From positions 1,860,001 to 1,924,000 of the forward strand of contig NZ_CP143889.1 of the NCBI RefSeq assembly GCF_036417355.1: a stretch of DNA of 64,000 nt. Direction: 5' to 3'. The notes under the pieces are model-generated. The model saw nothing but the letters and a program-made list of their open reading frames with translations. It did not search any database and was not told the origin of the DNA. This document shows positions 1 through 64,000 of the stretch, piece after piece; position 1 is the stretch's first letter; every line of letters begins with the position of its first letter. The position numbers and the translations under genes were made by a program. This stretch comes from Akkermansia sp. RCC_12PD. GTDB lineage: Bacteria > Verrucomicrobiota > Verrucomicrobiia > Verrucomicrobiales > Akkermansiaceae.

Positions 1-3000
1 TGAATGTAACGGGAACATCTAATGGCCATGCTACTTCCCGCAGTCTTCTTCTTGCCCATTGGGCGGCAGGGAGCGGCAGAATTAATTTGCAGGGGGGGAC
101 TCTGAATTCTTTTGGTGCTACGATGTTCCTGGCCTGGGCTGGTACTGAAACCCAGTCGAAAGGAACGTTTAGTGCCACTTCCGGAACGGCCAATCTGCTG
201 GGAATGGATTTCTGGGGAGAAAGCGGCGGAGTATTTAAGGGGCAATTCCTTCTGGGTACTGCGACAACCGGGGACGCCCGTGTGAACTTCGGGACATCCG
301 GTATTACCAATTTTGCCGGTTCCTCTGTCATTCAGTTAGGGGAAGGTACGCTGGGTGCCCTGGGTAATTGGTCGCTCTCTTACAATACTGATTATACGGA
401 AGCGTTTGTCAACTTGGTTGGTTCGGTGAATGGTACCATTATTGACACGCAGGATGCCAATGACGGAACCACGGACCGTACGATTACATTCCAGAATGGA
501 CTGACCGGCAGTGGAAAACTCGTAAAAACAGGAGCCGGCACCCTCGTTCTCAATGGCACCGCCAAGGCTCCGGTTCCCGCAGACGGGGACACGGCTGCCA
601 TTCCCGGCTTCACCGGAACGGTGGAACTGCGGGAAGGCAGCCTGACCGTAAAAGATTCCAGCGTCATCGGGCAGGGAACCCTGCTCATCGGGGGAGGGCT
701 TTCTGTTGCTGTAACTTCCGAGAATGGATATTCCCTGGATGCCGGTTCTACGCTGGGCACGACCAACATTGCGGGGGGTACGGCTACGTTGGGTGCGGTC
801 CTGACACTGAACGGAGGCGTCTTGAGTTTTGATTCCCTGAGCACGGATACGGCTGCCTTGACGGTTAATTCCGTAAACGGCAATTCGGCTACGGATGTGC
901 AGGTGGCTTTGTCTTCTCTCACTACCAATACAAATTATGCCCTGCTGCATGGCACGGGGCTGGAGGACAAATCCTTCACACTTTCCGGAGCGGCGGCTGA
1001 ATTGTACAAAGGTTCGTTTGAGGTGATCGACAATACCTTGTATGTTTCCTTTACGGACAAGGAGGGCCTCCTGCGCTGGAAGAGCGGTAACTGGAGTACC
1101 TCTGAAGCGGACCTTTCCTGGGATCTTGACGGAACTCCATCCTCTTATACGGATGGTCAGACGGTTTACTTCTCCAACGGGGACGGCGTAAACAAAAATG
1201 TAACGATTGTCGGTGACGTGGCGCCGGGCAAAATCAATATTGTGGGAACGGACTTCGTCTTCACCGGGGATGGTTCCATTACCGGGGAAACGACGCTGAA
1301 CCTTCTGGACGGCGCGTCCCTGACCCTCAACAATACCAACTCCTACAGCGGAGACACGGTCCTTTATGACGGCAGCAAGCTTACTGTCGTCGGGAACGCC
1401 CTGGGCTCCAGTACGGTGTTTTTGCGGGGTAACTCCGTGTTGGAAATAACCACAGGCACCTGGAACGGATTGGGTACGCGCCTTAGCGCCGACTCAACCG
1501 GTACCTTGAAACTGTCGGGGAACGTCACCGGAACGACGACGGATGCCTTGAGCAAGGTAACTTATGAGATTGGTTCCGGTACGCGGCTGACGCTTTCGGC
1601 GGGTACGTATGGCAACACGATCACCGGTGCCGGCAGCTTGTGGTCCGCCTCCGGAACCACGGTATTGAAGGGGAAAGTTGACATTGGCGGAGAATACAGG
1701 TTGATAGGGGTGAAGAACACGGCCTCCAGCTGGACGCTGGATTCCAATGCCTCCCTGACGGCGGGCAGCTTCATCGGCCGTTATGAATTCAACGGCACGA
1801 CGACGCTTAATATTAATGCGGGCGCCGTCATGAACATTACTGGCACCTTGCAAGCGGCCCGCGACGGCAAGTCCATCATGAATATTGCCCAGGACGCCAT
1901 GGTTCTGGCCCAGACCCTGGATTTGGGCCAGAACTGGGACGGCAGCGAAAAGGGGGCCACCATTAATTTGAATGGGGGAAGTCTGATGCTGGGGGCCGGA
2001 GGAATAGTGGCGACTGGGAATTCAAATACGATCGCCTTGAACATGAACTCGGGAACGCTGGGCACAACGGCGGCGGAAGGCTGGTCCACGACCCAGAACA
2101 TGACTCTTGGCGGTAAATTGACGGTTGATACGCGTCAATATGATGCGGGGACCAAATCGTATAACGACCAGCCCGGTACCACCATTACGCTTGGCGGTGT
2201 TCTCTCGGGAACAGGCAGCCTTGTCAAAAACGGCTCCGGCACCCTGACCCTGTCCGCACAGAATACCTACACGGGCCAGACCACGGTGAACGGCGGCACG
2301 CTGGCGTTCACCAACACGAACGCCATGACGCTGGGCAGCATCTCCATGGGCGCGGGCGCCAGGATGACCACGGCCTCCGCCCTGACGCTGAACAGCGGCG
2401 CTACGCTGATCTTTGACATGACTGGAGTCGTAGCAAACGGCCCGATCATCAATATCCAGGCAGGGGCCCTGGCTCTGACGGATGCCAACTGCACGCTGAC
2501 CATCAACAACTATGGTGAACTGGAAGCATCCGACTACGTCCTGGCCCAGTGGGCTGCGGCGGGCAGCCTGACCACGGATTCCTTCACCTGGACGCCGGAC
2601 ATCACCCGGGAAGGCTTTGAATACTCCGTCGTGGTGGAAAACAACCAGCTCGTGCTGAAAGTCGTGGACGTCAGCGGAGACAATGGTTTTGTCTGGGACG
2701 GCGGAACGGACCGCAAGTGGATCAACACCAGCATCGGCGGCTGGACTACGAAGCTGACGGGAGTGAATACGCTGGACGACCAGGAAATCTATTTTTCCGC
2801 TGCGGAAGCGGGTGAAGTGAGGGTCTCCGGTACCGTGACTCCCAAGAGCGTCGTCTTCAACGGCGGCTCTTACAAGCTGATCAGTGATCCTGACAACGCG
2901 GGTTATATTGCGGACTCCGTTGCCCCCACTACGCTTACCGTGAACGGCTCGGCCAACGTCACCCTGAACCTGGCGAATACCTACACCGGCGGCACAGTGC

Positions 3001-6000
3001 TCAACGGCGGCATTCTTACCATTGGCGCGGACGGCGCGCTGGGCACGGTGGGGGACATCACGTTCAACGGCGGTACCCTGGCTTATGCGGACTCCACAGC
3101 CGGTAAGGACGTGACAGAGTACGACATTTCCAGCCGCGTCAAGGTCGGAGACGGAGGCGCCCTGAACGTTTCCGTGCTGGGTGCGGATGACACCGTCACC
3201 TGGGCGGGACTGACGGCTGGCGTCATGAACACAACGGCCACCACTTTGACCAAGACGGGCGCCGGTACGCTGGCCCTGGCCTATGCGGATGCATCCCTGG
3301 CCCATCTGACGGTACAGAAAGGTACGCTTGCGTTCACATCCGGAGCCACACTGGGCGTCAATCCCAATAATGCCACCATCATCCAAGTGGATGAAGGAGC
3401 CACGCTGGCCCTGGCCGGGGGAACGGTCAACCTGCACGCCCAGCTCAATGGTGCGGGCACCATCATGATAGGAACGGCGGACAGCGCCGGGCAGGGGAGC
3501 GTCACCAATACCGGCAATAGCAACTTCACTGGCAGGCTGGAATTGCTTGGCAACGGTGAAAACATGAATACCAACGACAACCGTGTGGCATTCAATACCG
3601 GCGGGTCCCTCGGGGCGGGTACGGTTTTCATTGACGGCAAGGGCTTTCATTTCTCAGCGGGAACAACGGCGGCCAACATGGAAATCGGCGCACAGCACGG
3701 TACAGTGCAGGATGGTTCCTCAGGGGGCAACTACACCTTCTCGGGGGCTATTTCCGGTTCCGGATCGTGGGGGCTGGCCCAGAACGTCAAGCTTACCAAC
3801 ATTCTTATTGGTCCGCTCAAGGACTTCCGGGGAACCCTGTCCACGAATGCCACGAATAATACCGGCGGCTACCAGAACTGGAACTTCGGCAATGGAGGTG
3901 CATGCGCGACGGGGACCGGAAACGCGATCTTCGGGGACGGCGCTGTTCTGGACGGCAATGCGGGGTCCACGGATACATCTCTGGCCGCGCGTTATACGGT
4001 CAATTACAACAATGCGGAACTGCTCCTCAACGCCACTGTGCGGGGCAACGCCAGCCTGACGCAGGCCGGAACGGGTACGTTGATTTTGGACAAGATCAAC
4101 ACTGCCGCGGGCGACCTTGGCATTACGAATGCCGCGGGTGTCGTGCAGTTGGGCACGGCCGGCCAGGCGGCCCAGTGGTCCGGGACGACGCTCTCCGGTG
4201 CGGGTACGCTGAAAATAGTCAACGGAAACCTGACTTCTGCGATGACCCGTACGGAAGGTTCCACGGCAGGTATCGTCGTGGATTCGGCGGCCGTCATTAA
4301 CCTGGGCGAAACAAACGGAGACCTGCTCACCGGCATCACCCTGGCCTCCGGCGGCAAACTGGCCGGCGTTTCCGGAGACATCACTGTTGGAGAGGGGGCC
4401 ACCGGCAGCCTGAACCTGACGCTTGGGACAGCCAACGTTGGAGAAGGAGCCGCCGGAGCGGCGATGATTGACCAGGGTAACGGTAATTTGATCATCAACG
4501 ACTCAGCACGCGTGAACCTGGACGTGGACGCGATCGTGAACACTCTTATAGCGCATAAGGGCGCAGGAACGGAAAGCTGGCTGACGCTGACGACGGGAAC
4601 GCTTCAGTGCGACGACCTGGCAAACATCCAGTTCAGTGCGATTCTGTCCAACTACGGTATCCGTGTAAAGGATACGAACGGAGGAAGCCTGGTACTGAGC
4701 GGTCAGGTCAGCGGACTGTACATGGTGGATGACACCGCTACGTCTGATCCTGATACGGTAACGCACTACGGCACGCTGGGCATGTACTCCGGAGTAGTGG
4801 TTGGTCAGAACAAGACGCTGACCGTACAGCTCGCCGGTGCCCCTGGCGCCGAAGACGGGAACGGGGCGGTCATCAACAACCTGCTTGGCGGTACGGGAAG
4901 CACGCTGAAAGTGGAAAACACGAATGCGGACGGCGGCAACGCCGTCGTCATTCTGAACAATGAACGCCTGGAAACGGGGCTGCCCGCACCGGACGACTAC
5001 GCCGGGGCGGACACGACCATGGGCGGCAACATCGTCGGAGAAAACGGAGTCACCTTCGTGAAGCAGAATACGGGCAACCTGAAGGTCAATGGTTCCTTTG
5101 TGACGGATACCTTGCGCGTTGAAGGAGGCACGCTGACGCTTGACGGCACGGGCAATGACTTTGATCATGTAGTGCTTGCGGGAACGGGTTCCGCTTCTTC
5201 CCTGGTTGTCGGCAAGAATGCCGTGATGGGTGACCTGACGGACGAGGGAGAAGGCGGAACGCTGTCTCTCGGTTCTGGTGCAACTGTAACCATTAATGGT
5301 GCAAGTTCCCTTGACAACAGCACGATTGAGGGAAATGGAGCACTCGTTCTCAATGACAAGCTCACGCTTTCCGGCACAGCCGGTCTCCGCGGCGGCAACG
5401 TGGTGGAACTGGCGAAAAACGATACGGCTTCCGGAACTCTTGACATAGGCTCCACTACGGGCAATGCCGTCTCCGGCCTTGGCGGAGAAGGGACCCTGAA
5501 GAGCAATGGCGGGGATCTTTCCGTCAACAGCGGTGATACCGGCTCCGGCCATGTCTTCAGCGGAACGCTGGAAGGAAAAGGAACGCTCTCCATCACGGGC
5601 AAGGCCGGTCAGGTCCTGAACAATGTGGTGACGGCATCCGGCAGCAATTGGGCCCTGAACAACAGTGGACGCCTGGATATCCGGATGGGCGGCACGGTAG
5701 ATGACCCGAAGGCCAACACGGCGCTCACTCTGAGCAGTCTGACGCTTGGCAGCGGTTCCACGACCAACCTCACGTTCAACACGGACTATGCCGGCCCCAT
5801 CATCAATGTAACGGGGAACATCAGCATCAGCCAGGGCGCGGACATCGTACTCAGCTCCACGGGCAAGAATGAACTCGTGCTGGGTGCGGACGGGAGCTAC
5901 ACGCTCATGCAGGGCGCGGGAGACATTGACCTCGACGGGAGCGACAAGCTCGCGATCACGCTGGACTCTTCCGCGGCATTCAAGAAATTTGAAAGCGGCG

Positions 6001-7202
6001 CGTACCTGACCATTGACGGAGGAAATCTGGTCCTGGTGGCCACGGCTTCCAAGGATAACAAATATGCCCGTGTTGCACACTCCTTTAACTCGAGGGCCGG
6101 GGCGGAACTGCTCTGGAACTTGCCCGGAGGCATTCCCGGAGACTCCCTGCTCAAGCAGGTGGACGACGCCATCGGTTCTCTGACGGCATCCAATCCGGGA
6201 GAGGCGGCACGCGCCATGGCTGCCGTGGCGGGTTCTACGGTCAACGCCCTGGGTACCGCCCAGCGCGACGCGCTGAGAGAACAAATGGGATGGATACGCA
6301 ACCGCACCAACCAGATGGGCGTCAACCCCGCCTACATCAACGAAGACCTCCCCTACTTCCACATGTGGATGGAAGGCACGGGCTCCTACGCCCAGCTGGA
6401 CACCAGGGGTGATGAAAGCGGCTACAAGCTCACCACCTGGGGGGGCACCTTCGGGGTGGACGTGGACCTCAGCGACTCCTTCACGATGGGGGCGGCCTTC
6501 ACGGCCAACTACGGCGACCTGACGGCCAGCGCGGCGGACACGGCCGACGGCCACCTGGACAGCTACTACGCCAACCTCTTCGGCCGCTACCAAAGCAAGC
6601 GCTGGGCCCACACGCTCATCCTGACGGGCGGGTGGAACGATGCCAAACTCAACCGGACGGTGGACTACGGAGCGGGCAGCTACAGGACGCAAGGCAACAC
6701 CAACGGCTGGGGAATGGGAGCGATGTATGAACTCACCTACGACATCTACCTCAACGAAAACAGGAGCAGCATCCTGCAGCCCCTCTTCAACGCCTCGGTG
6801 GTCACCACGCGCATGGACGGCTACCGTGAAACGGGAGCGGGCAACGCGGGCCTGAGCGTGGACAAGCAGGAATGGACGACGGGGACACTTGCCTTGGGGG
6901 GCCGGTGGATGGGTCTTGTAGGCAGCAACATCTTCGGGAGGGAAGCGCTGGCGGAACTGCGTATCAACGCGGCCCAGGACCTGGGAGACGACCGGGGAGA
7001 AACGTCGGTGGGCTTCCTTGCCAACCCCGGCTACACGCAGCAAGTGCGTGGAGCCAAGGTAGGTCGGACGGCGTTGCAGATAGGAGCGGGCCTGAGCGTG
7101 CCGGTGGGGACGCAGGGGACGGTCTTTGTCAACGGCAACGCGGACATCCGCAACGGAGCCAGCTCGGTAAACGGAAGCATCGGCTACCGCTACGACTTCT
7201 AA
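1..7202 (+). CDS. Giant autotransporter, 5' end outside window
   Basis: Type V secretion protein. The frame is open from base 3 with no stop, so the true start lies before the window; the first possible internal start is a TTG at 87, and residue numbers here count from it (2371 visible residues). The passenger is Gly/Thr/Asn/Ser-rich with recurring passenger-associated transport repeats, for example LVKTGAGTLVLNG near residue 143, GSGTLTLSAQNTYTGQTTVN near 712, NTYTGGTVLNGG near 963 and LTKTGAGTLALA near 1054. From about residue 2090 it becomes an autotransporter beta-barrel domain with alternating aromatic strands (FHMWMEGTGSYAQLD onward), ending in GSIGYRYDF with the C-terminal Phe typical of outer-membrane proteins. 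Substrate or adhesive role cannot be read from sequence. Two hairpins directly downstream suggest it ends its transcript. Confidence 0.9.
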   Translation, partial: NVTGTSNGHATSRSLLLAHWAAGSGRINLQGGTLNSFGATMFLAWAGTETQSKGTFSATSGTANLLGMDFWGESGGVFKGQFLLGTATTGDARVNFGTSGITNFAGSSVIQLGEGTLGALGNWSLSYNTDYTEAFVNLVGSVNGTIIDTQDANDGTTDRTITFQNGLTGSGKLVKTGAGTLVLNGTAKAPVPADGDTAAIPGFTGTVELREGSLTVKDSSVIGQGTLLIGGGLSVAVTSENGYSLDAGSTLGTTNIAGGTATLGAVLTLNGGVLSFDSLSTDTAALTVNSVNGNSATDVQVALSSLTTNTNYALLHGTGLEDKSFTLSGAAAELYKGSFEVIDNTLYVSFTDKEGLLRWKSGNWSTSEADLSWDLDGTPSSYTDGQTVYFSNGDGVNKNVTIVGDVAPGKINIVGTDFVFTGDGSITGETTLNLLDGASLTLNNTNSYSGDTVLYDGSKLTVVGNALGSSTVFLRGNSVLEITTGTWNGLGTRLSADSTGTLKLSGNVTGTTTDALSKVTYEIGSGTRLTLSAGTYGNTITGAGSLWSASGTTVLKGKVDIGGEYRLIGVKNTASSWTLDSNASLTAGSFIGRYEFNGTTTLNINAGAVMNITGTLQAARDGKSIMNIAQDAMVLAQTLDLGQNWDGSEKGATINLNGGSLMLGAGGIVATGNSNTIALNMNSGTLGTTAAEGWSTTQNMTLGGKLTVDTRQYDAGTKSYNDQPGTTITLGGVLSGTGSLVKNGSGTLTLSAQNTYTGQTTVNGGTLAFTNTNAMTLGSISMGAGARMTTASALTLNSGATLIFDMTGVVANGPIINIQAGALALTDANCTLTINNYGELEASDYVLAQWAAAGSLTTDSFTWTPDITREGFEYSVVVENNQLVLKVVDVSGDNGFVWDGGTDRKWINTSIGGWTTKLTGVNTLDDQEIYFSAAEAGEVRVSGTVTPKSVVFNGGSYKLISDPDNAGYIADSVAPTTLTVNGSANVTLNLANTYTGGTVLNGGILTIGADGALGTVGDITFNGGTLAYADSTAGKDVTEYDISSRVKVGDGGALNVSVLGADDTVTWAGLTAGVMNTTATTLTKTGAGTLALAYADASLAHLTVQKGTLAFTSGATLGVNPNNATIIQVDEGATLALAGGTVNLHAQLNGAGTIMIGTADSAGQGSVTNTGNSNFTGRLELLGNGENMNTNDNRVAFNTGGSLGAGTVFIDGKGFHFSAGTTAANMEIGAQHGTVQDGSSGGNYTFSGAISGSGSWGLAQNVKLTNILIGPLKDFRGTLSTNATNNTGGYQNWNFGNGGACATGTGNAIFGDGAVLDGNAGSTDTSLAARYTVNYNNAELLLNATVRGNASLTQAGTGTLILDKINTAAGDLGITNAAGVVQLGTAGQAAQWSGTTLSGAGTLKIVNGNLTSAMTRTEGSTAGIVVDSAAVINLGETNGDLLTGITLASGGKLAGVSGDITVGEGATGSLNLTLGTANVGEGAAGAAMIDQGNGNLIINDSARVNLDVDAIVNTLIAHKGAGTESWLTLTTGTLQCDDLANIQFSAILSNYGIRVKDTNGGSLVLSGQVSGLYMVDDTATSDPDTVTHYGTLGMYSGVVVGQNKTLTVQLAGAPGAEDGNGAVINNLLGGTGSTLKVENTNADGGNAVVILNNERLETGLPAPDDYAGADTTMGGNIVGENGVTFVKQNTGNLKVNGSFVTDTLRVEGGTLTLDGTGNDFDHVVLAGTGSASSLVVGKNAVMGDLTDEGEGGTLSLGSGATVTINGASSLDNSTIEGNGALVLNDKLTLSGTAGLRGGNVVELAKNDTASGTLDIGSTTGNAVSGLGGEGTLKSNGGDLSVNSGDTGSGHVFSGTLEGKGTLSITGKAGQVLNNVVTASGSNWALNNSGRLDIRMGGTVDDPKANTALTLSSLTLGSGSTTNLTFNTDYAGPIINVTGNISISQGADIVLSSTGKNELVLGADGSYTLMQGAGDIDLDGSDKLAITLDSSAAFKKFESGAYLTIDGGNLVLVATASKDNKYARVAHSFNSRAGAELLWNLPGGIPGDSLLKQVDDAIGSLTASNPGEAARAMAAVAGSTVNALGTAQRDALREQMGWIRNRTNQMGVNPAYINEDLPYFHMWMEGTGSYAQLDTRGDESGYKLTTWGGTFGVDVDLSDSFTMGAAFTANYGDLTASAADTADGHLDSYYANLFGRYQSKRWAHTLILTGGWNDAKLNRTVDYGAGSYRTQGNTNGWGMGAMYELTYDIYLNENRSSILQPLFNASVVTTRMDGYRETGAGNAGLSVDKQEWTTGTLALGGRWMGLVGSNIFGREALAELRINAAQDLGDDRGETSVGFLANPGYTQQVRGAKVGRTALQIGAGLSVPVGTQGTVFVNGNADIRNGASSVNGSIGYRYDF

Positions 7203-7223
7203 AGAAGGTTAAGGTGCCGGAGG

Positions 7224-7246
7224 AGTGGCGTAGCCGCCGCTTTTTC
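7224..7246 (+). terminator. Rho-independent terminator of the autotransporter gene
   Basis: A 7-bp stem (AGTGGCG pairing with CGCCGCT, including one G-U pair) with a 4-nt loop TAGC is followed directly by TTTTT, 22 bases after the autotransporter stop. Confidence 0.7.
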
Positions 7247-7257
7247 TGGAAAAACAG

Positions 7258-7293
7258 AAGGCCGCTCCGGGTAACCTGGGGCGGCCTTGTTAT
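7258..7293 (+). terminator. Second hairpin behind the autotransporter gene
   Basis: AAGGCCGCTCCGGGT pairs with ACCTGGGGCGGCCTT (15 positions, with G-U wobbles) around a tiny loop. The following GTTATTA is only weakly T-rich. It stands in tandem with the hairpin at 7224 as a back-up terminator. Confidence 0.55.
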
Positions 7294-7301
7294 TAGTCCG
7301 G

Positions 7302-7445
7302 GAAATGGACGGAATGGACCTAAGGGACTTAGTGGACTTAGTGGACTTAGTGGACTTAGTGGACTTAGTGGACTTAGTGGACTTAGTGGGCAGGAAGCGT
7401 TTTTTCTCTGTTTGGTCCATTATGTCCACTCTGTCCATTCCATTC
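7302..7445. repeat. 9-bp tandem repeat with opposing GTCC arm
   Basis: Seven perfect head-to-tail copies of GGACTTAGT occupy 7325-7387, preceded by degenerate units (GGACGGAAT, GGACCTAAG). After a 27-base spacer, three units in opposite orientation and the same 9-bp phase follow at 7415-7441 (GTCCATTAT, GTCCACTCT, GTCCATTCC). The opposing arms can pair partly through GGAATGGAC-type segments. Because 9 is a multiple of 3, every frame is open and spurious ORFs such as (STK)n and (DLV)n appear on both strands. It is intergenic; function unknown. Confidence 0.85.
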
Positions 7446-7638
7446 TCCCCCCTAAACCCCCCAATCAGCATTTTTCCTCCCTCTCTGCAAAAGACGGCCC
7501 AAATTGTCTTTTATTACTTTTCCGCTACTGAGAGACTAAAAAAGCCGGAGAGCTTGCTTTAGACCCCTTTTTACGCGATTATGACGGGTTTTTGCAGGGG
7601 TACGCCCTACGCGCGCGCACGCGTTTCTTAGATTAGTC

Positions 7639-10234
<2,596 letters not shown>

Positions 10235-10257
10235 TCCCCATCCTTTTTCTCAGCACC

Positions 10258-12897
10258 ATGGAAAACAATAGAATCAAACCGGTGGACGTAGCCAACGAAC
10301 TGTCCACCTCCTTCCTGGACTACTCCATGTCCGTCATCATCTCCCGCGCCCTGCCGGACGTGAGAGACGGCCTCAAGCCTTCCCAGCGGCGCATTCTCTA
10401 CGCCATGAAGGAACTGAACCTCAGCCCGGGCGGGAAGACCCGCAAATGCTCCAAGATCGTGGGGGACACGATGGGTAACTACCACCCGCACGGGGATGCC
10501 GCCATTTACGGCACACTGGTGAACATGGCGCAGGACTGGTCCATGCGGGACATCCTGGTCATCGGCCAGGGTAACTTCGGTACTCCGGACGGTGACCCGC
10601 CCGCCGCCGCCCGATACACGGAAGCCAAGCTCTCCGGCATGGGGGTCGCCCTGATAGCGGACCTGGACAAGGATACGGTGGACTTCGTTCCCACATACGA
10701 CAACGAGCATACGGAACCCACCGTCTTCCCTTCCGCCTTCCCCAACCTGCTGGTGAACGGCGGCACCGGGATTGCGGTGGGGATGGCCACCAACATGCCT
10801 CCGCACAACCTGGGGGAAGTGGTGGACGGCATCTGCGCCGTAATTGACTCCCCGCACATGACGGTGGATGAACTGCGCCAGTTCATCAAGGGCCCGGACT
10901 TTCCCACCGGGGGCGACATTCTCGGCTTCTCCGGCATTGACAACTACTTCCGCACCGGACGCGGTTCCGTGCGCATCCGCGGCAAGATCGACATTGAGCA
11001 GACGGATTCCGGCAAGGACCTGCTCATCATCCGGGAAGTGCCTTACGGCGTAAACCGCGCCGCTCTTCAGGAACGCATCGCGGAACTGTACAAGGACAAA
11101 ATCCTGACGGACATCTCCGGCATCCGCGACCTTTCCGACGAAAAAACCTGCATTGAAATCGAGCTCAAGCGGGACGCCCGTCCGCAGGTGGTCATGAACC
11201 AGCTCTACAAGCTCACGTCCATGGAGACCTCCTTCTCCGTGAACATGCTGGCGATTCACGACAACCGTCCCAAGACGCTCGCCATGCTGGACGCCATCAA
11301 CTTCTACATTGAGCACCGGCGCGAGGTGGTCGTGCGCCGTACGCGCTACTTGCTGGGCGACGCCGAGAAGGACGCCGAACGGCTGGAAGCTTTCCTGCTG
11401 GCCCTGGGCCACATGGACGACTTCATCCGCATTATCCGCGACTCCAAAAACAGGGAGGAAGCCCGCGAACGCCTCCAGGCATATACCTTCACCACGCAGA
11501 CGGCGGAAAGCCTTGGCATCCTGATCCGTTCCCAGCCCTCCGTGGAGGGGGACCGCTACATCTTCACGGAACGCCAGGTAAACTCCATCCTGGACCTGCG
11601 CCTGTACCAGTTGACGGCCCTGGAAAACGACAAAATCTCCGCGGACTACATGGAGCTCCTCGTCCGGATCAAGGACTATCTGGACATTCTGGCCAACGAA
11701 TCCCGCGTGCTGGGCATCGTGAAGGACGAGCTGATGACCATCAAGGACAAATACGCCACGCCGCGCGTCACCCGCATCATCCCGTTCGCCGGCGACATGG
11801 CCATTGAAGACCTGATCCCGAACGACACGATGATCGTCACCATCACGCACAGCGGCTACATCAAGCGCACCAACTCCGCGGAATACCGCGTGCAGGCGCG
11901 CGGCGGCAAGGGCGTGAAAGCCGCCACTACGAAGGGGGCGAAGAAAGACACGGAAGCGGACTTCATCGAACACCTCTTCGCCGCCCAGAACCACGACTAC
12001 CTGATGTTCTTCACGAACACCGGGCGCGTGTACGTGGACCGCGTGTACGAAATTGACGAAGCCGCCCGCAGCGCGCAGGGCCGCAACATCAAAAACCTGC
12101 TGGACCTTCAGCCGGAAGAAGCCATTGCCGCCATTCTGCGCCTGGAACGCCGGGTGGATGAAAAGGGCAATGACATCACCTTCGCGGAGGACAGCGGCAA
12201 CGTCGTCTTCGCTACAAAGGACGGTACGGTCAAAAAAACCAGCTTGAACGACTTTGTCAACTACCGGAAGGCGGGTATCATCGCCATCAACCTGGAAGAA
12301 GGCAACAGCCTGGTGAATGCGGAACTGACCACCGGGGAAAACGAAATTGTGCTCGTCACCCACGACGGCATGAGCATCCGCTTCCCGGAAAGCGACCTGC
12401 GCACGCAGGGCCGCAACACCATCGGCGTCCGCGGCATCCGTCCCCGTGCCGGGGACTATGTGGTGGCCCTCGCCATCGTGGATCCGCAGAAAACCCTGCT
12501 GGTGGCCTCTGAAAACGGGCTCGGCAAGCGCACCTCCTTTGACGAATACCGCACACAGGGCCGCGGCGGTACCGGCATCAAGACCATGAATTGCACAGAC
12601 AAGACCGGTAAGGTGGTATCCGCCACAGTTGTCTCCGATGAGGATGAACTCATGCTGATGACCACAGCGGGGCAGTCCGTCCGCATCAAAGTGGCGACCG
12701 TTCGTGAAACGGGCCGTGCCACCCAGGGCGTGAAGCTGATGACTCTGAATGACGGAGAGGCCATCCAGGACATCTCCATCGTCATTCCGGACGATGATGA
12801 GGAGGAAGGGATGGAAGGGACCGAAGCCGGGGAGGACGCCGCCGACTCCGCGGAAGAAGAACCCGCCGCTGAAGCGGAAGCCTCCGGAGAAGAATAA
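10258..12897 (+). CDS. gyrA: DNA gyrase subunit A
   Basis: DNA cleavage and rejoining subunit of gyrase. Within 879 residues, the winged-helix and tower region contains the active-site tyrosine in [10 protein letters not shown] (Tyr120; Tyr122 in E. coli). The C-terminal beta-pinwheel carries a GyrA-box-like QARGGKG, which favours gyrase over topoisomerase IV, and a second QGRGGTG. The C-terminus is strongly acidic ([19 protein letters not shown] onward). In the quinolone-resistance region the sequence is [11 protein letters not shown], so the positions equivalent to E. coli Ser83 and Asp87 are Ala81 and Gly85. It is 23 bp behind gyrB and is closed by a strong hairpin. Confidence 0.98.
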
Positions 12898-12906
12898 AAC
12901 TCACAG

Positions 12907-12945
12907 GACCCCCGCTCCGGAATGCGCCGGAGCGGGGGTCTTCAT
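12907..12945 (+). terminator. Terminator of the gyrBA operon
   Basis: A perfect 14-bp GC-rich stem (12907-12920 with 12927-12940, GACCCCCGCTCCGG and its complement) with loop AATGCG lies 10 bases after the gyrA stop and is followed by TTCATCC. The T-tract is weak but the stem is very stable. Confidence 0.7.
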
Positions 12946-12956
12946 CCATCCTTTTT

Positions 12957-13589
12957 ATGGAAGAACCTCTTTCCCTGCAAAAATGCGCCGAACGTCTGGA
13001 ACGGCGCGGATTCAGAAGCTTTGTGGTTCCTGGCCTGAAAGAAGCCGCGGACCTGATGCGCGGCCTGGTGCGGGAACTCAGCCCGGCGTCCGCCTCCTAT
13101 GGGGATTCCATGACCTTGAAAGCCACAGGAATTCTTGATGAACTGAATGCCAGCCCGGATATTCAGTTCTACGACGGTTTCGTTCCGGACATGGACCGGG
13201 AGGAAAAATGGGAAATCCGCCGCCGCGGCGTGACGGCGGACCTGTTCCTGACCGGAATCAACGCCGTCAGCATGAAGGGAACCCTGCACTGGGTGGACAT
13301 GGTGGGCAACCGGGTGGCTCCCGTCGCCTTCGGCCCCCGGAACGTCATCCTGCTGGCGGGCGCCAACAAGCTGGTGGCTACGCCGGAAGAGGCGCGCGAA
13401 CGCATCCGCCGCATTGCCCCGCTGAACGCCAGGCGCCATGAGGACTTCAAAACTCCCTGCATGTACACGGGAACCTGTGCGGACTGCAACTCTCCGGACC
13501 GCCTGTGCAACATTCACATGTCCATCGTTAAATGTTTCCCCAAGGGAAGGATTGCCGTCATCCTGATGGAGGAATCCGGGGGGCTTTGA
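12957..13589 (+). CDS. LUD-domain protein (LutC/YkgG-like)
   Basis: A 210-residue single-domain protein resembling the LUD family (DUF162), whose characterised members LutB/LutC take part in lactate oxidation. Supporting features are the N-terminal RLERRGFRSFVVPG, the GDSMTLKATGI segment, and the conserved core RRGVTADLFLTGINAVSMKG followed by GPRNVILLAGANKLV. The C-terminal third carries a Cys cluster (PCMYTGTCADC and RLCNIHMSIVKC) suggestive of metal or Fe-S binding. No lutA or lutB neighbour is present, so lactate metabolism should not be assumed. The U32 gene starts 11 bp downstream and is probably co-transcribed. Confidence 0.75.
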   Translation: MEEPLSLQKCAERLERRGFRSFVVPGLKEAADLMRGLVRELSPASASYGDSMTLKATGILDELNASPDIQFYDGFVPDMDREEKWEIRRRGVTADLFLTGINAVSMKGTLHWVDMVGNRVAPVAFGPRNVILLAGANKLVATPEEARERIRRIAPLNARRHEDFKTPCMYTGTCADCNSPDRLCNIHMSIVKCFPKGRIAVILMEESGGL

Positions 13590-13600
13590 ACCGTTCTGCC

Positions 13601-14884
13601 ATGTCCCCTCAATCCCGGATGGAAATCATGGCTCCGGCGGGTTCGTTCGAATCCCTGGCCGCTGCACTTCAGGGCGGTGCGGACTCCGTGTACTTTGGCG
13701 TAGGAAAGCTGAACATGCGTTCCCGCGCCACGGCAAACTTTGCGGAGGAAGACCTGCCGGAAATCGTGGCCCGCTGCCATGAAGCGGGGGCAAAAGCCTA
13801 CCTGACGCTGAACATCATCGTGTATGATGAGGAACTGGAAGCGGTGCGGAATCTGTGTGCCGCCGCCAAAGCCGCCGGAGTGGACGCCGTCATTGCTTCT
13901 GATCTGGCGGTGATCACCCACGCGCATTCCATCGGGCTGGAGGTGCACATGTCCGTGCAGGCCAACGTCTGCAACATGGCTTCCGTCAGATTTTACGCGC
14001 AGTATGCGGATGTGGTCGTGCTGGCCCGGGAACTGACGCTGGCGCAGATCAGGCGTATCATTGACGGCATCCGGAATGAAGAAATCTGCGGACCTTCCGG
14101 CGATCTTCTCCGGGTGGAAATCTTTGCGCACGGCGCCTTGTGCGTGGCCGTATCCGGCAAATGCCACATGAGCCTGGCGGCTTACAATTCTTCCGCCAAC
14201 CGCGGAGCCTGTTTCCAGAACTGCCGCCGCGCCTACCGCGTGACGGATGAGGAAACGGGCAACGAACTGGTGATTGACAACAAATACGTAATGTCCCCCC
14301 GGGACCTGTGTACTGTCCAGGTTCTGGACCAGATTCTGGATGCCGGTGTCTCCGTCCTGAAGCTGGAAGGCCGGGGGCGTTCTTCCGACTACGTGCGGAC
14401 GGTGACTTCCGTGTACCGGGAAGCGGCCCGCGCGTGCCTGGAGGGAACCTTCTCTCCGGCCAGGGCGGATGCGTGGATGGAGCGGCTGGAGTCCGTCTTC
14501 AACCGGGGATTCTGGAAAGGCGGTTACTATCTGGGTGTAAAATGGGGGGAATGGAGCGGCTCTGCGAACAGCCGCGCCGCCCTGCTGAAAATCCACATTG
14601 CCAAGGTCGGCAACTTCTACCGGAAAAACGGGGTGGCGGAAATCTGCCTGGAGGCGGGTGCGCTCTCTGCGGGCCAGACCATTCTTATTGCCGGCCCCAC
14701 CACGGGAGCCGTCCGCGTGGTGGTAAAGGCCATGCGGAAGGAAACGGAAGAAGGCATGGTCCCCGTGGAATCCGCCGGAAAAGGGGAAACCGTGTACATC
14801 GTGGTCCCCGAACAGGTCCGGCGCCGGGATAAGGTCTATCTGCTCCGCCGCCGGAGGCTGGAAGACGCGTCCGGGAATAATTGA
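13601..14884 (+). CDS. Peptidase U32 family protein
   Basis: A 427-residue U32-family protein. Characterised relatives include RlhA and TrhP (RNA hydroxylation), UbiU/UbiV and some collagenases. It shows the N-terminal signature MEIMAPAGSFESLAAALQGG, the YFGVGKLNMR segment, and the Fe-S-type cysteine pattern HGALCVAVSGKCHMS followed by GACFQNCRR. The frame opens at 13532, overlapping the LUD gene, but the ATG at 13601 (or 13619, directly at MEIMAPAGS) fits family starts better. Shorter than RlhA, so the substrate is left open. Confidence 0.85.
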   Translation: MSPQSRMEIMAPAGSFESLAAALQGGADSVYFGVGKLNMRSRATANFAEEDLPEIVARCHEAGAKAYLTLNIIVYDEELEAVRNLCAAAKAAGVDAVIASDLAVITHAHSIGLEVHMSVQANVCNMASVRFYAQYADVVVLARELTLAQIRRIIDGIRNEEICGPSGDLLRVEIFAHGALCVAVSGKCHMSLAAYNSSANRGACFQNCRRAYRVTDEETGNELVIDNKYVMSPRDLCTVQVLDQILDAGVSVLKLEGRGRSSDYVRTVTSVYREAARACLEGTFSPARADAWMERLESVFNRGFWKGGYYLGVKWGEWSGSANSRAALLKIHIAKVGNFYRKNGVAEICLEAGALSAGQTILIAGPTTGAVRVVVKAMRKETEEGMVPVESAGKGETVYIVVPEQVRRRDKVYLLRRRRLEDASGNN

Positions 14885-14994
14885 CGGATTATGTTGATTC
14901 TCTTTGCCGGTGTCATATATGATTCATCCTGTTTTTTTGTTTTATTTATGAATCATGTTCAAATGGATTCTGTGACGAGGAATTATTATTTTTA

Positions 14995-15783
14995 ATGATA
15001 GATAGTAAAGAATTCCCTTTGCCACATATAATAACCATAGAAAAGCATATTAGGGCAGACGACATACACAGAATTGCGGTGTCCTTCATTAAAATGAAGG
15101 AGGACAAGGCCGAACCCGTACCCGGTTATTTCATCCACAAGGATGCAAATGACGATCCGGTCATGACCGATGAGGTGCTTATCCCCATCAACCACAATAC
15201 CAAGGAACGCAAAGAAAGCTGGAAAGGGTATATCAAGGTAGAGAATCTGGGAAAACATTATTTCCGCATTGACGGAGACGATGAACTGACCCTGAAGATC
15301 CCTCATGCCAAAGTCAATATCATGACCGGAGGCGGCTCCCTCACCCCCGAAAAGGCGAAGGCCATGCTGGAGCGAGGCTTTTATTACTGCGAACTTGGAG
15401 TACACCAACAAGGCCTACAGGCCGTAAGCAAGGTCCTATGAAGGATGCAAAGCCATCATGAGTACGGAAGCAATGCCTCCCGAAGGCAAATACGTGAAGA
15501 ACGATACCACTAAATCCGCCCTTGCCGAAGGGACGCTCCTGAAGCTCATGAAGCTGGGGTTGGGATGCCGTATCGACTGGCCCAAGGAAGCTACAGCGCT
15601 AGTCTGGTGGACGACTGCGTACTTCCAGAGTATCACTTCCTCTTCGATGAAATGGCGAAGGGTGAGACAATGTCAGTAATCTTATTCCTTGCCGGAAAGC
15701 CGGCCATTGCGGAAAATATGATCTTATCTTCCAGCGTAGTGTTGAGGGAGAACGCCGTTCACCGTTGCTCTGCTGACGAATAA
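14995..15783 (+). pseudogene. Decayed gene of unknown function, multiple frameshifts
   Basis: The first part (14995-15441) reads as a plausible protein (HIITIEKHIRADDIHRIAVS). Its sense appears to continue in another frame as NLEYTNKAYRP, then a TAA at 15425, then ARSYEGCKAIMSTEAMPPEG, and later back in the first frame as SLVDDCVLPEYHFLFDEM. At least two frameshifts and one nonsense codon are therefore implied. I do not recognise the family. Local base composition is more AT-rich than in the flanking housekeeping genes, and everything from here to 17.9 kb is decayed. Confidence 0.5.
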
Positions 15784-15990
15784 TTGTTTAGCAAACCATG
15801 CGTAAGTTTTTCGATTTCTCTCGAGCCATATTATGATCTCATCTGGCGACATATTCTTGATTCTTAGGCTCATATCGCTGAAAGTCAAAAATATTGAAGC
15901 TACATTGTCTTAATGAGTATTTTTGAATCTTGACACTAATAATCTTGATGATTGCTCTTGCTCAAGAGTATCCCTTCCAAGCTATAAGAA

Positions 15991-16027
15991 CACTACCTAG
16001 CCATTTGTGGCTAGGCAGTGTCTTTTT
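15991..16027 (+). terminator. Terminator upstream of the toxin-antitoxin locus
   Basis: A 13-position stem with one mismatch (CACTACCTAGCCA with TGGCTAGGCAGTG), loop TTTG, followed by TCTTTTTG. It insulates the downstream operator and antitoxin gene from leftward transcription. Confidence 0.75.
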
Positions 16028-16059
16028 GACGTTCTTATGAGAATTGAAGAAGCCTGTTT

Positions 16060-16080
16060 TTGTACAAAAAACTTGTACAA
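16060..16080. promoter_or_regulatory. Twin TGTACA operator of the yefM-yoeB locus
   Basis: Two copies of the palindrome TTGTACAA, with TGTACA cores at 16061-16066 and 16074-16079 (13 bp centre to centre), lie 22-41 bases before the antitoxin ATG. From established work, E. coli YefM binds paired palindromes with the same TGTACA core, so this is very likely the autoregulatory site of this locus. Confidence 0.7.
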
Positions 16081-16100
16081 CTTTTCGGTACATATAGGTC

Positions 16101-16373
16101 ATGAGTAACGATACAATATCATGTTCTGCCGCTCGACAAAATCTGCCAAAGCTTGTAAAGGGCGTTGTTAACGATTCAACTCCTGTAGTCATTAAAAGCA
16201 GGGTGGGAAACGTTATTCTCCTGTCTTTCGAGGACTATTCCTCCTTGCGTGAAACAGCCGAATTGATGCGATCCCCGGCAAATGTCCGGCGCATCATGGA
16301 GGCTCGCACGGCAGTTGACGAAGGCAAGGCGTTCGAGGTTTCTCAGGAGGAAATAGAGAAATCGTTCCAATGA
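16101..16373 (+). CDS. yefM: YefM/Phd-family antitoxin
   Basis: A 90-residue antitoxin of the Phd/YefM fold. The N-terminal DNA-binding half shows the family pattern SCSAARQNLPKLVKGVVNDS, then TPVVIKSRVGNVILLSFEDY and the helix SLRETAELMRSPANVRRIME. The acidic C-terminal tail (FEVSQEEIEKSF) is the toxin-wrapping part. Intact in length. The twin TGTACA operator just upstream indicates autoregulation. The YoeB-like toxin gene follows after 18 bp, in the usual antitoxin-first order. Confidence 0.88.
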   Translation: MSNDTISCSAARQNLPKLVKGVVNDSTPVVIKSRVGNVILLSFEDYSSLRETAELMRSPANVRRIMEARTAVDEGKAFEVSQEEIEKSFQ

Positions 16374-16391
16374 TTTGTGTAAATAGCGTAT

Positions 16392-16664
16392 ATGAATACG
16401 AATTACGCAATCAAATGGACTCCCCAGGCATGGGAAGATTTCCAGTATTTAGCTAAATACGAAAAACGGTTGGCTAAAAAGGTATTAGCCTTATTGGAAG
16501 AGTTGAAAACAGATCCTTTCAAGGGCAATGGAAAGCTGGAGCCTTTGAAATATGCTCTTTCCGGATGTTGCTCCCGACGTATTGACTGGGCCAATAGATT
16601 AGTATACGAAATCAGAGATACAACAGTCTATATCTTGAGTACATGATATCACTACGACAAATAG
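16392..16664 (+). pseudogene. yoeB: YoeB-type toxin with premature stop before catalytic YHY
   Basis: YoeB is a ribosome-dependent mRNA endonuclease. The 84-codon frame (16392-16646) matches YoeB through KLEPLKYALSG (Glu equivalent to E46) and ANRLVYEI (Arg equivalent to R65) but ends RDTTVYILST at a TGA (16644-16646). In the same frame the next codons read YHYDK then TAG (16662-16664). YoeB ends in CRYHY, where the His and Tyr are catalytic, so TGA replaces the Arg codon, consistent with a CGA to TGA change. The toxin is thus probably inactive unless the stop is read through. The usual FW before SRRI is CC here. Confidence 0.8.
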
Positions 16665-16676
16665 AAGAGTCTCACG

Positions 16677-17330
16677 ATGGAAGATATTAAATTAGAGTTA
16701 TTTACTAAATTTTTCACTCTTGAGAAAGGGGAATCAAATACTCTGGAACTGTTTGATTTTTGTACCCCATTCCTCAACCAGAAAAATGTATATGCACAAC
16801 CATGGCTGCCTATCGCTGAAATGGGATTTTCTCACAGGGACAACAGCTATCTACGGTAAATAACACCCGCGCACATAAAGAAGGGAGAAGAAACTTTTGA
16901 GTATTACCCTTCCAAACGTGAAGAAATAGTAATGTACGCATTACGCTACCTGGCAGCGCAACAACAAATAGAATGCCAAGTAGAGAAGGATGAGGAACTC
17001 GTCACAATCGCCTTCACGCTACATCAACTCAGAAACGAGTTAAAAAGAATAGGGCATGGCTATAATTGGCGTGAAATTTCTGAAGCGATTGAAATCTTAT
17101 CGAAGGCATCTCTTTCCGTCGGCTTTGACGTAGGTAAAAGACAGTTTGAATGGACCGGAACATATCTCTCAAACGTAAGAAGCATGAATAAGGCAGGTGG
17201 AAAAGTAACTGGTGAATCATGCCGGATAGTCACGTTACATCCTATTATCAACAAGGCTATTCTGTCGGCTTCAGTCCGTCTGATTAACTACGAAAGGGAT
17301 ATGAGGTTAAAATTGCCTTTATCCAAATTG
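16677..17330 (+). pseudogene. Plasmid-type replication initiator remnant
   Basis: Two frames (16677-16859 and 16932-17360) lie in the same phase and are separated by one TAA at 16857. Reading across it gives HRDNSYLR-stop-ITPAHIKKGEETFEYYPSKREEIVMYALRYLAAQ with no other stop. The YPSKREEIVxxALRxLA motif, the predicted helices, and TLHPIINKAI followed by YERDMRLKLPLSKLI resemble winged-helix replication initiators of plasmids. The match to that family ends near 17330, where the sequence runs into the hydrolase remnant, so the 3' end is lost. Family assignment is from memory of the motif and is moderate. Confidence 0.45.
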
Positions 17331-17331
17331 A

Positions 17332-17891
17332 TTTATTGCCGTTCCTATCGACTGGTATGAAGTCGCCAATGACAATAATGGGATTCCACCCAAAAGGGAC
17401 TTCGGTACTTCTCAAGCGTAACCGCTGAGGAGTTCAAGCAGATTGCCTGCATCATTTTTGGGGAACAGTCCCAATACAATGAGCAGGAATATCTTGCCAT
17501 TGCCTCCGTATGCCGTAACCGCTGGGGACGGGGACGCCACGGCAGCATTGACAATCGTACGCCTGTCAAGACAGTCGCCGAAAATCTTGTAAAAAAATCG
17601 TGGGACAGTATGGGAGGGCGCCAGTACACCAAGGCTATGGAAGGCACACTGAATGCGGAGGAATGCCCTAATCTGGAAAAAGCCAGGGAAACGCTTGAAA
17701 AGGTACTAGGAATGGTGGAAGCTCCCTATCCTTATGACCGTTCCGTGTCGCGCCCCGGTGACTTGGATCTGAGCAACTATGTCACGATAGGCGAACATGA
17801 CTTCTACAAGAACAAGCAATTTCGCTCCTGTGCGAAGCCCGATGGATGGGATGAGATGCCGATTTATCCGGGGAGTCCCCTCGATAAGTAA
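17332..17891 (+). pseudogene. SleB-like cell-wall hydrolase remnant
   Basis: From 17379 a frame without any ATG, GTG or TTG before the internal ATG at 17610 encodes VTAEEFKQIACIIFGEQSQ, then YLAIASVCRNRWG and a C-terminal GEHDFYKNKQF. The EQ/YLAIASVCRNR arrangement resembles the SleB/CwlJ hydrolase pattern of Glu followed by AVxxVxxNR. A second frame at 17332-17415 (VPIDWYEVANDNNGIPPKRD) reads into it and looks like the N-terminal part shifted by one base near 17410. The gene therefore lacks a start and carries a frameshift, fused at its 5' end to the Rep remnant. Confidence 0.5.
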
Positions 17892-17914
17892 CAAATCATC
17901 TCTGTTTAACCTCA

Positions 17915-17947
17915 ACGGGCCAGATTTGGACAGTCTGGCCCGTTTTT
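17915..17947 (+). terminator. Terminator at the right end of the decayed island
   Basis: A perfect 10-bp stem (ACGGGCCAGA with TCTGGCCCGT) around TTTGGACAG, followed by TTTT. It lies 23 bases after the hydrolase remnant. Confidence 0.8.
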
Positions 17948-17965
17948 ATGGCTGGAACGATTACC

Positions 17966-17993
17966 CCGGAAAAGACCGTCCCTGCGGGGACGG
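17966..17993 (-). terminator. Terminator of the 18.0 kb minus-strand gene
   Basis: Read on the minus strand, CCGTCCC pairs with GGGACGG and is followed by TCTTTTCC, 14 bases after the stop of the gene at 18007. Together with the plus-strand terminator at 17915 it separates convergent units. Confidence 0.6.
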
Positions 17994-18006
17994 AAGAGGA
18001 CAGGGG

Positions 18007-18531
18007 CTATCGTTCCAGGAAACGCTTCCATTCCTTTTCCAGGTTCTCTGGCTCCACGCCGTCCAGGTGCTCCTGCTTCTTTTGCATGAAGGACACTTGA
18101 GCCTGGGGAATAGTAAACGAAAAATGTTGACTGATGGAGGTCTTTCCCGGAAGCCCCCTGGCGCCTTCCAGCATGACGGTGAGGCCCGTTTCATCCAGCA
18201 GAATGCCTTTTTTTAACAGGTCCGTCCATATCGTGTATTTGGCGATGGGAACCATGGTTCCCTGCTCATTTCTTTTCAGGCACCAGAACGTATAACACAT
18301 GCAACTTGCTCCCGTATCCTCCCAGATAACTGCCAGGGAACGGTCGTCGTTCCATATGATGGGGTTGGACGTAACCTGATAAACCCTTCCACTAAAGTTG
18401 ATGTCCGGCAGGAAAGCGTCCCTGGGATCTTTTACAGGCAGGGGCGTGGCGGAGGCATTTTCCGCGCTGTTTCCGTTTATGGGGAACAGCATGGCCGTTC
18501 CCGCAAGCATATATATCAGATTTTTTTTCAT
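18007..18531 (-). CDS. Exported protein of unknown function
   Basis: About 174 residues. The ATG at 18531 (MKKNLIYMLAGTAMLF) gives a normal signal peptide; an in-frame start five codons earlier is less likely. The mature part has no motif I recognise. It contains a Cys-x-Cys (SCMCYTFWCLK) and a segment AKYTIWTDLLKKG. A hairpin terminator follows the stop. It stands alone between the decayed island and a pseudogene. Confidence 0.6.
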   Translation of the reverse strand: MKKNLIYMLAGTAMLFPINGNSAENASATPLPVKDPRDAFLPDINFSGRVYQVTSNPIIWNDDRSLAVIWEDTGASCMCYTFWCLKRNEQGTMVPIAKYTIWTDLLKKGILLDETGLTVMLEGARGLPGKTSISQHFSFTIPQAQVSFMQKKQEHLDGVEPENLEKEWKRFLER

Positions 18532-18588
18532 GGCATCTTGTATCAAGTTCTTATTAAATCGGCTATGCAGGGCAAGCCATTGTCTGCG

Positions 18589-19375
18589 TTAATATGATAA
18601 AATCACCTTAAAAACAAGGTTATTTCCTGTTCCGGAAATACATGGCAGGCCAAATCCTTGCGCATGAATTGCAAGATACTTGCTATAAAAATCCCCCTCT
18701 CTCCGAAACGGAGCAAAGTCTTGTTCTCTAAGCCAAAACGTTATTCCTGCCTGCCATGTACGAGAAAAAATTGCCTTTTGATATTGATTGCGGATAGCGG
18801 TGGCGATTGCCTGTCCGTTCAGGTACCGGGTCAGGGCGGAGATGTCCGCCTGGGTAACGCCGTTATTGGCACCGGCGTCCACGGTGATGATGAAGGTTTG
18901 TTCCAACTCTGAACGACGGTGCCCGGCGTGGAAGTCATTTTACTCAGCGAATAGCCTTCCGGCGCAAATCCCCAGCCGTCGTTGTCGCCTTTAGTGTAGT
19001 TGACTTTCAAATTCCAGTTGCTGGATTCCTCCAGACCGAACAGGACGGACCAGTTGGTAGTGCCTTCCCCGTTCAGACTGGCTTTGACGACAAAGCTGAA
19101 ACTATTGTTCAAGGAAAGGAGGGAGGCATTATCCCTAAAAGTCAGCCGGGAATCGCTGGAATTGTAAATGCCGTCCGTGACGGAACCGCCGCCGAAGGAC
19201 GGTGTGATGCCGGAATAGGAAGCTCCGTTGCAATCCGTTACCGCGATATTGTCCGCGTTCGGTGAGCTGGAAGTCCCGGTAAAGGACATATCCCATATCA
19301 GTGTCGCTGCTGCCTGGACCGCATGCAAGGTGCCAAGCATGGCTGTTCAGGAGAAAAGAAGCAGTGTCTTTTCAT
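18589..19375 (-). pseudogene. LamG-like exported protein gene, several lesions
   Basis: The main frame (19340-18831) encodes a beta-rich secreted domain (ATLIWDMSFTG, NNSFSFVVKASLNGEG, FGLEESSNWNLKV) resembling LamG/concanavalin-like proteins. Three lesions are visible: the signal peptide begins at ATG 19375 but is one base short of frame; in the correct frame KTLLLFS is followed by TGA before TAMLGTLHAVQA; and near 18910 the frame shifts so that the continuation TFIITVDAGANNGVTQADIS lies in another frame ending at 18589. The true product would have been roughly 260 residues. Confidence 0.65.
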
Positions 19376-19430
19376 GAATTTCAAATTGAAAATGTGGTTA
19401 ATATTATTATTTTTATAAGTTGAAATGGTT

Positions 19431-19459
19431 ATTCTGCGGATTAACAATCCGGATGTCAA
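19431..19459 (-). promoter_or_regulatory. Candidate promoter across the left inverted-repeat arm
   Basis: On the minus strand TTGACA (19459-19454) is followed after 17 bases by CAGAAT (19436-19431), a 4 of 6 match to TATAAT. It would drive the LamG-like pseudogene starting at 19375. The -35 box sits at the inner edge of the left inverted-repeat arm. Confidence 0.35.
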
Positions 19460-19611
19460 CGCGTTTTTTAAATATTAGACCGTTAATGACTTATGAAAGG
19501 AGAAACAGGACAGTAATATTTCCTCAGAAAAACAACCTGAGGCAAGGTGTGAATCCAGGAAAATTCAAAGAGAAGATAGGGATATTTCCGTTATCCTGAT
19601 TGTTAATCCGC
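19436..19611. repeat. 176-bp segment bounded by 19-bp inverted repeats
   Basis: The left arm GCGGATTAACAATCCGGAT (19436-19454) matches the reverse complement of the right arm (19593-19611) at 18 of 19 positions, with 138 bp between. The segment fills much of the 356-bp gap between the LamG-like pseudogene and the haem/chorismatase operon. It could be an invertible promoter segment, a small MITE-like element (no clear target-site duplication seen), or a pair of operators. An inner CCTCAG/CTGAGG hairpin lies near 19530. No ORF is credible here. Confidence 0.6.
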
Positions 19612-19731
19612 GGCGCTTGCTTGTTTGCCCTTATGGACCCGGATTAGAGGTAAAACAGCGTCCGGGAGAGAAATATAATTCCAGGTGAAGGAAAAAAGAG
19701 GTGCTGTGCGTAGTATGTAAAACTGTGTGCC

Positions 19732-22700
19732 ATGTTTGACTATTGTTCCATTCTCCGCCTTTCCTTCCTGGGCTGTGCCGTGATGTGCTCCGGCGTGCTC
19801 CAGGCTGCCGGCTTGCAGCCGTGGCTGCGGGATTTGTCCGGAATTCCACTTCCTGAATCTGGGAAGGACGGGAATGAATGGATGAAAAAATTATGGAGCC
19901 GTACGGCGGATTATGTGGCGTCTGTTCCCGAGCTGGAAGCCGCCGATGACTGCGGGGATGCCATGGTGATGCTGGCTCCGGTATTCCGGGCGTGGCCGGA
20001 TCCGGAAGCGGCGGGGGCAAGCCTGGCTAAAATTCTTTCCCTTCCCGTGGAGCAGGCGGGGCCCCTCTCTTCATGGAATGACCTGATGAAGCATGAAGAC
20101 GCCATTTTGAAGCAAATCCGCTTCCTCAGACTGAAAAAGCTGGCTGCCCGTTATGATGCGGAAGCCATCCGCCGTGCCGTCGCCCGCAACCGGGAAAAAT
20201 ATGGAGAACGGTATCCGGATGCCGACAAATTCCTGGCGCGGCTTGATGCCTGGGAAAAAAAACTGGGGCCTCTTCAGCCGTGGATTGAAAAGGCGGGACC
20301 GGACCAGGAGGATATCCTGAGGGAACTGGTGGAATTGCGCAAAAAAGCTCTGATTGACTCCCTGCCGGAGCGGGATTCCGTCAGGGAATGGGTGGCGGTG
20401 CGGCGGTTCAACCCGTCCGGCGGAAGCACCTTCAACCATGACCGTCCGGCCAACTGGCAGGGCATCAGCAGCATGCCGGGACCCGGACGCGTGTACCGTA
20501 GCAGCATCGTGAAATTCAGCGGCACGTCTTCCTCTTCCCCGGCGGGCCGCCTTTTGGAGGACGACCGCTGGATGGGGCATCTGGAACTGGATTTTTCCGG
20601 GGAACGGCTCATGTTTACGGGCAACCGCTTCGGAAAAAAGGAACAGCGGCCCTGGGACGTTTTTGAACTGGATTTGAAGACGGGCGGGAAGGAAAACCTG
20701 ACCGCCCACATGCCTGCGGATACGGACAGTTACAACTCCTGCTATTTGCCGGACGGGCGGATCATCTTCATCAACACGTCCGGCATGCAGGGGGTGCCCT
20801 GCGTATCCGGCCAGGACTATGTGGGCAATATCCATTTGTATGACCGGGAGAAAAAGACGACGCGGCGGCTCACCTTCGACCAGGACAACAACTGGTTTCC
20901 GACGATGCTCCCGGACGGCCGCGTGATGTTCCTGCGCTGGGAATACACGGAAAGCGCTCATTACTTCAGCCGCATCCTGATGCACATGAACCCGGACGGC
21001 AGCGACCAGAAGGAATACTACGGCTCCAACTCCTACTGGCCCAACAGCCTGTTCAATGCGCGGCCCCTGCCGGGCAGGCCCGGCATGTTTGCCGGCATTG
21101 TCAGCGGCCATCACGGCGTGCGGAGGCTGGGGGAACTCGTTCTCTTCAACGTGAACCGGGGACGGGCGGCTACCGCGGGTGCGGTGCAGAAAATTCCGGG
21201 CTACGGAAAGCCCGTGGAAAACGTCACCAAGGACAGGCTGGTGGATGAACTGGATACGCCCTATTTTGCGGAGCCGTTCCCGTTGAATGCGGAATCTTTC
21301 CTGGCCGTTTCCTCCCCATCCGGCAAGGGGGGAGTGACCAACGTGGTCTGGTGCGACGTGTACGATAATATCGTTCCCCTGACGGCATCCTCCTACTTCA
21401 TTTATGCCGACCCCACACCCTTGAGGCCGCGAAAAAAGCCTCCCGTGTTGCACGACCGCGTGAAGCCGGACAGCAAAACGGCCACGGTATATATTTCCGA
21501 CGTGTACCGCGGCCGGGCCATGGAGGGCGTGCCCAGAGGTGAAGCCAGGTCTTTGCGCGTATTCATGTCCGAATACAGTCCGCGAGACACGGGCAGTCAT
21601 TATGCCATGGGCATGGAAAGCAACTGGGACCTGAAGGTGCTGTACGGAACGGTGCCCGTGAATCCGGATGGGTCCGCCATTTTCACCGCCCCCGCCAACC
21701 AGCCTTTGACCCTTCAGGTGCTGGACGGGCAGGGACGCGCGCTGTCTCTGATGCGGAGCTGGTTCACCGCCATGCCGGGAGAAACTTTGAGCTGCATCGG
21801 CTGTCACGAGCAGCAGAACGCCGCGCCTCCGGCCAGGCCGGTCATGGCTTCCCGGCAGAAGCCTGCGGACATTGTCCCGTGGTATGGGCCGGCCCGCACG
21901 TTTTCCTTCGTCAATGAGGTGCAGCCAGTGCTGGACCGCCATTGCATCCGCTGTCATTCCGCAGAAAGCAAAAGCAGGGAAGGAGTTCCGGATTTCATGA
22001 CTCTGGAGGCCGTCAAGGGCGCTCCGGCGCCGGGGTCCGTGGCCTATTGGAACCTGCATCCCTACGTGCGCCGCAACGGACCGGAAGGGAACTATCTGGG
22101 GCTGGCCCCCACGGAATTTGCCGCGGATACGTCCGAACTCTACCAGTTGCTCAAAAAAGGGCATCATCATGTGGACATGCCGGAGGAAGACTGGCACCGC
22201 CTGGTGACGTGGATGGACATGAATGCTCCCTATCTGGGCGAATGGCCCGGAGAACGCAATGAAAACCTGCTGAAGCGCCGCTATGACCTGCACAGGATGT
22301 TCTCCGGAGTGGAACGGAACTACGTGACCATGAAGGATTCCCGTTTTCGCAGGGATGCCTGGGCGAACGTGTCCCATAGCGGATGCTCCGTTCCTTCGCT
22401 CCGCGGAGAAAACATACCCGTTCCGTCCCCGCGGAATGAAACGCTGGCGCTGGATTTGGGGAACGGCGTCAACATGGCGTTCCGCCGCATTCCGGCGGGA
22501 GAATTCAAGATGGGAAGCGAGCTGGAAACCTCCGCGGAAAAACCCGTTGCCAGAGTGCGGATGGAAAAGCCGTTCTGGATGGGGGAAGCTGAAGTGACCC
22601 TGGAGCAATACCGCCAATTTGACCCGGAATACCTCAACGGCTGGTACGACATGCACTACAAGGACCAGGTGAGGCCCGGTTACGACATGGACGCCAATCC

Positions 22701-23277
22701 GCGGTTCCCGGCCATCCGCGTACCGTGGACGAAGGCCATGGAATTCTGCCGCTGGCTTTCCGCAAAAACCGGTAAAAAGGTGACTCTCCCCACGGAGGCG
22801 CAGTGGGAATATGCCGCGCGGGGCGGGACGGAGACGGACTTCTTCTTCGGCGGCCGTGATTCCGATTTTTCCTCCTATGCCAATCTGGGAGACGTGACGC
22901 TGAAGGAACTGGCCGTTTCCGGCGTGGACCCCAAGCCGATCAGGAATCCCAACCGTTTCTGGGACTTCGTACCCAGGGATGAGAAATTCAATGACGGAAC
23001 GCTGCATCTGGCCCCGGTCAAAAGCTACAGGCCGAACGCCTACGGGTTGTACGACATGATCGGGAATGCCGCGGAATGGACCCGTTCGGAATACAGGCCC
23101 TATCCCTGGAATAACGGGGATGGCCGCAATGAAAGCATGGATTCCTGCGTTCCCCGCGCCGTGCGCGGCGGCTCCTGGTATGACCGCCCCAGGCGGGCCA
23201 CGTCCTCCTGGCGTTGGGGATATCCCGGCTGGCGTCCCGTGTACAACGTGGGCTTCCGTGTGATTATTGAAGACTGA
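19732..23277 (+). CDS. Secreted HZS-alpha-like, haem-binding, SUMF1-fold protein
   Basis: A 1181-residue exported protein with signal peptide (residues 1-26, ending LQAA). Residues about 270-620 form a propeller with the HZS-alpha-like stretch YVGNIHLYDREKKTTRRLTF, LPDGRVMFLRWEYTESAHY and YYGSNSYWPNS, as in many planctomycete and verrucomicrobial proteins. Two CxxCH haem motifs follow: CIGCH (Cys688) and CIRCH (Cys738). Residues about 904-1181 are a formylglycine-generating-enzyme fold (IPAGEFKMGSE, LPTEAQWEYAARGG, GNAAEWTRSEYRP, VRGGSWYDRP, NVGFRVI). The copper-binding cysteines of true FGE are absent, so sulfatase activation is unlikely. First gene of a three-gene operon; reaction unknown. 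Confidence 0.8.
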   Translation: MFDYCSILRLSFLGCAVMCSGVLQAAGLQPWLRDLSGIPLPESGKDGNEWMKKLWSRTADYVASVPELEAADDCGDAMVMLAPVFRAWPDPEAAGASLAKILSLPVEQAGPLSSWNDLMKHEDAILKQIRFLRLKKLAARYDAEAIRRAVARNREKYGERYPDADKFLARLDAWEKKLGPLQPWIEKAGPDQEDILRELVELRKKALIDSLPERDSVREWVAVRRFNPSGGSTFNHDRPANWQGISSMPGPGRVYRSSIVKFSGTSSSSPAGRLLEDDRWMGHLELDFSGERLMFTGNRFGKKEQRPWDVFELDLKTGGKENLTAHMPADTDSYNSCYLPDGRIIFINTSGMQGVPCVSGQDYVGNIHLYDREKKTTRRLTFDQDNNWFPTMLPDGRVMFLRWEYTESAHYFSRILMHMNPDGSDQKEYYGSNSYWPNSLFNARPLPGRPGMFAGIVSGHHGVRRLGELVLFNVNRGRAATAGAVQKIPGYGKPVENVTKDRLVDELDTPYFAEPFPLNAESFLAVSSPSGKGGVTNVVWCDVYDNIVPLTASSYFIYADPTPLRPRKKPPVLHDRVKPDSKTATVYISDVYRGRAMEGVPRGEARSLRVFMSEYSPRDTGSHYAMGMESNWDLKVLYGTVPVNPDGSAIFTAPANQPLTLQVLDGQGRALSLMRSWFTAMPGETLSCIGCHEQQNAAPPARPVMASRQKPADIVPWYGPARTFSFVNEVQPVLDRHCIRCHSAESKSREGVPDFMTLEAVKGAPAPGSVAYWNLHPYVRRNGPEGNYLGLAPTEFAADTSELYQLLKKGHHHVDMPEEDWHRLVTWMDMNAPYLGEWPGERNENLLKRRYDLHRMFSGVERNYVTMKDSRFRRDAWANVSHSGCSVPSLRGENIPVPSPRNETLALDLGNGVNMAFRRIPAGEFKMGSELETSAEKPVARVRMEKPFWMGEAEVTLEQYRQFDPEYLNGWYDMHYKDQVRPGYDMDANPRFPAIRVPWTKAMEFCRWLSAKTGKKVTLPTEAQWEYAARGGTETDFFFGGRDSDFSSYANLGDVTLKELAVSGVDPKPIRNPNRFWDFVPRDEKFNDGTLHLAPVKSYRPNAYGLYDMIGNAAEWTRSEYRPYPWNNGDGRNESMDSCVPRAVRGGSWYDRPRRATSSWRWGYPGWRPVYNVGFRVIIED

Positions 23278-23286
23278 TTGACTGCC

Positions 23287-25149
23287 ATGAAGATGAAACA
23301 TATGCTTCCCTCTTTTCTTGCCACAGCCTGCTGCCTGCTGGTCCTTGTCTCATGCAGGCAGGAACCGGACTCCGGGGCCGGTCCCGTGGCTCCGGTGGAT
23401 GTCAAGGTTTATGGAAAACTGGCTGCCGTTCTGGGGCATGAGAGCAAAAAGCTGGAACTGGTGGACCCCGGTTCGGGGAAAGTGGTGAAAAGCATCAGCC
23501 TGTCCGGGAAGCCCAACGGCATGGCAATTGACGGAAATATCGCCTATGTGGCGGAAGGCGGCCCCGGAGGCATGGTGGAAGTGGTCGCTCTGGACACGGG
23601 AACCGTGAAGGGTGCCTTCCCGGCAGGGCATACGCCCATGTCTCCGGTGGTGCTCAATGGTAAATTGTATGTGGCCGCCAGATTCGATTCCAAGATTGTG
23701 GAAATGGACATTTCTTCCGGAAAAGTGCTGAATTCCTGGCCTGCCTCCCGTGAACCGGTGGCCCTGGCCGTCTCCCCGGACGGAAAGAAAATATGGGCGG
23801 CCAACCATTTGCCCGCAGGCGCGGCGGACGGGGACTTCACTGCGGCGGCGCTGACCCTGGTTGAGAACGGGAAGGCGGTTCATTTCCCCCTGGCCAACGG
23901 AACGCAGGGCGTGCGGGGCATGGCCGTTAGCCCGGATGGCCGCTACCTGGCCGTGGCGCACGTGCTGAGCCGCTACCAGGTGCCGACGACGCAACTGGAC
24001 CGGGGCTGGATGAACACGAATGCCGTGACTATCATTGATACGGCGCATCCGGACAGGCCGCATCCCGTCCTGCTGGACGATCCGGACGCTGGGGCCGCCA
24101 ATCCGTGGGGCGTGCTCTTTTCCCCGGACGGAAGCCTTCTGCTTGTCACACATGCCGGCACGCATGAACTCTCCGTCATTGATTTTCTCGCATTGCTGGC
24201 GCGCATGAAGAAGGAGGACCGGTCAGGGAACCCCGTGTCCGAAAGGCTGGGATTCCTGCACGACATCCGCACCCGCGTCCGCCTGCCCTTGAACGGTCCC
24301 CGCGCCCTGGCTTCCGACGGAGAAAATGTTTATGTAACGGGATATTTCTCCGATACGCTGGCACAGGTGCCGCTCAAGACGGACGCCGTCCCCCGGAACA
24401 TTCCCTTGAACGCGGAATACCGGCCTTCCAGGGAACGGCTGGGTGAACAGTACTTCAACGACGCCTCCCATTGCTTCCAGGGGTGGCAGAGCTGCGCCAC
24501 CTGCCACCCGGACGCCCGCGTGGACGGCCTGAACTGGGACCTGCTGAACGACGGCATGGGCAATCCGAAAAACACGCGCACCATGTTCCTCTCCCACCGG
24601 ACAAGCCCCGTGATGAGCCTGGGCGTGCGTGCGTCTGCGGAAGTGGCCGTTACGGCAGGTTTTGTACACATCCAGTTCATGGAGCCGGACGGAGACCTGG
24701 CCGCATGCGTCAACGAATACCTGAAAAACATGAAAGAGGTTCCCAGCCCGTCTCTGATGGCCGGCCGTCCTTCCCGCCCGCAAACGAAGGAAACCGGGTG
24801 CGCCCAGTGCCATATGCCCGGCGTGGAGCGTGGAGCTCTTACAGAATCCGCGCGCCGGGGCAGGGAAATCTTCAAGACTGCCGGGTGTGTCCAATGCCAC
24901 CCCCATCCGTATTTCACGACCAAGGAGCTGGTGGCCACAGGAACGGCGAAAGGGCTGGATGAAGGCAGGAAAATCCTGGTCCCTTCCCTGGTGGAAGTCT
25001 GGCGCACCGGTCCCTATCTGCATGACGGCCGTGCGAAAACCATCCGGGAGGCCATCACCGTGTACAACCGGGGAGATATTCGCGGAAAAACGAGCGGTCT
25101 GAACGACAGGGATCTGGAAGACCTGGTCAACTACGTACAATCCCTTTAA
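23287..25149 (+). CDS. Multihaem c-type cytochrome lipoprotein with YVTN propeller
   Basis: About 620 residues. The ATG at 23287, 9 bp after the preceding stop, gives a lipoprotein signal peptide ending in the lipobox LVSC; an overlapping TTG at 23278 is less likely. Residues about 30-390 form a YVTN-type propeller (LVDPGSGKVVKSISLSGKPN, AVSPDGKKIWAANH). The C-terminal third has three CxxCH motifs (CATCH at about 403, CAQCH at 505, CVQCH at 534) and a KTAGCVQCHPHPYFTT to YLHDGRAKTIREA region resembling MauG/di-haem cytochrome c peroxidases. Tight coupling to the upstream haem protein suggests a periplasmic electron-transfer partner. Confidence 0.82.
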   Translation: MKMKHMLPSFLATACCLLVLVSCRQEPDSGAGPVAPVDVKVYGKLAAVLGHESKKLELVDPGSGKVVKSISLSGKPNGMAIDGNIAYVAEGGPGGMVEVVALDTGTVKGAFPAGHTPMSPVVLNGKLYVAARFDSKIVEMDISSGKVLNSWPASREPVALAVSPDGKKIWAANHLPAGAADGDFTAAALTLVENGKAVHFPLANGTQGVRGMAVSPDGRYLAVAHVLSRYQVPTTQLDRGWMNTNAVTIIDTAHPDRPHPVLLDDPDAGAANPWGVLFSPDGSLLLVTHAGTHELSVIDFLALLARMKKEDRSGNPVSERLGFLHDIRTRVRLPLNGPRALASDGENVYVTGYFSDTLAQVPLKTDAVPRNIPLNAEYRPSRERLGEQYFNDASHCFQGWQSCATCHPDARVDGLNWDLLNDGMGNPKNTRTMFLSHRTSPVMSLGVRASAEVAVTAGFVHIQFMEPDGDLAACVNEYLKNMKEVPSPSLMAGRPSRPQTKETGCAQCHMPGVERGALTESARRGREIFKTAGCVQCHPHPYFTTKELVATGTAKGLDEGRKILVPSLVEVWRTGPYLHDGRAKTIREAITVYNRGDIRGKTSGLNDRDLEDLVNYVQSL

Positions 25150-25167
25150 AGGGAAGAAAGAGAAGGT

Positions 25168-26292
25168 ATGGCTGGAAAATTACGGGAAATATCCGTATGG
25201 GATGATGGAACCGGAAAGGGGGAACGTTTCTTCTGCATGACTGCGGAACCGGGCGGAAGCTTTGAGGAAGAGTTGCGTTCCCTGATGGACAGGTACCGTC
25301 AATCGGGTGGGGACGGCGGAGATGAGTTCCTGCTGCGCTTCCATGTCAGCGATCCTGTGCGGCAGGCGGAACCGCTGCGCCTTGCCGTGGGAGGGCGCCG
25401 TTCCTATGTTTCCATCGTGGGGCAGCCCCCGGCAAATGGTTCCCGCGTGGCGCTGGAGGCATGGCATCTGGACGGCATGCTGGAAAAAAGGAAGGAGGAA
25501 ACGGAAGAAGGAACGGTGCTGGTGGCGCGGAGGAAGCATTACCGCCTGTTTCTGGCAGGCAGGCGCACGGCTGCCGTGTACGGCAGCCACGACCAGATGC
25601 AGGAGGAATTCCGCTGGCTGGACCGTGTGGCCGCCGCGCTGGGAGGAACTGTCCCGGCTCTGGTTCACCGCACCTGGATTTACTGCCGGGACATTGACAA
25701 CAACTATCGGGGGCTGGTGGAAGGCCGCAATGAGAGCTTTGACCGTTACGGACTGAGTCCGGAGAACCATTACATCGCCAGCACCGGCATTGAAGGCTGT
25801 ACGGAAACGCCGGGGCGCCTGCTGCACATGGACAGCCTGGGCATTGCCGGGCTGAAGCCGGGGCAGGTCAGGTACATGGAAGCTCCGGACTACCTTTCTC
25901 CCACGCACCTGTACCGGGTGGCTTTTGAACGCGGCGCCCGCATCGTGTACGGCGACCGCTCCCATTACTTCATCTCCGGCACGGCCAGCATTGATGCGGC
26001 GGGGAACATCGTTCATCCCGGGAATGTGAAGCGCCAGACCGTGCGCACCCTGGAAAACATGCATGCGCTGATGGAACGGAGCGGCGGAAGCCTTTCCGAC
26101 CTCAAGCAGGCCGTTGTGTATTTGCGGGACTGGGCGGACAGGGATGTGGTCGGCCGTGCGCTGATGAATTCTCCGCTGGCGCACGTGCCGCACCTGCTGT
26201 TGAAAGCACCGGTCTGCCGTCCCGGCTGGCTGGTGGAAGTAGACGGCATCGCCGTCAATGGAGCGGGAGATTCTTCTTTTGCTCCCTTGTGA
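25168..26292 (+). CDS. FkbO/Hyg5-type chorismatase-like protein (Rid fold)
   Basis: A 374-residue cytoplasmic protein, with AGAAGG 6 bases before the ATG. It resembles the chorismatase family, enzymes with a RidA/YjgF-like fold that convert chorismate to pyruvate plus a dihydroxycyclohexadienoate or hydroxybenzoate. Supporting segments are HRTWIYCRDIDNNYRGLVEG (about 167-186), HYFISGTASIDAAGNIVHPG (about 266-285), RQTVRTLENMHALM and CRPGWLVEVDGIA. Cys350 and Glu357 have the spacing of the Cys and Glu I recall as catalytic in the 3-hydroxybenzoate-forming Hyg5 type. A plain Rid-family protein is the alternative. It is 18 bp behind the cytochrome lipoprotein gene. Confidence 0.7.
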   Translation: MAGKLREISVWDDGTGKGERFFCMTAEPGGSFEEELRSLMDRYRQSGGDGGDEFLLRFHVSDPVRQAEPLRLAVGGRRSYVSIVGQPPANGSRVALEAWHLDGMLEKRKEETEEGTVLVARRKHYRLFLAGRRTAAVYGSHDQMQEEFRWLDRVAAALGGTVPALVHRTWIYCRDIDNNYRGLVEGRNESFDRYGLSPENHYIASTGIEGCTETPGRLLHMDSLGIAGLKPGQVRYMEAPDYLSPTHLYRVAFERGARIVYGDRSHYFISGTASIDAAGNIVHPGNVKRQTVRTLENMHALMERSGGSLSDLKQAVVYLRDWADRDVVGRALMNSPLAHVPHLLLKAPVCRPGWLVEVDGIAVNGAGDSSFAPL

Positions 26293-26418
26293 GCGGCAGC
26301 CGTTTCCCGCCCCTGCGGAAATTGGGGGCTGTCCCGTTCTCCTGGAAAAATCGGTTTCCGGCATGTGCGCTGCCGGGCATTCAATCGGACCGTCGGGGGG
26401 CTGAATACCCCCACCCTG

Positions 26419-27288
26419 TCAAGGGCGCATTCTTTTCTTTCTGCCTGCTCCCTTGTACAGGAATTCCGTTTTGGGCTCACGTCCAACGGTACGGTCGATC
26501 AGGTCGGGAATTTCCTTGTCGGAATATCCGGCCAGTTTGATATATTTCCTTACCAGGGCCGCATTTCCCGGAAAATATTCTACCAGTAAATTTAAAAATG
26601 TTTTTTCCAGGGAATCCGTGCGCATTTTGGCGGCATTGTTGCGCAAATCCTCAGTGCTGATTTTATTGTGAATCAGAATGGATCTGAAATTAGCCTGGTT
26701 GATGTCGATTTTCCGGTCACGGTAAAGCAGCCTTTTCTTTTCTTCCTCTTCCTGGAGCTGCCGTTTCTGTTTTTCTCCCAGATCCGGATCATAATTTTGT
26801 TTGATGTCGTGAAGAATTTTAGCGGCATAAAGGGCATACAGACCAGCAATTTTCTCACGCGAGACGGACAGCACGGCAGCAAGCCTGTCTATATCCTGCG
26901 TGGCTATATACCGGGCCGCGCTTGTCTTGACGTCGTAATCCAGTGTCTTGTCCTCTCTCCAGGAAGCGGGAATTTCCGGAGATGCGTCCATTTGGAAAAG
27001 GGGCGCCGCCGCAATGTAATAAAAAGTCCACAACTCGTTTTGGCATTGTTCCGTATTTTTGTCCTCAATCCTGCCATTCTCCTTCAATAGTTTTTTTGAT
27101 CTTTTGTAAAAATCTTCCAGTCTTCCCTGGGCCAGAAGATCCTTGAGACCGCAGGCGGAATATTGCGAATGTTTAATAAAATCGGGATAAGGCGGTTTTT
27201 CCACGTTTGGATTCAGGACTGCCGGAGCGCCATGAATGAAAGAAAGGGACAACAGGCCGCAGAATAAACATGCAAGGAGGCTTTTCAT
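26419..27288 (-). CDS. Exported protein of unknown function
   Basis: A 289-residue protein with a signal peptide (MKSLLACLFCGLLSLSFIHG). The mature part is largely alpha-helical and charged, with a Lys/Glu/Gln-rich helix (EKQKRQLQEEEEKKRLLYRD) that is likely coiled-coil. No known domain recognised. Its ATG overlaps the stop of the upstream 27285 gene by 4 bp (ATGA), so the two are translationally coupled. Confidence 0.65.
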   Translation of the reverse strand: MKSLLACLFCGLLSLSFIHGAPAVLNPNVEKPPYPDFIKHSQYSACGLKDLLAQGRLEDFYKRSKKLLKENGRIEDKNTEQCQNELWTFYYIAAAPLFQMDASPEIPASWREDKTLDYDVKTSAARYIATQDIDRLAAVLSVSREKIAGLYALYAAKILHDIKQNYDPDLGEKQKRQLQEEEEKKRLLYRDRKIDINQANFRSILIHNKISTEDLRNNAAKMRTDSLEKTFLNLLVEYFPGNAALVRKYIKLAGYSDKEIPDLIDRTVGREPKTEFLYKGAGRKKRMRP

Positions 27289-28334
27289 AAAAATTTGGTC
27301 AGGGTTTCCGGTTTTCTCTTTGAAGTATAATATTGCATTTTGATAGCTGTGCGTTGAACGCCGCGTCCGAATTTGGTAATTTTGACGGTTACTCCTTCTT
27401 CATTGGGGGCCGACCACGTAAACAGGAAGCGCTGGTGCTGCGTAGTGATGTCCAGAAGCGGTTCAGACATGCGGCTGGTGCTGAATTTGCTGACCCATGT
27501 CCACTCCTGGGGCAGGTCCTTGCACTGGTTCATGGATTTGGGAGAGCCAATATTGTCAATAAATACATTCCGGTTATTGACATTGCTCCAAATGGGCATG
27601 GGTTTGTGCTCGCTTCCCATTTCGGGAAGGGGATCCGGAATGTTTTTTAAATGCGTTTCCAGCATTTCCACCTTGTGAAAACTCACATCCGTGGGGTGGA
27701 GAGTGATTTCAAGCTTGGCAGAGCAGCCCGTTTCCGTAGGAAAAGCCTCGAAATTCCATTCATCGTATCCTCTTTTCCCCGTGCTTGGATTTTTGGCATG
27801 CTGGGCGGTGACTTTTTGATGGCCCTCAATATCGGCTTCCGGAACAACGACTGTAAATTCTATTTCTTTAACCATGTTGTGTTCAGTCGTGGCCTGGACG
27901 ACCAGTTTTCCTCCTTGAACGGAATAAGGGCTGAGCTTAAGTTTGACGGGGTTGCCCATTTCTTCATCCAGCTCTCCCAGATTTTCTCCTTTCAGAATGG
28001 TCCATTTGATCTTTTGAGCATTCCCGATGAGGGAATCTTTTCCTGTCAAAAGAAGATCGACGGATTCTCCTATGCCCAGCCTGGTCCGCTTTCTGTCGTC
28101 CGCTTCATCTCTGGGCGGTTCTTTCCCCTCTTCTCTCGCAATATGAATATCGGCTGATAATTCATCCGCCGTTGATTCGATTTGAAGGGCTCCCGTATCT
28201 TCATCCTCTGCCTGGATGGGAGGCAGTGCGGCTAATCCAATCAGATACACGGTCCATTTCAGGGAAAGGAAGGAACTGGTCATGGGATGGAAAAACTCTC
28301 TGATAAATTCCATGAAAGAGCTTTTTTTCTCCAT
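27285..28334 (-). CDS. Exported or membrane-anchored protein of unknown function
   Basis: About 349 residues from the ATG at 28334. One hydrophobic segment (LKWTVYLIGLAALPPIQA) near residue 27 looks like a long signal peptide or N-terminal anchor. The remainder appears beta-rich, with a segment GESVDLLLTGKDSLIGNAQK followed by KIKWTILKGENLGELD that resembles an Ig-like or surface-protein module. No family recognised. It overlaps the downstream gene by 4 bp and forms a two-gene unit with it. Confidence 0.6.
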   Translation of the reverse strand: MEKKSSFMEFIREFFHPMTSSFLSLKWTVYLIGLAALPPIQAEDEDTGALQIESTADELSADIHIAREEGKEPPRDEADDRKRTRLGIGESVDLLLTGKDSLIGNAQKIKWTILKGENLGELDEEMGNPVKLKLSPYSVQGGKLVVQATTEHNMVKEIEFTVVVPEADIEGHQKVTAQHAKNPSTGKRGYDEWNFEAFPTETGCSAKLEITLHPTDVSFHKVEMLETHLKNIPDPLPEMGSEHKPMPIWSNVNNRNVFIDNIGSPKSMNQCKDLPQEWTWVSKFSTSRMSEPLLDITTQHQRFLFTWSAPNEEGVTVKITKFGRGVQRTAIKMQYYTSKRKPETLTKFL

Positions 28335-28518
28335 TGTCCACAAATAATTTTTATAAAATATGGATTAATTTGCAATCTAACAATTATGTAAGGTAATTAA
28401 AAAATTGATGATAAATAAGAAATATTATAAATAGCTGTTCCTGCCGGAAATGGCTGAATAAAAGGAAATGGCCGATTTCGCTTGTTATCCCCCGGGAGGG
28501 CGGCTACCGTATCTTTGC

Positions 28519-28902
28519 ATGATGTACCGCCTCAACACAGACCGCCTGGTACTTTTTTCCGTGCTGTTGTGGGGTCTTGTCCCTCCGGGAGTCTTTGCAT
28601 GGGGCAGCAATCCGCCCACTTCCGACAATGTGAGGTGGCTGGACCAGTTCTGCTCCAGTTATGTGGAATTCCTGACCATGGGAGGGATCCTCGGAATCAT
28701 CATCGGCTTTGTGTGCGCCGCTTTGATCTGGCTCGTGCACCGTCTCACCTGGACGCGGAGTGTCAAGATAGCCGTCCTGTTCCTGCTGTCCGCCGTGATT
28801 CTGATCTTGTACGGCGGCTCCTTGTCCTTTGCGCTGTTCTATTTGCCTCTCGCCCTGATCAACCCTGCTGTGTACTGTTTCAGCGTGAGCAGGGCGGAAT
28901 GA
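28519..28902 (+). CDS. Small membrane protein
   Basis: About 127 residues from the ATG at 28519; the frame opens upstream at 28468 but the extension is unlikely. Three hydrophobic segments are visible: an N-terminal signal-like one (LVLFSVLLWGLVPPGVFAWG), FLTMGGILGIIIGFVCAALI, and a long AVLFLLSAVILILYG to LPLALI region that may cross twice. No family recognised. A small hairpin follows. Confidence 0.5.
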   Translation: MMYRLNTDRLVLFSVLLWGLVPPGVFAWGSNPPTSDNVRWLDQFCSSYVEFLTMGGILGIIIGFVCAALIWLVHRLTWTRSVKIAVLFLLSAVILILYGGSLSFALFYLPLALINPAVYCFSVSRAE

Positions 28903-28912
28903 CCGGGAAAAG

Positions 28913-28938
28913 GGGCGCTTAAGGCGCCCGGTTCTTTT
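28913..28938 (+). terminator. Hairpin after the small membrane protein gene
   Basis: GGGCGC pairs with GCGCCC around TTAAG, followed by GGTTCTTTT. The stem is short but the downstream T-run supports a terminator. Confidence 0.5.
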
Positions 28939-29014
28939 GGCATGCACCCTCCGGAAGAGTGGGATGGAATGGTTTTTTTTGATTGACGGTCAATGAATAG
29001 GGTGATAATTTATA

Positions 29015-30436
29015 ATGAATAAATTGCCGCTCCCTATGAACAGACTGCTTTCCGGCATTGCCGGCGGACTCATTTCCTTTTTTTCATTCCGTCATGGCTT
29101 GCTCTATGTTGTCATGGCCTCATTGCTGCTCCCGGCAAGCTGGGCGGAGGAAAAAACGTGCATGCAGCTTACGCCGTCGGGCTGGAAGGAGAGGAAGGAC
29201 AGAAAAGACGAGTATTTATTGCCGGTGCTGAAGGAAAAAACAGGAACCTTGCCCTTATTGGACGGAGGAGTATGGAAGCAGGAAGACATTGTTCCTCCCG
29301 AAGGGAGCGTGGCGTGCGGAGACAAATTTCTTCTGCCCGGGTTGAAGGGAATGCAGAATCGCTGGCTATTGATGGACCGGGAAGGAAATGAATGCGCCCA
29401 TTTGGATGTGTATTTGTTTGAGTCGGAAAAGATGGCGAGAAAGGAATTTATTCTTGAGCGCGAATCGTTCTCCCAGCTGGGAGATCTTGTTGTCTGGGGG
29501 AAGGATGTGGCCGGAGAACGTGGAACCTGGTGCATGTACCGCTTATCCGGAAAAAGCGTGGACTGTCCTGAGTTTGCTGTGCGGGGAAATCTGGGAATCA
29601 ATTTCTGGACGGGCGGACGGGATTTTTCCATTTCCCTGCCGGAAGTGGAACAATTGTTTGATTTGTTTCTGGACAGGAAAAATCATATTGCCGCCGGAGA
29701 GGAGCTAAACCGGGCGTTGGAAAAAAAACGGAAAAGGAGGGCGGAATATGATAGAGAAAAGAAGGAACAATACCTCATGGATGAAAAAATAGGTCCGGAG
29801 GAACGACGCCGGATGGACCCCTGGTACGGGATGCCTGAATTATGCCGGACGATTGCCGGATTTGGCAGGGAACAGGCCCCCGTGGATTTGCTGAGGCATA
29901 AGGAGGTTTTGAGTGAAGAACTTCAAATTCCGAATGTTCATGAGGGCTGCATGCACTTTGCCCTGTTTCACAGAGGGTTCGAACATGGACTCTATCTTGG
30001 CATGTTTCAAGGGTTGTGCCATGGCGCCCATGCCGTGCTGAACCCTGTCACCCCCTGGGATGATACGCTCACCAGGTCGGACTTTATAGAAATCCTGGTG
30101 GCGTATGCGCGCAGCCGGAAGGAGGCGATGGAGCTGCTGCTGAAATTGCGCTTCTACGATCCGAGGAACACGAAGCGTGATCCGCGCGACGTGGCGGCTG
30201 CCACGGTAGTGAAGCCGGGGAAGGTAGGAGATTTCGACCTGGGATGCGGTCCCGTGCTGGGTCCGGACGGGGCGTTGGTGAAAGGGAGCGAGCAATCTGC
30301 GGTGTATTTCCTGAGAGGGAATACGGCCGTCATGGTTTTGTCCACAGATCCCGGGTACTCCGTTCTGGGGATAGCCCGGAAACTGGATGCTGCGCTGGAA
30401 GGCAAAGGCGACGCTCCCGTTTCCCAATCCGACTGA
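29015..30436 (+). CDS. Exported protein of unknown function
   Basis: 473 residues with an N-terminal hydrophobic region (LLYVVMASLLLPASWAEE) ending in a likely signal-peptidase site near residue 45; a start at 29036 would also work. The mature protein has a charged helix (ALEKKRKRRAEYDREKKEQY, about 230-249) and a C-terminal part with CGPVLGPDGALVKGSEQSAV and FLRGNTAVMVLS. I do not recognise the family. It lies alone on the plus strand, followed by a 436-bp gap. Confidence 0.6.
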   Translation: MNKLPLPMNRLLSGIAGGLISFFSFRHGLLYVVMASLLLPASWAEEKTCMQLTPSGWKERKDRKDEYLLPVLKEKTGTLPLLDGGVWKQEDIVPPEGSVACGDKFLLPGLKGMQNRWLLMDREGNECAHLDVYLFESEKMARKEFILERESFSQLGDLVVWGKDVAGERGTWCMYRLSGKSVDCPEFAVRGNLGINFWTGGRDFSISLPEVEQLFDLFLDRKNHIAAGEELNRALEKKRKRRAEYDREKKEQYLMDEKIGPEERRRMDPWYGMPELCRTIAGFGREQAPVDLLRHKEVLSEELQIPNVHEGCMHFALFHRGFEHGLYLGMFQGLCHGAHAVLNPVTPWDDTLTRSDFIEILVAYARSRKEAMELLLKLRFYDPRNTKRDPRDVAAATVVKPGKVGDFDLGCGPVLGPDGALVKGSEQSAVYFLRGNTAVMVLSTDPGYSVLGIARKLDAALEGKGDAPVSQSD

Positions 30437-30872
30437 CCGTTTTTTATTTGTATGACACCATGCCATCATGAACGGAAAAATCGTGGGCCCGCTGTCTGTA
30501 TTTTGCGGGCGCCATATCCGTTTTATGGCTCGCCTTCCGTTGCGTTCGATGCGGAAATTCAGCTTGAAGTTCTTTTCCGGTGATATGCGGAGATGGGAGA
30601 AGGCGGTCATCCATCCGTTTTATTCCGTCGCAGGGCGGAAGTTCAGGGTTGAGGTACATGATTTATCAGGGGAGGGGGCATGCCGGAACCCGGATTGTTC
30701 AGAATAGGGTGCTTTGGTGAAGTGCCAGGTGTCCGGAGAAGGCATGGGAATGCGATTTAATTTCCGTAGGACCACCCTGCCTGATGATGCCATTGCGGCA
30801 GGCGGTTGCTGCGGGGAAAAGCGCGGGATGGCCTTCTGGGGGAATTCGTTTTCCGTTTTCTTTTCCGTGAGG
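30437..30872. other. 436-bp gap without a credible gene
   Basis: Between the 29015 gene and phoU. A plus frame at 30468-30707 (79 codons) and a minus frame at 30444-30659 overlap each other; neither has a recognisable motif or ribosome-binding site. No terminator-like hairpin was seen for the phoU transcript. Confidence 0.4.
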
Positions 30873-31547
30873 TCATTTGTCCCTGCCGTGGCGGATGTCC
30901 GTGGCTTCCTTCAGGAAGACGACGGCGGCGGCGATGGTTTTGGCGATGTCTCCGATGCGCTCGATGGAGCGGATGATGAAGAGCAGGTTGACGTTGAGGG
31001 AAGGTTGTCCGGCTTCCGCCGGAGTAACGAGGCCGCCCAGGGCCTTGCGGTGGGCCTTGTCCAGCTTCTTGTCGCGCTGGCGCACTTCCCGCGCCGTTTC
31101 CATGTCCTGTGTTTTCAGGCTTTCCACAGCGTCCCGGAATTCGGAGACGGCCATGTTCAGCAGGGGGAGGACGATGTCCGGGGCAAGGGATTCCTGCCGC
31201 TTGATGGAAGCTTTGGCATGCCGGGCGATGTCGGCGACTTCCTCCGCGCATTCGCGGAGCTTGTCCGTACAGCGGGAGAGGGAGAGGACCAGGCGCAGGT
31301 CGGAGCCGAGGGGGTGGAACTGGATGAGGACGGCGGAGCAGAGGGAAAGAATCTGGCGCGTTTCTTCATCCAGCAGTTCATCGTCCGCAATGATGCCGTT
31401 GGCTCCGTTCATGTCCGCGTTCGAGATGACATGTTCCAGTACGGCCATGTGTTCCAGCAGGCTTTCGCAGACGCAGTTGACGCGGGTCTGGATGTTGTTC
31501 AGGGCCAGATCGTAGTGAGGGAGGATGTGGTTGCCGGGAGGTGTCAT
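30873..31547 (-). CDS. phoU: Phosphate signalling protein PhoU
   Basis: A 224-residue PhoU, the helical regulator linking the Pst transporter to PhoR/PhoB signalling. It consists of two three-helix PhoU repeats, with the family segments HPLGSDLRLVLSLSRCTDKL in the first half and NLLFIIRSIERIGDIAKTIA in the second, plus the acidic metal-site residues ADDELLDEE. Last gene of the minus-strand pstSCAB-phoU operon, 28 bp behind pstB. Confidence 0.93.
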   Translation of the reverse strand: MTPPGNHILPHYDLALNNIQTRVNCVCESLLEHMAVLEHVISNADMNGANGIIADDELLDEETRQILSLCSAVLIQFHPLGSDLRLVLSLSRCTDKLRECAEEVADIARHAKASIKRQESLAPDIVLPLLNMAVSEFRDAVESLKTQDMETAREVRQRDKKLDKAHRKALGGLVTPAEAGQPSLNVNLLFIIRSIERIGDIAKTIAAAVVFLKEATDIRHGRDK

Positions 31548-31575
31548 GAGGTGAATGGCTTGGAAGTTGGGCTTT

Positions 31576-32355
31576 TTAGCTGAAACGGCCCGTGATGTAG
31601 GCTTCCGTTTCCTTTTCTCCGGGATTGGTGAAGATTTGGGATGTTTGCCCGTATTCGACGAGGCGGCCCATGTACATGAAGGCGGTGTTGTCCGCGATGC
31701 GGGTGGCCTGCTGCATGTTGTGGGTGACGATGACGATGGTGAGGTCTTTTTTCAGGTCTTCCATCAAGTCTTCGATTTTCAGCGTAGCGATGGGGTCCAG
31801 CGCGGCGCAGGGTTCGTCCATCAGCAGGATCTGCGGACGGTTGGCAATGGCGCGCGCGATGCACAGGCGCTGTTGCTGGCCGCCGGAAAGGCCGTAGGCG
31901 CTTTCATGCAGCTTGTCCTTCACTTCGTCCCACAGGGCGGTTCCTTTCAGGCTGCGCTCCACTGTTTCATCCAGTTCCGCGCGGCTGTTGCGGCCCGCCA
32001 CGCGGAGGGGGAAGACGATGTTTTCATAAATGCTTTTGGGGAACGGGTTGTATTTCTGGAAGACCATGCCCACCCGCTTGCGCAGGGAGATGACTTCCAC
32101 GCGCGGGTCGTACAGGCTGGTGCCGTCTATGCGGATGTCTCCTTCATGGCGCACTTCCGGGATCAGGTCGTTCATGCGGTTGATGTTGCGGAGCAGGGTG
32201 GATTTCCCGCAGCCGGAGGGGCCGATAAGGGCCGTCACCTTGTTGGATTCAAAGGTCATGCCGATGTTGAAGAGAACCTGCTTGTCTCCGTAATGGAAGC
32301 AGAAGTCCTCTACCTCGATGATGGGATCGTCGTCTGCGGCGGATGGTTCAGTCAT
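31576..32355 (-). CDS. pstB: Phosphate ABC transporter ATP-binding protein PstB
   Basis: The 259-residue ATPase of the high-affinity phosphate importer. It shows Walker [10 protein letters not shown], the signature [16 protein letters not shown], Walker [14 protein letters not shown] and the switch histidine in [36 protein letters not shown] near the N-terminus is characteristic of PstB. Length is normal. It lies 39 bp behind pstA and 28 bp before phoU on the minus strand. Confidence 0.96.
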
Positions 32356-32394
32356 GGGAGGTGGAAATAAGGGGTGGAATGCGGCGTTTCCGCG

Positions 32395-34149
32395 TCAGAA
32401 ACTGGACGCTGCGTATTTCTTGCGCAGGCGGTTGCGGATGAGGATGGCCGTGAGGTTCATGACCACCACGAGCAGGATGAGCAGCAGGGTGGTGGCGAAG
32501 ACCATGGGCTGCGCGGCGTCCGAGTCCGGGGACTGGAAGCCCACGTCGTAGATATGGAAGCCCAGGTGCATGAATTTGCGTTCCAGATGGATGAAGGGCC
32601 CTTCTCCGTCAATGGGCAGGGACGGGGCCAGCTTGACCACGCCCGTGACCATCAGGGGGGCCACTTCCCCCGCACCGCGGGCCATCGCCAGGATCAGCCC
32701 GGTCATGACGCCCGGCAGGGCGCTGGGAAGAATGATGCGCTTGATCATCTGCCATTTGGAGGCCCCGCAGGCCAGGGCCGCCTCCCGCAGGCCGCGCGGC
32801 ACGGCGGAAAGCGCTTCCTCCGTGGAGACGATCACGACGGGCAGCGTCATCAGGGCCAGCGTGAGGGAGGCCCACAGGATGCCGGAGGTGCCGAAGGTGG
32901 GCGTGTTGTCCACGGCCAGTTTTTTCCAGTAGAAGAGTTCATCAATCGTGCCGCCCAGGTAGTACACGAAGAAGCCCAGGCCGAAGACGCCGAAAACGAT
33001 GGAGGGCACGCCCGCCAGATTGTTCACGCAGATGCGGACGGCCTGCACCAGCGTTCCCTGCCTGGCGTATTCTCTCAGGTAGATGGCGCCGATGACGCCT
33101 ACCGGGGTGACCAGGGCGCTCATGAGCAGGGTCATGATGAAGGTGCCGAAGATGGCGGGGAAAATGCCGCCTTCCGTGTTGGCCTCCCGCGGATCATCCA
33201 CAATGAAGTGGTACAGGTTGTGGAGAAAGACGCCGCATTTGCCGAAGAAGCCCAGGTCGTTTGAAAAGTAGCCGTATACGACCTTGTCCAAGCTGATTTC
33301 CTTCTTTTCTCCGTCTCCCAGGGAATAGACGAGCGTGTCGCGGCCCTGCTGCGCCCGGAGTTTGCCCGCTTCCGCCGTGTATTGTTCGTATTCGGCATTG
33401 AGCCGGGCTACTTTTTCATTGAGTTTGGCCAGTTCTTCCACAGGGTTGTCCACATCCCTGACGACGGGATTCTGTTTGAGCGCGGCGGTCTTGGTTCCGT
33501 TTTCCTCCCGGATGTCGTAGGAACGTTCAATGGCCTTGATGTCCAGCCGCGCATCCGCCAGCCTAGTGTTGACGGTTCCTATTTTTCCGGTATCTATGGC
33601 CTTTATTTCCTCCCTCAGTTCCGTTTCATGGTCCAGCGCGCGGCGGAAGGCTTGCACGAATTCGGGGGATGAGGCCGGAATGGTTTCTCCGGAGGCCAGC
33701 TTGAGTTCCAGCGGCTTCACCAGGGCCTTTCCCCCTTCCATGCGTTCCAGGCAGAGAAGCCCCTGGGGCGTGGAGGAGGCGGAGATGTTGTGCACGTCCA
33801 CATAACGGTAGGATTGCCCGTAGGTTTCCTTGCTGCCGGTGAAGAGCTGGTATTCCCGGATGTCCTTGGCGGTAGAGCCGGGCTGCGTGGGGTCCGCCGG
33901 AACGTGGCGTGTCTGGTCCTTGGTGATGCTGGCGTACAGGGTGGCCGGTTTTTCCCCTTCCGTGGCGGAGGACACGGTCAGTTCATGGATTGTCTTGGGC
34001 CAGAAGGCCTCCATGCCGTTGACAAGGATGATGCCCAGCAGGCCGAAGATCATGATGAGGCCCACAGAGATGCCTATGGAGGTGATCCAGATGTTGGCTT
34101 CTCCCAGGGGGCGTCCGGGAGCGGAGGGAAGAGTGAAATCCGGTTTCAT
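32395..34149 (-). CDS. pstA: Phosphate ABC transporter permease PstA, enlarged form
   Basis: At 584 residues, about twice a minimal PstA. After a first membrane segment (ITSIGISVGLIMIFGLLGII, about 24-43) comes a roughly 250-residue extracytoplasmic insert. It ends in a probable coiled coil (VEELAKLNEKVARLNAEYEQ) and is like the N-terminal DUF3333-type region of large PstA proteins in some proteobacteria. The permease core follows: FGTFIMTLLMSALVTPVGVI, the EAA-type loop EALSAVPRGLREAALACGAS and IRNRLRKKYA at the end. Its partner PstC is also enlarged, suggesting the two inserts act together on the outer face. Confidence 0.93.
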   Translation of the reverse strand: MKPDFTLPSAPGRPLGEANIWITSIGISVGLIMIFGLLGIILVNGMEAFWPKTIHELTVSSATEGEKPATLYASITKDQTRHVPADPTQPGSTAKDIREYQLFTGSKETYGQSYRYVDVHNISASSTPQGLLCLERMEGGKALVKPLELKLASGETIPASSPEFVQAFRRALDHETELREEIKAIDTGKIGTVNTRLADARLDIKAIERSYDIREENGTKTAALKQNPVVRDVDNPVEELAKLNEKVARLNAEYEQYTAEAGKLRAQQGRDTLVYSLGDGEKKEISLDKVVYGYFSNDLGFFGKCGVFLHNLYHFIVDDPREANTEGGIFPAIFGTFIMTLLMSALVTPVGVIGAIYLREYARQGTLVQAVRICVNNLAGVPSIVFGVFGLGFFVYYLGGTIDELFYWKKLAVDNTPTFGTSGILWASLTLALMTLPVVIVSTEEALSAVPRGLREAALACGASKWQMIKRIILPSALPGVMTGLILAMARGAGEVAPLMVTGVVKLAPSLPIDGEGPFIHLERKFMHLGFHIYDVGFQSPDSDAAQPMVFATTLLLILLVVVMNLTAILIRNRLRKKYAASSF

Positions 34150-34183
34150 GGAAGAGGAAGGTTGGAAAGAGAAGGAGAGAGGG

Positions 34184-36538
34184 TCAGACGACGTTGAAGC
34201 GTTTGCGGAGGCGCTGGCGCACGATTTCCGCCAGCGTGTTCAGGATGAACGTCATGGAGAACAGGATGAGGCCGCCGAGGAAAAGGACGCGGTAGTGGGT
34301 GGAGTCCTGCGCCGCCTCCGGCAGCTCCGTGGCGATATTGGCGGAGAGGGTGCGCATGCCGTTGAAGATGTTCCAGTCCATGATGGGGGTGTTGCCCGTG
34401 GCCATCAGAACGATCATGGTTTCCCCCACGGCGCGCCCCAGCCCGATCATCAGGGCGGAGAAGATGCCTGCGGAGGCTATGGGGAGAACGACCGTCCGGA
34501 CTACTTGCCAGCGGCTGGCGCCCAGCGCTTCGGACGCGGCGATGAGGGAGGGGGGAACGTTGCTCAGGGCGTCCTCGGAAATGGTGAAGATGACGGGAAT
34601 GACCGCAAAGCCCATGATGAACCCGACGACGAGGGAGTTGCGCTGTTCATAGGGCATGCCGAATCCGTTGCGCCACAGGTCAGCAAAGCTGGCCGCCTGG
34701 AAGTCTCCCGCCCCCCACAGGCTCATGATGCCGCGGGTGAGGCTGATAAAGGGCTGTTCCAGCCAGTAACCCAGGTATTCCCAGCAGAACCAGGTGCAGA
34801 GAAGAATGACGGGCGTCATGACGATGTATTCCAGGCCGTTGTTGAATTTGTTCCTCCATGCCGCCGGACGTGTGGTCCAGAACCAGGCGAGAAGGGCGGC
34901 CAGGGACGGAATGAGGATGGCCATGCAGACCAGCGCCGGCACCTTGTCCTCCATTCTGGGAGCCAGGTAAAGCGCCCCGAAGAAGCCCAGCACCACGGAT
35001 GGCAGGGAGGCCATGATTTCCATCACGGGCTTCACCACCCTTTTGACGGAGGGCGGCATGAAGTGGGCCGTGTAAACGGCTGCCATGACCGCCACGGGTA
35101 CGGCGAAGACGAGGGCGTACAGAGTGCCTTTCAGCGTGCCGAAGACCAGGGGCATCAGGGAGAGCTTGGATTCATAGTCGTCCGTGCCTCCTACGGATTG
35201 CCACAGCCATTTGGGGGAGTCATACCCTTCGTACCAGATTTTGCCGATCAGAGCTTTGGAGCCGGCTTCCGGATGCCTGTCCTTGATGGAAAAGAAGTGG
35301 ACGCGGCCTTGTCCGTCCGTGGCCAGCATGGAGTTGAATTCCGCGTTGGCCGCCAGTTGAACCGGGGAAAAATTCAGTCGGTCGCTTTCCCAGCGGATGT
35401 CCGCCGTGGTGCCGTAGCACAGGCGTACGGCGTGCGGCGAGGAGACGAGGAAGGAGCGGTTGATGCCGGAGGCGGCGTAATGCTGCACGGGACCGTTCAA
35501 GGGAGGAAACTTCTTGGTTTCTCCAAAGAGGCGCAGAGCAGTGCCGTTTGCCTGCGGGTGGGGGTACAGGCTGAAGATTTTCAGACTACCCCTGTTGCCG
35601 CCCAGTACCAGGGACATGTCCCCGAAGAGCCAGTTGACGGTGGTCATCCTTTCTCCGCCTCCCAGGGGGGACGGGATGGTCTGGCGCTTTTCCCAGGTTT
35701 CCGAGTCTTCGTTGTAGGCGAAGTAGAGGAGCTTGTCCGTATCCGTGGCGATGATGAGGCTGTCTCCCGAATTGCCGGGGAGCATGGCGACGGGCCTGCC
35801 GTCCAGGCACTCCGTCAGGTCGTGGAATCCGGAGGGGACAAATTCCCCTTCATGGAGAAGGGACCGGGATTCTTCCAGTGTCATCAGCAGGAGGCGCGGC
35901 CCCTGGTCCGTTTCATTGATTGTGGAAAAAATTTTCCGTTCTCCCGCGTCTGCATAAGCCACGCCGGATATTCTGCCCGGAACCTCGCCGTTTTCCGTCA
36001 TGGGATGGAGCGGGCTGATTTCCGTTCCTGCGTTTCCGGGGCCGTGGGCGTTCGTCCGGCCGTGGATATTAAGACCGGAGTGAACGGAAATGATGCCTAC
36101 CTTGCCGGATTTCGTGGCGACAGGATAGGCTGACAGGAATGAATTGTAGGAGTGGGCGCAGACGGTTTCATTGTCCGGCAGCGCAACGGGCATGGGGTTC
36201 AGACTGCCGGAATCCTTGTCCAGAAAGAAAACGTTCCTGCCGTTGTTGTAAACGAAGGGCTGCGTGCCGGAGGGGTCCAGTCCCCACGTTCCCGTGGCCT
36301 GGGGTGCGGGAGCGAGGCTCTGCCCTTCCTTTACGTCTGCGCCTTGAAAGAGGGGGATGGTAACGGCCAAAAGGAAAAAGAGGATGCCGAAAACGGCGAC
36401 GATGACGGTAAAACCTCCGCCGATGATGGTCTTGGTCATGATGCGGTCAAACCACAGTGTGGTTTTCGCCACCTGAAAGCGTTCGGGAACGGGTTTGGGC
36501 TTTCTGGCAGGGGCCGGGGAAGGGGAAGATATGCTCAT
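34184..36538 (-). CDS. pstC: Phosphate ABC transporter permease PstC, enlarged form
   Basis: 784 residues against about 320 for minimal PstC. The first membrane segment (IIGGGFTVIVAVFGILFFLL) is followed by a roughly 350-residue extracytoplasmic region with propeller-like repeats (FVYNNGRNVFFLDKDSGSLN, TDTDKLLYFAYNEDSETWEK). The permease core then begins at LVFGTLKGTLYALVFAVPVA and contains MEIMASLPSVVLGFFGALYL and the EAA loop NVPPSLIAASEALGASRWQV. Long PstC proteins with such an insert are known from other Gram-negative groups. It starts 89 bp after pstS, across a hairpin. Confidence 0.93.
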   Translation of the reverse strand: MSISSPSPAPARKPKPVPERFQVAKTTLWFDRIMTKTIIGGGFTVIVAVFGILFFLLAVTIPLFQGADVKEGQSLAPAPQATGTWGLDPSGTQPFVYNNGRNVFFLDKDSGSLNPMPVALPDNETVCAHSYNSFLSAYPVATKSGKVGIISVHSGLNIHGRTNAHGPGNAGTEISPLHPMTENGEVPGRISGVAYADAGERKIFSTINETDQGPRLLLMTLEESRSLLHEGEFVPSGFHDLTECLDGRPVAMLPGNSGDSLIIATDTDKLLYFAYNEDSETWEKRQTIPSPLGGGERMTTVNWLFGDMSLVLGGNRGSLKIFSLYPHPQANGTALRLFGETKKFPPLNGPVQHYAASGINRSFLVSSPHAVRLCYGTTADIRWESDRLNFSPVQLAANAEFNSMLATDGQGRVHFFSIKDRHPEAGSKALIGKIWYEGYDSPKWLWQSVGGTDDYESKLSLMPLVFGTLKGTLYALVFAVPVAVMAAVYTAHFMPPSVKRVVKPVMEIMASLPSVVLGFFGALYLAPRMEDKVPALVCMAILIPSLAALLAWFWTTRPAAWRNKFNNGLEYIVMTPVILLCTWFCWEYLGYWLEQPFISLTRGIMSLWGAGDFQAASFADLWRNGFGMPYEQRNSLVVGFIMGFAVIPVIFTISEDALSNVPPSLIAASEALGASRWQVVRTVVLPIASAGIFSALMIGLGRAVGETMIVLMATGNTPIMDWNIFNGMRTLSANIATELPEAAQDSTHYRVLFLGGLILFSMTFILNTLAEIVRQRLRKRFNVV

Positions 36539-36563
36539 GACGGTAGGCGAACGGCGAGAGTGT

Positions 36564-36601
36564 GGAGCAGGGCCTGGACTGGCGGCCCGCAGCCCTGCTC
36601 C
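36564..36601 (-). other. Intercistronic hairpin between pstS and pstC
   Basis: A perfect 10-bp stem (GGAGCAGGGC with GCCCTGCTCC) closes an 18-base loop and lies 27 bases after the pstS stop, with no T-run. Such structures after the binding-protein gene usually protect its mRNA or attenuate read-through, giving more PstS than membrane components. Confidence 0.6.
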
Positions 36602-36627
36602 GGCAGGCGTTTGTTCAGGGGGATTGT

Positions 36628-37590
36628 TTATTCAAGGCTCTTGAGGATGTCCGCACTGACTTTGGCGGGGATGGGATAGTATCCGTCCTTGGTCACGATT
36701 TCCTGTCCGTCCTTGGAGACGATGAACTTGATAAATTCTCTGGTCAGCGTGTCCAGGGGCTCGCCGGGCTTCTTGTTGACGTAAATCAGCAGGTAACGGG
36801 AGAGAGGATATTTGCCGTTGATGCAGTTGTCGTAAGACGGTTGAACCGCTGCCTGGCCGCTCTTTTCAGCGATGGAGAGGGTCTTGACGCCGGAGGTGAC
36901 ATATCCGATGCCGGAGTAGCCGATGCCCTGCACGTCAGAGCTGATGCCCTGCACCACAGCGGAGGAGCCGGGCTGTTCCTTCACGGAGTTTTTATAGTCT
37001 CCCTTCTTGAGGGCGATTTCCTTCACGAATCCGTTGGTGCCGGAGGCGCTGTTACGGCCGTAGATGGAAATAGCCTTGCCTTTCATGGAGGGAACGCCTG
37101 CACTGCCCCAGTCGGTAATGTTGGAACCGCCACGCTTGAAGGTGGAGGAGAAGATGGAGTCGATCTGCGTCAGGGAAAGAGACTGGATGGGATTGTTCTT
37201 GTTGACGAAGAAGGCTACGGCGTCCAGGGCTACCTTGATTTCCGTCGGCTTGTAGCCATACTTGGCTTCAAAAGCCGCGATTTCTTCCCGCTTCATGGCG
37301 CGGCTCATGGGGGCCAGCTGTGCGGTGCCTGCCGTCAGGGCGGGCGGAGCCGTGGAGGAACCTTTTCCTTCAACGCCGATCTTGACGCTGGGGTACTTCT
37401 TGCTGAATCCTTCCGCCCAAAGGGTCATCAGGTTGTTCAGTGTATCGGAACCGACGGCGCTCAGATTACCGGAAACGCCGCTGGTGGGCACATACGGCTT
37501 GATGCTGGTGTCAACGGTTACTTGATCGGCTGCCATGCCCAGGGGGCTGAGTGCGGCTGCGATTGTCAGGATTTTGGCGACAAATTTCAT
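36628..37590 (-). CDS. pstS: Periplasmic phosphate-binding protein PstS
   Basis: 320 residues with a signal peptide (MKFVAKILTIAAALSPLGMA). Typical PBP-II phosphate-binding motifs are visible: SAVGSDTLNNLMTLWAEGF, GKGSSTAPPALTAGTAQLAP with MSRAMKREE, and IYGRNSASGTNGF for ligand contact. It delivers phosphate to PstCAB. First gene of the minus-strand operon. A Pho-box-like 17-mer lies 112 bp upstream of its start, so induction by phosphate starvation is likely. Confidence 0.96.
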   Translation of the reverse strand: MKFVAKILTIAAALSPLGMAADQVTVDTSIKPYVPTSGVSGNLSAVGSDTLNNLMTLWAEGFSKKYPSVKIGVEGKGSSTAPPALTAGTAQLAPMSRAMKREEIAAFEAKYGYKPTEIKVALDAVAFFVNKNNPIQSLSLTQIDSIFSSTFKRGGSNITDWGSAGVPSMKGKAISIYGRNSASGTNGFVKEIALKKGDYKNSVKEQPGSSAVVQGISSDVQGIGYSGIGYVTSGVKTLSIAEKSGQAAVQPSYDNCINGKYPLSRYLLIYVNKKPGEPLDTLTREFIKFIVSKDGQEIVTKDGYYPIPAKVSADILKSLE

Positions 37591-37701
37591 GGCGTCTTTT
37601 CTGTTGTGTTGCGTCTCCCTCCGGGGCGGTGTTCGGTACCGCTGGCGGCGGGCGACGTGGATGTGATATCCTTTCCACCCCCCTGTGTGGAAGTGAATCC
37701 C

Positions 37702-37718
37702 GGTTAAGAAATCGTCAC
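37702..37718. promoter_or_regulatory. Candidate Pho box upstream of pstS
   Basis: GGTTAAGAAATCGTCAC occurs here and again, identically, at 42060-42076 before the second pstB-phoU pair. The GTCAC end and A/T-rich centre resemble one E. coli pstS Pho box. It lies 112 bp upstream of the pstS ATG. Relative to its gene it is in the opposite orientation from the other copy. Confidence 0.5.
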
Positions 37719-37872
37719 AATCTGCGGCGGTCCGCAGATAAAAAGCCGCCGCGTTCCGGGAAAAGGAAGGCGGCGGCTGTCAATGATTGCCGAATGCTGA
37801 AAGAAAAGGGCGGTAGGAAAAGGGGAGGGATTCCCGGACAGGAAGCCCTTCAACCCATTTTTTACTTCTTTA

Positions 37873-40800
37873 TCACACCTCTTCAGGTGAGAGCCATCGG
37901 AAGGAAACAATGTTGAAGCGTCGGCCAAAAGCCTTGTTCACCGCACTCAAATCCGTCGTTTCCAGCGCCCCGGTCTTCATGTTCACCTTCGTTGCCGCCG
38001 TCTCGGGACTGTTCACAGGGTCCACGTAGTTGATGCCACGCTGCACCACCGCCTCGCACCACGCACGGGAAAGCACCACTCCCTCCCGGCTCGTCACTTC
38101 CCCGTAGGCGCGGATTGTAAACGTGTCGTCGCGCGTCGTCAGGATGTTGCCCAGCACCGCAAGCACGTCCGACTGGATCAGGTAGCCGGGAGCCGCCGTG
38201 AAGACCGACCCCTTGGCCGCATCCGCGTTCGGATAACCCGCCTTGGGTGTGATGACCATGTCCGTGAGTTCGTCAAAGGTGCTGTTGATTGAGCTTTCGT
38301 CAATGGCCGCCTGAAGCGCCCCCTTCACCCCCATCTCTCCGCTCTGCAGGCGGCGGTTGATGAAGTCGGACATGTTCAGGAAGGGGCCCCTCTTCTTGAC
38401 TTCCTTGACCATGTTGTCGGCCAGTGCGCGGATCTGCGTGTCGCTGAGCGTGCGCAGGTCCGACCAGGCCATGGCCTCCCCGTCGGGGATGCCGTTGGTG
38501 ATGCCAATGGAGCCGTAGTCGTCCACGTGGGACTTGTTGCTGCTGGCCACCCCGAAGCGGGAGAAATTGGCCTGGTTGCCGCTCAGCACCGAGGGCCTGC
38601 CGTTGGAAGAGTAGAGGAGCTTGCGGTTCTTGAGGCCCATGAGCATGGCCTCCCAGGCTCTCCGGGAGGTGGAGTTGACGTTGAAGCCCCCGGCGATGGG
38701 CAGGTACTTGGCGGAGAGCTTGTAGCCCTCGTCGGTTTTGGCCAGCTCGTCGATGACCGCTTCGGCGGGCTTGCCCTGAAGGTCCGGGGAGAGGCGCCTG
38801 TTGGCAATGCCTGCGGCCTTGTTGGAGGAAGTGTCCGTGGAGAAGGCCTCCTTGAGGACGGCCTTGAGGTCCTCTTTGGCGGAGCCGCCGATGCTGCGGG
38901 GCCGCGCGGCCAGGGATGAGGTGAACCAGGAGTCCCAGAGGGCGTCGTTGATCATCAGTCCGTGGTCCCAGAAGTCTCCCAGGGAGGCGTCGCCCATGAT
39001 TTCATTGTGGGAGAATACCTTGTCGGCAGGCAGCATGGGGTCGGCAAAGGAGTTTCCGATGCCCACGCCCGGAACGCCTGACTGGTAGGCGAAGCGCTTG
39101 GCGATGGCAGCCCTGGAATCGGTCTTGTACCATCCGGGAGTAAGCCTGAATCCTGCGAATCCGGCGAGGCTGGAGGGCTGCTGGAATGGGAGTTCGGCGG
39201 CCACAATCTTGTTGACCTGTTCGGCGCCGGGTCCGCCGAAGGGGGAGAGTCGGGTGCCGTCGTTGGAGAGGATGTTGGAGATGGTGATCTGGAAGAAGTC
39301 GCTGTTGGATTGCTTGACCTCGAACTGGTAGGGGCTGTATGAGCGTCCGAGTTCGGATGCGGTGGGCATCTGGCCGCCCCAGAAGAGGGGGCTGGAGTGC
39401 TGCCAAGTCTTGGCGCGGTAGTCCTTGCCTTCCGGGTAGGCGCCTACGACGGGAGTCTTGCCCCATTTGGCGGAGACTCCATAATAGGCGATGAAGTAGG
39501 GATACGGTCCTCCGGATTCCGGTTCTGCGAATTTGCCCCGCTTGGAATCGTTTTCATTGGAGTCTCCGCTGGTATTGTTGGTCCATCCGGTCGTCGGAAT
39601 CCTTGTGGCCTGGATGATTTGTTCTTCAAATCCCCAGTTCAGGTTGAGCATGGCAGGGGAGATTTTAGCGAAAACTTCCGGATCGGTTGTGGAGGAGCCG
39701 GAGAGCGTCGTAGGCTTCCCTATCTGGCCGGGGTTCATGAGCCCGGCGCCCATGACAAACGTGCGCAGCTTTTTGGATGCCGAGGAAAACTCGTCCGTAT
39801 ACTTATGGCACAGAACATGGTCGGGAGGAGTGCCCCATGATTTGTTGCCATTGTTGCCCACCAGTTCATCATCCGTTTCCGCAAACCGGGCCCAGAACGT
39901 ATATTTGGTAGGCGTGTCGAATTCGGTGTTTTCAAAATACTGGTACTGGAGTCCCGTATAAATGTTGACGCCGTAGGAAGCCATCTCGCTCAGGTCCTGC
40001 GGCCAGCCTTCCCGAAGGGCGAAGTTGTCCGTCCGGATGTCATTCCCGTTGATTTTGGATTTGTAAACGGCTCCTTGCTGGATTTTGTCGGTACGCGTGG
40101 TGGAGGGAAGGGCAAAGACGACGATTTCCCCGGCCTTGAGGATGGATACGTCCCCCTTGTTTACCTCTCCGGTGCTGTCGTTCAGGCGTGCCGACTTTCT
40201 GTAGGAAGCGCCGAAGTCGGCAATCTGGCGGTCATTTACGGCGCCATAGGAACCCTGGGTGTAAGGAGTCAGCGGATGTTCCGTATATCTTCTCAAGTCG
40301 GAAAGAGGCTGGCTGCTTCCGTTGACATTGTCCGCAAACAGCATGGGCATGAAACGGTGTTCCCCGAAGTAGGAACCCCACGGGGAGCCGGACGCCCCTT
40401 CCATTTTCATGTCCACATTGTACGGGTTCCACCAGACAAAGACGGGGATGACGGAGACGGACGTGTTGATCCAGCCGCCGTTCTGGGCCTGGAAATCGTT
40501 CTTTGTCAGATAGGTCCCAATGAAATTGTAGTAACGCAGCAGGATGGGATGGCGCATGTAGGTGTAGCGGTTGTCCATCATTCCCATGTTGGCGGAAGCG
40601 TCCGCGGCTACCAGCGTGCTGGGCGTCTGTCCATTCCATTCCAGCGCGGCGGAGGCATCCTGGCCGTCCCTTTTGGTTGAAGAGTCCCACACATTGGCCC
40701 ACAGGTGGAGCTGGTTCCAGGAGCCTATCGGCCGGTTCTGTTCCGTCGGAGTTCCGTCCTCCGTGGCGTAGGGACGCAGGCCGATGTCCGCCGTGTCTCC

Positions 40801-41823
40801 ACGGAATTCCTCAGGCAGTTTTTCCTGGGACAGCATAATATTCAAGTCCTTCTTCAAACCGCCGAATTTGGAATCCGTCTGGAGGCTGGAAGAAACCAGG
40901 GTGATGTCATGGTAAAGCTCTCCCAGGTCTTTCAGGCGGCCGTTTTTGCTGTTGGCAAGAAGCGTGTCACGGGAGATCAATTTTCTGGCTGCAGATGAAT
41001 CGTCGCTGGAGCTTTCCGACATTAATGAGGCAATATTGAGGGTGTCCAGATCCGGGCCGGGGGTATCCCAGGTGGAGCGCAAAACGGTCAGCGTGTCGGT
41101 GCTTTCCTGGGAGGCATGGGGCATCAGGTTGATGCGCGCCTTCTGGTTTTCCGGCGTAATCCACCAGGCAATGTACTTGCGCGTGTTGGCATTCTTTTTC
41201 AGCCCCGTATTCCTGGAAAAATCATCCACGCGCACCAGCCGGGCGTAGATTTCCTTTTTGTCCTGGTTGCGGGCTCCCACCGGAGTTCCTGCGGTGCCGG
41301 GGCCCAGCAGGCAGACACTGCGGAAATTGCGGTTGGAACGGGTCCTTTGGCCCAGAAGGTTTTTTCCGGCTTCCAGGGTGCTGAGCCTGCGCAGGTCGGG
41401 ATCGGAAATCAGCCAGCGGCGGAACATGGAGCTTCTGCCGGTATCGTAAGTGGAAGCGATGCTCATGCCTGAGGAATTATTCCTGTTGAGCCAGGTGTCC
41501 CAGCTGTTCCAGGCGCCCAGGATGTAGGGGGAGCTTCCTTCGCTGGTGCCGGAAGAGAGAATGCCGGAGTTGGCGGAAACGCGCTGGTCGGGTCCCAGCT
41601 CGCACTGGAGCTGTCCCAGGGATACTTCCAGGGAGAATCTGGCCAGGGACTTGGCCTCAGCGGCCGCCAGTTGTTTCTCGGAGATGCGCACCTGGGAGGA
41701 TGCGATGGTGAGGAGGCCTACGCTCAAGAGGGCCAGGAGCATCATCAGGGTGATGGTTGCAATGAGCGCGAAACCCTTGCTGACGTGCCTGGCAGAACGT
41801 TTTGTAAAAGTTTTTGTGTTCAT
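37873..41823 (-). CDS. Verru_Chthon cassette protein A (prepilin-like)
   Basis: A 1316-residue exported protein with a type IV prepilin-like N-terminus: after the basic MNTKTFTKRSARHVSKG comes the processing-type Gly-Phe and the hydrophobic helix FALIATITLMMLLALLSVGL. It matches the large, low-complexity-free Verru_Chthon cassette protein A family known in Verrucomicrobiota genomes. The C-terminal region has GspK-like segments (DLRTLSDTQIRALADNMVKE, RGPFLNMSDFINRRLQSGEM). Function in that cassette is not established; the other cassette members (B-D) are not adjacent. It lies between the two pst loci, and the second Pho-like site is 237 bp before its start, so phosphate control is possible. 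Confidence 0.8.
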   Translation of the reverse strand: MNTKTFTKRSARHVSKGFALIATITLMMLLALLSVGLLTIASSQVRISEKQLAAAEAKSLARFSLEVSLGQLQCELGPDQRVSANSGILSSGTSEGSSPYILGAWNSWDTWLNRNNSSGMSIASTYDTGRSSMFRRWLISDPDLRRLSTLEAGKNLLGQRTRSNRNFRSVCLLGPGTAGTPVGARNQDKKEIYARLVRVDDFSRNTGLKKNANTRKYIAWWITPENQKARINLMPHASQESTDTLTVLRSTWDTPGPDLDTLNIASLMSESSSDDSSAARKLISRDTLLANSKNGRLKDLGELYHDITLVSSSLQTDSKFGGLKKDLNIMLSQEKLPEEFRGDTADIGLRPYATEDGTPTEQNRPIGSWNQLHLWANVWDSSTKRDGQDASAALEWNGQTPSTLVAADASANMGMMDNRYTYMRHPILLRYYNFIGTYLTKNDFQAQNGGWINTSVSVIPVFVWWNPYNVDMKMEGASGSPWGSYFGEHRFMPMLFADNVNGSSQPLSDLRRYTEHPLTPYTQGSYGAVNDRQIADFGASYRKSARLNDSTGEVNKGDVSILKAGEIVVFALPSTTRTDKIQQGAVYKSKINGNDIRTDNFALREGWPQDLSEMASYGVNIYTGLQYQYFENTEFDTPTKYTFWARFAETDDELVGNNGNKSWGTPPDHVLCHKYTDEFSSASKKLRTFVMGAGLMNPGQIGKPTTLSGSSTTDPEVFAKISPAMLNLNWGFEEQIIQATRIPTTGWTNNTSGDSNENDSKRGKFAEPESGGPYPYFIAYYGVSAKWGKTPVVGAYPEGKDYRAKTWQHSSPLFWGGQMPTASELGRSYSPYQFEVKQSNSDFFQITISNILSNDGTRLSPFGGPGAEQVNKIVAAELPFQQPSSLAGFAGFRLTPGWYKTDSRAAIAKRFAYQSGVPGVGIGNSFADPMLPADKVFSHNEIMGDASLGDFWDHGLMINDALWDSWFTSSLAARPRSIGGSAKEDLKAVLKEAFSTDTSSNKAAGIANRRLSPDLQGKPAEAVIDELAKTDEGYKLSAKYLPIAGGFNVNSTSRRAWEAMLMGLKNRKLLYSSNGRPSVLSGNQANFSRFGVASSNKSHVDDYGSIGITNGIPDGEAMAWSDLRTLSDTQIRALADNMVKEVKKRGPFLNMSDFINRRLQSGEMGVKGALQAAIDESSINSTFDELTDMVITPKAGYPNADAAKGSVFTAAPGYLIQSDVLAVLGNILTTRDDTFTIRAYGEVTSREGVVLSRAWCEAVVQRGINYVDPVNSPETAATKVNMKTGALETTDLSAVNKAFGRRFNIVSFRWLSPEEV

Positions 41824-42059
41824 GGATAGTAGACGGAAGATTGGAAAACACTCAGGAGAAATTTGCCATGTGCAGTTTCTGGCAGCTTCCCTGTTTCTAT
41901 TAGTCTAGAGGCGCCATAGGGGGAAACAAGGAATAACCCTATCTCTGCTGAAAAGACCAAGTAATTTATTTTTAACATGTTGCGACGGTTTGTTCTGTTG
42001 ATTGAAAACCAACGGATTTCTAATACGGTGAACGTCGCGGGAATAGGGCAAGAAGGCCA

Positions 42060-42076
42060 GGTTAAGAAATCGTCAC
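42060..42076. promoter_or_regulatory. Candidate Pho box upstream of the second pstB
   Basis: An identical copy of the 17-mer found before pstS. It lies immediately before the frame of the second pstB, 79 bases before the preferred ATG at 42155, and 237 bp from the divergent Verru_Chthon gene start, so it could serve both. Confidence 0.5.
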
Positions 42077-42154
42077 CATTCCTGAATGGTCATTGTGGCG
42101 GAGATTTGCGATATCATGGGGGCAGCGGTGATGAGCCGCGCCATGGTCAGAGAT

Positions 42155-42937
42155 ATGAGCCTACCGCCTGCAATACCCGATCAAACCGCCGTGGAGGTGG
42201 ATTCCCTGGATTTCTGCTACGGCAGCAAACAGTCGCTTTTTAACGTCAACATGTTGATTCCAAAGAACCGTGTCACGGCGTTTATCGGGCCGTCCGGCTG
42301 CGGAAAATCCACACTGTTGCGCTGCATTAACCGGATGAATGACCGCATTCCGGAGGCCCGCGTCACTAGGGGGGCCATCCGCATTGACGGAGTGGATGTA
42401 ACTTCCCCAACGCTGGATCCCATCCGCCTGCGCCGGGAAGTGGGCATGGTTTTCCAGAAGTCCAATCCCTTTCCCATGAGCATTTACGAGAACGTTTCCT
42501 ACGGCCTGAAGCTGGCGGGAGTGAAGAACAGGGCCGTTCTGGATGAAGCCGTGGAAGAGAGCCTGAACCATGCCGCCCTGTGGGACGAAGTGAAGGACAG
42601 GCTCCATACTCCCGCCAACGGACTTTCCGGCGGCCAGCAGCAGCGCCTCTGCATCGCCCGCTCCATCGCCGTCAAGCCGCGTATTTTGCTGATGGATGAG
42701 CCTTGTTCCGCCCTGGACCCCATCGCCACGGTGCGCGTGGAGGAGCTGATGCACCGCCTCAAGGAGAAATTCACCATCGTCGTGGTGACGCACAATATGC
42801 AGCAGGCCACTCGCGTTTCCGACCTGACCGGTTTTTTCATGCTGGGAAGACTGGTGGAGTTTGATTCCACGGAGAAGATTTTTTCCCGCCCGTCCATGAA
42901 GGAGACGGAAGATTATATTACGGGAAGATTCAGTTAA
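42155..42937 (+). CDS. pstB: Second phosphate ABC transporter ATPase PstB
   Basis: Second PstB in the window, 260 residues from the ATG at 42155 ([20 protein letters not shown]). The frame is open from ATG 42086, with other possible starts at 42116 and 42131; 42155 aligns best with the first PstB. It shows Walker [10 protein letters not shown], signature [16 protein letters not shown], Walker [14 protein letters not shown] and [15 protein letters not shown]. No permease or binding protein accompanies it; phoU2 follows. It may supply ATPase to the PstSCA encoded 5 kb away or act mainly in signalling. Confidence 0.92.
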
Positions 42938-43129
42938 CAAATAAAAGACGATTTATGATTCCATCAACATGTTCATGCAGGGCCGGTTGCCGCCGTTTGT
43001 CCGGAGTTTCCTGTTCCGCCCGGCGTTTTGCCGCTTCTACGAGGAAGACCGGCGGCCTGCGCAGGCTGCATATTTTTTACCATGCCTCCAGGGCGGCTTC
43101 TTCCGATCATCAAACCAACATTTCCGTCC

Positions 43130-43789
43130 ATGAATCACGACGCCCACACCCTGCGGGAATTTGATGCCGCCCTCACTTCCCTGAACACGCATTTGCTGCA
43201 AATGGCTTACAAGGCGCAGAACGCCCTGGACCTGGCTGTTTCCGGGCTGCTCCAGCAGGACGAGGATTCCGCCAACCAGGCCATTGCCGATGACGAGGAA
43301 CTGGACGAACTGGAAATGGCCATGGACCGGGAAGGCCTGCATCTCCTGGCGTTTTTCAGTCCTGTAGCGTCCGACTTGAGGTTGGTGCTGGCTTCCATCC
43401 GCCTGTCCGCCATTTATGAACGCATGGGGGACGAGTCCGTCACCATCGCCAAGAGGGCCAACAAGCTGAATAAAAGGCCCCGCCTCCAGGAAGCCGGATT
43501 GGTGGAACCCGTGTACCGGGAGCTGGCCGAACAGTTCAGGGCCGTCAACAAGGCCGTTTCTTCATGGGATGCCCCGGTCCTGGCTTCCCTGGCGCCGGGA
43601 CTGGCGTCCCTGGCGGAGAAAACCGGGACCTTGACGGAAACATTCGCCCGTCTGCCGGAACATTACCGGGACAATCTTTCATCCGTGGCGGATTTGATAT
43701 TCATTGGCCGTTCGCTGGAACGCATCGCGGAAGGATTGCAGAAAGTGGCTGCGGAAGCTCTTTACGGAGTCGGGCCTCAGCAGCCCTGA
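43130..43789 (+). CDS. phoU: Second PhoU-family protein
   Basis: About 219 residues from the ATG at 43130 (MNHDAHTLREFDAALTSLNT); the frame extends upstream to 43028 but the extra 34 residues do not look like PhoU. Two PhoU repeats are visible, with FFSPVASDLRLVLASIRLSA in the first and ADLIFIGRSLERIAEGLQKV in the second, and ADDEELDELE in the first helix pair. It lies 192 bp behind the second pstB. Sequence differs clearly from PhoU at 30.9 kb, so this is an old paralogue rather than a recent copy. Confidence 0.9.
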   Translation: MNHDAHTLREFDAALTSLNTHLLQMAYKAQNALDLAVSGLLQQDEDSANQAIADDEELDELEMAMDREGLHLLAFFSPVASDLRLVLASIRLSAIYERMGDESVTIAKRANKLNKRPRLQEAGLVEPVYRELAEQFRAVNKAVSSWDAPVLASLAPGLASLAEKTGTLTETFARLPEHYRDNLSSVADLIFIGRSLERIAEGLQKVAAEALYGVGPQQP

Positions 43790-43856
43790 ACGGAGGGGCC
43801 GCCGGCGTTCGGACAAATGCTTGCCTGTTTCGTGATTTTTGTATAAGACATGGAAC

Positions 43857-44756
43857 ATGAAAGGACAACGGAAGGATGTCTTTTGCAACCTGGCCGGATG
43901 GCCCTGGGGGCTCCTGCTGGTGATGGCCGCTTGCGCCCTGCCTGATTTATTGAAAGTTATCCGCGTTTACCGGGGATTGGAGGAGATATTGTGGCCGAAT
44001 CTATTATGGGCGGCATCCGTACTGTTGATAGGCGCTCTTTGTTTTTTCTCCATGCGGCGGTTTCAGGCAAGAGTGGGCGAGAGCGGGATAACCGTGACCC
44101 GCTTTTTACGGCCTCCCCTGTTTATGGATTGGCGTTGCGTCAGACACGCCTCCTGCGGCAGGATAGGTGCGAACGAATGGCTGGTGTTGAAATCGAATGA
44201 TAAGATGGTGAAGATCGGAAGGATGGAACTGGGGAAAGGCAGGTATGATTTATTGTGCGGAATGGTGAAGGAAAAGTTGCGGCAATTTCATCAGGGAGCC
44301 CTGCGTGAAGATGGGGAATTTCTGCCTCTGGATAGTCGGAAATTGATGCGGAGGAATATCTTGTATATGATTCCCGTTGCTCTTTGCTGCGGTTGGATCG
44401 GAGGAAGCCGCCCCTCCGGCGCTGATATGCCCGGACGCGAGGATATGGGGTTAATCCTGTATTGCGGCATCCGGCATGAACGGAATGTGGAAAAAGCCCG
44501 CAATTATCTGGACGGGAACACCATTGAATTTCTGGAACGGGCTTTAAAACATCCGGACCTGGTCAAACCGTATGACCGCATTCATGACGGGGATTTCTTT
44601 TCTTGCCCGGAACGGTATGGCCGGGACGCCTATCTGATAGGCAGCCTGAAAGCGGGGGGCCTGCTGAAAGACGTTCCAGGAACGGCTGAAGACTGGCTGA
44701 ACAAGGGAGTGTTTTACCGTCCGGCCCATGCCATTCTGCGGCGGCTGGAACGGTAG
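43857..44756 (+). CDS. Membrane protein of unknown function
   Basis: About 299 residues from the ATG at 43857; a TTG six codons earlier is the alternative. Two N-terminal membrane segments (WPWGLLLVMAACALPDLLKV and LLWAASVLLIGALCFFS) precede a region GESGITVTRFLRPPLFMDWR that resembles a bacterial PH-like domain. A third hydrophobic stretch (NILYMIPVALCCGWIGG) follows near residue 165. The C-terminal 110 residues are soluble. No firm family. Confidence 0.55.
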   Translation: MKGQRKDVFCNLAGWPWGLLLVMAACALPDLLKVIRVYRGLEEILWPNLLWAASVLLIGALCFFSMRRFQARVGESGITVTRFLRPPLFMDWRCVRHASCGRIGANEWLVLKSNDKMVKIGRMELGKGRYDLLCGMVKEKLRQFHQGALREDGEFLPLDSRKLMRRNILYMIPVALCCGWIGGSRPSGADMPGREDMGLILYCGIRHERNVEKARNYLDGNTIEFLERALKHPDLVKPYDRIHDGDFFSCPERYGRDAYLIGSLKAGGLLKDVPGTAEDWLNKGVFYRPAHAILRRLER

Positions 44757-44836
44757 CCGTCCTGGCCTCATCCATGTGCGGCAGGCGCATTATGCAACGA
44801 TTGTGTGACGGCAGGCCGGATGAGGAATCCGCCTTT

Positions 44837-45796
44837 TTATCTGATTGTCCAGGAAATGTTGCGCGTGACGGATTGACCGGGGCGCAGAAGAACGCTGGGG
44901 AAGTGGGGAACGTTGACGGCATTCGGGAAGCCCTGGGCTTCCAGAGCAATCCCCTGGCGCGCCTTGGGAAGGTATTCCCCCGTGTAAACCTGGAGTCCCG
45001 GGGCGTCCGTCGCCACGATCAGGCGGTGACCTGAAGAAGGATCAAGGAGGATGGCCGCAATCTTGTCGCCTGGTTCGGAATCCAGCACGTAATTATGGTC
45101 CAGTCCGGCGGCGGTGTCCGGATGGGCGGCGGAGTTGCGTTCCCCAAGCAGAGCCGCCCTGCGCAGGTCAAAGTCCGTGCCTTCCACGGGCAGGATGCGG
45201 CCGTCCGGGATGTTGGTGTCATCCGCGGGGGTGTAGGCGGAGGCCCGGACTTCCAGCGTCATGGAGTTGATGTCGGGTTTTCCGGAAAGGTTCCAGTAGG
45301 CGTGGTTGGTGAGGTTGACGATGGTGGCTGCGTCCGAGTACGCCTCCATGCGCAGGTGGAGTGTTTCCTCCATGAGCGTGTAGGTGGCTACTACTTCAAG
45401 ATTGCCGGGGTAGTTTTCCTCCCCATCCGGTGAATGGAGTGTCAGCACCAGCGTGCTGCGTGCGGCTTCCTGAACCTGCCATATTTTGCTGTCAAACCCC
45501 TGGAGGCCGCCGTGCAGGTGGTTGGGGCCGTTGTTGACGGCTACGGAATGGGCGTCACCGTCAATGGAAAACCTGCCTTTTGCGATGCGGTTTGCGACCC
45601 GGCCGCAAATCGCACCGCAATAACAGGTGTCTTTCAGCATGTCTTCAAAGCTTTTGGGACCTACGATCATATCCATGCCGTCCTTGACGACGGAGATGAT
45701 GCGCCCCCCATAGTTGCTGATCCGCACTGTCATCCTGTCGGAGGACAGTTCAAAGATTTCAACAGGAGCGCCGCCGGGTAAGGTGCCAAAGATCAT
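44837..45796 (-). CDS. galM: Aldose 1-epimerase (mutarotase)
   Basis: Interconverts alpha and beta anomers of galactose and related sugars, feeding the Leloir pathway. The 319 residues include the family segments NNGPNHLHGGLQGFDSKIW (His93, His95), NLTNHAYWNL with the catalytic acid-type His165, GLDHNYVLD, and GIALEAQGFPNAVN with catalytic base-type Glu286. No signal peptide, so cytoplasmic. It is convergent with the 43.9 kb membrane protein gene; other gal genes are not in the window. Confidence 0.95.
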   Translation of the reverse strand: MIFGTLPGGAPVEIFELSSDRMTVRISNYGGRIISVVKDGMDMIVGPKSFEDMLKDTCYCGAICGRVANRIAKGRFSIDGDAHSVAVNNGPNHLHGGLQGFDSKIWQVQEAARSTLVLTLHSPDGEENYPGNLEVVATYTLMEETLHLRMEAYSDAATIVNLTNHAYWNLSGKPDINSMTLEVRASAYTPADDTNIPDGRILPVEGTDFDLRRAALLGERNSAAHPDTAAGLDHNYVLDSEPGDKIAAILLDPSSGHRLIVATDAPGLQVYTGEYLPKARQGIALEAQGFPNAVNVPHFPSVLLRPGQSVTRNISWTIR

Positions 45797-45829
45797 GCCG
45801 GAAATATTGCTGGATAACTGGATAGTCTC

Positions 45830-46309
45830 TTAGTAGGCCAGAACGCGGGAGCCGGCGTTGCCGATGATGACGCGAACCTGCTGTCCGACATAGATCGGGT
45901 TGTTTTTGCCGACAGGCTGGACGACGGTATAGTTCCGGGTGCCGTTTCTCGTCTGGTTCAGGCGCACGGTGATGCGCTGTCCGGTCGTGTTGTTCACGGC
46001 CTTGTCAATCTGGTTGCCGGCAATGGCGCCGATGATGGCACCCCCTGCCGCCGTAGCGTACTTGGCGTTGCCGCCGCCGAACATGGCTCCGGTGAGACCG
46101 CCTGCCACCGCACCCACGCCGGTGCCGGCATTGGCGTTATTGGCCTGGATCTTGACGGTTTCCACGCTGGTGACCGTACCGTAATAGGTTTCCTGGACAC
46201 CGCCGATTTCATTCATGTTGTAGGTGTTCGGGGAGCCGAAATTGGTGCAGGAGGTAACGGACAGCGCAATGGCTGCGCAGCCGATGGTGAGGATGGAGGT
46301 GGCTTTCAT
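45830..46309 (-). CDS. Glycine-zipper outer-membrane lipoprotein
   Basis: About 159 residues from the ATG at 46309 (MKATSILTIGCAAIALSVTS, lipobox VTSC). The middle carries a glycine-zipper 2TM region (GTGVGAVAGGLTGAMFGG followed by AAGGAIIGAIAGNQID) as in SlyB/Pcp-type lipoproteins. The C-terminal RITVRLNQTRNGTRNYTVVQ, then VGQQVRVI, matches the small beta domain seen after the zipper in that family. Likely an envelope-integrity lipoprotein. Confidence 0.85.
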   Translation of the reverse strand: MKATSILTIGCAAIALSVTSCTNFGSPNTYNMNEIGGVQETYYGTVTSVETVKIQANNANAGTGVGAVAGGLTGAMFGGGNAKYATAAGGAIIGAIAGNQIDKAVNNTTGQRITVRLNQTRNGTRNYTVVQPVGKNNPIYVGQQVRVIIGNAGSRVLAY

Positions 46310-46393
46310 GATGTTCTTATAAAATGGGTTGAAGGTTGAAATCAAGTATTTTAATGGTCACCGGGAAGAGTCTGTTTACTCCGTCCGGCGGAG

Positions 46394-46424
46394 AAAACCC
46401 CTGCCGGAAATATTCCGGCAAGGG
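46394..46424 (-). terminator. Terminator of the Cys-rich protein gene
   Basis: On the minus strand CCCTTGCCGGAA pairs with TTCCGGCAGGGG (one G-T wobble) around TAT, followed by TTTTCTC. It lies about 30 bases after the stop at 46456. Confidence 0.8.
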
Positions 46425-46455
46425 TTCATGTTCATGAGGATGGTTCCCGTTGGGC

Positions 46456-46701
46456 TCAAGCCTTGGGCGCTTCTTCCTTTTTGGAGCAATCGCAGGGCTT
46501 TTCGCCTTTGCTGCAGGGCTTGTCACATTTCTGGCCGCACTTGCCGTCCTTGTCGCACGTGGCGTCCTTGGTGCATTTTTTGTCTTTGCCGCAGCACTTC
46601 TGGGCGGCGGGAGCGGAGGAATCCGCCGGGGCGGCTTCCTGGGCGTAGCCGTTGAAGCTGAATGCGAAGGCAAAGGCTGCTACAGCGAGGATTTTCTTCA
46701 T
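46456..46701 (-). CDS. Small Cys-rich exported protein
   Basis: About 81 residues from the ATG at 46701 (MKKILAVAAFAFAFSFNGYA signal peptide); the longer frame from 46752 is unlikely. The mature part is an Ala/Ser/Pro linker followed by nine cysteines in a Lys/Asp-rich tail (QKCCGKDKKCTKDATC, KCGQKCDKPC, KPCDC) and the end KKEEAPKA. The spacing is metallothionein-like, so metal binding in the envelope is plausible but unproven. Own terminator downstream. Confidence 0.65.
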   Translation of the reverse strand: MKKILAVAAFAFAFSFNGYAQEAAPADSSAPAAQKCCGKDKKCTKDATCDKDGKCGQKCDKPCSKGEKPCDCSKKEEAPKA

Positions 46702-46940
46702 ATGATTTATTGTCTGTGTTGTTGGTTTAATCAATGAAACGGCGCGTTTCACACCGTTCTACGTCTTCATAGAGTTGCAGACTTTAAGATTTGTTCAAAA
46801 AAATATGGTTGGAACATGTTTTTTACGGGGTGTTTCTGTATTCATTTGTTCTGTGGGCGGGATGAAGAAGTCTGACAGTGCGGGAGTGCGGACGGAGCGG
46901 CGGCTTGCACAGCCCCTTTTCTTGGGGCAGAGTGAAAAAT

Positions 46941-49460
46941 ATGAGTTCAGTTAAGGAACCTGTGATGCACCGTTTTGGGAACGGTTTGACGGTTTTGATC
47001 AAGGAGGACAAGTCCCATCCCGTGGTATCCCTTCAATATTGGGTGGGCACGGGCTCCATGAACGAGGGGCATTTGCAGGGCAGCGGGATTTCCCATTTGC
47101 TGGAGCATCTGGTGTTCAAGGGGACGGAGAATTACTCCGGGCAGGATCTGGCCCGCAAGGTGCAGGAACGGGGAGGCCATTGGAATGCCTATACGAGCGT
47201 CAACCGCACCGTTTTCTATATAGACGGTCCGGCGGAGTCCTGGCAGGTTTTCCTGAATCTGCTGACGGAGCTGGTATTTTCCCCCACTTTCCCGGAAGGG
47301 GAGCTGGAACGGGAGAAGGAAGTGGTGCGCCGGGAAATGGCCATGTACGCGGATGAACCGGATTCCGTGGCCTACCAGCTTTTAATGCAGACGCTGTATC
47401 TGAAACATCCCCGCCGCTGGCCCGTGCTCGGTGAACCGGAGGTGTTCGACACCCTGACCAGGGAGGACGTGCTGGAGTATCACGCCTCACGCTATGTTCC
47501 GAACAACGTGGTGCTTTCAATCGCCGGGGATGTGGATGCCAGGGAGGTTTTGTCCCACCTGGAACTGCTGGTGGAGGATTTGAAAGCGCGGCCTCTGAAC
47601 CGGGAGCCGTTGCCGCACGAGCCCCACCAGTTCGGTTCCCGGACGGTGCGGAAGGAGTTTGCGGTACCTTATTCCAAATTAAGCCTGGCGTGGCGTCTGC
47701 CCTGTTCCGCGCATCCGGATACGCCGGCGCTGTCTGCCCTGGCCAGCATTTTGGGCGGCGGCCGTTCCGCGCGGTTTTATGAGAAATTCCATGACCGGCT
47801 GGGGATGGTATACAGCATTGAAGTGCATTCCAACCAGTCCGAGTCCGATGAAGGAGCGTTCACCATTACCATGGACGTGGACCGTGCCCAGCGGGACAAG
47901 GTGCGGGACCTCATTCTCCAGGAACTCCGGAATCTGGAACGGGAAGATTTCACGGAAGACCTCAAGAGAGTCTGCAAGCAGACGAGAGTGAGCCGTTTGC
48001 GCCGCAAAAGCTCGGCTTCCGGCATGGCCTCGGAAATGGGGGCGGACTGGTTCGGCGCGCGCAACTTGAACTTGTCCTCCGAATGGCAGGAGGCCATTGA
48101 ACGCGTGACTTCGGAAGACCTGCACCGGGTGTGCGCCGGATGGCTGTCCTCCCCGAATGTGACGGAAGTCAGCCTGGACCCGCTGGGCAGCAATGCGGAG
48201 GAGGTTCCTGCCGGCAGTGAGGAAACGGATGCCGTTCTGAGCGAGCTTGTGCTTCCCAACGGTTTGAAAGTGGTTGTCCGGGAAGACCACCGGCTGCCGC
48301 TGGCCTATGCCTGCCTGGTGTTCAAGGCCGGATGCCCTGCGGAGAATGAGCGGAACGCGGGCGTGACGGATTTGATGTCGGAATGCCTTCTTAAGGGTAC
48401 TACCACCCGCTCCGCGGCGGACATTGCCCGGTTTTTGGAAGACATCGGCGGCGCGATCAACACCTCTACAGGCAACAATTCCCTGAGCGTGGGCTGCCAG
48501 ACGCTGGCGGAAGACCTGGATGCCGCCCTGGAGCTGATGGCGGATGTCGTGATGAATCCTTCCTTCCCGGAAGACGCCTTCTTCAAGGAAAAGGAAACCT
48601 TTGTGGCGGATGCGGAGGAAGATATGGAAGACCCTCTTTCCGTGGCGTTCAGGCAGGAACGGCACGTGGCCTACGGCAATGTTTCCTACGGCAATTCCCC
48701 GGCGGGAACGGCGCAAAGCCTCTCCTCCCTGACGGTGGAGGATATCAGGAAACAGTACGAGCGCATTATCTGCGCCTCCAATGCCGTGTTATGCATTTCC
48801 GGAGATGTGATGAAGGATAAAGTGCTTCCCCTGCTGGAAAAACATATGGGAGCCATGAGAAAAGGCAGTCCGCCCGTGCTTGCCCCTACGCCCGCCCTGA
48901 AGTCGGGAAGGGAAGTCACCGTGCTGGACAAGCAGCAGGCCGTTCTGGTGGTGGGCGTGCCGGGGGTGGACGTGGTCTCCCCGGACATGGCGATGGCCCT
49001 GATATTCCAGGCGTGGTGCGGGGACATGGCTGGTCCTGTGTTCACGAACATCCGGGAAGAAGCGGGTCTGGCCTATTATGCCAGTTCCTCCCTGTTCATC
49101 GGCATGGATGCCGGGGGCATCTGCTTTTACCTGGGGACCTCTCCGGAACATCTGGAGGAAGCCGAAAGGCGCTTGGAGGAAACGCTGTCCATGATCTACG
49201 AACAAGGAATGACGGAAGAGGAGCTGGAGCGTACGAAGGCTTCCGCGCTGTCCTCCCGTCTGCTGGCCATGCAGTCCAATGGCACGCTGTGCCAGATGCT
49301 GGCTCTGGATATTCTGTTTGGACTGCCGCTGGACGCTTTTGAAAAGCAGACCCGGGCCATCAGGAACATGACCGTGGAGCAGGTGAATGGCTTTATCAGA
49401 AAGATTCTGGACCCGTCACAGCCCCGTTCCTGGTCCATCGTGCGTCCGGAGAATCCGTAA
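46941..49460 (+). CDS. Fused two-domain M16 metallopeptidase
   Basis: About 839 residues from the ATG at 46941 (MSSVKEPVMHRFGNGLTVLI); the frame opens at 46878. The N-terminal M16 domain has the inverted zinc motif HLLEH (His52, Glu55, His56) and the downstream EREKEVVRREMAMYADEP helix with the third ligand. The C-terminal half is a second M16 domain (ELVLPNGLKVVVREDHRLPL) in which the zinc motif is replaced by TDLMSE, so it is the non-catalytic partner half fused in one chain. No signal peptide is evident. A terminator follows. Confidence 0.9.
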   Translation: MSSVKEPVMHRFGNGLTVLIKEDKSHPVVSLQYWVGTGSMNEGHLQGSGISHLLEHLVFKGTENYSGQDLARKVQERGGHWNAYTSVNRTVFYIDGPAESWQVFLNLLTELVFSPTFPEGELEREKEVVRREMAMYADEPDSVAYQLLMQTLYLKHPRRWPVLGEPEVFDTLTREDVLEYHASRYVPNNVVLSIAGDVDAREVLSHLELLVEDLKARPLNREPLPHEPHQFGSRTVRKEFAVPYSKLSLAWRLPCSAHPDTPALSALASILGGGRSARFYEKFHDRLGMVYSIEVHSNQSESDEGAFTITMDVDRAQRDKVRDLILQELRNLEREDFTEDLKRVCKQTRVSRLRRKSSASGMASEMGADWFGARNLNLSSEWQEAIERVTSEDLHRVCAGWLSSPNVTEVSLDPLGSNAEEVPAGSEETDAVLSELVLPNGLKVVVREDHRLPLAYACLVFKAGCPAENERNAGVTDLMSECLLKGTTTRSAADIARFLEDIGGAINTSTGNNSLSVGCQTLAEDLDAALELMADVVMNPSFPEDAFFKEKETFVADAEEDMEDPLSVAFRQERHVAYGNVSYGNSPAGTAQSLSSLTVEDIRKQYERIICASNAVLCISGDVMKDKVLPLLEKHMGAMRKGSPPVLAPTPALKSGREVTVLDKQQAVLVVGVPGVDVVSPDMAMALIFQAWCGDMAGPVFTNIREEAGLAYYASSSLFIGMDAGGICFYLGTSPEHLEEAERRLEETLSMIYEQGMTEEELERTKASALSSRLLAMQSNGTLCQMLALDILFGLPLDAFEKQTRAIRNMTVEQVNGFIRKILDPSQPRSWSIVRPENP

Positions 49461-49492
49461 ATGAGCGGCATTTGCCGTGGTTCTGCGGCATT

Positions 49493-49520
49493 GGCTTCCG
49501 GAAACGGAAGCCTTTCTTTT
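49493..49520 (+). terminator. Terminator of the M16 peptidase gene
   Basis: A perfect 8-bp stem (GGCTTCCG with CGGAAGCC), GAAA tetraloop, followed by TTTCTTTT, 32 bases after the stop. Confidence 0.85.
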
Positions 49521-49577
49521 GTTACGGCTGGAGGTTTTCCCGGAACATGGAGGAAAGGAATATCCGTTCCGGTCATG

Positions 49578-49611
49578 AAAAAAGCCGTCCCTCCTTCCGG
49601 AGGAACGGCTT
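49578..49611 (-). terminator. Terminator of the bactofilin gene
   Basis: On the minus strand AAGCCGTTCCTCC pairs with GGAGGGACGGCTT around GGAA and runs into TTTTT. It lies 20 bases after the bactofilin stop. Confidence 0.85.
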
Positions 49612-49631
49612 GAAAATGGGTTTCCCGTGCT

Positions 49632-49952
49632 TTAACCAATTTCCGTGCGGCCCAGCAGATGGGCGCCTTCTTCCATGGCCAGGCTGCGGGTCTTCATGTC
49701 TCCGACGACGCGGGCCTGCTGCTTGAGTTCACAGCGGTCGGAAGTGACCTTGCCTTCCACGTTGCCGTAAATGCGCACGTCTCCGGCGGTGATGTCGCCC
49801 TTGATCTGGGCCGTTTCACCAATGGTGACTTTTCCCTTGTCGGAAATGATTTCGCCTTCGATTTTTCCGTCGATGTGCATATCATTCTGGAAACGGATGG
49901 TTCCCTTGATTTCAATGCCGGAGGCGAGGAAGTTCGTTACATTGTCTGTCAT
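49632..49952 (-). CDS. Bactofilin (polymer-forming cytoskeletal protein)
   Basis: A 106-residue single-domain bactofilin. It begins near the membrane-proximal LASGIEIKGTIRFQNDMHID and continues with regular right-handed beta-helix turns (GKIEGEIISDKGKVTIGETA, IKGDITAGDVRIYGNVEGKV). Bactofilins polymerise without nucleotide and scaffold cell-shape or envelope enzymes. It is 35 bp behind frr on the same strand and may be co-transcribed with pyrH-frr. Confidence 0.9.
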   Translation of the reverse strand: MTDNVTNFLASGIEIKGTIRFQNDMHIDGKIEGEIISDKGKVTIGETAQIKGDITAGDVRIYGNVEGKVTSDRCELKQQARVVGDMKTRSLAMEEGAHLLGRTEIG

Positions 49953-49987
49953 TGTCGTGAAGTGGTTGGGTGGTGAAGAGTGCTGGC

Positions 49988-50554
49988 TCAGATGGTCATG
50001 ATGTCCTTTTCCTTGGCGGCTACCAGATCGTCAATTTCCTTGACATACTTGTCCGTGAGCTTCTGGATCTGCGTTTCCAGGTCCCGCTGGCCGTCTTCCG
50101 TCACAATGTTGTCCGTCTTGAGCTTTTTGGCGGAGTCCATGCCATTCTTGCGGGCGCCGCGCACGCGCACACGGGCTTCTTCCGCCTGGGATTTGACGAG
50201 CTTCACCAGATCCTTGCGGCGTTCTTCCGTCAGGGCGGGGATGGGCAGGCGGATGGAGCGCCCTTCCACGATCGGATTGAGGTTCAGCTTGCTTTCATTG
50301 ATGGCGCGGCCGATGTCGTGGGCCGTGCTGGGGTCGAAGGGCTGGATGAGGATGAGGCGGGGTTCCGGCGTGCTGATGACGGCCAGGCCCTTCAGCTTCA
50401 TAACGGAGCCGTAGCTGGATACGTGCACGTCCAGGTTTTCCACAAGGCCGGGAGAGGCTTTGCCCGTGCGTACGCCGGAGAATTCCTGCCTGGCGAAGTC
50501 CACGGCCTTGAGCATGGCTTCCTCCGTCTCCAATAGTAATGTTTCTGCGTCCAT
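49988..50554 (-). CDS. frr: Ribosome recycling factor
   Basis: 188 residues from the ATG at 50554 (MDAETLLLETEEAMLKAVDF); the frame extends to 50821 but the extra part overlaps pyrH. RRF splits post-termination ribosomes with EF-G. Family motifs are the RTGKASPGLVENLDVHVSSY segment, GLAVISTPEPRLILIQPFD, PIVEGRSIRLPIPALTEERR and the C-terminal helix ETQIQKLTDKYVKEIDDLVA. It lies 55 bp behind pyrH, the usual pyrH-frr order. Confidence 0.97.
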   Translation of the reverse strand: MDAETLLLETEEAMLKAVDFARQEFSGVRTGKASPGLVENLDVHVSSYGSVMKLKGLAVISTPEPRLILIQPFDPSTAHDIGRAINESKLNLNPIVEGRSIRLPIPALTEERRKDLVKLVKSQAEEARVRVRGARKNGMDSAKKLKTDNIVTEDGQRDLETQIQKLTDKYVKEIDDLVAAKEKDIMTI

Positions 50555-50609
50555 ATGATGGTTGATGCTAAGTGTTTTTTTGTATGGTTGAAAGGTTTTT
50601 CCGCCGGGT

Positions 50610-51335
50610 TCAGCAGATCGTGGTGCCGATGGGCTCCCCGAGCAGGGCGCGGGTGATGTTGCCCGGAGTGTGCATGTCGAATACGATGATGGGCTTTTTG
50701 TTGTCCATGCAGAGGGTGAAGGCCGTGGAGTCCATGACCTTGAGCTGGCGTTCCAGGCATTCCTGATAGGAGATGGAGTCAAAGCGCTTGGCCCCGGAAA
50801 CTTTCTTGGGGTCCGCATCATACACGCCGTCCACGGAAGTGGCCTTCATCACGACTTCCGCGTTGATCTCGCTGGCGCGCAAGGCGGCCGTGGTGTCCGT
50901 GGAAAAGAAGGGGTTGCCTGTTCCAGCGCCGAAGATGACAATTTTGTTGTTGTCCAGGTAGGAGCGGGCTTTCAGGCGGATGAAGGATTCCGCCACGTTT
51001 TTCATTTCAATGGCGGATTGAACCACGCAGGGTACTCCGGCGCGTTCCAGCGCGCTTTGCAGGGCCAGGGCGTTCATGACTGTGGCAAGCATGCCCACGT
51101 AGTCCGCCGTAGCGCGGTCCATGCCGCGCACGCTGGCCTTGGCGCCGCGCCAGAAGTTGCCGCCGCCCACTACCAGCCCGATCTGGACGCCTGCGCGGTG
51201 CGCCTGTGCGATTTCTTCAGCGATGCGGGCGACGATTTCCGGAGAGATATTGTCCATGCTTCCAGGGCTTCGCAGGGCTTCTCCGCTGAGTTTCAGAAGT
51301 ATTCTTTTAAAAACAGGTGCTGGTGTGTCAGACAT
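50610..51335 (-). CDS. pyrH: Uridylate kinase
   Basis: 241 residues. Hexameric UMP kinase of pyrimidine synthesis, which phosphorylates UMP to UDP. Visible motifs are [13 protein letters not shown] (phosphate-binding), [12 protein letters not shown], the [20 protein letters not shown] helix, [20 protein letters not shown] and [10 protein letters not shown]. The usual neighbour tsf is not upstream; an mscS gene is there instead. Confidence 0.97.
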
Positions 51336-51401
51336 AAATGCGGCTTTTACGCAGACAAGATTGAAATTTCACGGGGGAAAAAGAAAGCAAAAAGAACAGC
51401 T

Positions 51402-52307
51402 TTACTGATTTTTCTCTGGCGTGCCGGTGATTTCCACTTTGATGGGGGTTCTGCTCTCCACGCTGCGGGTGGGGAAGGGGAAGGAAATGCCCTCCGCCGC
51501 AAAACGGTGCTTGATATCGTGCGCCAGGGTTTTCTGACAGTCCAGGAAGTTGTCCTTCAGGCACCAGGCCCCTACCGTGAAACCCAGGGAAGAGTCCTGA
51601 AAACCTGAAAACATGATGAGTGGCGCCGGGTCGTCCAGGCAGAGCTTGTTTTCCTTGACTACTTCTTGAAGGACGCTTACGACGTGCTCAATATCGCAGT
51701 TATAATCCACGCCCAAGGTCAAATCGCAGCGGCGCGTGGAAAAACGGGTGATGTTGCTGACCGGATTCTTGATGATCATTTCATTGGGAATGCGCACCAT
51801 GGTATTGTTCGGCAGCCGGAGCTGGACGGACATGAGGTTGATGGAGTCCACGTTGCCGGTAATTCCGTCCACTTCAATCATGTCTCCCAGGTTGATCTGC
51901 TTTTCCCCTACCAGGAAAAGGCCGCTGATGATGTTGGACAGGGAGGTCTGGGAGGCGAAGCCCACGGCCACGCCGATGATGCTGGCCGCACCCAGCAGGG
52001 TGAGGATGTCAAACCCCATCAGGGCGAAGGCCTCCACGCCGATGATGATATAACCCGCGTTTTTGACGATTTTCACCGTCAGGCGGGACGCCTGCGGAGA
52101 CATTTTCATGGAGGTGATTTTGCGGAGCACCTGGCAAAACAGTTTCAAAAGAATCCAGCTGATGACCAGCCAGATGATCACATGCACGATTTTTGCCCCG
52201 GCGGACTGCACCATCTCCAGCTTGAGCCAGTCCGGCATGTTCAGAAAGTCCATGGTTTTTGTCCATATGTCTTCCGTGGGGCCTGCTGCCATGAAGTCCG
52301 CATTCAT
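51402..52307 (-). CDS. mscS: Small-conductance mechanosensitive channel (MscS family)
   Basis: 301 residues. Two N-terminal membrane helices (IVHVIIWLVISWILLKLFCQ and AGYIIIGVEAFALMGFDILT) precede the pore-lining TM3 region AASIIGVAVGFASQTSLSNI. The cytoplasmic beta domain follows (GEKQINLGDMIEVDGITGNV and PNNTMVRIPNEMIIKNPVSN), then the C-terminal alpha/beta domain. MscS releases solutes on hypo-osmotic shock. It lies upstream of pyrH on the same strand, 66 bp away, and is probably a separate function. Confidence 0.93.
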   Translation of the reverse strand: MNADFMAAGPTEDIWTKTMDFLNMPDWLKLEMVQSAGAKIVHVIIWLVISWILLKLFCQVLRKITSMKMSPQASRLTVKIVKNAGYIIIGVEAFALMGFDILTLLGAASIIGVAVGFASQTSLSNIISGLFLVGEKQINLGDMIEVDGITGNVDSINLMSVQLRLPNNTMVRIPNEMIIKNPVSNITRFSTRRCDLTLGVDYNCDIEHVVSVLQEVVKENKLCLDDPAPLIMFSGFQDSSLGFTVGAWCLKDNFLDCQKTLAHDIKHRFAAEGISFPFPTRSVESRTPIKVEITGTPEKNQ

Positions 52308-53055
52308 GCCAAGTGTGTAGCAAAGGCGTTCATGCGGCTCAAGGGGCGTGCGCGTATTCTTCCCGTTTTATGACGGGAACATTTTCAGGGAAAGGATTGG
52401 GGAATGTGCATGAAGATAGACAAATATGGGGATAGGAGCCGGGTCCCCAGTGGAAAATGTTTTAGATCAACATGAATAAAACTACCTCATTATGGGATGT
52501 GCTGGACTGGCTGTCCTTGCCGTTTCTGCTGAAGCCGGACCTTCACGTTTTTTGGAAACCGGACGTGCCGCCGGTTAATACCCATTCCGGGATGGCTTCA
52601 GAAAAGCCGGGCCCCGGTTTGAACGCTTCAAGCAGTGTCATTCCCCCTCCGGACGCACGGTTGCCGTCACTGTGGCGGGAAAGGACGGGAGAAGCTGTGA
52701 GGCGGATTTTGAAGACTCCGAAACGGAGGCCAGGGCCGCGCATGCGGCGTGGGAGAAAAGACAGGGGACCAAGTCCAGAATCTTCGGCAATCAGGCGGAG
52801 CAGGAGGCGGTGCCAAAATTTTTCACGGGAAGCGGAGCGGAAGGCTCTGCTGGGCGGATGCAGAAATTGAAACTGGCCGTAGAGGCTTGAAAGATAGACG
52901 GGATTCCTACCGGAAAGCTGGCAGAAGTCTTATCCCGGCGGATGAAACAGGCGACCATGAGCAGGATGCAATCAACTACTTGATTGCCGACAACAAGGTG
53001 AATATAACTCTGGAACAGGGGCGGCGGCATTGTGATCCTTCCGCGGTGCATGAAA
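52308..53055. other. Gap with possible small degraded gene
   Basis: No convincing intact gene. A frame beginning MNKTTSLWDVLDWLSLPFLL at 52472 loses sense near 52560. A neighbouring frame continues from about 52579 to 52890 with plausible composition (YPFRDGFRKAGPRFERFKQC, ending GRMQKLKLAVEA) but has no start codon of its own before an internal ATG-like site. This could be one frameshifted short gene, or chance. A longer overlapping frame to 53105 runs into the peroxiredoxin terminator and is rejected. Confidence 0.3.
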
Positions 53056-53093
53056 AATCAAAAAGGCCGTTCCGCAAAATGCGGAACAGCCTT
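53056..53093 (-). terminator. Terminator of the peroxiredoxin gene
   Basis: On the minus strand GGCTGTTCCGC pairs with GCGGAACGGCC (one G-T wobble) around ATTTT and is followed by TTTTTGATTTTT, 20 bases after the stop at 53114. Confidence 0.9.
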
Positions 53094-53113
53094 GAAGCTG
53101 CTTGAAATGCTGG

Positions 53114-53737
53114 TTACTTGCTGAGGTAGCTGGCCACGCCTTCGTGAGACGGAGTCATGGCGGCTTCACCCTTGTGCCAGCCGAGCGGGCAGACTTCTCC
53201 GTACAGCTCGAAGTGCTGGAGGGCGTCCACGACGCGGATGGCTTCTTCAATGGAGCGGCCCAGCGGGAAGTCATTGATGAGCTGGTGGCGGACGATGCCG
53301 TCCTTGTCAATCAGGAAAAGGCCGCGGTAGGCGATCATTTCCCCGGAGACTTCGATGTTGCCGTCTTCATCGATTTCCTCGTTGCCGGCCAGAACGCCGT
53401 AGTCGGAGGAAATGGTCTTGTTGATGTCGGCCACGATGGGGTAGCTGACGCCCTGGATGCCGCCCTGTTCGCGGGGGGTGTTCACCCACGCCCAGTGGGA
53501 GAATTCGCTGTCCGTGGAGCAGCCGACGACGGCTACGTCACGCTTGTCGAATTCGCCGAGCGCCTCCTGGAACCCGATCAGTTCCGTGGGGCACACGAAT
53601 GTGAAGTCCTTCGGATAGAAGAAGAGGATCACATATTTTTTTCCCTTGAACTGGTCAAGGCTGAAATCCGGGACGATGGTACCGTTGACGACTGCGTTTG
53701 CACTGAAATGAGGTGCTGGTTTTCCGATGAGGAGCAT
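53114..53737 (-). CDS. Typical 2-Cys peroxiredoxin (AhpC/Prx family)
   Basis: 207 residues. Reduces hydrogen and organic peroxides. The peroxidatic Cys49 lies in DFTFVCPTE and the resolving Cys183 in GEVCPLGWHKGE. The substrate-handling Thr and Arg are present (YPKDFTFVCPTE and YRGLFLIDKDG). The C-terminal SHEGVASYLSK resembles the tail that packs over the active site in typical 2-Cys enzymes. It is monocistronic with its own terminator; no ahpF-type reductase is adjacent. Confidence 0.95.
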   Translation of the reverse strand: MLLIGKPAPHFSANAVVNGTIVPDFSLDQFKGKKYVILFFYPKDFTFVCPTELIGFQEALGEFDKRDVAVVGCSTDSEFSHWAWVNTPREQGGIQGVSYPIVADINKTISSDYGVLAGNEEIDEDGNIEVSGEMIAYRGLFLIDKDGIVRHQLINDFPLGRSIEEAIRVVDALQHFELYGEVCPLGWHKGEAAMTPSHEGVASYLSK

Positions 53738-53872
53738 GATATGTTTTTTGGTTTGGTTCTAAAAGAATGATTCCAAAAAACGAGAGGAAGTCAAGTGGCA
53801 ATGACGTTCCGCAAGTGGCAAAAGGGCCTGTTTTCTCTTGAAAACGAGACTTGTTTTGTCAGTATTGGCTGC

Positions 53873-55582
53873 ATGTCATCCCTGAAGGCGCAGCAGGACC
53901 AATGGTCCGGAAAGATAGGAGTGATTCTTGCCGTGGCCGGAAGCGCCGTGGGACTGGGCAATTTTTTGCGTTTTCCTGGCTTGGCCGCCCAATACGGCGG
54001 CGGGGCGTTCATGGTGGCTTACGGCATCATGCTGGTTCTGGTGGGCGTGCCCGTGGCTTGGGCGGAATGGTCCATCGGGCGCAGGGGCGGCCAGCAGGGC
54101 GCCCATTGCGCCCCCGGCGTGTTCTGGTACCTGACGAAAGGGTCCAGGCTGTGGAAGTTCCTGGGCGTGCTGGCGGTGCTGGGGCCCTCTTCCGTGGCTT
54201 TTTATTATATGGTGGTGGAGGCGTGGTGCTTCGGCTACTTCTGGAAAATGCTGACGCAGCCGGAGCTGTTTGTTACGGCGGAGAGCACGGCGCAGACGTT
54301 CTTCTCCTTCACCGGCATGGCCGGAGACGGAAGCGCCCTGTTGTCGGACAACGGAATGCTCTGGATCGTGGGCGGCGTTATTCTGATCAATCTGGGCATT
54401 ATCTACCGGGGCATCAGCAAGGGGATTGAGATGTTTTCCCGCTGGTTCATGCCCGTGCTGCTCCTGGTCTCCGTGATATTGCTGGTGCGCATCCTCTGCA
54501 TCGGCACTCCTGATCCGAATTATCCCGACCGCAGCATTGAACAGGGGCTGGGGTACATGTGGAACCCCAGCAAGGTTCTGGTGGAGGAAAAAACGCCGGA
54601 AAGCGGGGAGTGGAAAACGGTTTCCATGGTTTCCGCCTCCAGGCCGGGAGCGATGGAGGAGGCCGGACGCCAGGTAGAGATGTCCAACGGAACGCTGAGG
54701 CTCACGAAGGTGACGCTTTGGGATGGACTGCGGAATATCGAATTGTGGGTGGCCGCCGCCGGGCAGGTGTTTTTAAGCCTTTCCGTGGGGACGGGGCTGA
54801 TTCTGACGTATGCCAGCTACGTGCGGAAAAAGGAGGACATCGCCCTCAGCGCCTTGTCGGCCTCCGCCTCGAACGAGGTGTGCGAGGTAGGGCTGGCCGG
54901 CATGATGACCGTGCCCGCGGCTGTGGCGTTTCTGGGTGTGGCCGGCGCGGCCGGGCAGGGTACCTTCGCTCTCGGGTTCATGGTTCTTCCCCAGGCTTTT
55001 GCCAAGATGGGGTCAAGCGTGGTATTCGGCAGCCTGTTTTTCCTGCTGCTTTCCGTGGCGGCGGTGACCAGCTCCATTTCCATGATGCAGGTGGGGCTGG
55101 CGTTTATTGAGGAATTCATGGGGTTGAAGCGCAAGCTGGCCGTGGTGGTGCAGGGTTTTTTCGCTTCTACGGGAACGCTGGTCGTGGCGTGGTTCAGCAA
55201 GGACCTGCTGGCGATGGATACGTATGACTTTTTTCTTGGCACTCTCTGCTTTTTCATGAGCGGCATGGTGATGATGATTCTGTTTTCCTGGAAGCTGGGT
55301 GTGGATTCCGGCCTGCGGGATCTGGAGGACGGTTCCGTCATCCGGATTCCCAGGATTTACCGTTTCATCATGAAGTATGTGACGCCTACCCTGCTGCTGG
55401 TTATTTTCCTGGTCTGGCTGGCGGAAAATATCTGGGTGAAGCAGGCGGCACCCGTAGCCGCCCTGGGCCGCGGGGAACACGGAGCCGTGATCCCGATGGG
55501 ATTCCTGGCGGCGTACGTGCTGTTTCTGGTTTTCATCACCATGGCTTCCAGCAGGCACAAAATATATCACGGTCCCCGGTAG
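53873..55582 (+). CDS. Sodium-dependent symporter of the NSS/SNF family
   Basis: 569 residues from the ATG at 53873 (MSSLKAQQDQWSGKIGVILA); the frame is open from 53795. The neurotransmitter:sodium symporter signature is clear in TM1 (VAGSAVGLGNFLRFPGLAAQ with YGGGAFMVAY), including the small residues lining the Na+ and substrate sites. At least eleven hydrophobic segments follow. A roughly 100-residue loop (residues about 225-300, GTPDPNYPDRSIEQGLGYMW onward) between TM5-6 and TM7 is longer than in LeuT. Substrate is likely an amino acid but cannot be assigned. Confidence 0.92.
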   Translation: MSSLKAQQDQWSGKIGVILAVAGSAVGLGNFLRFPGLAAQYGGGAFMVAYGIMLVLVGVPVAWAEWSIGRRGGQQGAHCAPGVFWYLTKGSRLWKFLGVLAVLGPSSVAFYYMVVEAWCFGYFWKMLTQPELFVTAESTAQTFFSFTGMAGDGSALLSDNGMLWIVGGVILINLGIIYRGISKGIEMFSRWFMPVLLLVSVILLVRILCIGTPDPNYPDRSIEQGLGYMWNPSKVLVEEKTPESGEWKTVSMVSASRPGAMEEAGRQVEMSNGTLRLTKVTLWDGLRNIELWVAAAGQVFLSLSVGTGLILTYASYVRKKEDIALSALSASASNEVCEVGLAGMMTVPAAVAFLGVAGAAGQGTFALGFMVLPQAFAKMGSSVVFGSLFFLLLSVAAVTSSISMMQVGLAFIEEFMGLKRKLAVVVQGFFASTGTLVVAWFSKDLLAMDTYDFFLGTLCFFMSGMVMMILFSWKLGVDSGLRDLEDGSVIRIPRIYRFIMKYVTPTLLLVIFLVWLAENIWVKQAAPVAALGRGEHGAVIPMGFLAAYVLFLVFITMASSRHKIYHGPR

Positions 55583-55727
55583 GCGGAGGGGACGGGCGTG
55601 CGGCTCCGGGGCAGGCGGCCATGTGCGGGAGGGCCTCCGGTTTTATCTGCACGTGGCAAGGGTTTAGGGCTCCTTGCGGGGGAATTCGCAGGCTTGACCA
55701 TGCGCGTATTTGCTATAGTCTGATACC

Positions 55728-57281
55728 ATGTCCAGAACGAGGAGGATACGCAGAAAGAAGGCCCGAACCGGAGGACTCTGGAAAAAGCTGCTGCTGTGGG
55801 GTGTTCTTGGTGCGGCCGTTTTGGCGGTTGCCGGAGTGGCGGGGTCCTATCTGTACGTGAGGTCTTATCTGAAAAGCGACTCTTTTCTGTCCATGCTGCG
55901 CCAGTCCGCGATTGACGACATGAACGTGGATGACGCCCGGATCGAACCCCTGGAGTGGGACGGTTCCGGAATACGGTGCGGCGGGGTGACCATGCAGGGG
56001 CGCGAGTTCCTGACCAGTCTCCAGGCCAGGTCCATTGAAACGGAGTTCAGCCGCTGGGACCTGCTGAAACGCGCTTTTGTCATCAATTCCGCCAATATTG
56101 CGGAGCTGAAGCTTCAGTTGTCTCCTGTACCCTTCCGCTTCAAGGAGAAGGAGGACGGCCCCAAGAGCTGGGTGGAAGAAAACATTTTGCCGGATACGTT
56201 CCGGCTGGAGAAGGGAAGCATTAATTCCTTTTCCGTTTCCTACGGAACTTCCGGCCATCTGTATACCCTGGACGGGGCAGGTGTGGAGTGCACGCATGAT
56301 GACGGCTCCAGCCAGTACAGGTTTGACTTGCGCGGCGGAAAACTGCTGGTTCCTTTCAAACTTTGCCCGGAATTTTCCCTGATGTCCGGAACGGTGCAGT
56401 TTAATCACTCCAGCGGGCGCCTGAACGTTCCCTCCTGCCGTCTGACGACCGATGCGGGCGGCTATTTGGATATCAAGGGTGACTGGGACAGAATGACCTC
56501 ATCCTGGACTGCCAACGTCGTGATCAATAGTATTCCCGCTTCTTCCATATTGGCTGACGACTGGAAGAAGCACGTCCAGGGAGAAGTGAGCGGCGGCGTG
56601 GATTTGCGCGGTGATCAGGGCAGGCTGACCCATGTGGCCGGACTGTTCCGCCTGCAGAACGGCATGCTGTCCGGGCTGCCTGTCCTGGACAGGCTGGCCC
56701 TGTTTTGCGATTCCTCCAGATTCCGCCAATTGGCCCTGCACAAGGCTTCCGCCCAGTTCCGCTACGGCAAGGGAGTCTGGCATGTGTCCGATGTAGTAAT
56801 AGAGAGCGAGAACCTCATGCGGGTTGAAGGCTGGCTGGAAATAGGGGATGACGGTTCCTTAAAGGGGCGCTTTCAGGTCGGCTTGCGGGCGGATGGCATG
56901 TGGAATTCCCTTCCGGGATTTTCCGACGTGTTTTCCGCTTCCCGCCAGGGCGGGGGGGCCGGGCTCGTCTGGGCGAATGTGAACATTGGCGGAACATTGG
57001 ACAACCCTTCGGAGGATTTGTCCGCACGCCTGCTTAAGGCAGCCGGGGAACGTTTGAAGGAAATCGGCATGGAGAAAGTGGCTGAGGCGGCAGACGTAGC
57101 CTCGCGCCTGTTCAACAAGGCGGCGGGGAACGGCAGGGACAAGGACGAGAAGAGGGAGGACGGATTCAGAATTCCTGCCGCGGACAAGGTTCCTGTTCCG
57201 GTGATGCCCAATCTTCGGGATGCCGCGGAAGAAGGGCTCAAGACCGGAAGCGGTTTGATGGACGGCTTGATGAATCTCTAA
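55728..57281 (+). CDS. AsmA-like membrane-anchored protein
   Basis: 517 residues with a short basic cytoplasmic start (MSRTRRIRRKKARTGG), one membrane helix (LLWGVLGAAVLAVAGVAGSY) and a long beta-rich periplasmic part. The repeated pattern of short strands and the C-terminal VEGWLEIGDDGSLKGRFQVG followed by NIGGTLDNPSEDLSARLL is typical of AsmA/TamB-like proteins, which take part in lipid transport or outer-membrane homeostasis. The tail is charged and Asp/Lys-rich. The IF-1-like gene starts 13 bp after its stop. Confidence 0.7.
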   Translation: MSRTRRIRRKKARTGGLWKKLLLWGVLGAAVLAVAGVAGSYLYVRSYLKSDSFLSMLRQSAIDDMNVDDARIEPLEWDGSGIRCGGVTMQGREFLTSLQARSIETEFSRWDLLKRAFVINSANIAELKLQLSPVPFRFKEKEDGPKSWVEENILPDTFRLEKGSINSFSVSYGTSGHLYTLDGAGVECTHDDGSSQYRFDLRGGKLLVPFKLCPEFSLMSGTVQFNHSSGRLNVPSCRLTTDAGGYLDIKGDWDRMTSSWTANVVINSIPASSILADDWKKHVQGEVSGGVDLRGDQGRLTHVAGLFRLQNGMLSGLPVLDRLALFCDSSRFRQLALHKASAQFRYGKGVWHVSDVVIESENLMRVEGWLEIGDDGSLKGRFQVGLRADGMWNSLPGFSDVFSASRQGGGAGLVWANVNIGGTLDNPSEDLSARLLKAAGERLKEIGMEKVAEAADVASRLFNKAAGNGRDKDEKREDGFRIPAADKVPVPVMPNLRDAAEEGLKTGSGLMDGLMNL

Positions 57282-57294
57282 ATGGAGCTTGCTG

Positions 57295-57519
57295 ATGAAA
57301 CCATATCCTTTCCATACGGTGCAGACGGTGGCTGTTATTATGGAACGCATTGCCGATACGGCATTCCGCGCCGCCCTGCCTAATGGCAAGACAACCGTGG
57401 CTTTCGTGGAGAAGAAGAATGCGCCGTTGAGGGATGTTCTCCAACCGGGCGACCGGGTAAACGTAACTATTTGTCCGGCGGATTTTGACCGGGCCCGCGT
57501 GGACGGACTCGCGGATTAA
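57295..57519 (+). CDS. IF-1-like S1/OB-fold protein
   Basis: 74 residues from the ATG at 57295, with GGAG 7 bases upstream. From residue 16 it aligns with translation initiation factor IF-1: MERIADTAFRAALPNGKTTV matches the IF-1 strand pattern for ...LPNTMFRVELENG, and LQPGDRVNVTICPADFDRAR matches ...LTGDKVTVELTPYDLSKGR. It lacks the C-terminal RxxFR of canonical IF-1, ending VDGLAD, and has an N-terminal extension. A divergent IF-1 paralogue is more likely than the housekeeping infA. Confidence 0.65.
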   Translation: MKPYPFHTVQTVAVIMERIADTAFRAALPNGKTTVAFVEKKNAPLRDVLQPGDRVNVTICPADFDRARVDGLAD

Positions 57520-57957
57520 CGGATTTGGCGGTCAAATTTTCCCGAGGCCGGGATTAAACCCGGCCCGGTCCGTGCGTACGGTTCATCCTTTACGCAAATG
57601 ACAATAGCTATGGATGAAAGGCTGGATGAGTTGGGAAGGGATGGCCAATGGCCCTCATCAGGAGGGCAATTATGATGGCCGATCAGAAGGAATTGTGCAG
57701 GGGTTTTCAAATCCGGTGGGCGGAAATGACGATGGAAAATAATTGTATCTCTTTAGATCTAGGTAATTTAGATAATGTATTGAAGAATGGGCTGAAATCA
57801 CGGATATCTGGACAGTGTACAGATGAATTAATTTTTTTATTCTAATTCAACTATCTGTGTTGACGCCGGATTTGAAATCCGTTATTCGTAGCGTGTTACC
57901 ATCCATGGGGAATTGGTGCAAAAAAACACTATTTAACACAGTTAACTATACTTGAAG
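57520..57957. other. 438-bp gap with a GC-rich hairpin
   Basis: After the IF-1-like gene a 7-bp stem GGCCGGG/CCCGGCC (57546-57565) with loop ATTAAA could end that transcript, though no T-run follows. A 65-codon frame at 57648-57845 has no motif or ribosome-binding site and lies in AT-rich sequence. The GGATTTGAAATCC palindrome near 57870 is the only other structure seen. Confidence 0.4.
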
Positions 57958-58683
57958 ATGAAGCCCTCCTTATTTTTTGCCGCCTCGCTCATCGCGCTTG
58001 CAGGCACGGCCCAGGCAGCGATTATCTTTGATTACCAAGCCAATCCCGGAACGACGACTGCCCTGTATGACCCTTCCGTTAGTGAAGGTGTTTCCATCAC
58101 AGGCCAAACGGTCACCAATGGTTCCGGCGCCGCGTTGTTGCAGAAAACGGGTACCAATTATGTGAATTCCTTTTTGAGTCCCAACGTGAATGTGGGGACC
58201 GGAGGTACATGGACCCTGACTTTGTCCTTCACCGTAACGGAAGATGTAACCATTGATTCAATAGCTCTGAATCTTTTTACATTCAACGGTTCCAATCAGA
58301 TTCAGAACAGCAACCGCAAAGGTGCGTATACGTTTAATTTGAAACTGGGGGATACGGTTCTGGCCAGTTGTGCCGATTCCTCTCTGACTTATGCGGGAAC
58401 CGGGGATACCACTGCTTCCGGCGCACAGAAGGCCAGCGTGGAGACACTGGGGCAGCGGGGCGGTTCTTCCGGAGTGAGGGAAGAGTCTTCCCTGGACAAG
58501 GCTGTTACCTTGACGGCGGGAGAGACTTATTCCATGGAGCTTTCTCTGTCCCGGGGGGCGGAAACCAATGGGTATTTTGTAGGGCTGGGGGCCATTGAAT
58601 TGAATACTGTTCCCGAACCCGCCACGGCTTCCCTGGGTCTGGCCGGATTGACCGTATTGCTGCTGAGACGCCGCAGGGGATGA
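57958..58683 (+). CDS. PEP-CTERM sorted exported protein
   Basis: About 241 residues from the ATG at 57958; a TTG two codons earlier is less likely. Signal peptide MKPSLFFAASLIALAGTAQA, then a beta-rich Thr/Ser/Asn-rich body, then a PEP-CTERM tail: VPEPATASLGLAGLTVLLLR followed by RRRG. In this system the tail is cut and the protein is anchored by an exosortase (EpsH/XrtA-type), which is not in the window. The body is not recognised. A good terminator follows. Confidence 0.85.
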   Translation: MKPSLFFAASLIALAGTAQAAIIFDYQANPGTTTALYDPSVSEGVSITGQTVTNGSGAALLQKTGTNYVNSFLSPNVNVGTGGTWTLTLSFTVTEDVTIDSIALNLFTFNGSNQIQNSNRKGAYTFNLKLGDTVLASCADSSLTYAGTGDTTASGAQKASVETLGQRGGSSGVREESSLDKAVTLTAGETYSMELSLSRGAETNGYFVGLGAIELNTVPEPATASLGLAGLTVLLLRRRRG

Positions 58684-58709
58684 TGTCTCCCGCAGTGTAC
58701 CTGTTTTTC

Positions 58710-58744
58710 AAGCTGCTCCTGTAATTAAAGGGAGCAGCTTTTTT
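58710..58744 (+). terminator. Terminator of the PEP-CTERM gene
   Basis: A perfect 10-bp stem (AAGCTGCTCC with GGAGCAGCTT) around an 11-base loop, followed by TTTT. Confidence 0.9.
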
Positions 58745-58964
58745 ATTCCCTGAGTAGGGAAATTGGCGGTTAGGAGGAGGCAGATGATCTCATGGCAAGC
58801 TGAATCAAGCCGCATGAAATAGGCGTTTTCTCATGTAAAAAGGGGTACGAATGAGGTGTGTATGATGCCGATAATGGCGAACATTAATCAATGCGACCAG
58901 TCATGTGACATTATAAAACGGGATACCGAAGAAAATGACTCCGGCGGTCTGGGGGGCGAGCGCT

Positions 58965-59396
58965 CTATTTGGCAAATACCTCAAAATCCAGCGTTCCCCG
59001 TTCGGATCCATTCACAATAAGCGTAATCGAATGCTTGCCGGGGTAATGCTTCCGTGTACTTGCATCCTCAAACGAATGGGTTTTCGTGTAAGGCTGCTTA
59101 CCGTTTTCCTCTAAGGAAAGTTCGGATATCTGGAGTATCTTACGGTTTCGTCTGCCGTTTGCCTTCACATAATCAATGCCATATTCCAGCCTTACCCTGG
59201 CTGTTTTTTTGGCCTCAATCCTAAAGAAAAAGGTGATTTCCCCTCCAATGCAAACAGACGCAGCCCCAGCATGATTCATGCAATCGGTATCCGCGAATCC
59301 AAAGATGTCCAGCACTTCCCTGTTGCCCTTTTTAAGAAGTGTCCTGCACCCGTGTCTTACAATCCAGTCCGTATGGCTGTTCCTGCCGAAAGAAGG
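58965..59396 (-). pseudogene. 3' remnant of an AlkD-like DNA alkylation repair gene
   Basis: Read on the minus strand without regard to start codons, the frame is open upstream of 59315 as SHTDWIVRHGCRTLLKKG, then NREVLDIFGFAD, and ends in a beta domain ARVRLEYGIDYVKANG followed by TRKHYPGKHSITLIVNG. This order is what I recall for the C-terminus of AlkD-type DNA alkylation repair proteins of about 370 residues. Here only about 140 codons remain and the 5' side meets the recR stop at 59400. The annotatable 116-codon frame from 59315 would be a fragment. Confidence 0.6.
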
Positions 59397-59399
59397 CGG

Positions 59400-60008
59400 T
59401 TAAAGCATGGTTCTGCCTTCCAGAGCTTTCATCAGGGTCAGCGTATCCGCATGGCTGAGGCCGGACCCGGCGGGCAGTCCCTGGGCGGGGCGGGAGATTT
59501 TGCAGTCCAGGTCTTTCAACAGGTGGTGCAGGTAGGTGGCCGTGGCTTCCCCTTCCACGTCGGACCCCGTTGCGAGAATGACTTCACACCCCGGCTGGCC
59601 GGCCACCCGTTCCACCAGGGACTGGATATTGAGGTCTTCCGGTTCAACGTCGTCCAGCGGGGAGAGTTTGCCCCCCAGGCAATGGTACAATCCGCGGTAG
59701 GCGCTGCTGCGTTCAATGGGAATCACGTCCGTGGCCTGTTCCACCACGCAGATGGTCCGGACGTCCCTTTCCTCGTCCCGGCAGGCTTCGCAGAGGGCTT
59801 CCGCCGTGCTGAAAAAGCCGCAGACCGGACAGGGCGTGACACTGTCCGCCGCCTGGCCGATGGTCCGGGCGATGGATTCCGCTTCTCCCATGTGCCCCTG
59901 GAGCATCCACAGGGCCATGCGTTCCGCGCCGCGCGTGCCGATGCCCGGCAATTGCTTGAGGGCGGCGACCAGTTCAAGCACGGGCAGGGGATAATCCAGA
60001 TTATTCAT
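59400..60008 (-). CDS. recR: Recombination mediator protein RecR
   Basis: 202 residues from the ATG at 60008 (MNNLDYPLPVLELVAALKQL); the frame extends upstream but overlaps the next gene heavily. RecR acts with RecF/RecO to load RecA on gapped DNA. It has the helix-hairpin-helix PGIGTRGAERMALWML, a four-Cys zinc site (Cys60, Cys63, Cys73, Cys76: PCPVCGFFSTAEALCEAC), and a TOPRIM domain starting ICVVEQATDVIPIERS and containing LATGSDVEGEATATYL. Its start overlaps the end of the upstream membrane-protein gene by 8 bp. Confidence 0.97.
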   Translation of the reverse strand: MNNLDYPLPVLELVAALKQLPGIGTRGAERMALWMLQGHMGEAESIARTIGQAADSVTPCPVCGFFSTAEALCEACRDEERDVRTICVVEQATDVIPIERSSAYRGLYHCLGGKLSPLDDVEPEDLNIQSLVERVAGQPGCEVILATGSDVEGEATATYLHHLLKDLDCKISRPAQGLPAGSGLSHADTLTLMKALEGRTML

Positions 60009-60444
60009 GAGATGAAAGGGGGCCCTGTTCCGGCTTTGCCGGGAGGGGCCACAGGATGGCCAGCAGGCCTGCAGTTCCGGCGGAAAGCAGGCAGGGCACA
60101 AAGTTGAAGAAAACGCCCCAGAGGCCCAGGGCCGGAGTGAAACAGGCCAGCAGGAGCAGGAAGGCGGCGAGAACGGCCGATTTGCGAAGAATTCCGCGCA
60201 TCATCAGCAGATTATAGGCCGCGCCGAGGGTGAGCAGGATGCACAGCAGGAATCCGCCGCCGGGGGACAGGGCCGGGGCATCCGGGGACAGCAGGAACGG
60301 AGCCTGGGCCATGGCTTTTCTCAGGGCGAATGACCAGGAGGGAGTTACCCCCACCGAGTAGAGCACCACGATGAGGGCGATCCCCGCTATGGAGAACAGG
60401 GCCCAGCGCATGAGCAGAATGTCCTGATGTGTTTTGGAGGCCAT
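60001..60444 (-). CDS. Small multi-pass membrane protein
   Basis: About 147 residues from the ATG at 60444 (MASKTHQDILLMRWALFSIA); the frame extends to 60504. Four hydrophobic segments are visible: WALFSIAGIALIVVLYSVGV, GGGFLLCILLTLGAAYNLLM, SAVLAAFLLLLACFTPALGL and FNFVPCLLSAGTAGLLAILW. No family recognised. It overlaps recR by 8 bp, so the two are coupled, and follows fabF on the same strand. Confidence 0.6.
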   Translation of the reverse strand: MASKTHQDILLMRWALFSIAGIALIVVLYSVGVTPSWSFALRKAMAQAPFLLSPDAPALSPGGGFLLCILLTLGAAYNLLMMRGILRKSAVLAAFLLLLACFTPALGLWGVFFNFVPCLLSAGTAGLLAILWPLPAKPEQGPLSSHE

Positions 60445-60537
60445 GGTTGTAAAAATGCAGAAGGCGGAAGCGCGATGACTGCGGTGAAACACAAGCATCG
60501 GCACTTCCGCCGGGAAGATTCCGGGTTCCGGAAGGAA

Positions 60538-61785
60538 TCAGGAGAATTTCTTCACGATGACGGAAGAGTTGTGACCGCCGAACCCGAAGGAGTTGCTCAG
60601 TGCGGCGTTCACCTTGGCTTCACGCGCCTTGTTGGGCACGCAGTCCAGGTCGCATTCCGGGTCCTGGTTGTCCACGTTGATGGTAGGCGGAATAATGCCG
60701 TCCTGCATGGCCATGAGGCAGGCCGCCAGTTCCACGCCGCCCGCAGCGCCCAGAAGGTGCCCGGTCATGGATTTGGTGGAACTGATCAGCAGACCGTTTT
60801 TGGCGTGGTCACCGAATACGGCCTTGATGGCCTTTGTTTCGCAGATGTCGCCCAGGGGGGTAGAGGTGCCGTGCGTGTTGATGTAGTCGATGTCTTCCGG
60901 CTTCATTCCCGCGTGGTCCAGGGCCATCTGCATGCAGCGGGCGGCTCCACGGCCTTCGGGATCCGGAGCGGTGAGGTGGTAGGCGTCCGCGGAGATGCCG
61001 TAGCCGACGAGTTCCGCATAGATTTTGGCGCCGCGTTTTTGTGCGTGTTCCAGCGTTTCCAGAATGACGACGCCCGCGCCTTCACCCATCACGAAGCCGT
61101 CGCGGTCCACGTCATACGGGCGGGAGGCGCGCTGGGGTTCGTCGTTGCGTGAGCTGAGGGCCTTCATGTTGCTGAAGCCCGCTACGCCCGTAGGCAGGAT
61201 GGTGGCTTCCGCCCCACCGCAGACCATGACGTCCGCATCGCCGAATTTCATGATGCGCCATGCTTCCCCGATGTTGTGGTTGGAGGTGGCGCAGGCCGTG
61301 ACGATGGACATGTTGGGACCGCCGAAACCGTATTCCATGGAAATGAGGCCGGAGGCGATGTTGCTGATCATGTACGGGATCATGAAGGGGGACACGCGGG
61401 CCGGTCCCTTGGAGAGAAGCGTAGCGTGCTGGGTTTCCAGCGTGCCGAGGCCGCCGATGCCGCTCCCGACCATGACGCCGATGCGCGTCTTGTCCACGGC
61501 TTCCAGATCCATGCCGGAGTCCTTCAAGGCCATTCCGGCCGCGCCCATGGCAAAGTGCGTGAAGCGGTCCACGCGGCGGGCGTCCTTCGGAGTCCTGAAA
61601 TAGGGGGTGGGGTCGAAATCCTTGACTTCACCGGCGATTTTCGTGGAATAATCGGAGACGTCCATGGATTTGATGGTGTCAATCCCACTGCGTCCGGCCT
61701 TCATGGCTTCCCAGGTGCTTGCAAGATCATTGCCCAGGGGGCTGATCACTCCGATGCCGGTGATAACAATTCTGCGGTCGGTCAT
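60538..61785 (-). CDS. fabF: Beta-ketoacyl-ACP synthase II
   Basis: 415 residues from the ATG at 61785 (MTDRRIVITGIGVISPLGND); length fits FabF. The condensing-enzyme triad is present: Cys165 in IVTACATSNHN, His in INTHGTSTPLGD, and His in KSMTGHLLGAAGGVE. GFGGHN closes the active site near the C-terminus. It catalyses chain elongation in fatty acid synthesis. acpP and fabG are not in the window. A start seven codons upstream is possible but less likely. Confidence 0.96.
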   Translation of the reverse strand: MTDRRIVITGIGVISPLGNDLASTWEAMKAGRSGIDTIKSMDVSDYSTKIAGEVKDFDPTPYFRTPKDARRVDRFTHFAMGAAGMALKDSGMDLEAVDKTRIGVMVGSGIGGLGTLETQHATLLSKGPARVSPFMIPYMISNIASGLISMEYGFGGPNMSIVTACATSNHNIGEAWRIMKFGDADVMVCGGAEATILPTGVAGFSNMKALSSRNDEPQRASRPYDVDRDGFVMGEGAGVVILETLEHAQKRGAKIYAELVGYGISADAYHLTAPDPEGRGAARCMQMALDHAGMKPEDIDYINTHGTSTPLGDICETKAIKAVFGDHAKNGLLISSTKSMTGHLLGAAGGVELAACLMAMQDGIIPPTINVDNQDPECDLDCVPNKAREAKVNAALSNSFGFGGHNSSVIVKKFS

Positions 61786-61899
61786 AATAAGTGTGAGTGG
61801 TTGCAAATAATGCTTAAACCAAAGTAAACGACATTCCGGGAAAGGTCAAGCTAATCCCCCGCGGCCCGGAAGGCCGGAAGCATGGCCTGAAAAAGGTTT

Positions 61900-62919
61900 T
61901 TACGACCCTGTGCGGTCTGGCCCCTTATTCTCCCGGAGCATGGAGGCGCCCGTTTGCCGGACGGCATCCAGGATGAAGTCCACAATGGGGACCGTATCTT
62001 TCAGGCAGCGGGGCTGAGGGGCCGCTCCGGCTTCAGGGCCGGCCTTGGTGCTGGCGCCTTCCGGGATACGGGGCAGTTTGGCGATGGGAACACCCGCAGG
62101 AATGCCGGGGCGCTTATGGCCTGTTTCCGTCAGCCATGCCAGTTTGAAGAGGTTGTGCCGCTCCAGGATTTTCCTGAAGGCGTCTCCTTCCGGGAAACGA
62201 ACGTCCGGGGGGAGGTTCAGGAAGGAAGCTACTGCGGGCCAGACGGACCTGGCGATCATCAAATGGCCTTCCGGGCCGGGATGGACGCCATCAGGGGCAT
62301 AAATGAATCCGGGATTCTTTTCTTTGGCGGTCCTGATTTGGCGGGAAAGCCCGGGGCGCATGTCCGCCACCAGCCAGCCTTTATTTTTCTGCCCGTTCAG
62401 CCATCCGGCATAGATGTCCAGAACCGCGTTGTAGCGGGCGGAGTCTTTTTCAGGCGTGTCCGCCATGTAAAGGGGAGGCGTCACGGCGATGAACCGGGCT
62501 TTGGCTGATTCTGCCTTTGCTTTCAGTCGTTCCATGCCTTTCTGGTAGGCTTGAAAGTTGGCCTTGGAAAAAGGCTGCATCATGCCGTCGTTCATGCCGT
62601 AGCAGGCGATGACCAGGGTGGGCTTGTACCGGGAAAGAATGGCGTCCAGGCGATCATGGATGCAGGGGCGAGGAAAGGCTCCCTGCGCATGGCCGGGCTC
62701 TGAAAGTCCGGAGGCTGTTTCGCTGGGAAGGGAAAAGTTGACGATTTCCGCATTCCTGTACGCGGAATTCTGCCGCAGGCCGGATTCCAGGAGAGCCGGC
62801 CAATAGCCAGCGTAGGGGATACTGTCCCCCAGAATGGCGATTCTGGGAACTGCTGCCGGGGATTGGGCCGGGAAGAGTGCGAGCAGGACCGGAATGATGC
62901 GTATGATGGACATTCCCAT
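61900..62919 (-). CDS. Exported SGNH/GDSL hydrolase
   Basis: 339 residues with a signal peptide (MSIIRIIPVLLALFPAQSPA). SGNH blocks are clear: block I AILGDSIPYAGYW with the nucleophile Ser, GMND (block III Asn), and block V DGVHPGPEGH with catalytic Asp and His. It is therefore a secreted esterase-like hydrolase, possibly acting on acylated or acetylated glycans, though the substrate is not determined. The C-terminal 60 residues are Pro/Ala-rich. It stands alone between fabF and msrB. Confidence 0.88.
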   Translation of the reverse strand: MGMSIIRIIPVLLALFPAQSPAAVPRIAILGDSIPYAGYWPALLESGLRQNSAYRNAEIVNFSLPSETASGLSEPGHAQGAFPRPCIHDRLDAILSRYKPTLVIACYGMNDGMMQPFSKANFQAYQKGMERLKAKAESAKARFIAVTPPLYMADTPEKDSARYNAVLDIYAGWLNGQKNKGWLVADMRPGLSRQIRTAKEKNPGFIYAPDGVHPGPEGHLMIARSVWPAVASFLNLPPDVRFPEGDAFRKILERHNLFKLAWLTETGHKRPGIPAGVPIAKLPRIPEGASTKAGPEAGAAPQPRCLKDTVPIVDFILDAVRQTGASMLRENKGPDRTGS

Positions 62920-63042
62920 GATACGTCACTACGTGGGAGCAGGAATGGATGTTTCAGGGAAACGCCTGTCCGGAAAGAGGAATGCCGCAGGAGTCCCCTG
63001 ATGGAACTCCCGGTGGGTGTCCGGCTCTTCCTTTTTCCGTCT

Positions 63043-63558
63043 TCAGGATATGTGTCCAGCGATGACTGGTTGAGGAGCAGGCTGGAAATCCAGGGAAAGG
63101 GAATTGACGCAATAACGCATGTTTTTCGGCGTAAGACGTTCGCCACTAAATAGATGTCCCAGGTGTCCTCCGCAATGTGAGCAGGTGATTTCCGTGCGCT
63201 GGCCGGAGTTCTGGCGGATGCTCCGGACGGCGTCCGGCAGGGAGTCGTCAAAGCAGGGCCATCCGCAGCCGGCATCGAATTTGTCTTCCGACCGGAACAG
63301 GGGTTCCCCGCATTTGCGGCAGACATAGGTGCCCTGTTCGAAAAAGCTGACGAATCTTCCGGAAAAGGGAGGTTCCGTTCCCTGATGCTCAATGATGCGC
63401 TTTTCCGTTTCAGTCAGCGGATGCCGCCTGCGGGAGGGACCGGGATCAGGCACGCTCTGGGAGGCGGGAACTCCTCCTTCCACGGCCATGACGCCCGCCA
63501 CGCCTTCCGCGATCGTCGCCATCCATGATATCCAGTGTTTCCGTTCTTCCGTATTCAT
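63043..63558 (-). CDS. msrB: Peptide-methionine (R)-S-oxide reductase
   Basis: 171 residues. Repairs R-methionine sulfoxide in proteins. The MsrB domain starts near residue 48 (PLTETEKRIIEHQGTEPPFS) and has two zinc-type CxxC motifs (CRKCGEPLF and CSHCGGHLGHLF), the FDAGCGWPCFDD segment, and the catalytic Cys150 in RYCVNSLSLDF. The 45-residue N-terminal extension is hydrophobic and Ala/Gly-rich in part but not a clear signal peptide. Confidence 0.95.
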   Translation of the reverse strand: MNTEERKHWISWMATIAEGVAGVMAVEGGVPASQSVPDPGPSRRRHPLTETEKRIIEHQGTEPPFSGRFVSFFEQGTYVCRKCGEPLFRSEDKFDAGCGWPCFDDSLPDAVRSIRQNSGQRTEITCSHCGGHLGHLFSGERLTPKNMRYCVNSLSLDFQPAPQPVIAGHIS

Positions 63559-63669
63559 ACGGGGGTAAGACCGGAGCAGATGCGGTTTCGCTCATTCATG
63601 GCACGATATCTTGTGTATAAGGTTCTTTTTTAGGGAAGAAACCAGAAAATATGGGAGTATGTGGAGGTA

Positions 63670-64000
63670 TTAGTATTCCAAATCCAGCCAAAGCTGTTCC
63701 CAGACGCCCGGAAGGTGTTCTTCAAGAGGGTTGGAGACGGACAGGCCCAGAAGGCGGAAGGTGCTGTCTCCGGAATCCAGTTCTTCCATCATCGTGCGCG
63801 CCAGGGGCAGGATGTCCTCCATGTCCGTCAGGCAGTCCGGCACGGTAATGCTCCGGGATTTCTGGACGAAGTCCGGGAATTTGATTTTCAGGGTCAGGGT
63901 ATTGCCCCGGAATCCGGCGCGCGCCAGGCGCCCCGCCAGTTCTTCCGCCAGAACGGGGAGGCTGTTTTCCAGGGCCTGGGCTTTAGTGACGTCTTCCCGG
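63670..64000 (-). CDS. dinB: DNA polymerase IV (DinB), 3' end only
   Basis: The minus-strand frame enters at the window edge and ends at TAA 63672-63670; its start lies beyond 64000. The visible C-terminal part matches the little-finger domain of Y-family polymerases: ELAGRLARAGFRGNTLTLKI, FPDFVQKSRSITVPD and the hallmark FRLLGLSVSN, then LDLEY at the end. DinB carries out translesion synthesis. The catalytic palm and fingers are not in the window. Confidence 0.8.
   Translation of the reverse strand, partial: REDVTKAQALENSLPVLAEELAGRLARAGFRGNTLTLKIKFPDFVQKSRSITVPDCLTDMEDILPLARTMMEELDSGDSTFRLLGLSVSNPLEEHLPGVWEQLWLDLEY

Follow-up and report, generated by a model that had tools for sequence, protein, structure and literature searches.

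The closest described relative of the two haem proteins considered here is hydrazine synthase (HZS), known from Kuenenia stuttgartiensis (PDB 5c2v), with its alpha, beta and gamma subunits. In this enzyme alpha Tyr591 is a ligand of haem alpha-I, gamma Cys165 makes a third covalent bond to haem gamma-I and gamma Asp168 lies near the same haem, as given in the relevant passages of PMC12607021 and PMC12758564. Passages of the latter also state that the zinc ligand alpha Cys303 is not conserved across all anammox bacteria, and that beta and gamma are joined in one protein in Scalindua japonica (PMC12758564). For bacteria other than anammox, the clade descriptions in the same survey by Hagglund et al. 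2025 (PMC12758564) set out homologue pairs in clades I-IV, in which an alpha gene adjoins a fused beta-gamma gene and HZS key residues are lost; Opitutus terrae is placed in clade I, and sections 7 and 8 give no function for these relatives. The strings akkermansia, verrucomicrobi, chorism, shikimate and dahp were searched for in its main text, and none occurs there (PMC12758564). The second point of reference is the chorismatases Hyg5 and FkbO (PDB 5ag3, 4bps). The roles of the Hyg5-type catalytic and signature residues are described in the corresponding part of PMC7170507, which gives the latter for Nat-hyg5 as G164, G231 and C318.

Both kinds of protein meet in an operon of Akkermansia sp. 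RCC_12PD, a relative of the gut microbe Akkermansia muciniphila. The window, by which we mean the whole stretch of 64,000 nt that was analysed, comes from contig NZ_CP143889.1, and all coordinates are positions within it. Three genes on the + strand follow one another with gaps of 9 bp (genes 1-2) and 18 bp (genes 2-3), with their open reading frames where an earlier note on this DNA had placed them: gene 1 (19732..23277) for an HZS-alpha-like protein of 1181 aa, gene 2 (23287, an ATG, to 25149) for a 620-aa homologue of the HZS beta-gamma fusion, and gene 3 (25168..26292) for a putative Hyg5/FkbO-type chorismatase of 374 aa. A promoter/terminator scan gave seven promoter-like sites (mean in shuffles 2.2) and four terminator-like sites, all on the - strand (mean in shuffles 8.5). 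The order of the three genes is repeated in the genus and the pair of genes 2 and 3 recurs well beyond it; the arrangement therefore exceeds chance, and the operon is real.

The N-terminus of gene 1 is hydrophobic and, judged by eye, signal-peptide-like. Its HZS_alpha middle domain (residues 603-693, 21538..21810, + strand; Pfam 8e-25) ends in the alpha-I-type haem motif CIGCHE (688-693), the first of two CxxCH motifs at 688 and 738, and an FGE/SUMF1-type domain forms the C-terminal part (residues 919-1178, 22486..23265, + strand; Pfam FGE-sulfatase 7e-44). A profile search found HZS alpha (5c2v_A) at 9.1e-15, while the NCBIfam hydrazine_alpha model gave 33 bits against a cut-off of 800. These matches and motifs agree with what had been claimed for gene 1, a secreted HZS-alpha-like protein of 1181 residues with two CxxCH motifs and a SUMF1 fold. 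At the place of alpha Tyr591, four residues past the CxxCH His, gene 1 has Asn696, and its first Tyr is residue 718; this place was set by counting from the His, as the printed alignment ends one residue past it. The predicted structure of gene 1 (pLDDT 43, alignment of seven sequences) was left unused. FGE activity was rejected on the primary structure: the copper-binding Cys pair of formylglycine-generating enzyme is missing from the FGE fold of gene 1, which has GGSWYDRPRRATSSWR instead.

Gene 2 carries a lipobox-like LVSC close to its N-terminus (by eye), then a propeller with YVTN-type matches and finally a di-haem peroxidase-type domain. Its CxxCH motifs lie at 403, 505 and 534, those at 403 and 534 within the di-haem domain and that at 505 being extra. 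The earlier description as a YVTN lipoprotein with three CxxCH motifs thus stood as regards propeller, motifs and lipobox-like site, and had overlooked the homology to HZS beta-gamma. The two best PDB matches were 5c2v_C (1.2e-20) and 5c2v_B (2.5e-20); in the profile search the two chains scored 2.5e-38 and 2.8e-47, with the YVTN surface-layer propeller 1l0q on top (1.5e-53) and di-haem peroxidases also among the matches. NCBIfam models gave 99 bits (2e-28) for hydrazine_BC, 76 bits for HZS gamma and 61 bits for HZS beta, with cut-offs of 1250, 625 and 560, and so the HZS subunit cut-offs were reached by neither gene 1 nor gene 2. Both HZS-gamma CxxCH sites are kept in 23/23 aligned gene 2 homologues. 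Their arrangement is that of MauG and bacterial cytochrome c peroxidase (a CCP_MauG match at 2.5e-7 covers the first site), but the Trp at the gamma His144 place is missing: gene 2 has Ser444 there (by eye), whereas clades I-III have Trp according to the clade descriptions in PMC12758564. Ala454 stands at the gamma Cys165 place (profile alignment, by eye) and Ala457 at the Asp168 place (by eye); three gene 2 relatives (L185, L187 and L192) do have Cys at the former.

Genes 1 and 2 thus encode homologues of all HZS subunits by domain and profile matches. Gene 2, a homologue of HZS beta and gamma in fused form, is the partner of gene 1, the two together matching the full HZS set. They share with the Kuenenia enzyme the alpha middle domain and the two gamma CxxCH sites, with Scalindua the joining of beta and gamma, and with the clade I-IV pairs the gene arrangement and the loss of key residues. 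They differ from HZS in the FGE fold on alpha, the extra CxxCH of gene 2, the adjoining chorismatase gene and the absence of alpha Tyr591, gamma Cys165 and gamma Asp168. Because these three residues are not kept, genes 1-2 would fail as a hydrazine synthase, and HZS activity was rejected as the default. Opitutus terrae, a member of clade I, is a verrucomicrobial species, and therefore alpha/beta-gamma pairs as such were already known in that phylum.

Gene 3 matched the NCBIfam FkbO/Hyg5 chorismatase model TIGR04444 at 5e-14, with 52.3 bits far below the curated cut-off of 325, and the best PDB match of its profile was Hyg5 (5ag3, 4.8e-15), narrowly before the one-domain Rid protein 2dyy (5.5e-15). 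Its AlphaFold model has a pLDDT of 94.9. When this model was searched with Foldseek, FkbO and Hyg5 chains took ranks 1-7 (7e-22 to 5e-20) over the whole length, and Rid proteins came next, over one domain. Nat-hyg5 positions were converted to Hyg5 numbering by the offset between the two catalytic Glu residues, and by eye E334, C327, G240 and G173 of Hyg5 correspond to E357, C350, G271 and G207 of gene 3. The first three are kept in 126/126 gene 3 proteins compared and G207 in 125/126. Gene 3 therefore resembles the Hyg5/FkbO chorismatases in its whole fold, the catalytic Glu and the Hyg5-type Gly and Cys, and differs from them in its pairing with envelope haem proteins and its identity of only 17-21% in structural alignments. 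The FkbO/Hyg5-like character proposed in the earlier note was in this way borne out: by predicted fold and catalytic residues gene 3 is a Hyg5-type (CH-II) chorismatase, and we are confident, if short of certain, that it acts on chorismate.

Within the genus, gene 2 adjoins gene 3 in 14/14 loci with a gene 3 of at least 59% identity, the window's own included. For the count outside the genus, matches were entered by coordinate from the genome searches, with a gene 2 cut of 100 bits (47 of the 82 non-genus genomes with any match at E <= 0.001) and a gene 3 cut of E <= 1e-7 (91 of 110 kept). Gene 3 was found in 43 of the 47 Verrucomicrobiota genomes with gene 2, as against 48 of at most 219 without it, the total of 266 non-genus genomes being an upper bound with genus members taken from the matches listed; these figures, like the binomial and Fisher statistics on the linkage, ignore relatedness. 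In 22 of the 47 genomes gene 3 lies within 2 kb of gene 2 on the same strand. Four had no gene 3 match at this cut, and one of the 43 calls (G198) rests on 115 matched residues in a frame of 153 aa, which may be a one-domain Rid protein. A functional link between genes 2 and 3 is in our view highly probable. A neighbourhood with HZS-like genes is thus conserved among Verrucomicrobiota, while Planctomycetota (L093, L138) and Bacteroidota (L120) contribute no more than one or a few loci. Beyond the genus its usual form is the pair of genes 2 and 3, and gene 1 accompanies them in just 2 of the 22 stretches. Among 31 other stretches that have gene 2 but lack gene 3, 18 hold gene 1, so genes 1-2 also occur alone. 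In two genomes of the genus, G473 and G167, the fetched stretches (L238, L239) likewise show genes 1-2 but no gene 3; in G167 gene 3 sits in a PSCyt cluster instead (L054).

We propose that the operon acts as one functional unit. Cytosolic gene 3 would cleave chorismate, releasing pyruvate together with a hydroxybenzoate that is most likely 3-hydroxybenzoate, and genes 1 and 2 would make up an envelope complex that is homologous to HZS alpha and beta-gamma but altered in its active site. This hydroxybenzoate, or a compound derived from it, would leave the cytosol (the operon itself holds no hydroxybenzoate exporter) and serve as phenolic substrate or reductant of the gamma-like di-haem peroxidase-type centre in gene 2. 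We infer the exact product, its export, the formation of the complex and the reaction. That the haem protein uses hydroxybenzoate as substrate or reductant seems possible, at a little less than an even chance. The explanation as a whole, a chorismate-derived hydroxybenzoate serving an envelope haem complex, is tentative and on balance somewhat more apt to be wrong than right; our estimate was lowered slightly by the fact that most paired stretches beyond the genus lack gene 1.

Chorismate as the substrate gains support from related clusters, some of which carry a DAHP synthase gene. At 9/125 loci such a gene is found no more than 6 kb from gene 3, and at 11/125 ResB/CcsA is. The DAHP synthase calls in L185 and L187 were confirmed by Pfam and the others are phmmer matches to these two, that in L129 at only 8e-31; the copies in L129 and L141 are more than 3 kb from gene 3, and four of the nine loci share family code f33. 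Across the fetched loci, 9 DAHP synthases and 17 ResB/CcsA ORFs fell near gene 3, within 6 kb (1425 kb), and none of either beyond, a weak control of only 566 kb. Chance would give about one DAHP synthase per 1425 kb, given that the own genome (3.17 Mb) has two copies. Those two copies and a ResB-CcsA fusion are located elsewhere than the operon, and the own chorismate synthase match consists of two overlapping pieces in separate frames, perhaps a frameshift.

The gene 3 family is also found in iron-type (imelysin/DHOR) and haem-free (PSCyt/DUF1501/PPC) clusters, which the earlier note had missed, and each of these contexts bears on a different explanation of the operon. In the first, hydroxybenzoate or a catechol made from it would act on iron as a ligand or a reductant, with the envelope haem proteins reducing or handling iron at the surface. 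Gene 3 relatives occur together with a DHOR (DUF1111) gene in 21/125 loci, 18 of them with imelysin too; these come from Bacteroidota, from a Myxococcales bin and from two genomes within the window's own genus, and genome G119 has a second gene 3 copy near a FecCD permease gene. Imelysin-like proteins and DUF1111 di-haem peroxidases have been proposed to act in bacterial iron uptake, as stated in the passage of PMC3143127 on these families. Such clusters resemble the window operon in having a di-haem peroxidase-type protein, related ones with the same chorismatase family. The operon, however, is without imelysin, DHOR, siderophore or iron transport genes, the Hyg5-type product is a monophenol and as such expected to bind iron weakly, and Pfam and NCBIfam searches linked genes 1-2 to no ferric reductase family. 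A role in iron acquisition appears unlikely, though not remote.

Alternatively, gene 3 could make hydroxybenzoate for a separate cytosolic purpose and share with genes 1-2 a signal such as oxygen or iron, not a pathway. This would suit the occurrence of genes 1-2 without an adjacent gene 3, the 28/125 gene 3 loci with PSCyt2/PSD1, DUF1501 or PPC partners (0/28 with an ORF of at least two CxxCH on the same strand within 6 kb) and the 38/125 loci with none of the sought partners. Against it speaks the gene 3 tree, built from 126 proteins (125 loci and the window) by a quick search with SH-aLRT support only and a midpoint root; the tree excluded short-flank loci (L001-L048, L149-L178), L179-L181 and copies whose last 200 residues were identical. 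With contexts assigned within 6 kb on the same strand, in the precedence HZS, DHOR, PSCyt, the HZS context requires nine changes, at least eight of them forced by starred branches, and is present in two deep clades, the smaller of which (28 rows) has DHOR context in two loci and PSCyt context in one. The HZS context was therefore gained or lost repeatedly. The excess of gene 3 among genomes with gene 2, counted with relatedness ignored, also argues against shared regulation alone, which we consider distinctly unlikely.

A complex that still handles NO, hydroxylamine or another nitrogen compound in the manner of HZS, and for which the aromatic is a side function, would accord with the alpha and beta-gamma homology and the invariant gamma CxxCH sites, yet the loss of the three HZS residues makes this very improbable. 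An HAO-family search gave no match in the own genome, nor in any of 14 control genomes, and an NrfA family match in the own genome was below cut-off. That gene 3 is a Rid-type damage-control deaminase and not a chorismatase, as its C-terminal match to PF01042 (5e-10) and to Rid proteins such as 2dyy and RutC might suggest, was rejected as hardly credible, since it matches FkbO/Hyg5 at full length over two domains, the chorismatase catalytic residues are kept in all 126 proteins compared, and the Arg of the PAR stretch in the Rid site of RidA falls on an insertion beside P341-H342-L343 with no Arg there (by eye).

Our literature searches found no description of HZS-like haem proteins combined with a chorismatase. 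The chorismatases known to us serve secondary metabolites, pigments and quinone precursors, and a role of such an enzyme tied to envelope haem proteins would be new to us. More broadly, a shikimate branch, in some lineages with its own DAHP synthase, may together with a chorismatase supply hydroxybenzoate to HZS-like or other di-haem envelope enzymes as substrate, reductant or prosthetic-group precursor; as a widespread pathway this is doubtful, and we offer it with slightly more reserve than the proposal for the operon. The recurrence of a chorismatase partner, joined in some clusters by genes for DAHP synthase and cytochrome c maturation, points to aromatic and not nitrogen chemistry, which can be tested in Akkermansia, a cultivable genus. 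With related gene pairs recurring in other bacterial groups, the operon is a lead on the role of HZS-like haem proteins outside anammox bacteria, and a chorismatase-hydroxybenzoate pathway, if true, would give these relatives a function.

The three co-directional genes described in the earlier note were recovered as open reading frames on the plus strand, gene 1 at 19732-23277, gene 2 at 23287-25149 and gene 3 at 25168-26292, separated by 9 and 18 bp, in a genome that forms a single contig of 3.17 Mb. The main correction concerns gene 2, which had been read as a YVTN-propeller haem lipoprotein and is, as judged from its sequence, a fused homologue of the beta and gamma subunits of hydrazine synthase (HZS). 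Its top two PDB sequence matches were the HZS chains 5c2v_C (1.2e-20) and 5c2v_B (2.5e-20), and a profile of 23 homologues matched 5c2v_B over profile positions 22-366 (2.8e-47) and 5c2v_C over 384-603 (2.5e-38). The propeller itself stood, the top profile match being the YVTN surface-layer propeller 1l0q (1.5e-53), over the propeller portion only. Gene 1 matched the HZS_alpha middle domain at 8e-25 and has CxxCH motifs at residues 688 and 738; it also matched an FGE/SUMF1-type domain (7e-44), in which the cysteine pair characteristic of formylglycine-generating enzymes is absent. Elsewhere in the window, a short plus-strand ORF at 16932-17360, perhaps a mobile-element remnant, resembles replication initiator protein A weakly and below the cut-off (4.8e-4), and a 2371-aa ORF at 87-7202 (plus strand) with an autotransporter-type PATR repeat match precedes the genes encoding DNA gyrase B and a gyrase A/topoisomerase IV A subunit.

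All HZS matches of genes 1 and 2 were far under the NCBIfam HZS cut-offs, and three residues that matter in HZS according to passages in PMC12607021 and PMC12758564 were not kept, as mapped by eye: alpha Tyr591 is replaced by Asn696 in gene 1 (counted from the CxxCH histidine, after which the first tyrosine is 718), and gamma Cys165 and Asp168 by Ala454 and Ala457 in gene 2. Passages in PMC12758564 describe alpha/beta-gamma homologue pairs outside anammox bacteria, including Opitutus terrae, that have lost key HZS residues just as genes 1 and 2 have; the terms akkermansia, verrucomicrobi, chorism, shikimate and dahp were all absent when its main text was searched. In genome G144 (L049:11477-12403, minus strand), genes 1 and 2 are separated by a gene of its own for a Mala_s_1-like propeller; in genome G199 (L062:10337-15172, plus strand) such a propeller forms the C-terminal part of the alpha-like protein, in the place of the FGE fold of gene 1. 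Relatives of genes 1 and 2 are accompanied by aldo/keto reductase genes at loci L051, L055 and L183 and by iron-type alcohol dehydrogenase genes at L200 and L209, a possible sign that an aldehyde or alcohol is processed.

Gene 3 matched the sequence libraries weakly (52 bits against a cut-off of 325), and a profile of 18 relatives found Hyg5 as its best PDB match (4.8e-15), followed by a one-domain Rid protein (5.5e-15). The FkbO/Hyg5-like fold that had been proposed was borne out by an AlphaFold model (pLDDT 94.9), for which the first seven Foldseek matches were FkbO and Hyg5 chains, followed by Rid proteins over one domain. The catalytic acid of Hyg5, Glu334, aligns with E357, and the residues marking CH-II, the 3-hydroxybenzoate type of chorismatase (from a passage in PMC7170507), with G207, G271 and C350; all 126 gene 3 proteins compared share E357, C350 and G271, and 125 of them share G207. 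Among named loci, the gene 3 relatives closest to the window's own came from a MAG of the Akkermansiaceae, at 90% identity, and from two Akkermansia muciniphila records (78 and 76%), from which we take the source to be an Akkermansia species.

Within the genus, gene 3 matches occurred in 16 genomes, 14 of them at ≥59% identity, and gene 2 adjoins gene 3 in all 14, window included; the copies in G132 and G167 are distant and lie in other contexts (L059, L054). Gene 1 was also present in all seven close loci retrieved with enough flank (the window, L049, L050, L069-L071 and L240), with a 309-aa gene between genes 1 and 2 at L049. HZS_alpha was found in 13 of 59 genus genomes, and L238 (G473) and L239 (G167) carry genes 1 and 2 with no gene 3 within the stretch. 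Among the matches listed, open frames of at least 890 aa with cytochrome c assembly matches occur in at least 11 of the 59 genomes, all 11 being close kin and among the 13 with HZS_alpha; a ResB-CcsA fusion was confirmed for the window's own genome alone. Genome G119 of the same genus carries a second gene 3 copy, a distant one (L060, G119:C1:2335700-2353700), which lies with genes for imelysin, a tri-haem DHOR protein and a FecCD permease; ResB and CcsA follow at a distance of a few kb.

Outside the genus, the expected neighbourhood recurred as the gene 2-gene 3 pair but mostly without gene 1. Among at most 266 Verrucomicrobiota genomes, gene 2 was found at ≥100 bits in 47, of which 43 also had gene 3 at E ≤ 1e-7 (a short match in G198), within 2 kb on the same strand in 22 and within 10 kb in 25; 48 others had gene 3 but no gene 2 at that score (Fisher p ~1e-19 for co-occurrence, relatedness ignored). 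The usual unit outside the genus is gene 2 with gene 3. Gene 1 was present in two of the 22 paired stretches (L183, L184) and in 18 of the 31 stretches that hold gene 2 but not gene 3. All three families lay within 6 kb at 14 of 38 HZS-context loci, those outside the genus (L051, L055, L061, L062, L183, L184, L198, L199) having other orders or extra genes. HZS-like genes also accompany gene 3 at loci of Planctomycetota and Bacteroidota: gene 2 at L138 and gene 1 relatives at L093 in the former, and gene 1 with CcsA at L120, a Dysgonomonadaceae MAG, in the latter.

The 125 distinct gene 3 loci comprised 38 of HZS, 21 of DHOR and 28 of PSCyt type, and 38 with none of these. On the gene 3 tree the HZS label requires nine changes (shuffled mean 33.7), at least eight of which are forced by starred branches. 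All three contexts occurred in each of the two deep clades (98 and 28 proteins), the smaller having only two DHOR loci and one PSCyt locus. An ORF with at least two CxxCH motifs lay within 6 kb on the same strand at 34/38 HZS, 18/21 DHOR, 0/28 PSCyt and 1/38 other loci. The haem-free PSCyt context (PSCyt2/PSD1 in 27, DUF1501 in 20 and PPC in all 28) is what speaks most strongly against a role confined to haem. The strongest rival reading ties the association of gene 3 with haem proteins to iron, because the chorismatase family of gene 3 also occurs in clusters of the DHOR type (imelysin in 18 of 21, a porin O/P gene in 18) and a passage of PMC3143127 links imelysin-like proteins to iron uptake. 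Two Parabacteroides loci (L108, L125) have two gene 3 copies per DHOR-type cluster.

DAHP synthase, which catalyses the first step of the shikimate pathway, was encoded in 9 of the 125 gene 3 neighbourhoods (4 HZS, 2 DHOR, 1 PSCyt, 2 other), including a Myxococcales bin (L115) and a Lentisphaeria MAG (L074), and ResB/CcsA genes in 11; these genes are consistent with chorismate as substrate and with partners that carry c-type haems. The window operon has no DAHP synthase gene; its genome has two copies elsewhere and a ResB-CcsA fusion. The chorismate synthase match of this genome (G000:C1:2763813-2764848) falls into two pieces that overlap and lie in different open frames. This may reflect a frameshift or sequencing error, and it raises a question over chorismate supply in this strain.

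In the open-access papers searched, judged mostly from listings, we found no description of HZS-like proteins combined with a chorismatase, nothing on a chorismatase in Akkermansia, and on HZS with Akkermansia a single paper, which concerns ruminant nitrogen. The best overall explanation is a tentative one, slightly weakened by the absence of gene 1 from most paired stretches, and we infer its reaction, export and complex: the gene 3 chorismatase would provide a hydroxybenzoate to the envelope haem protein, which would use it at its di-haem peroxidase-type centre.
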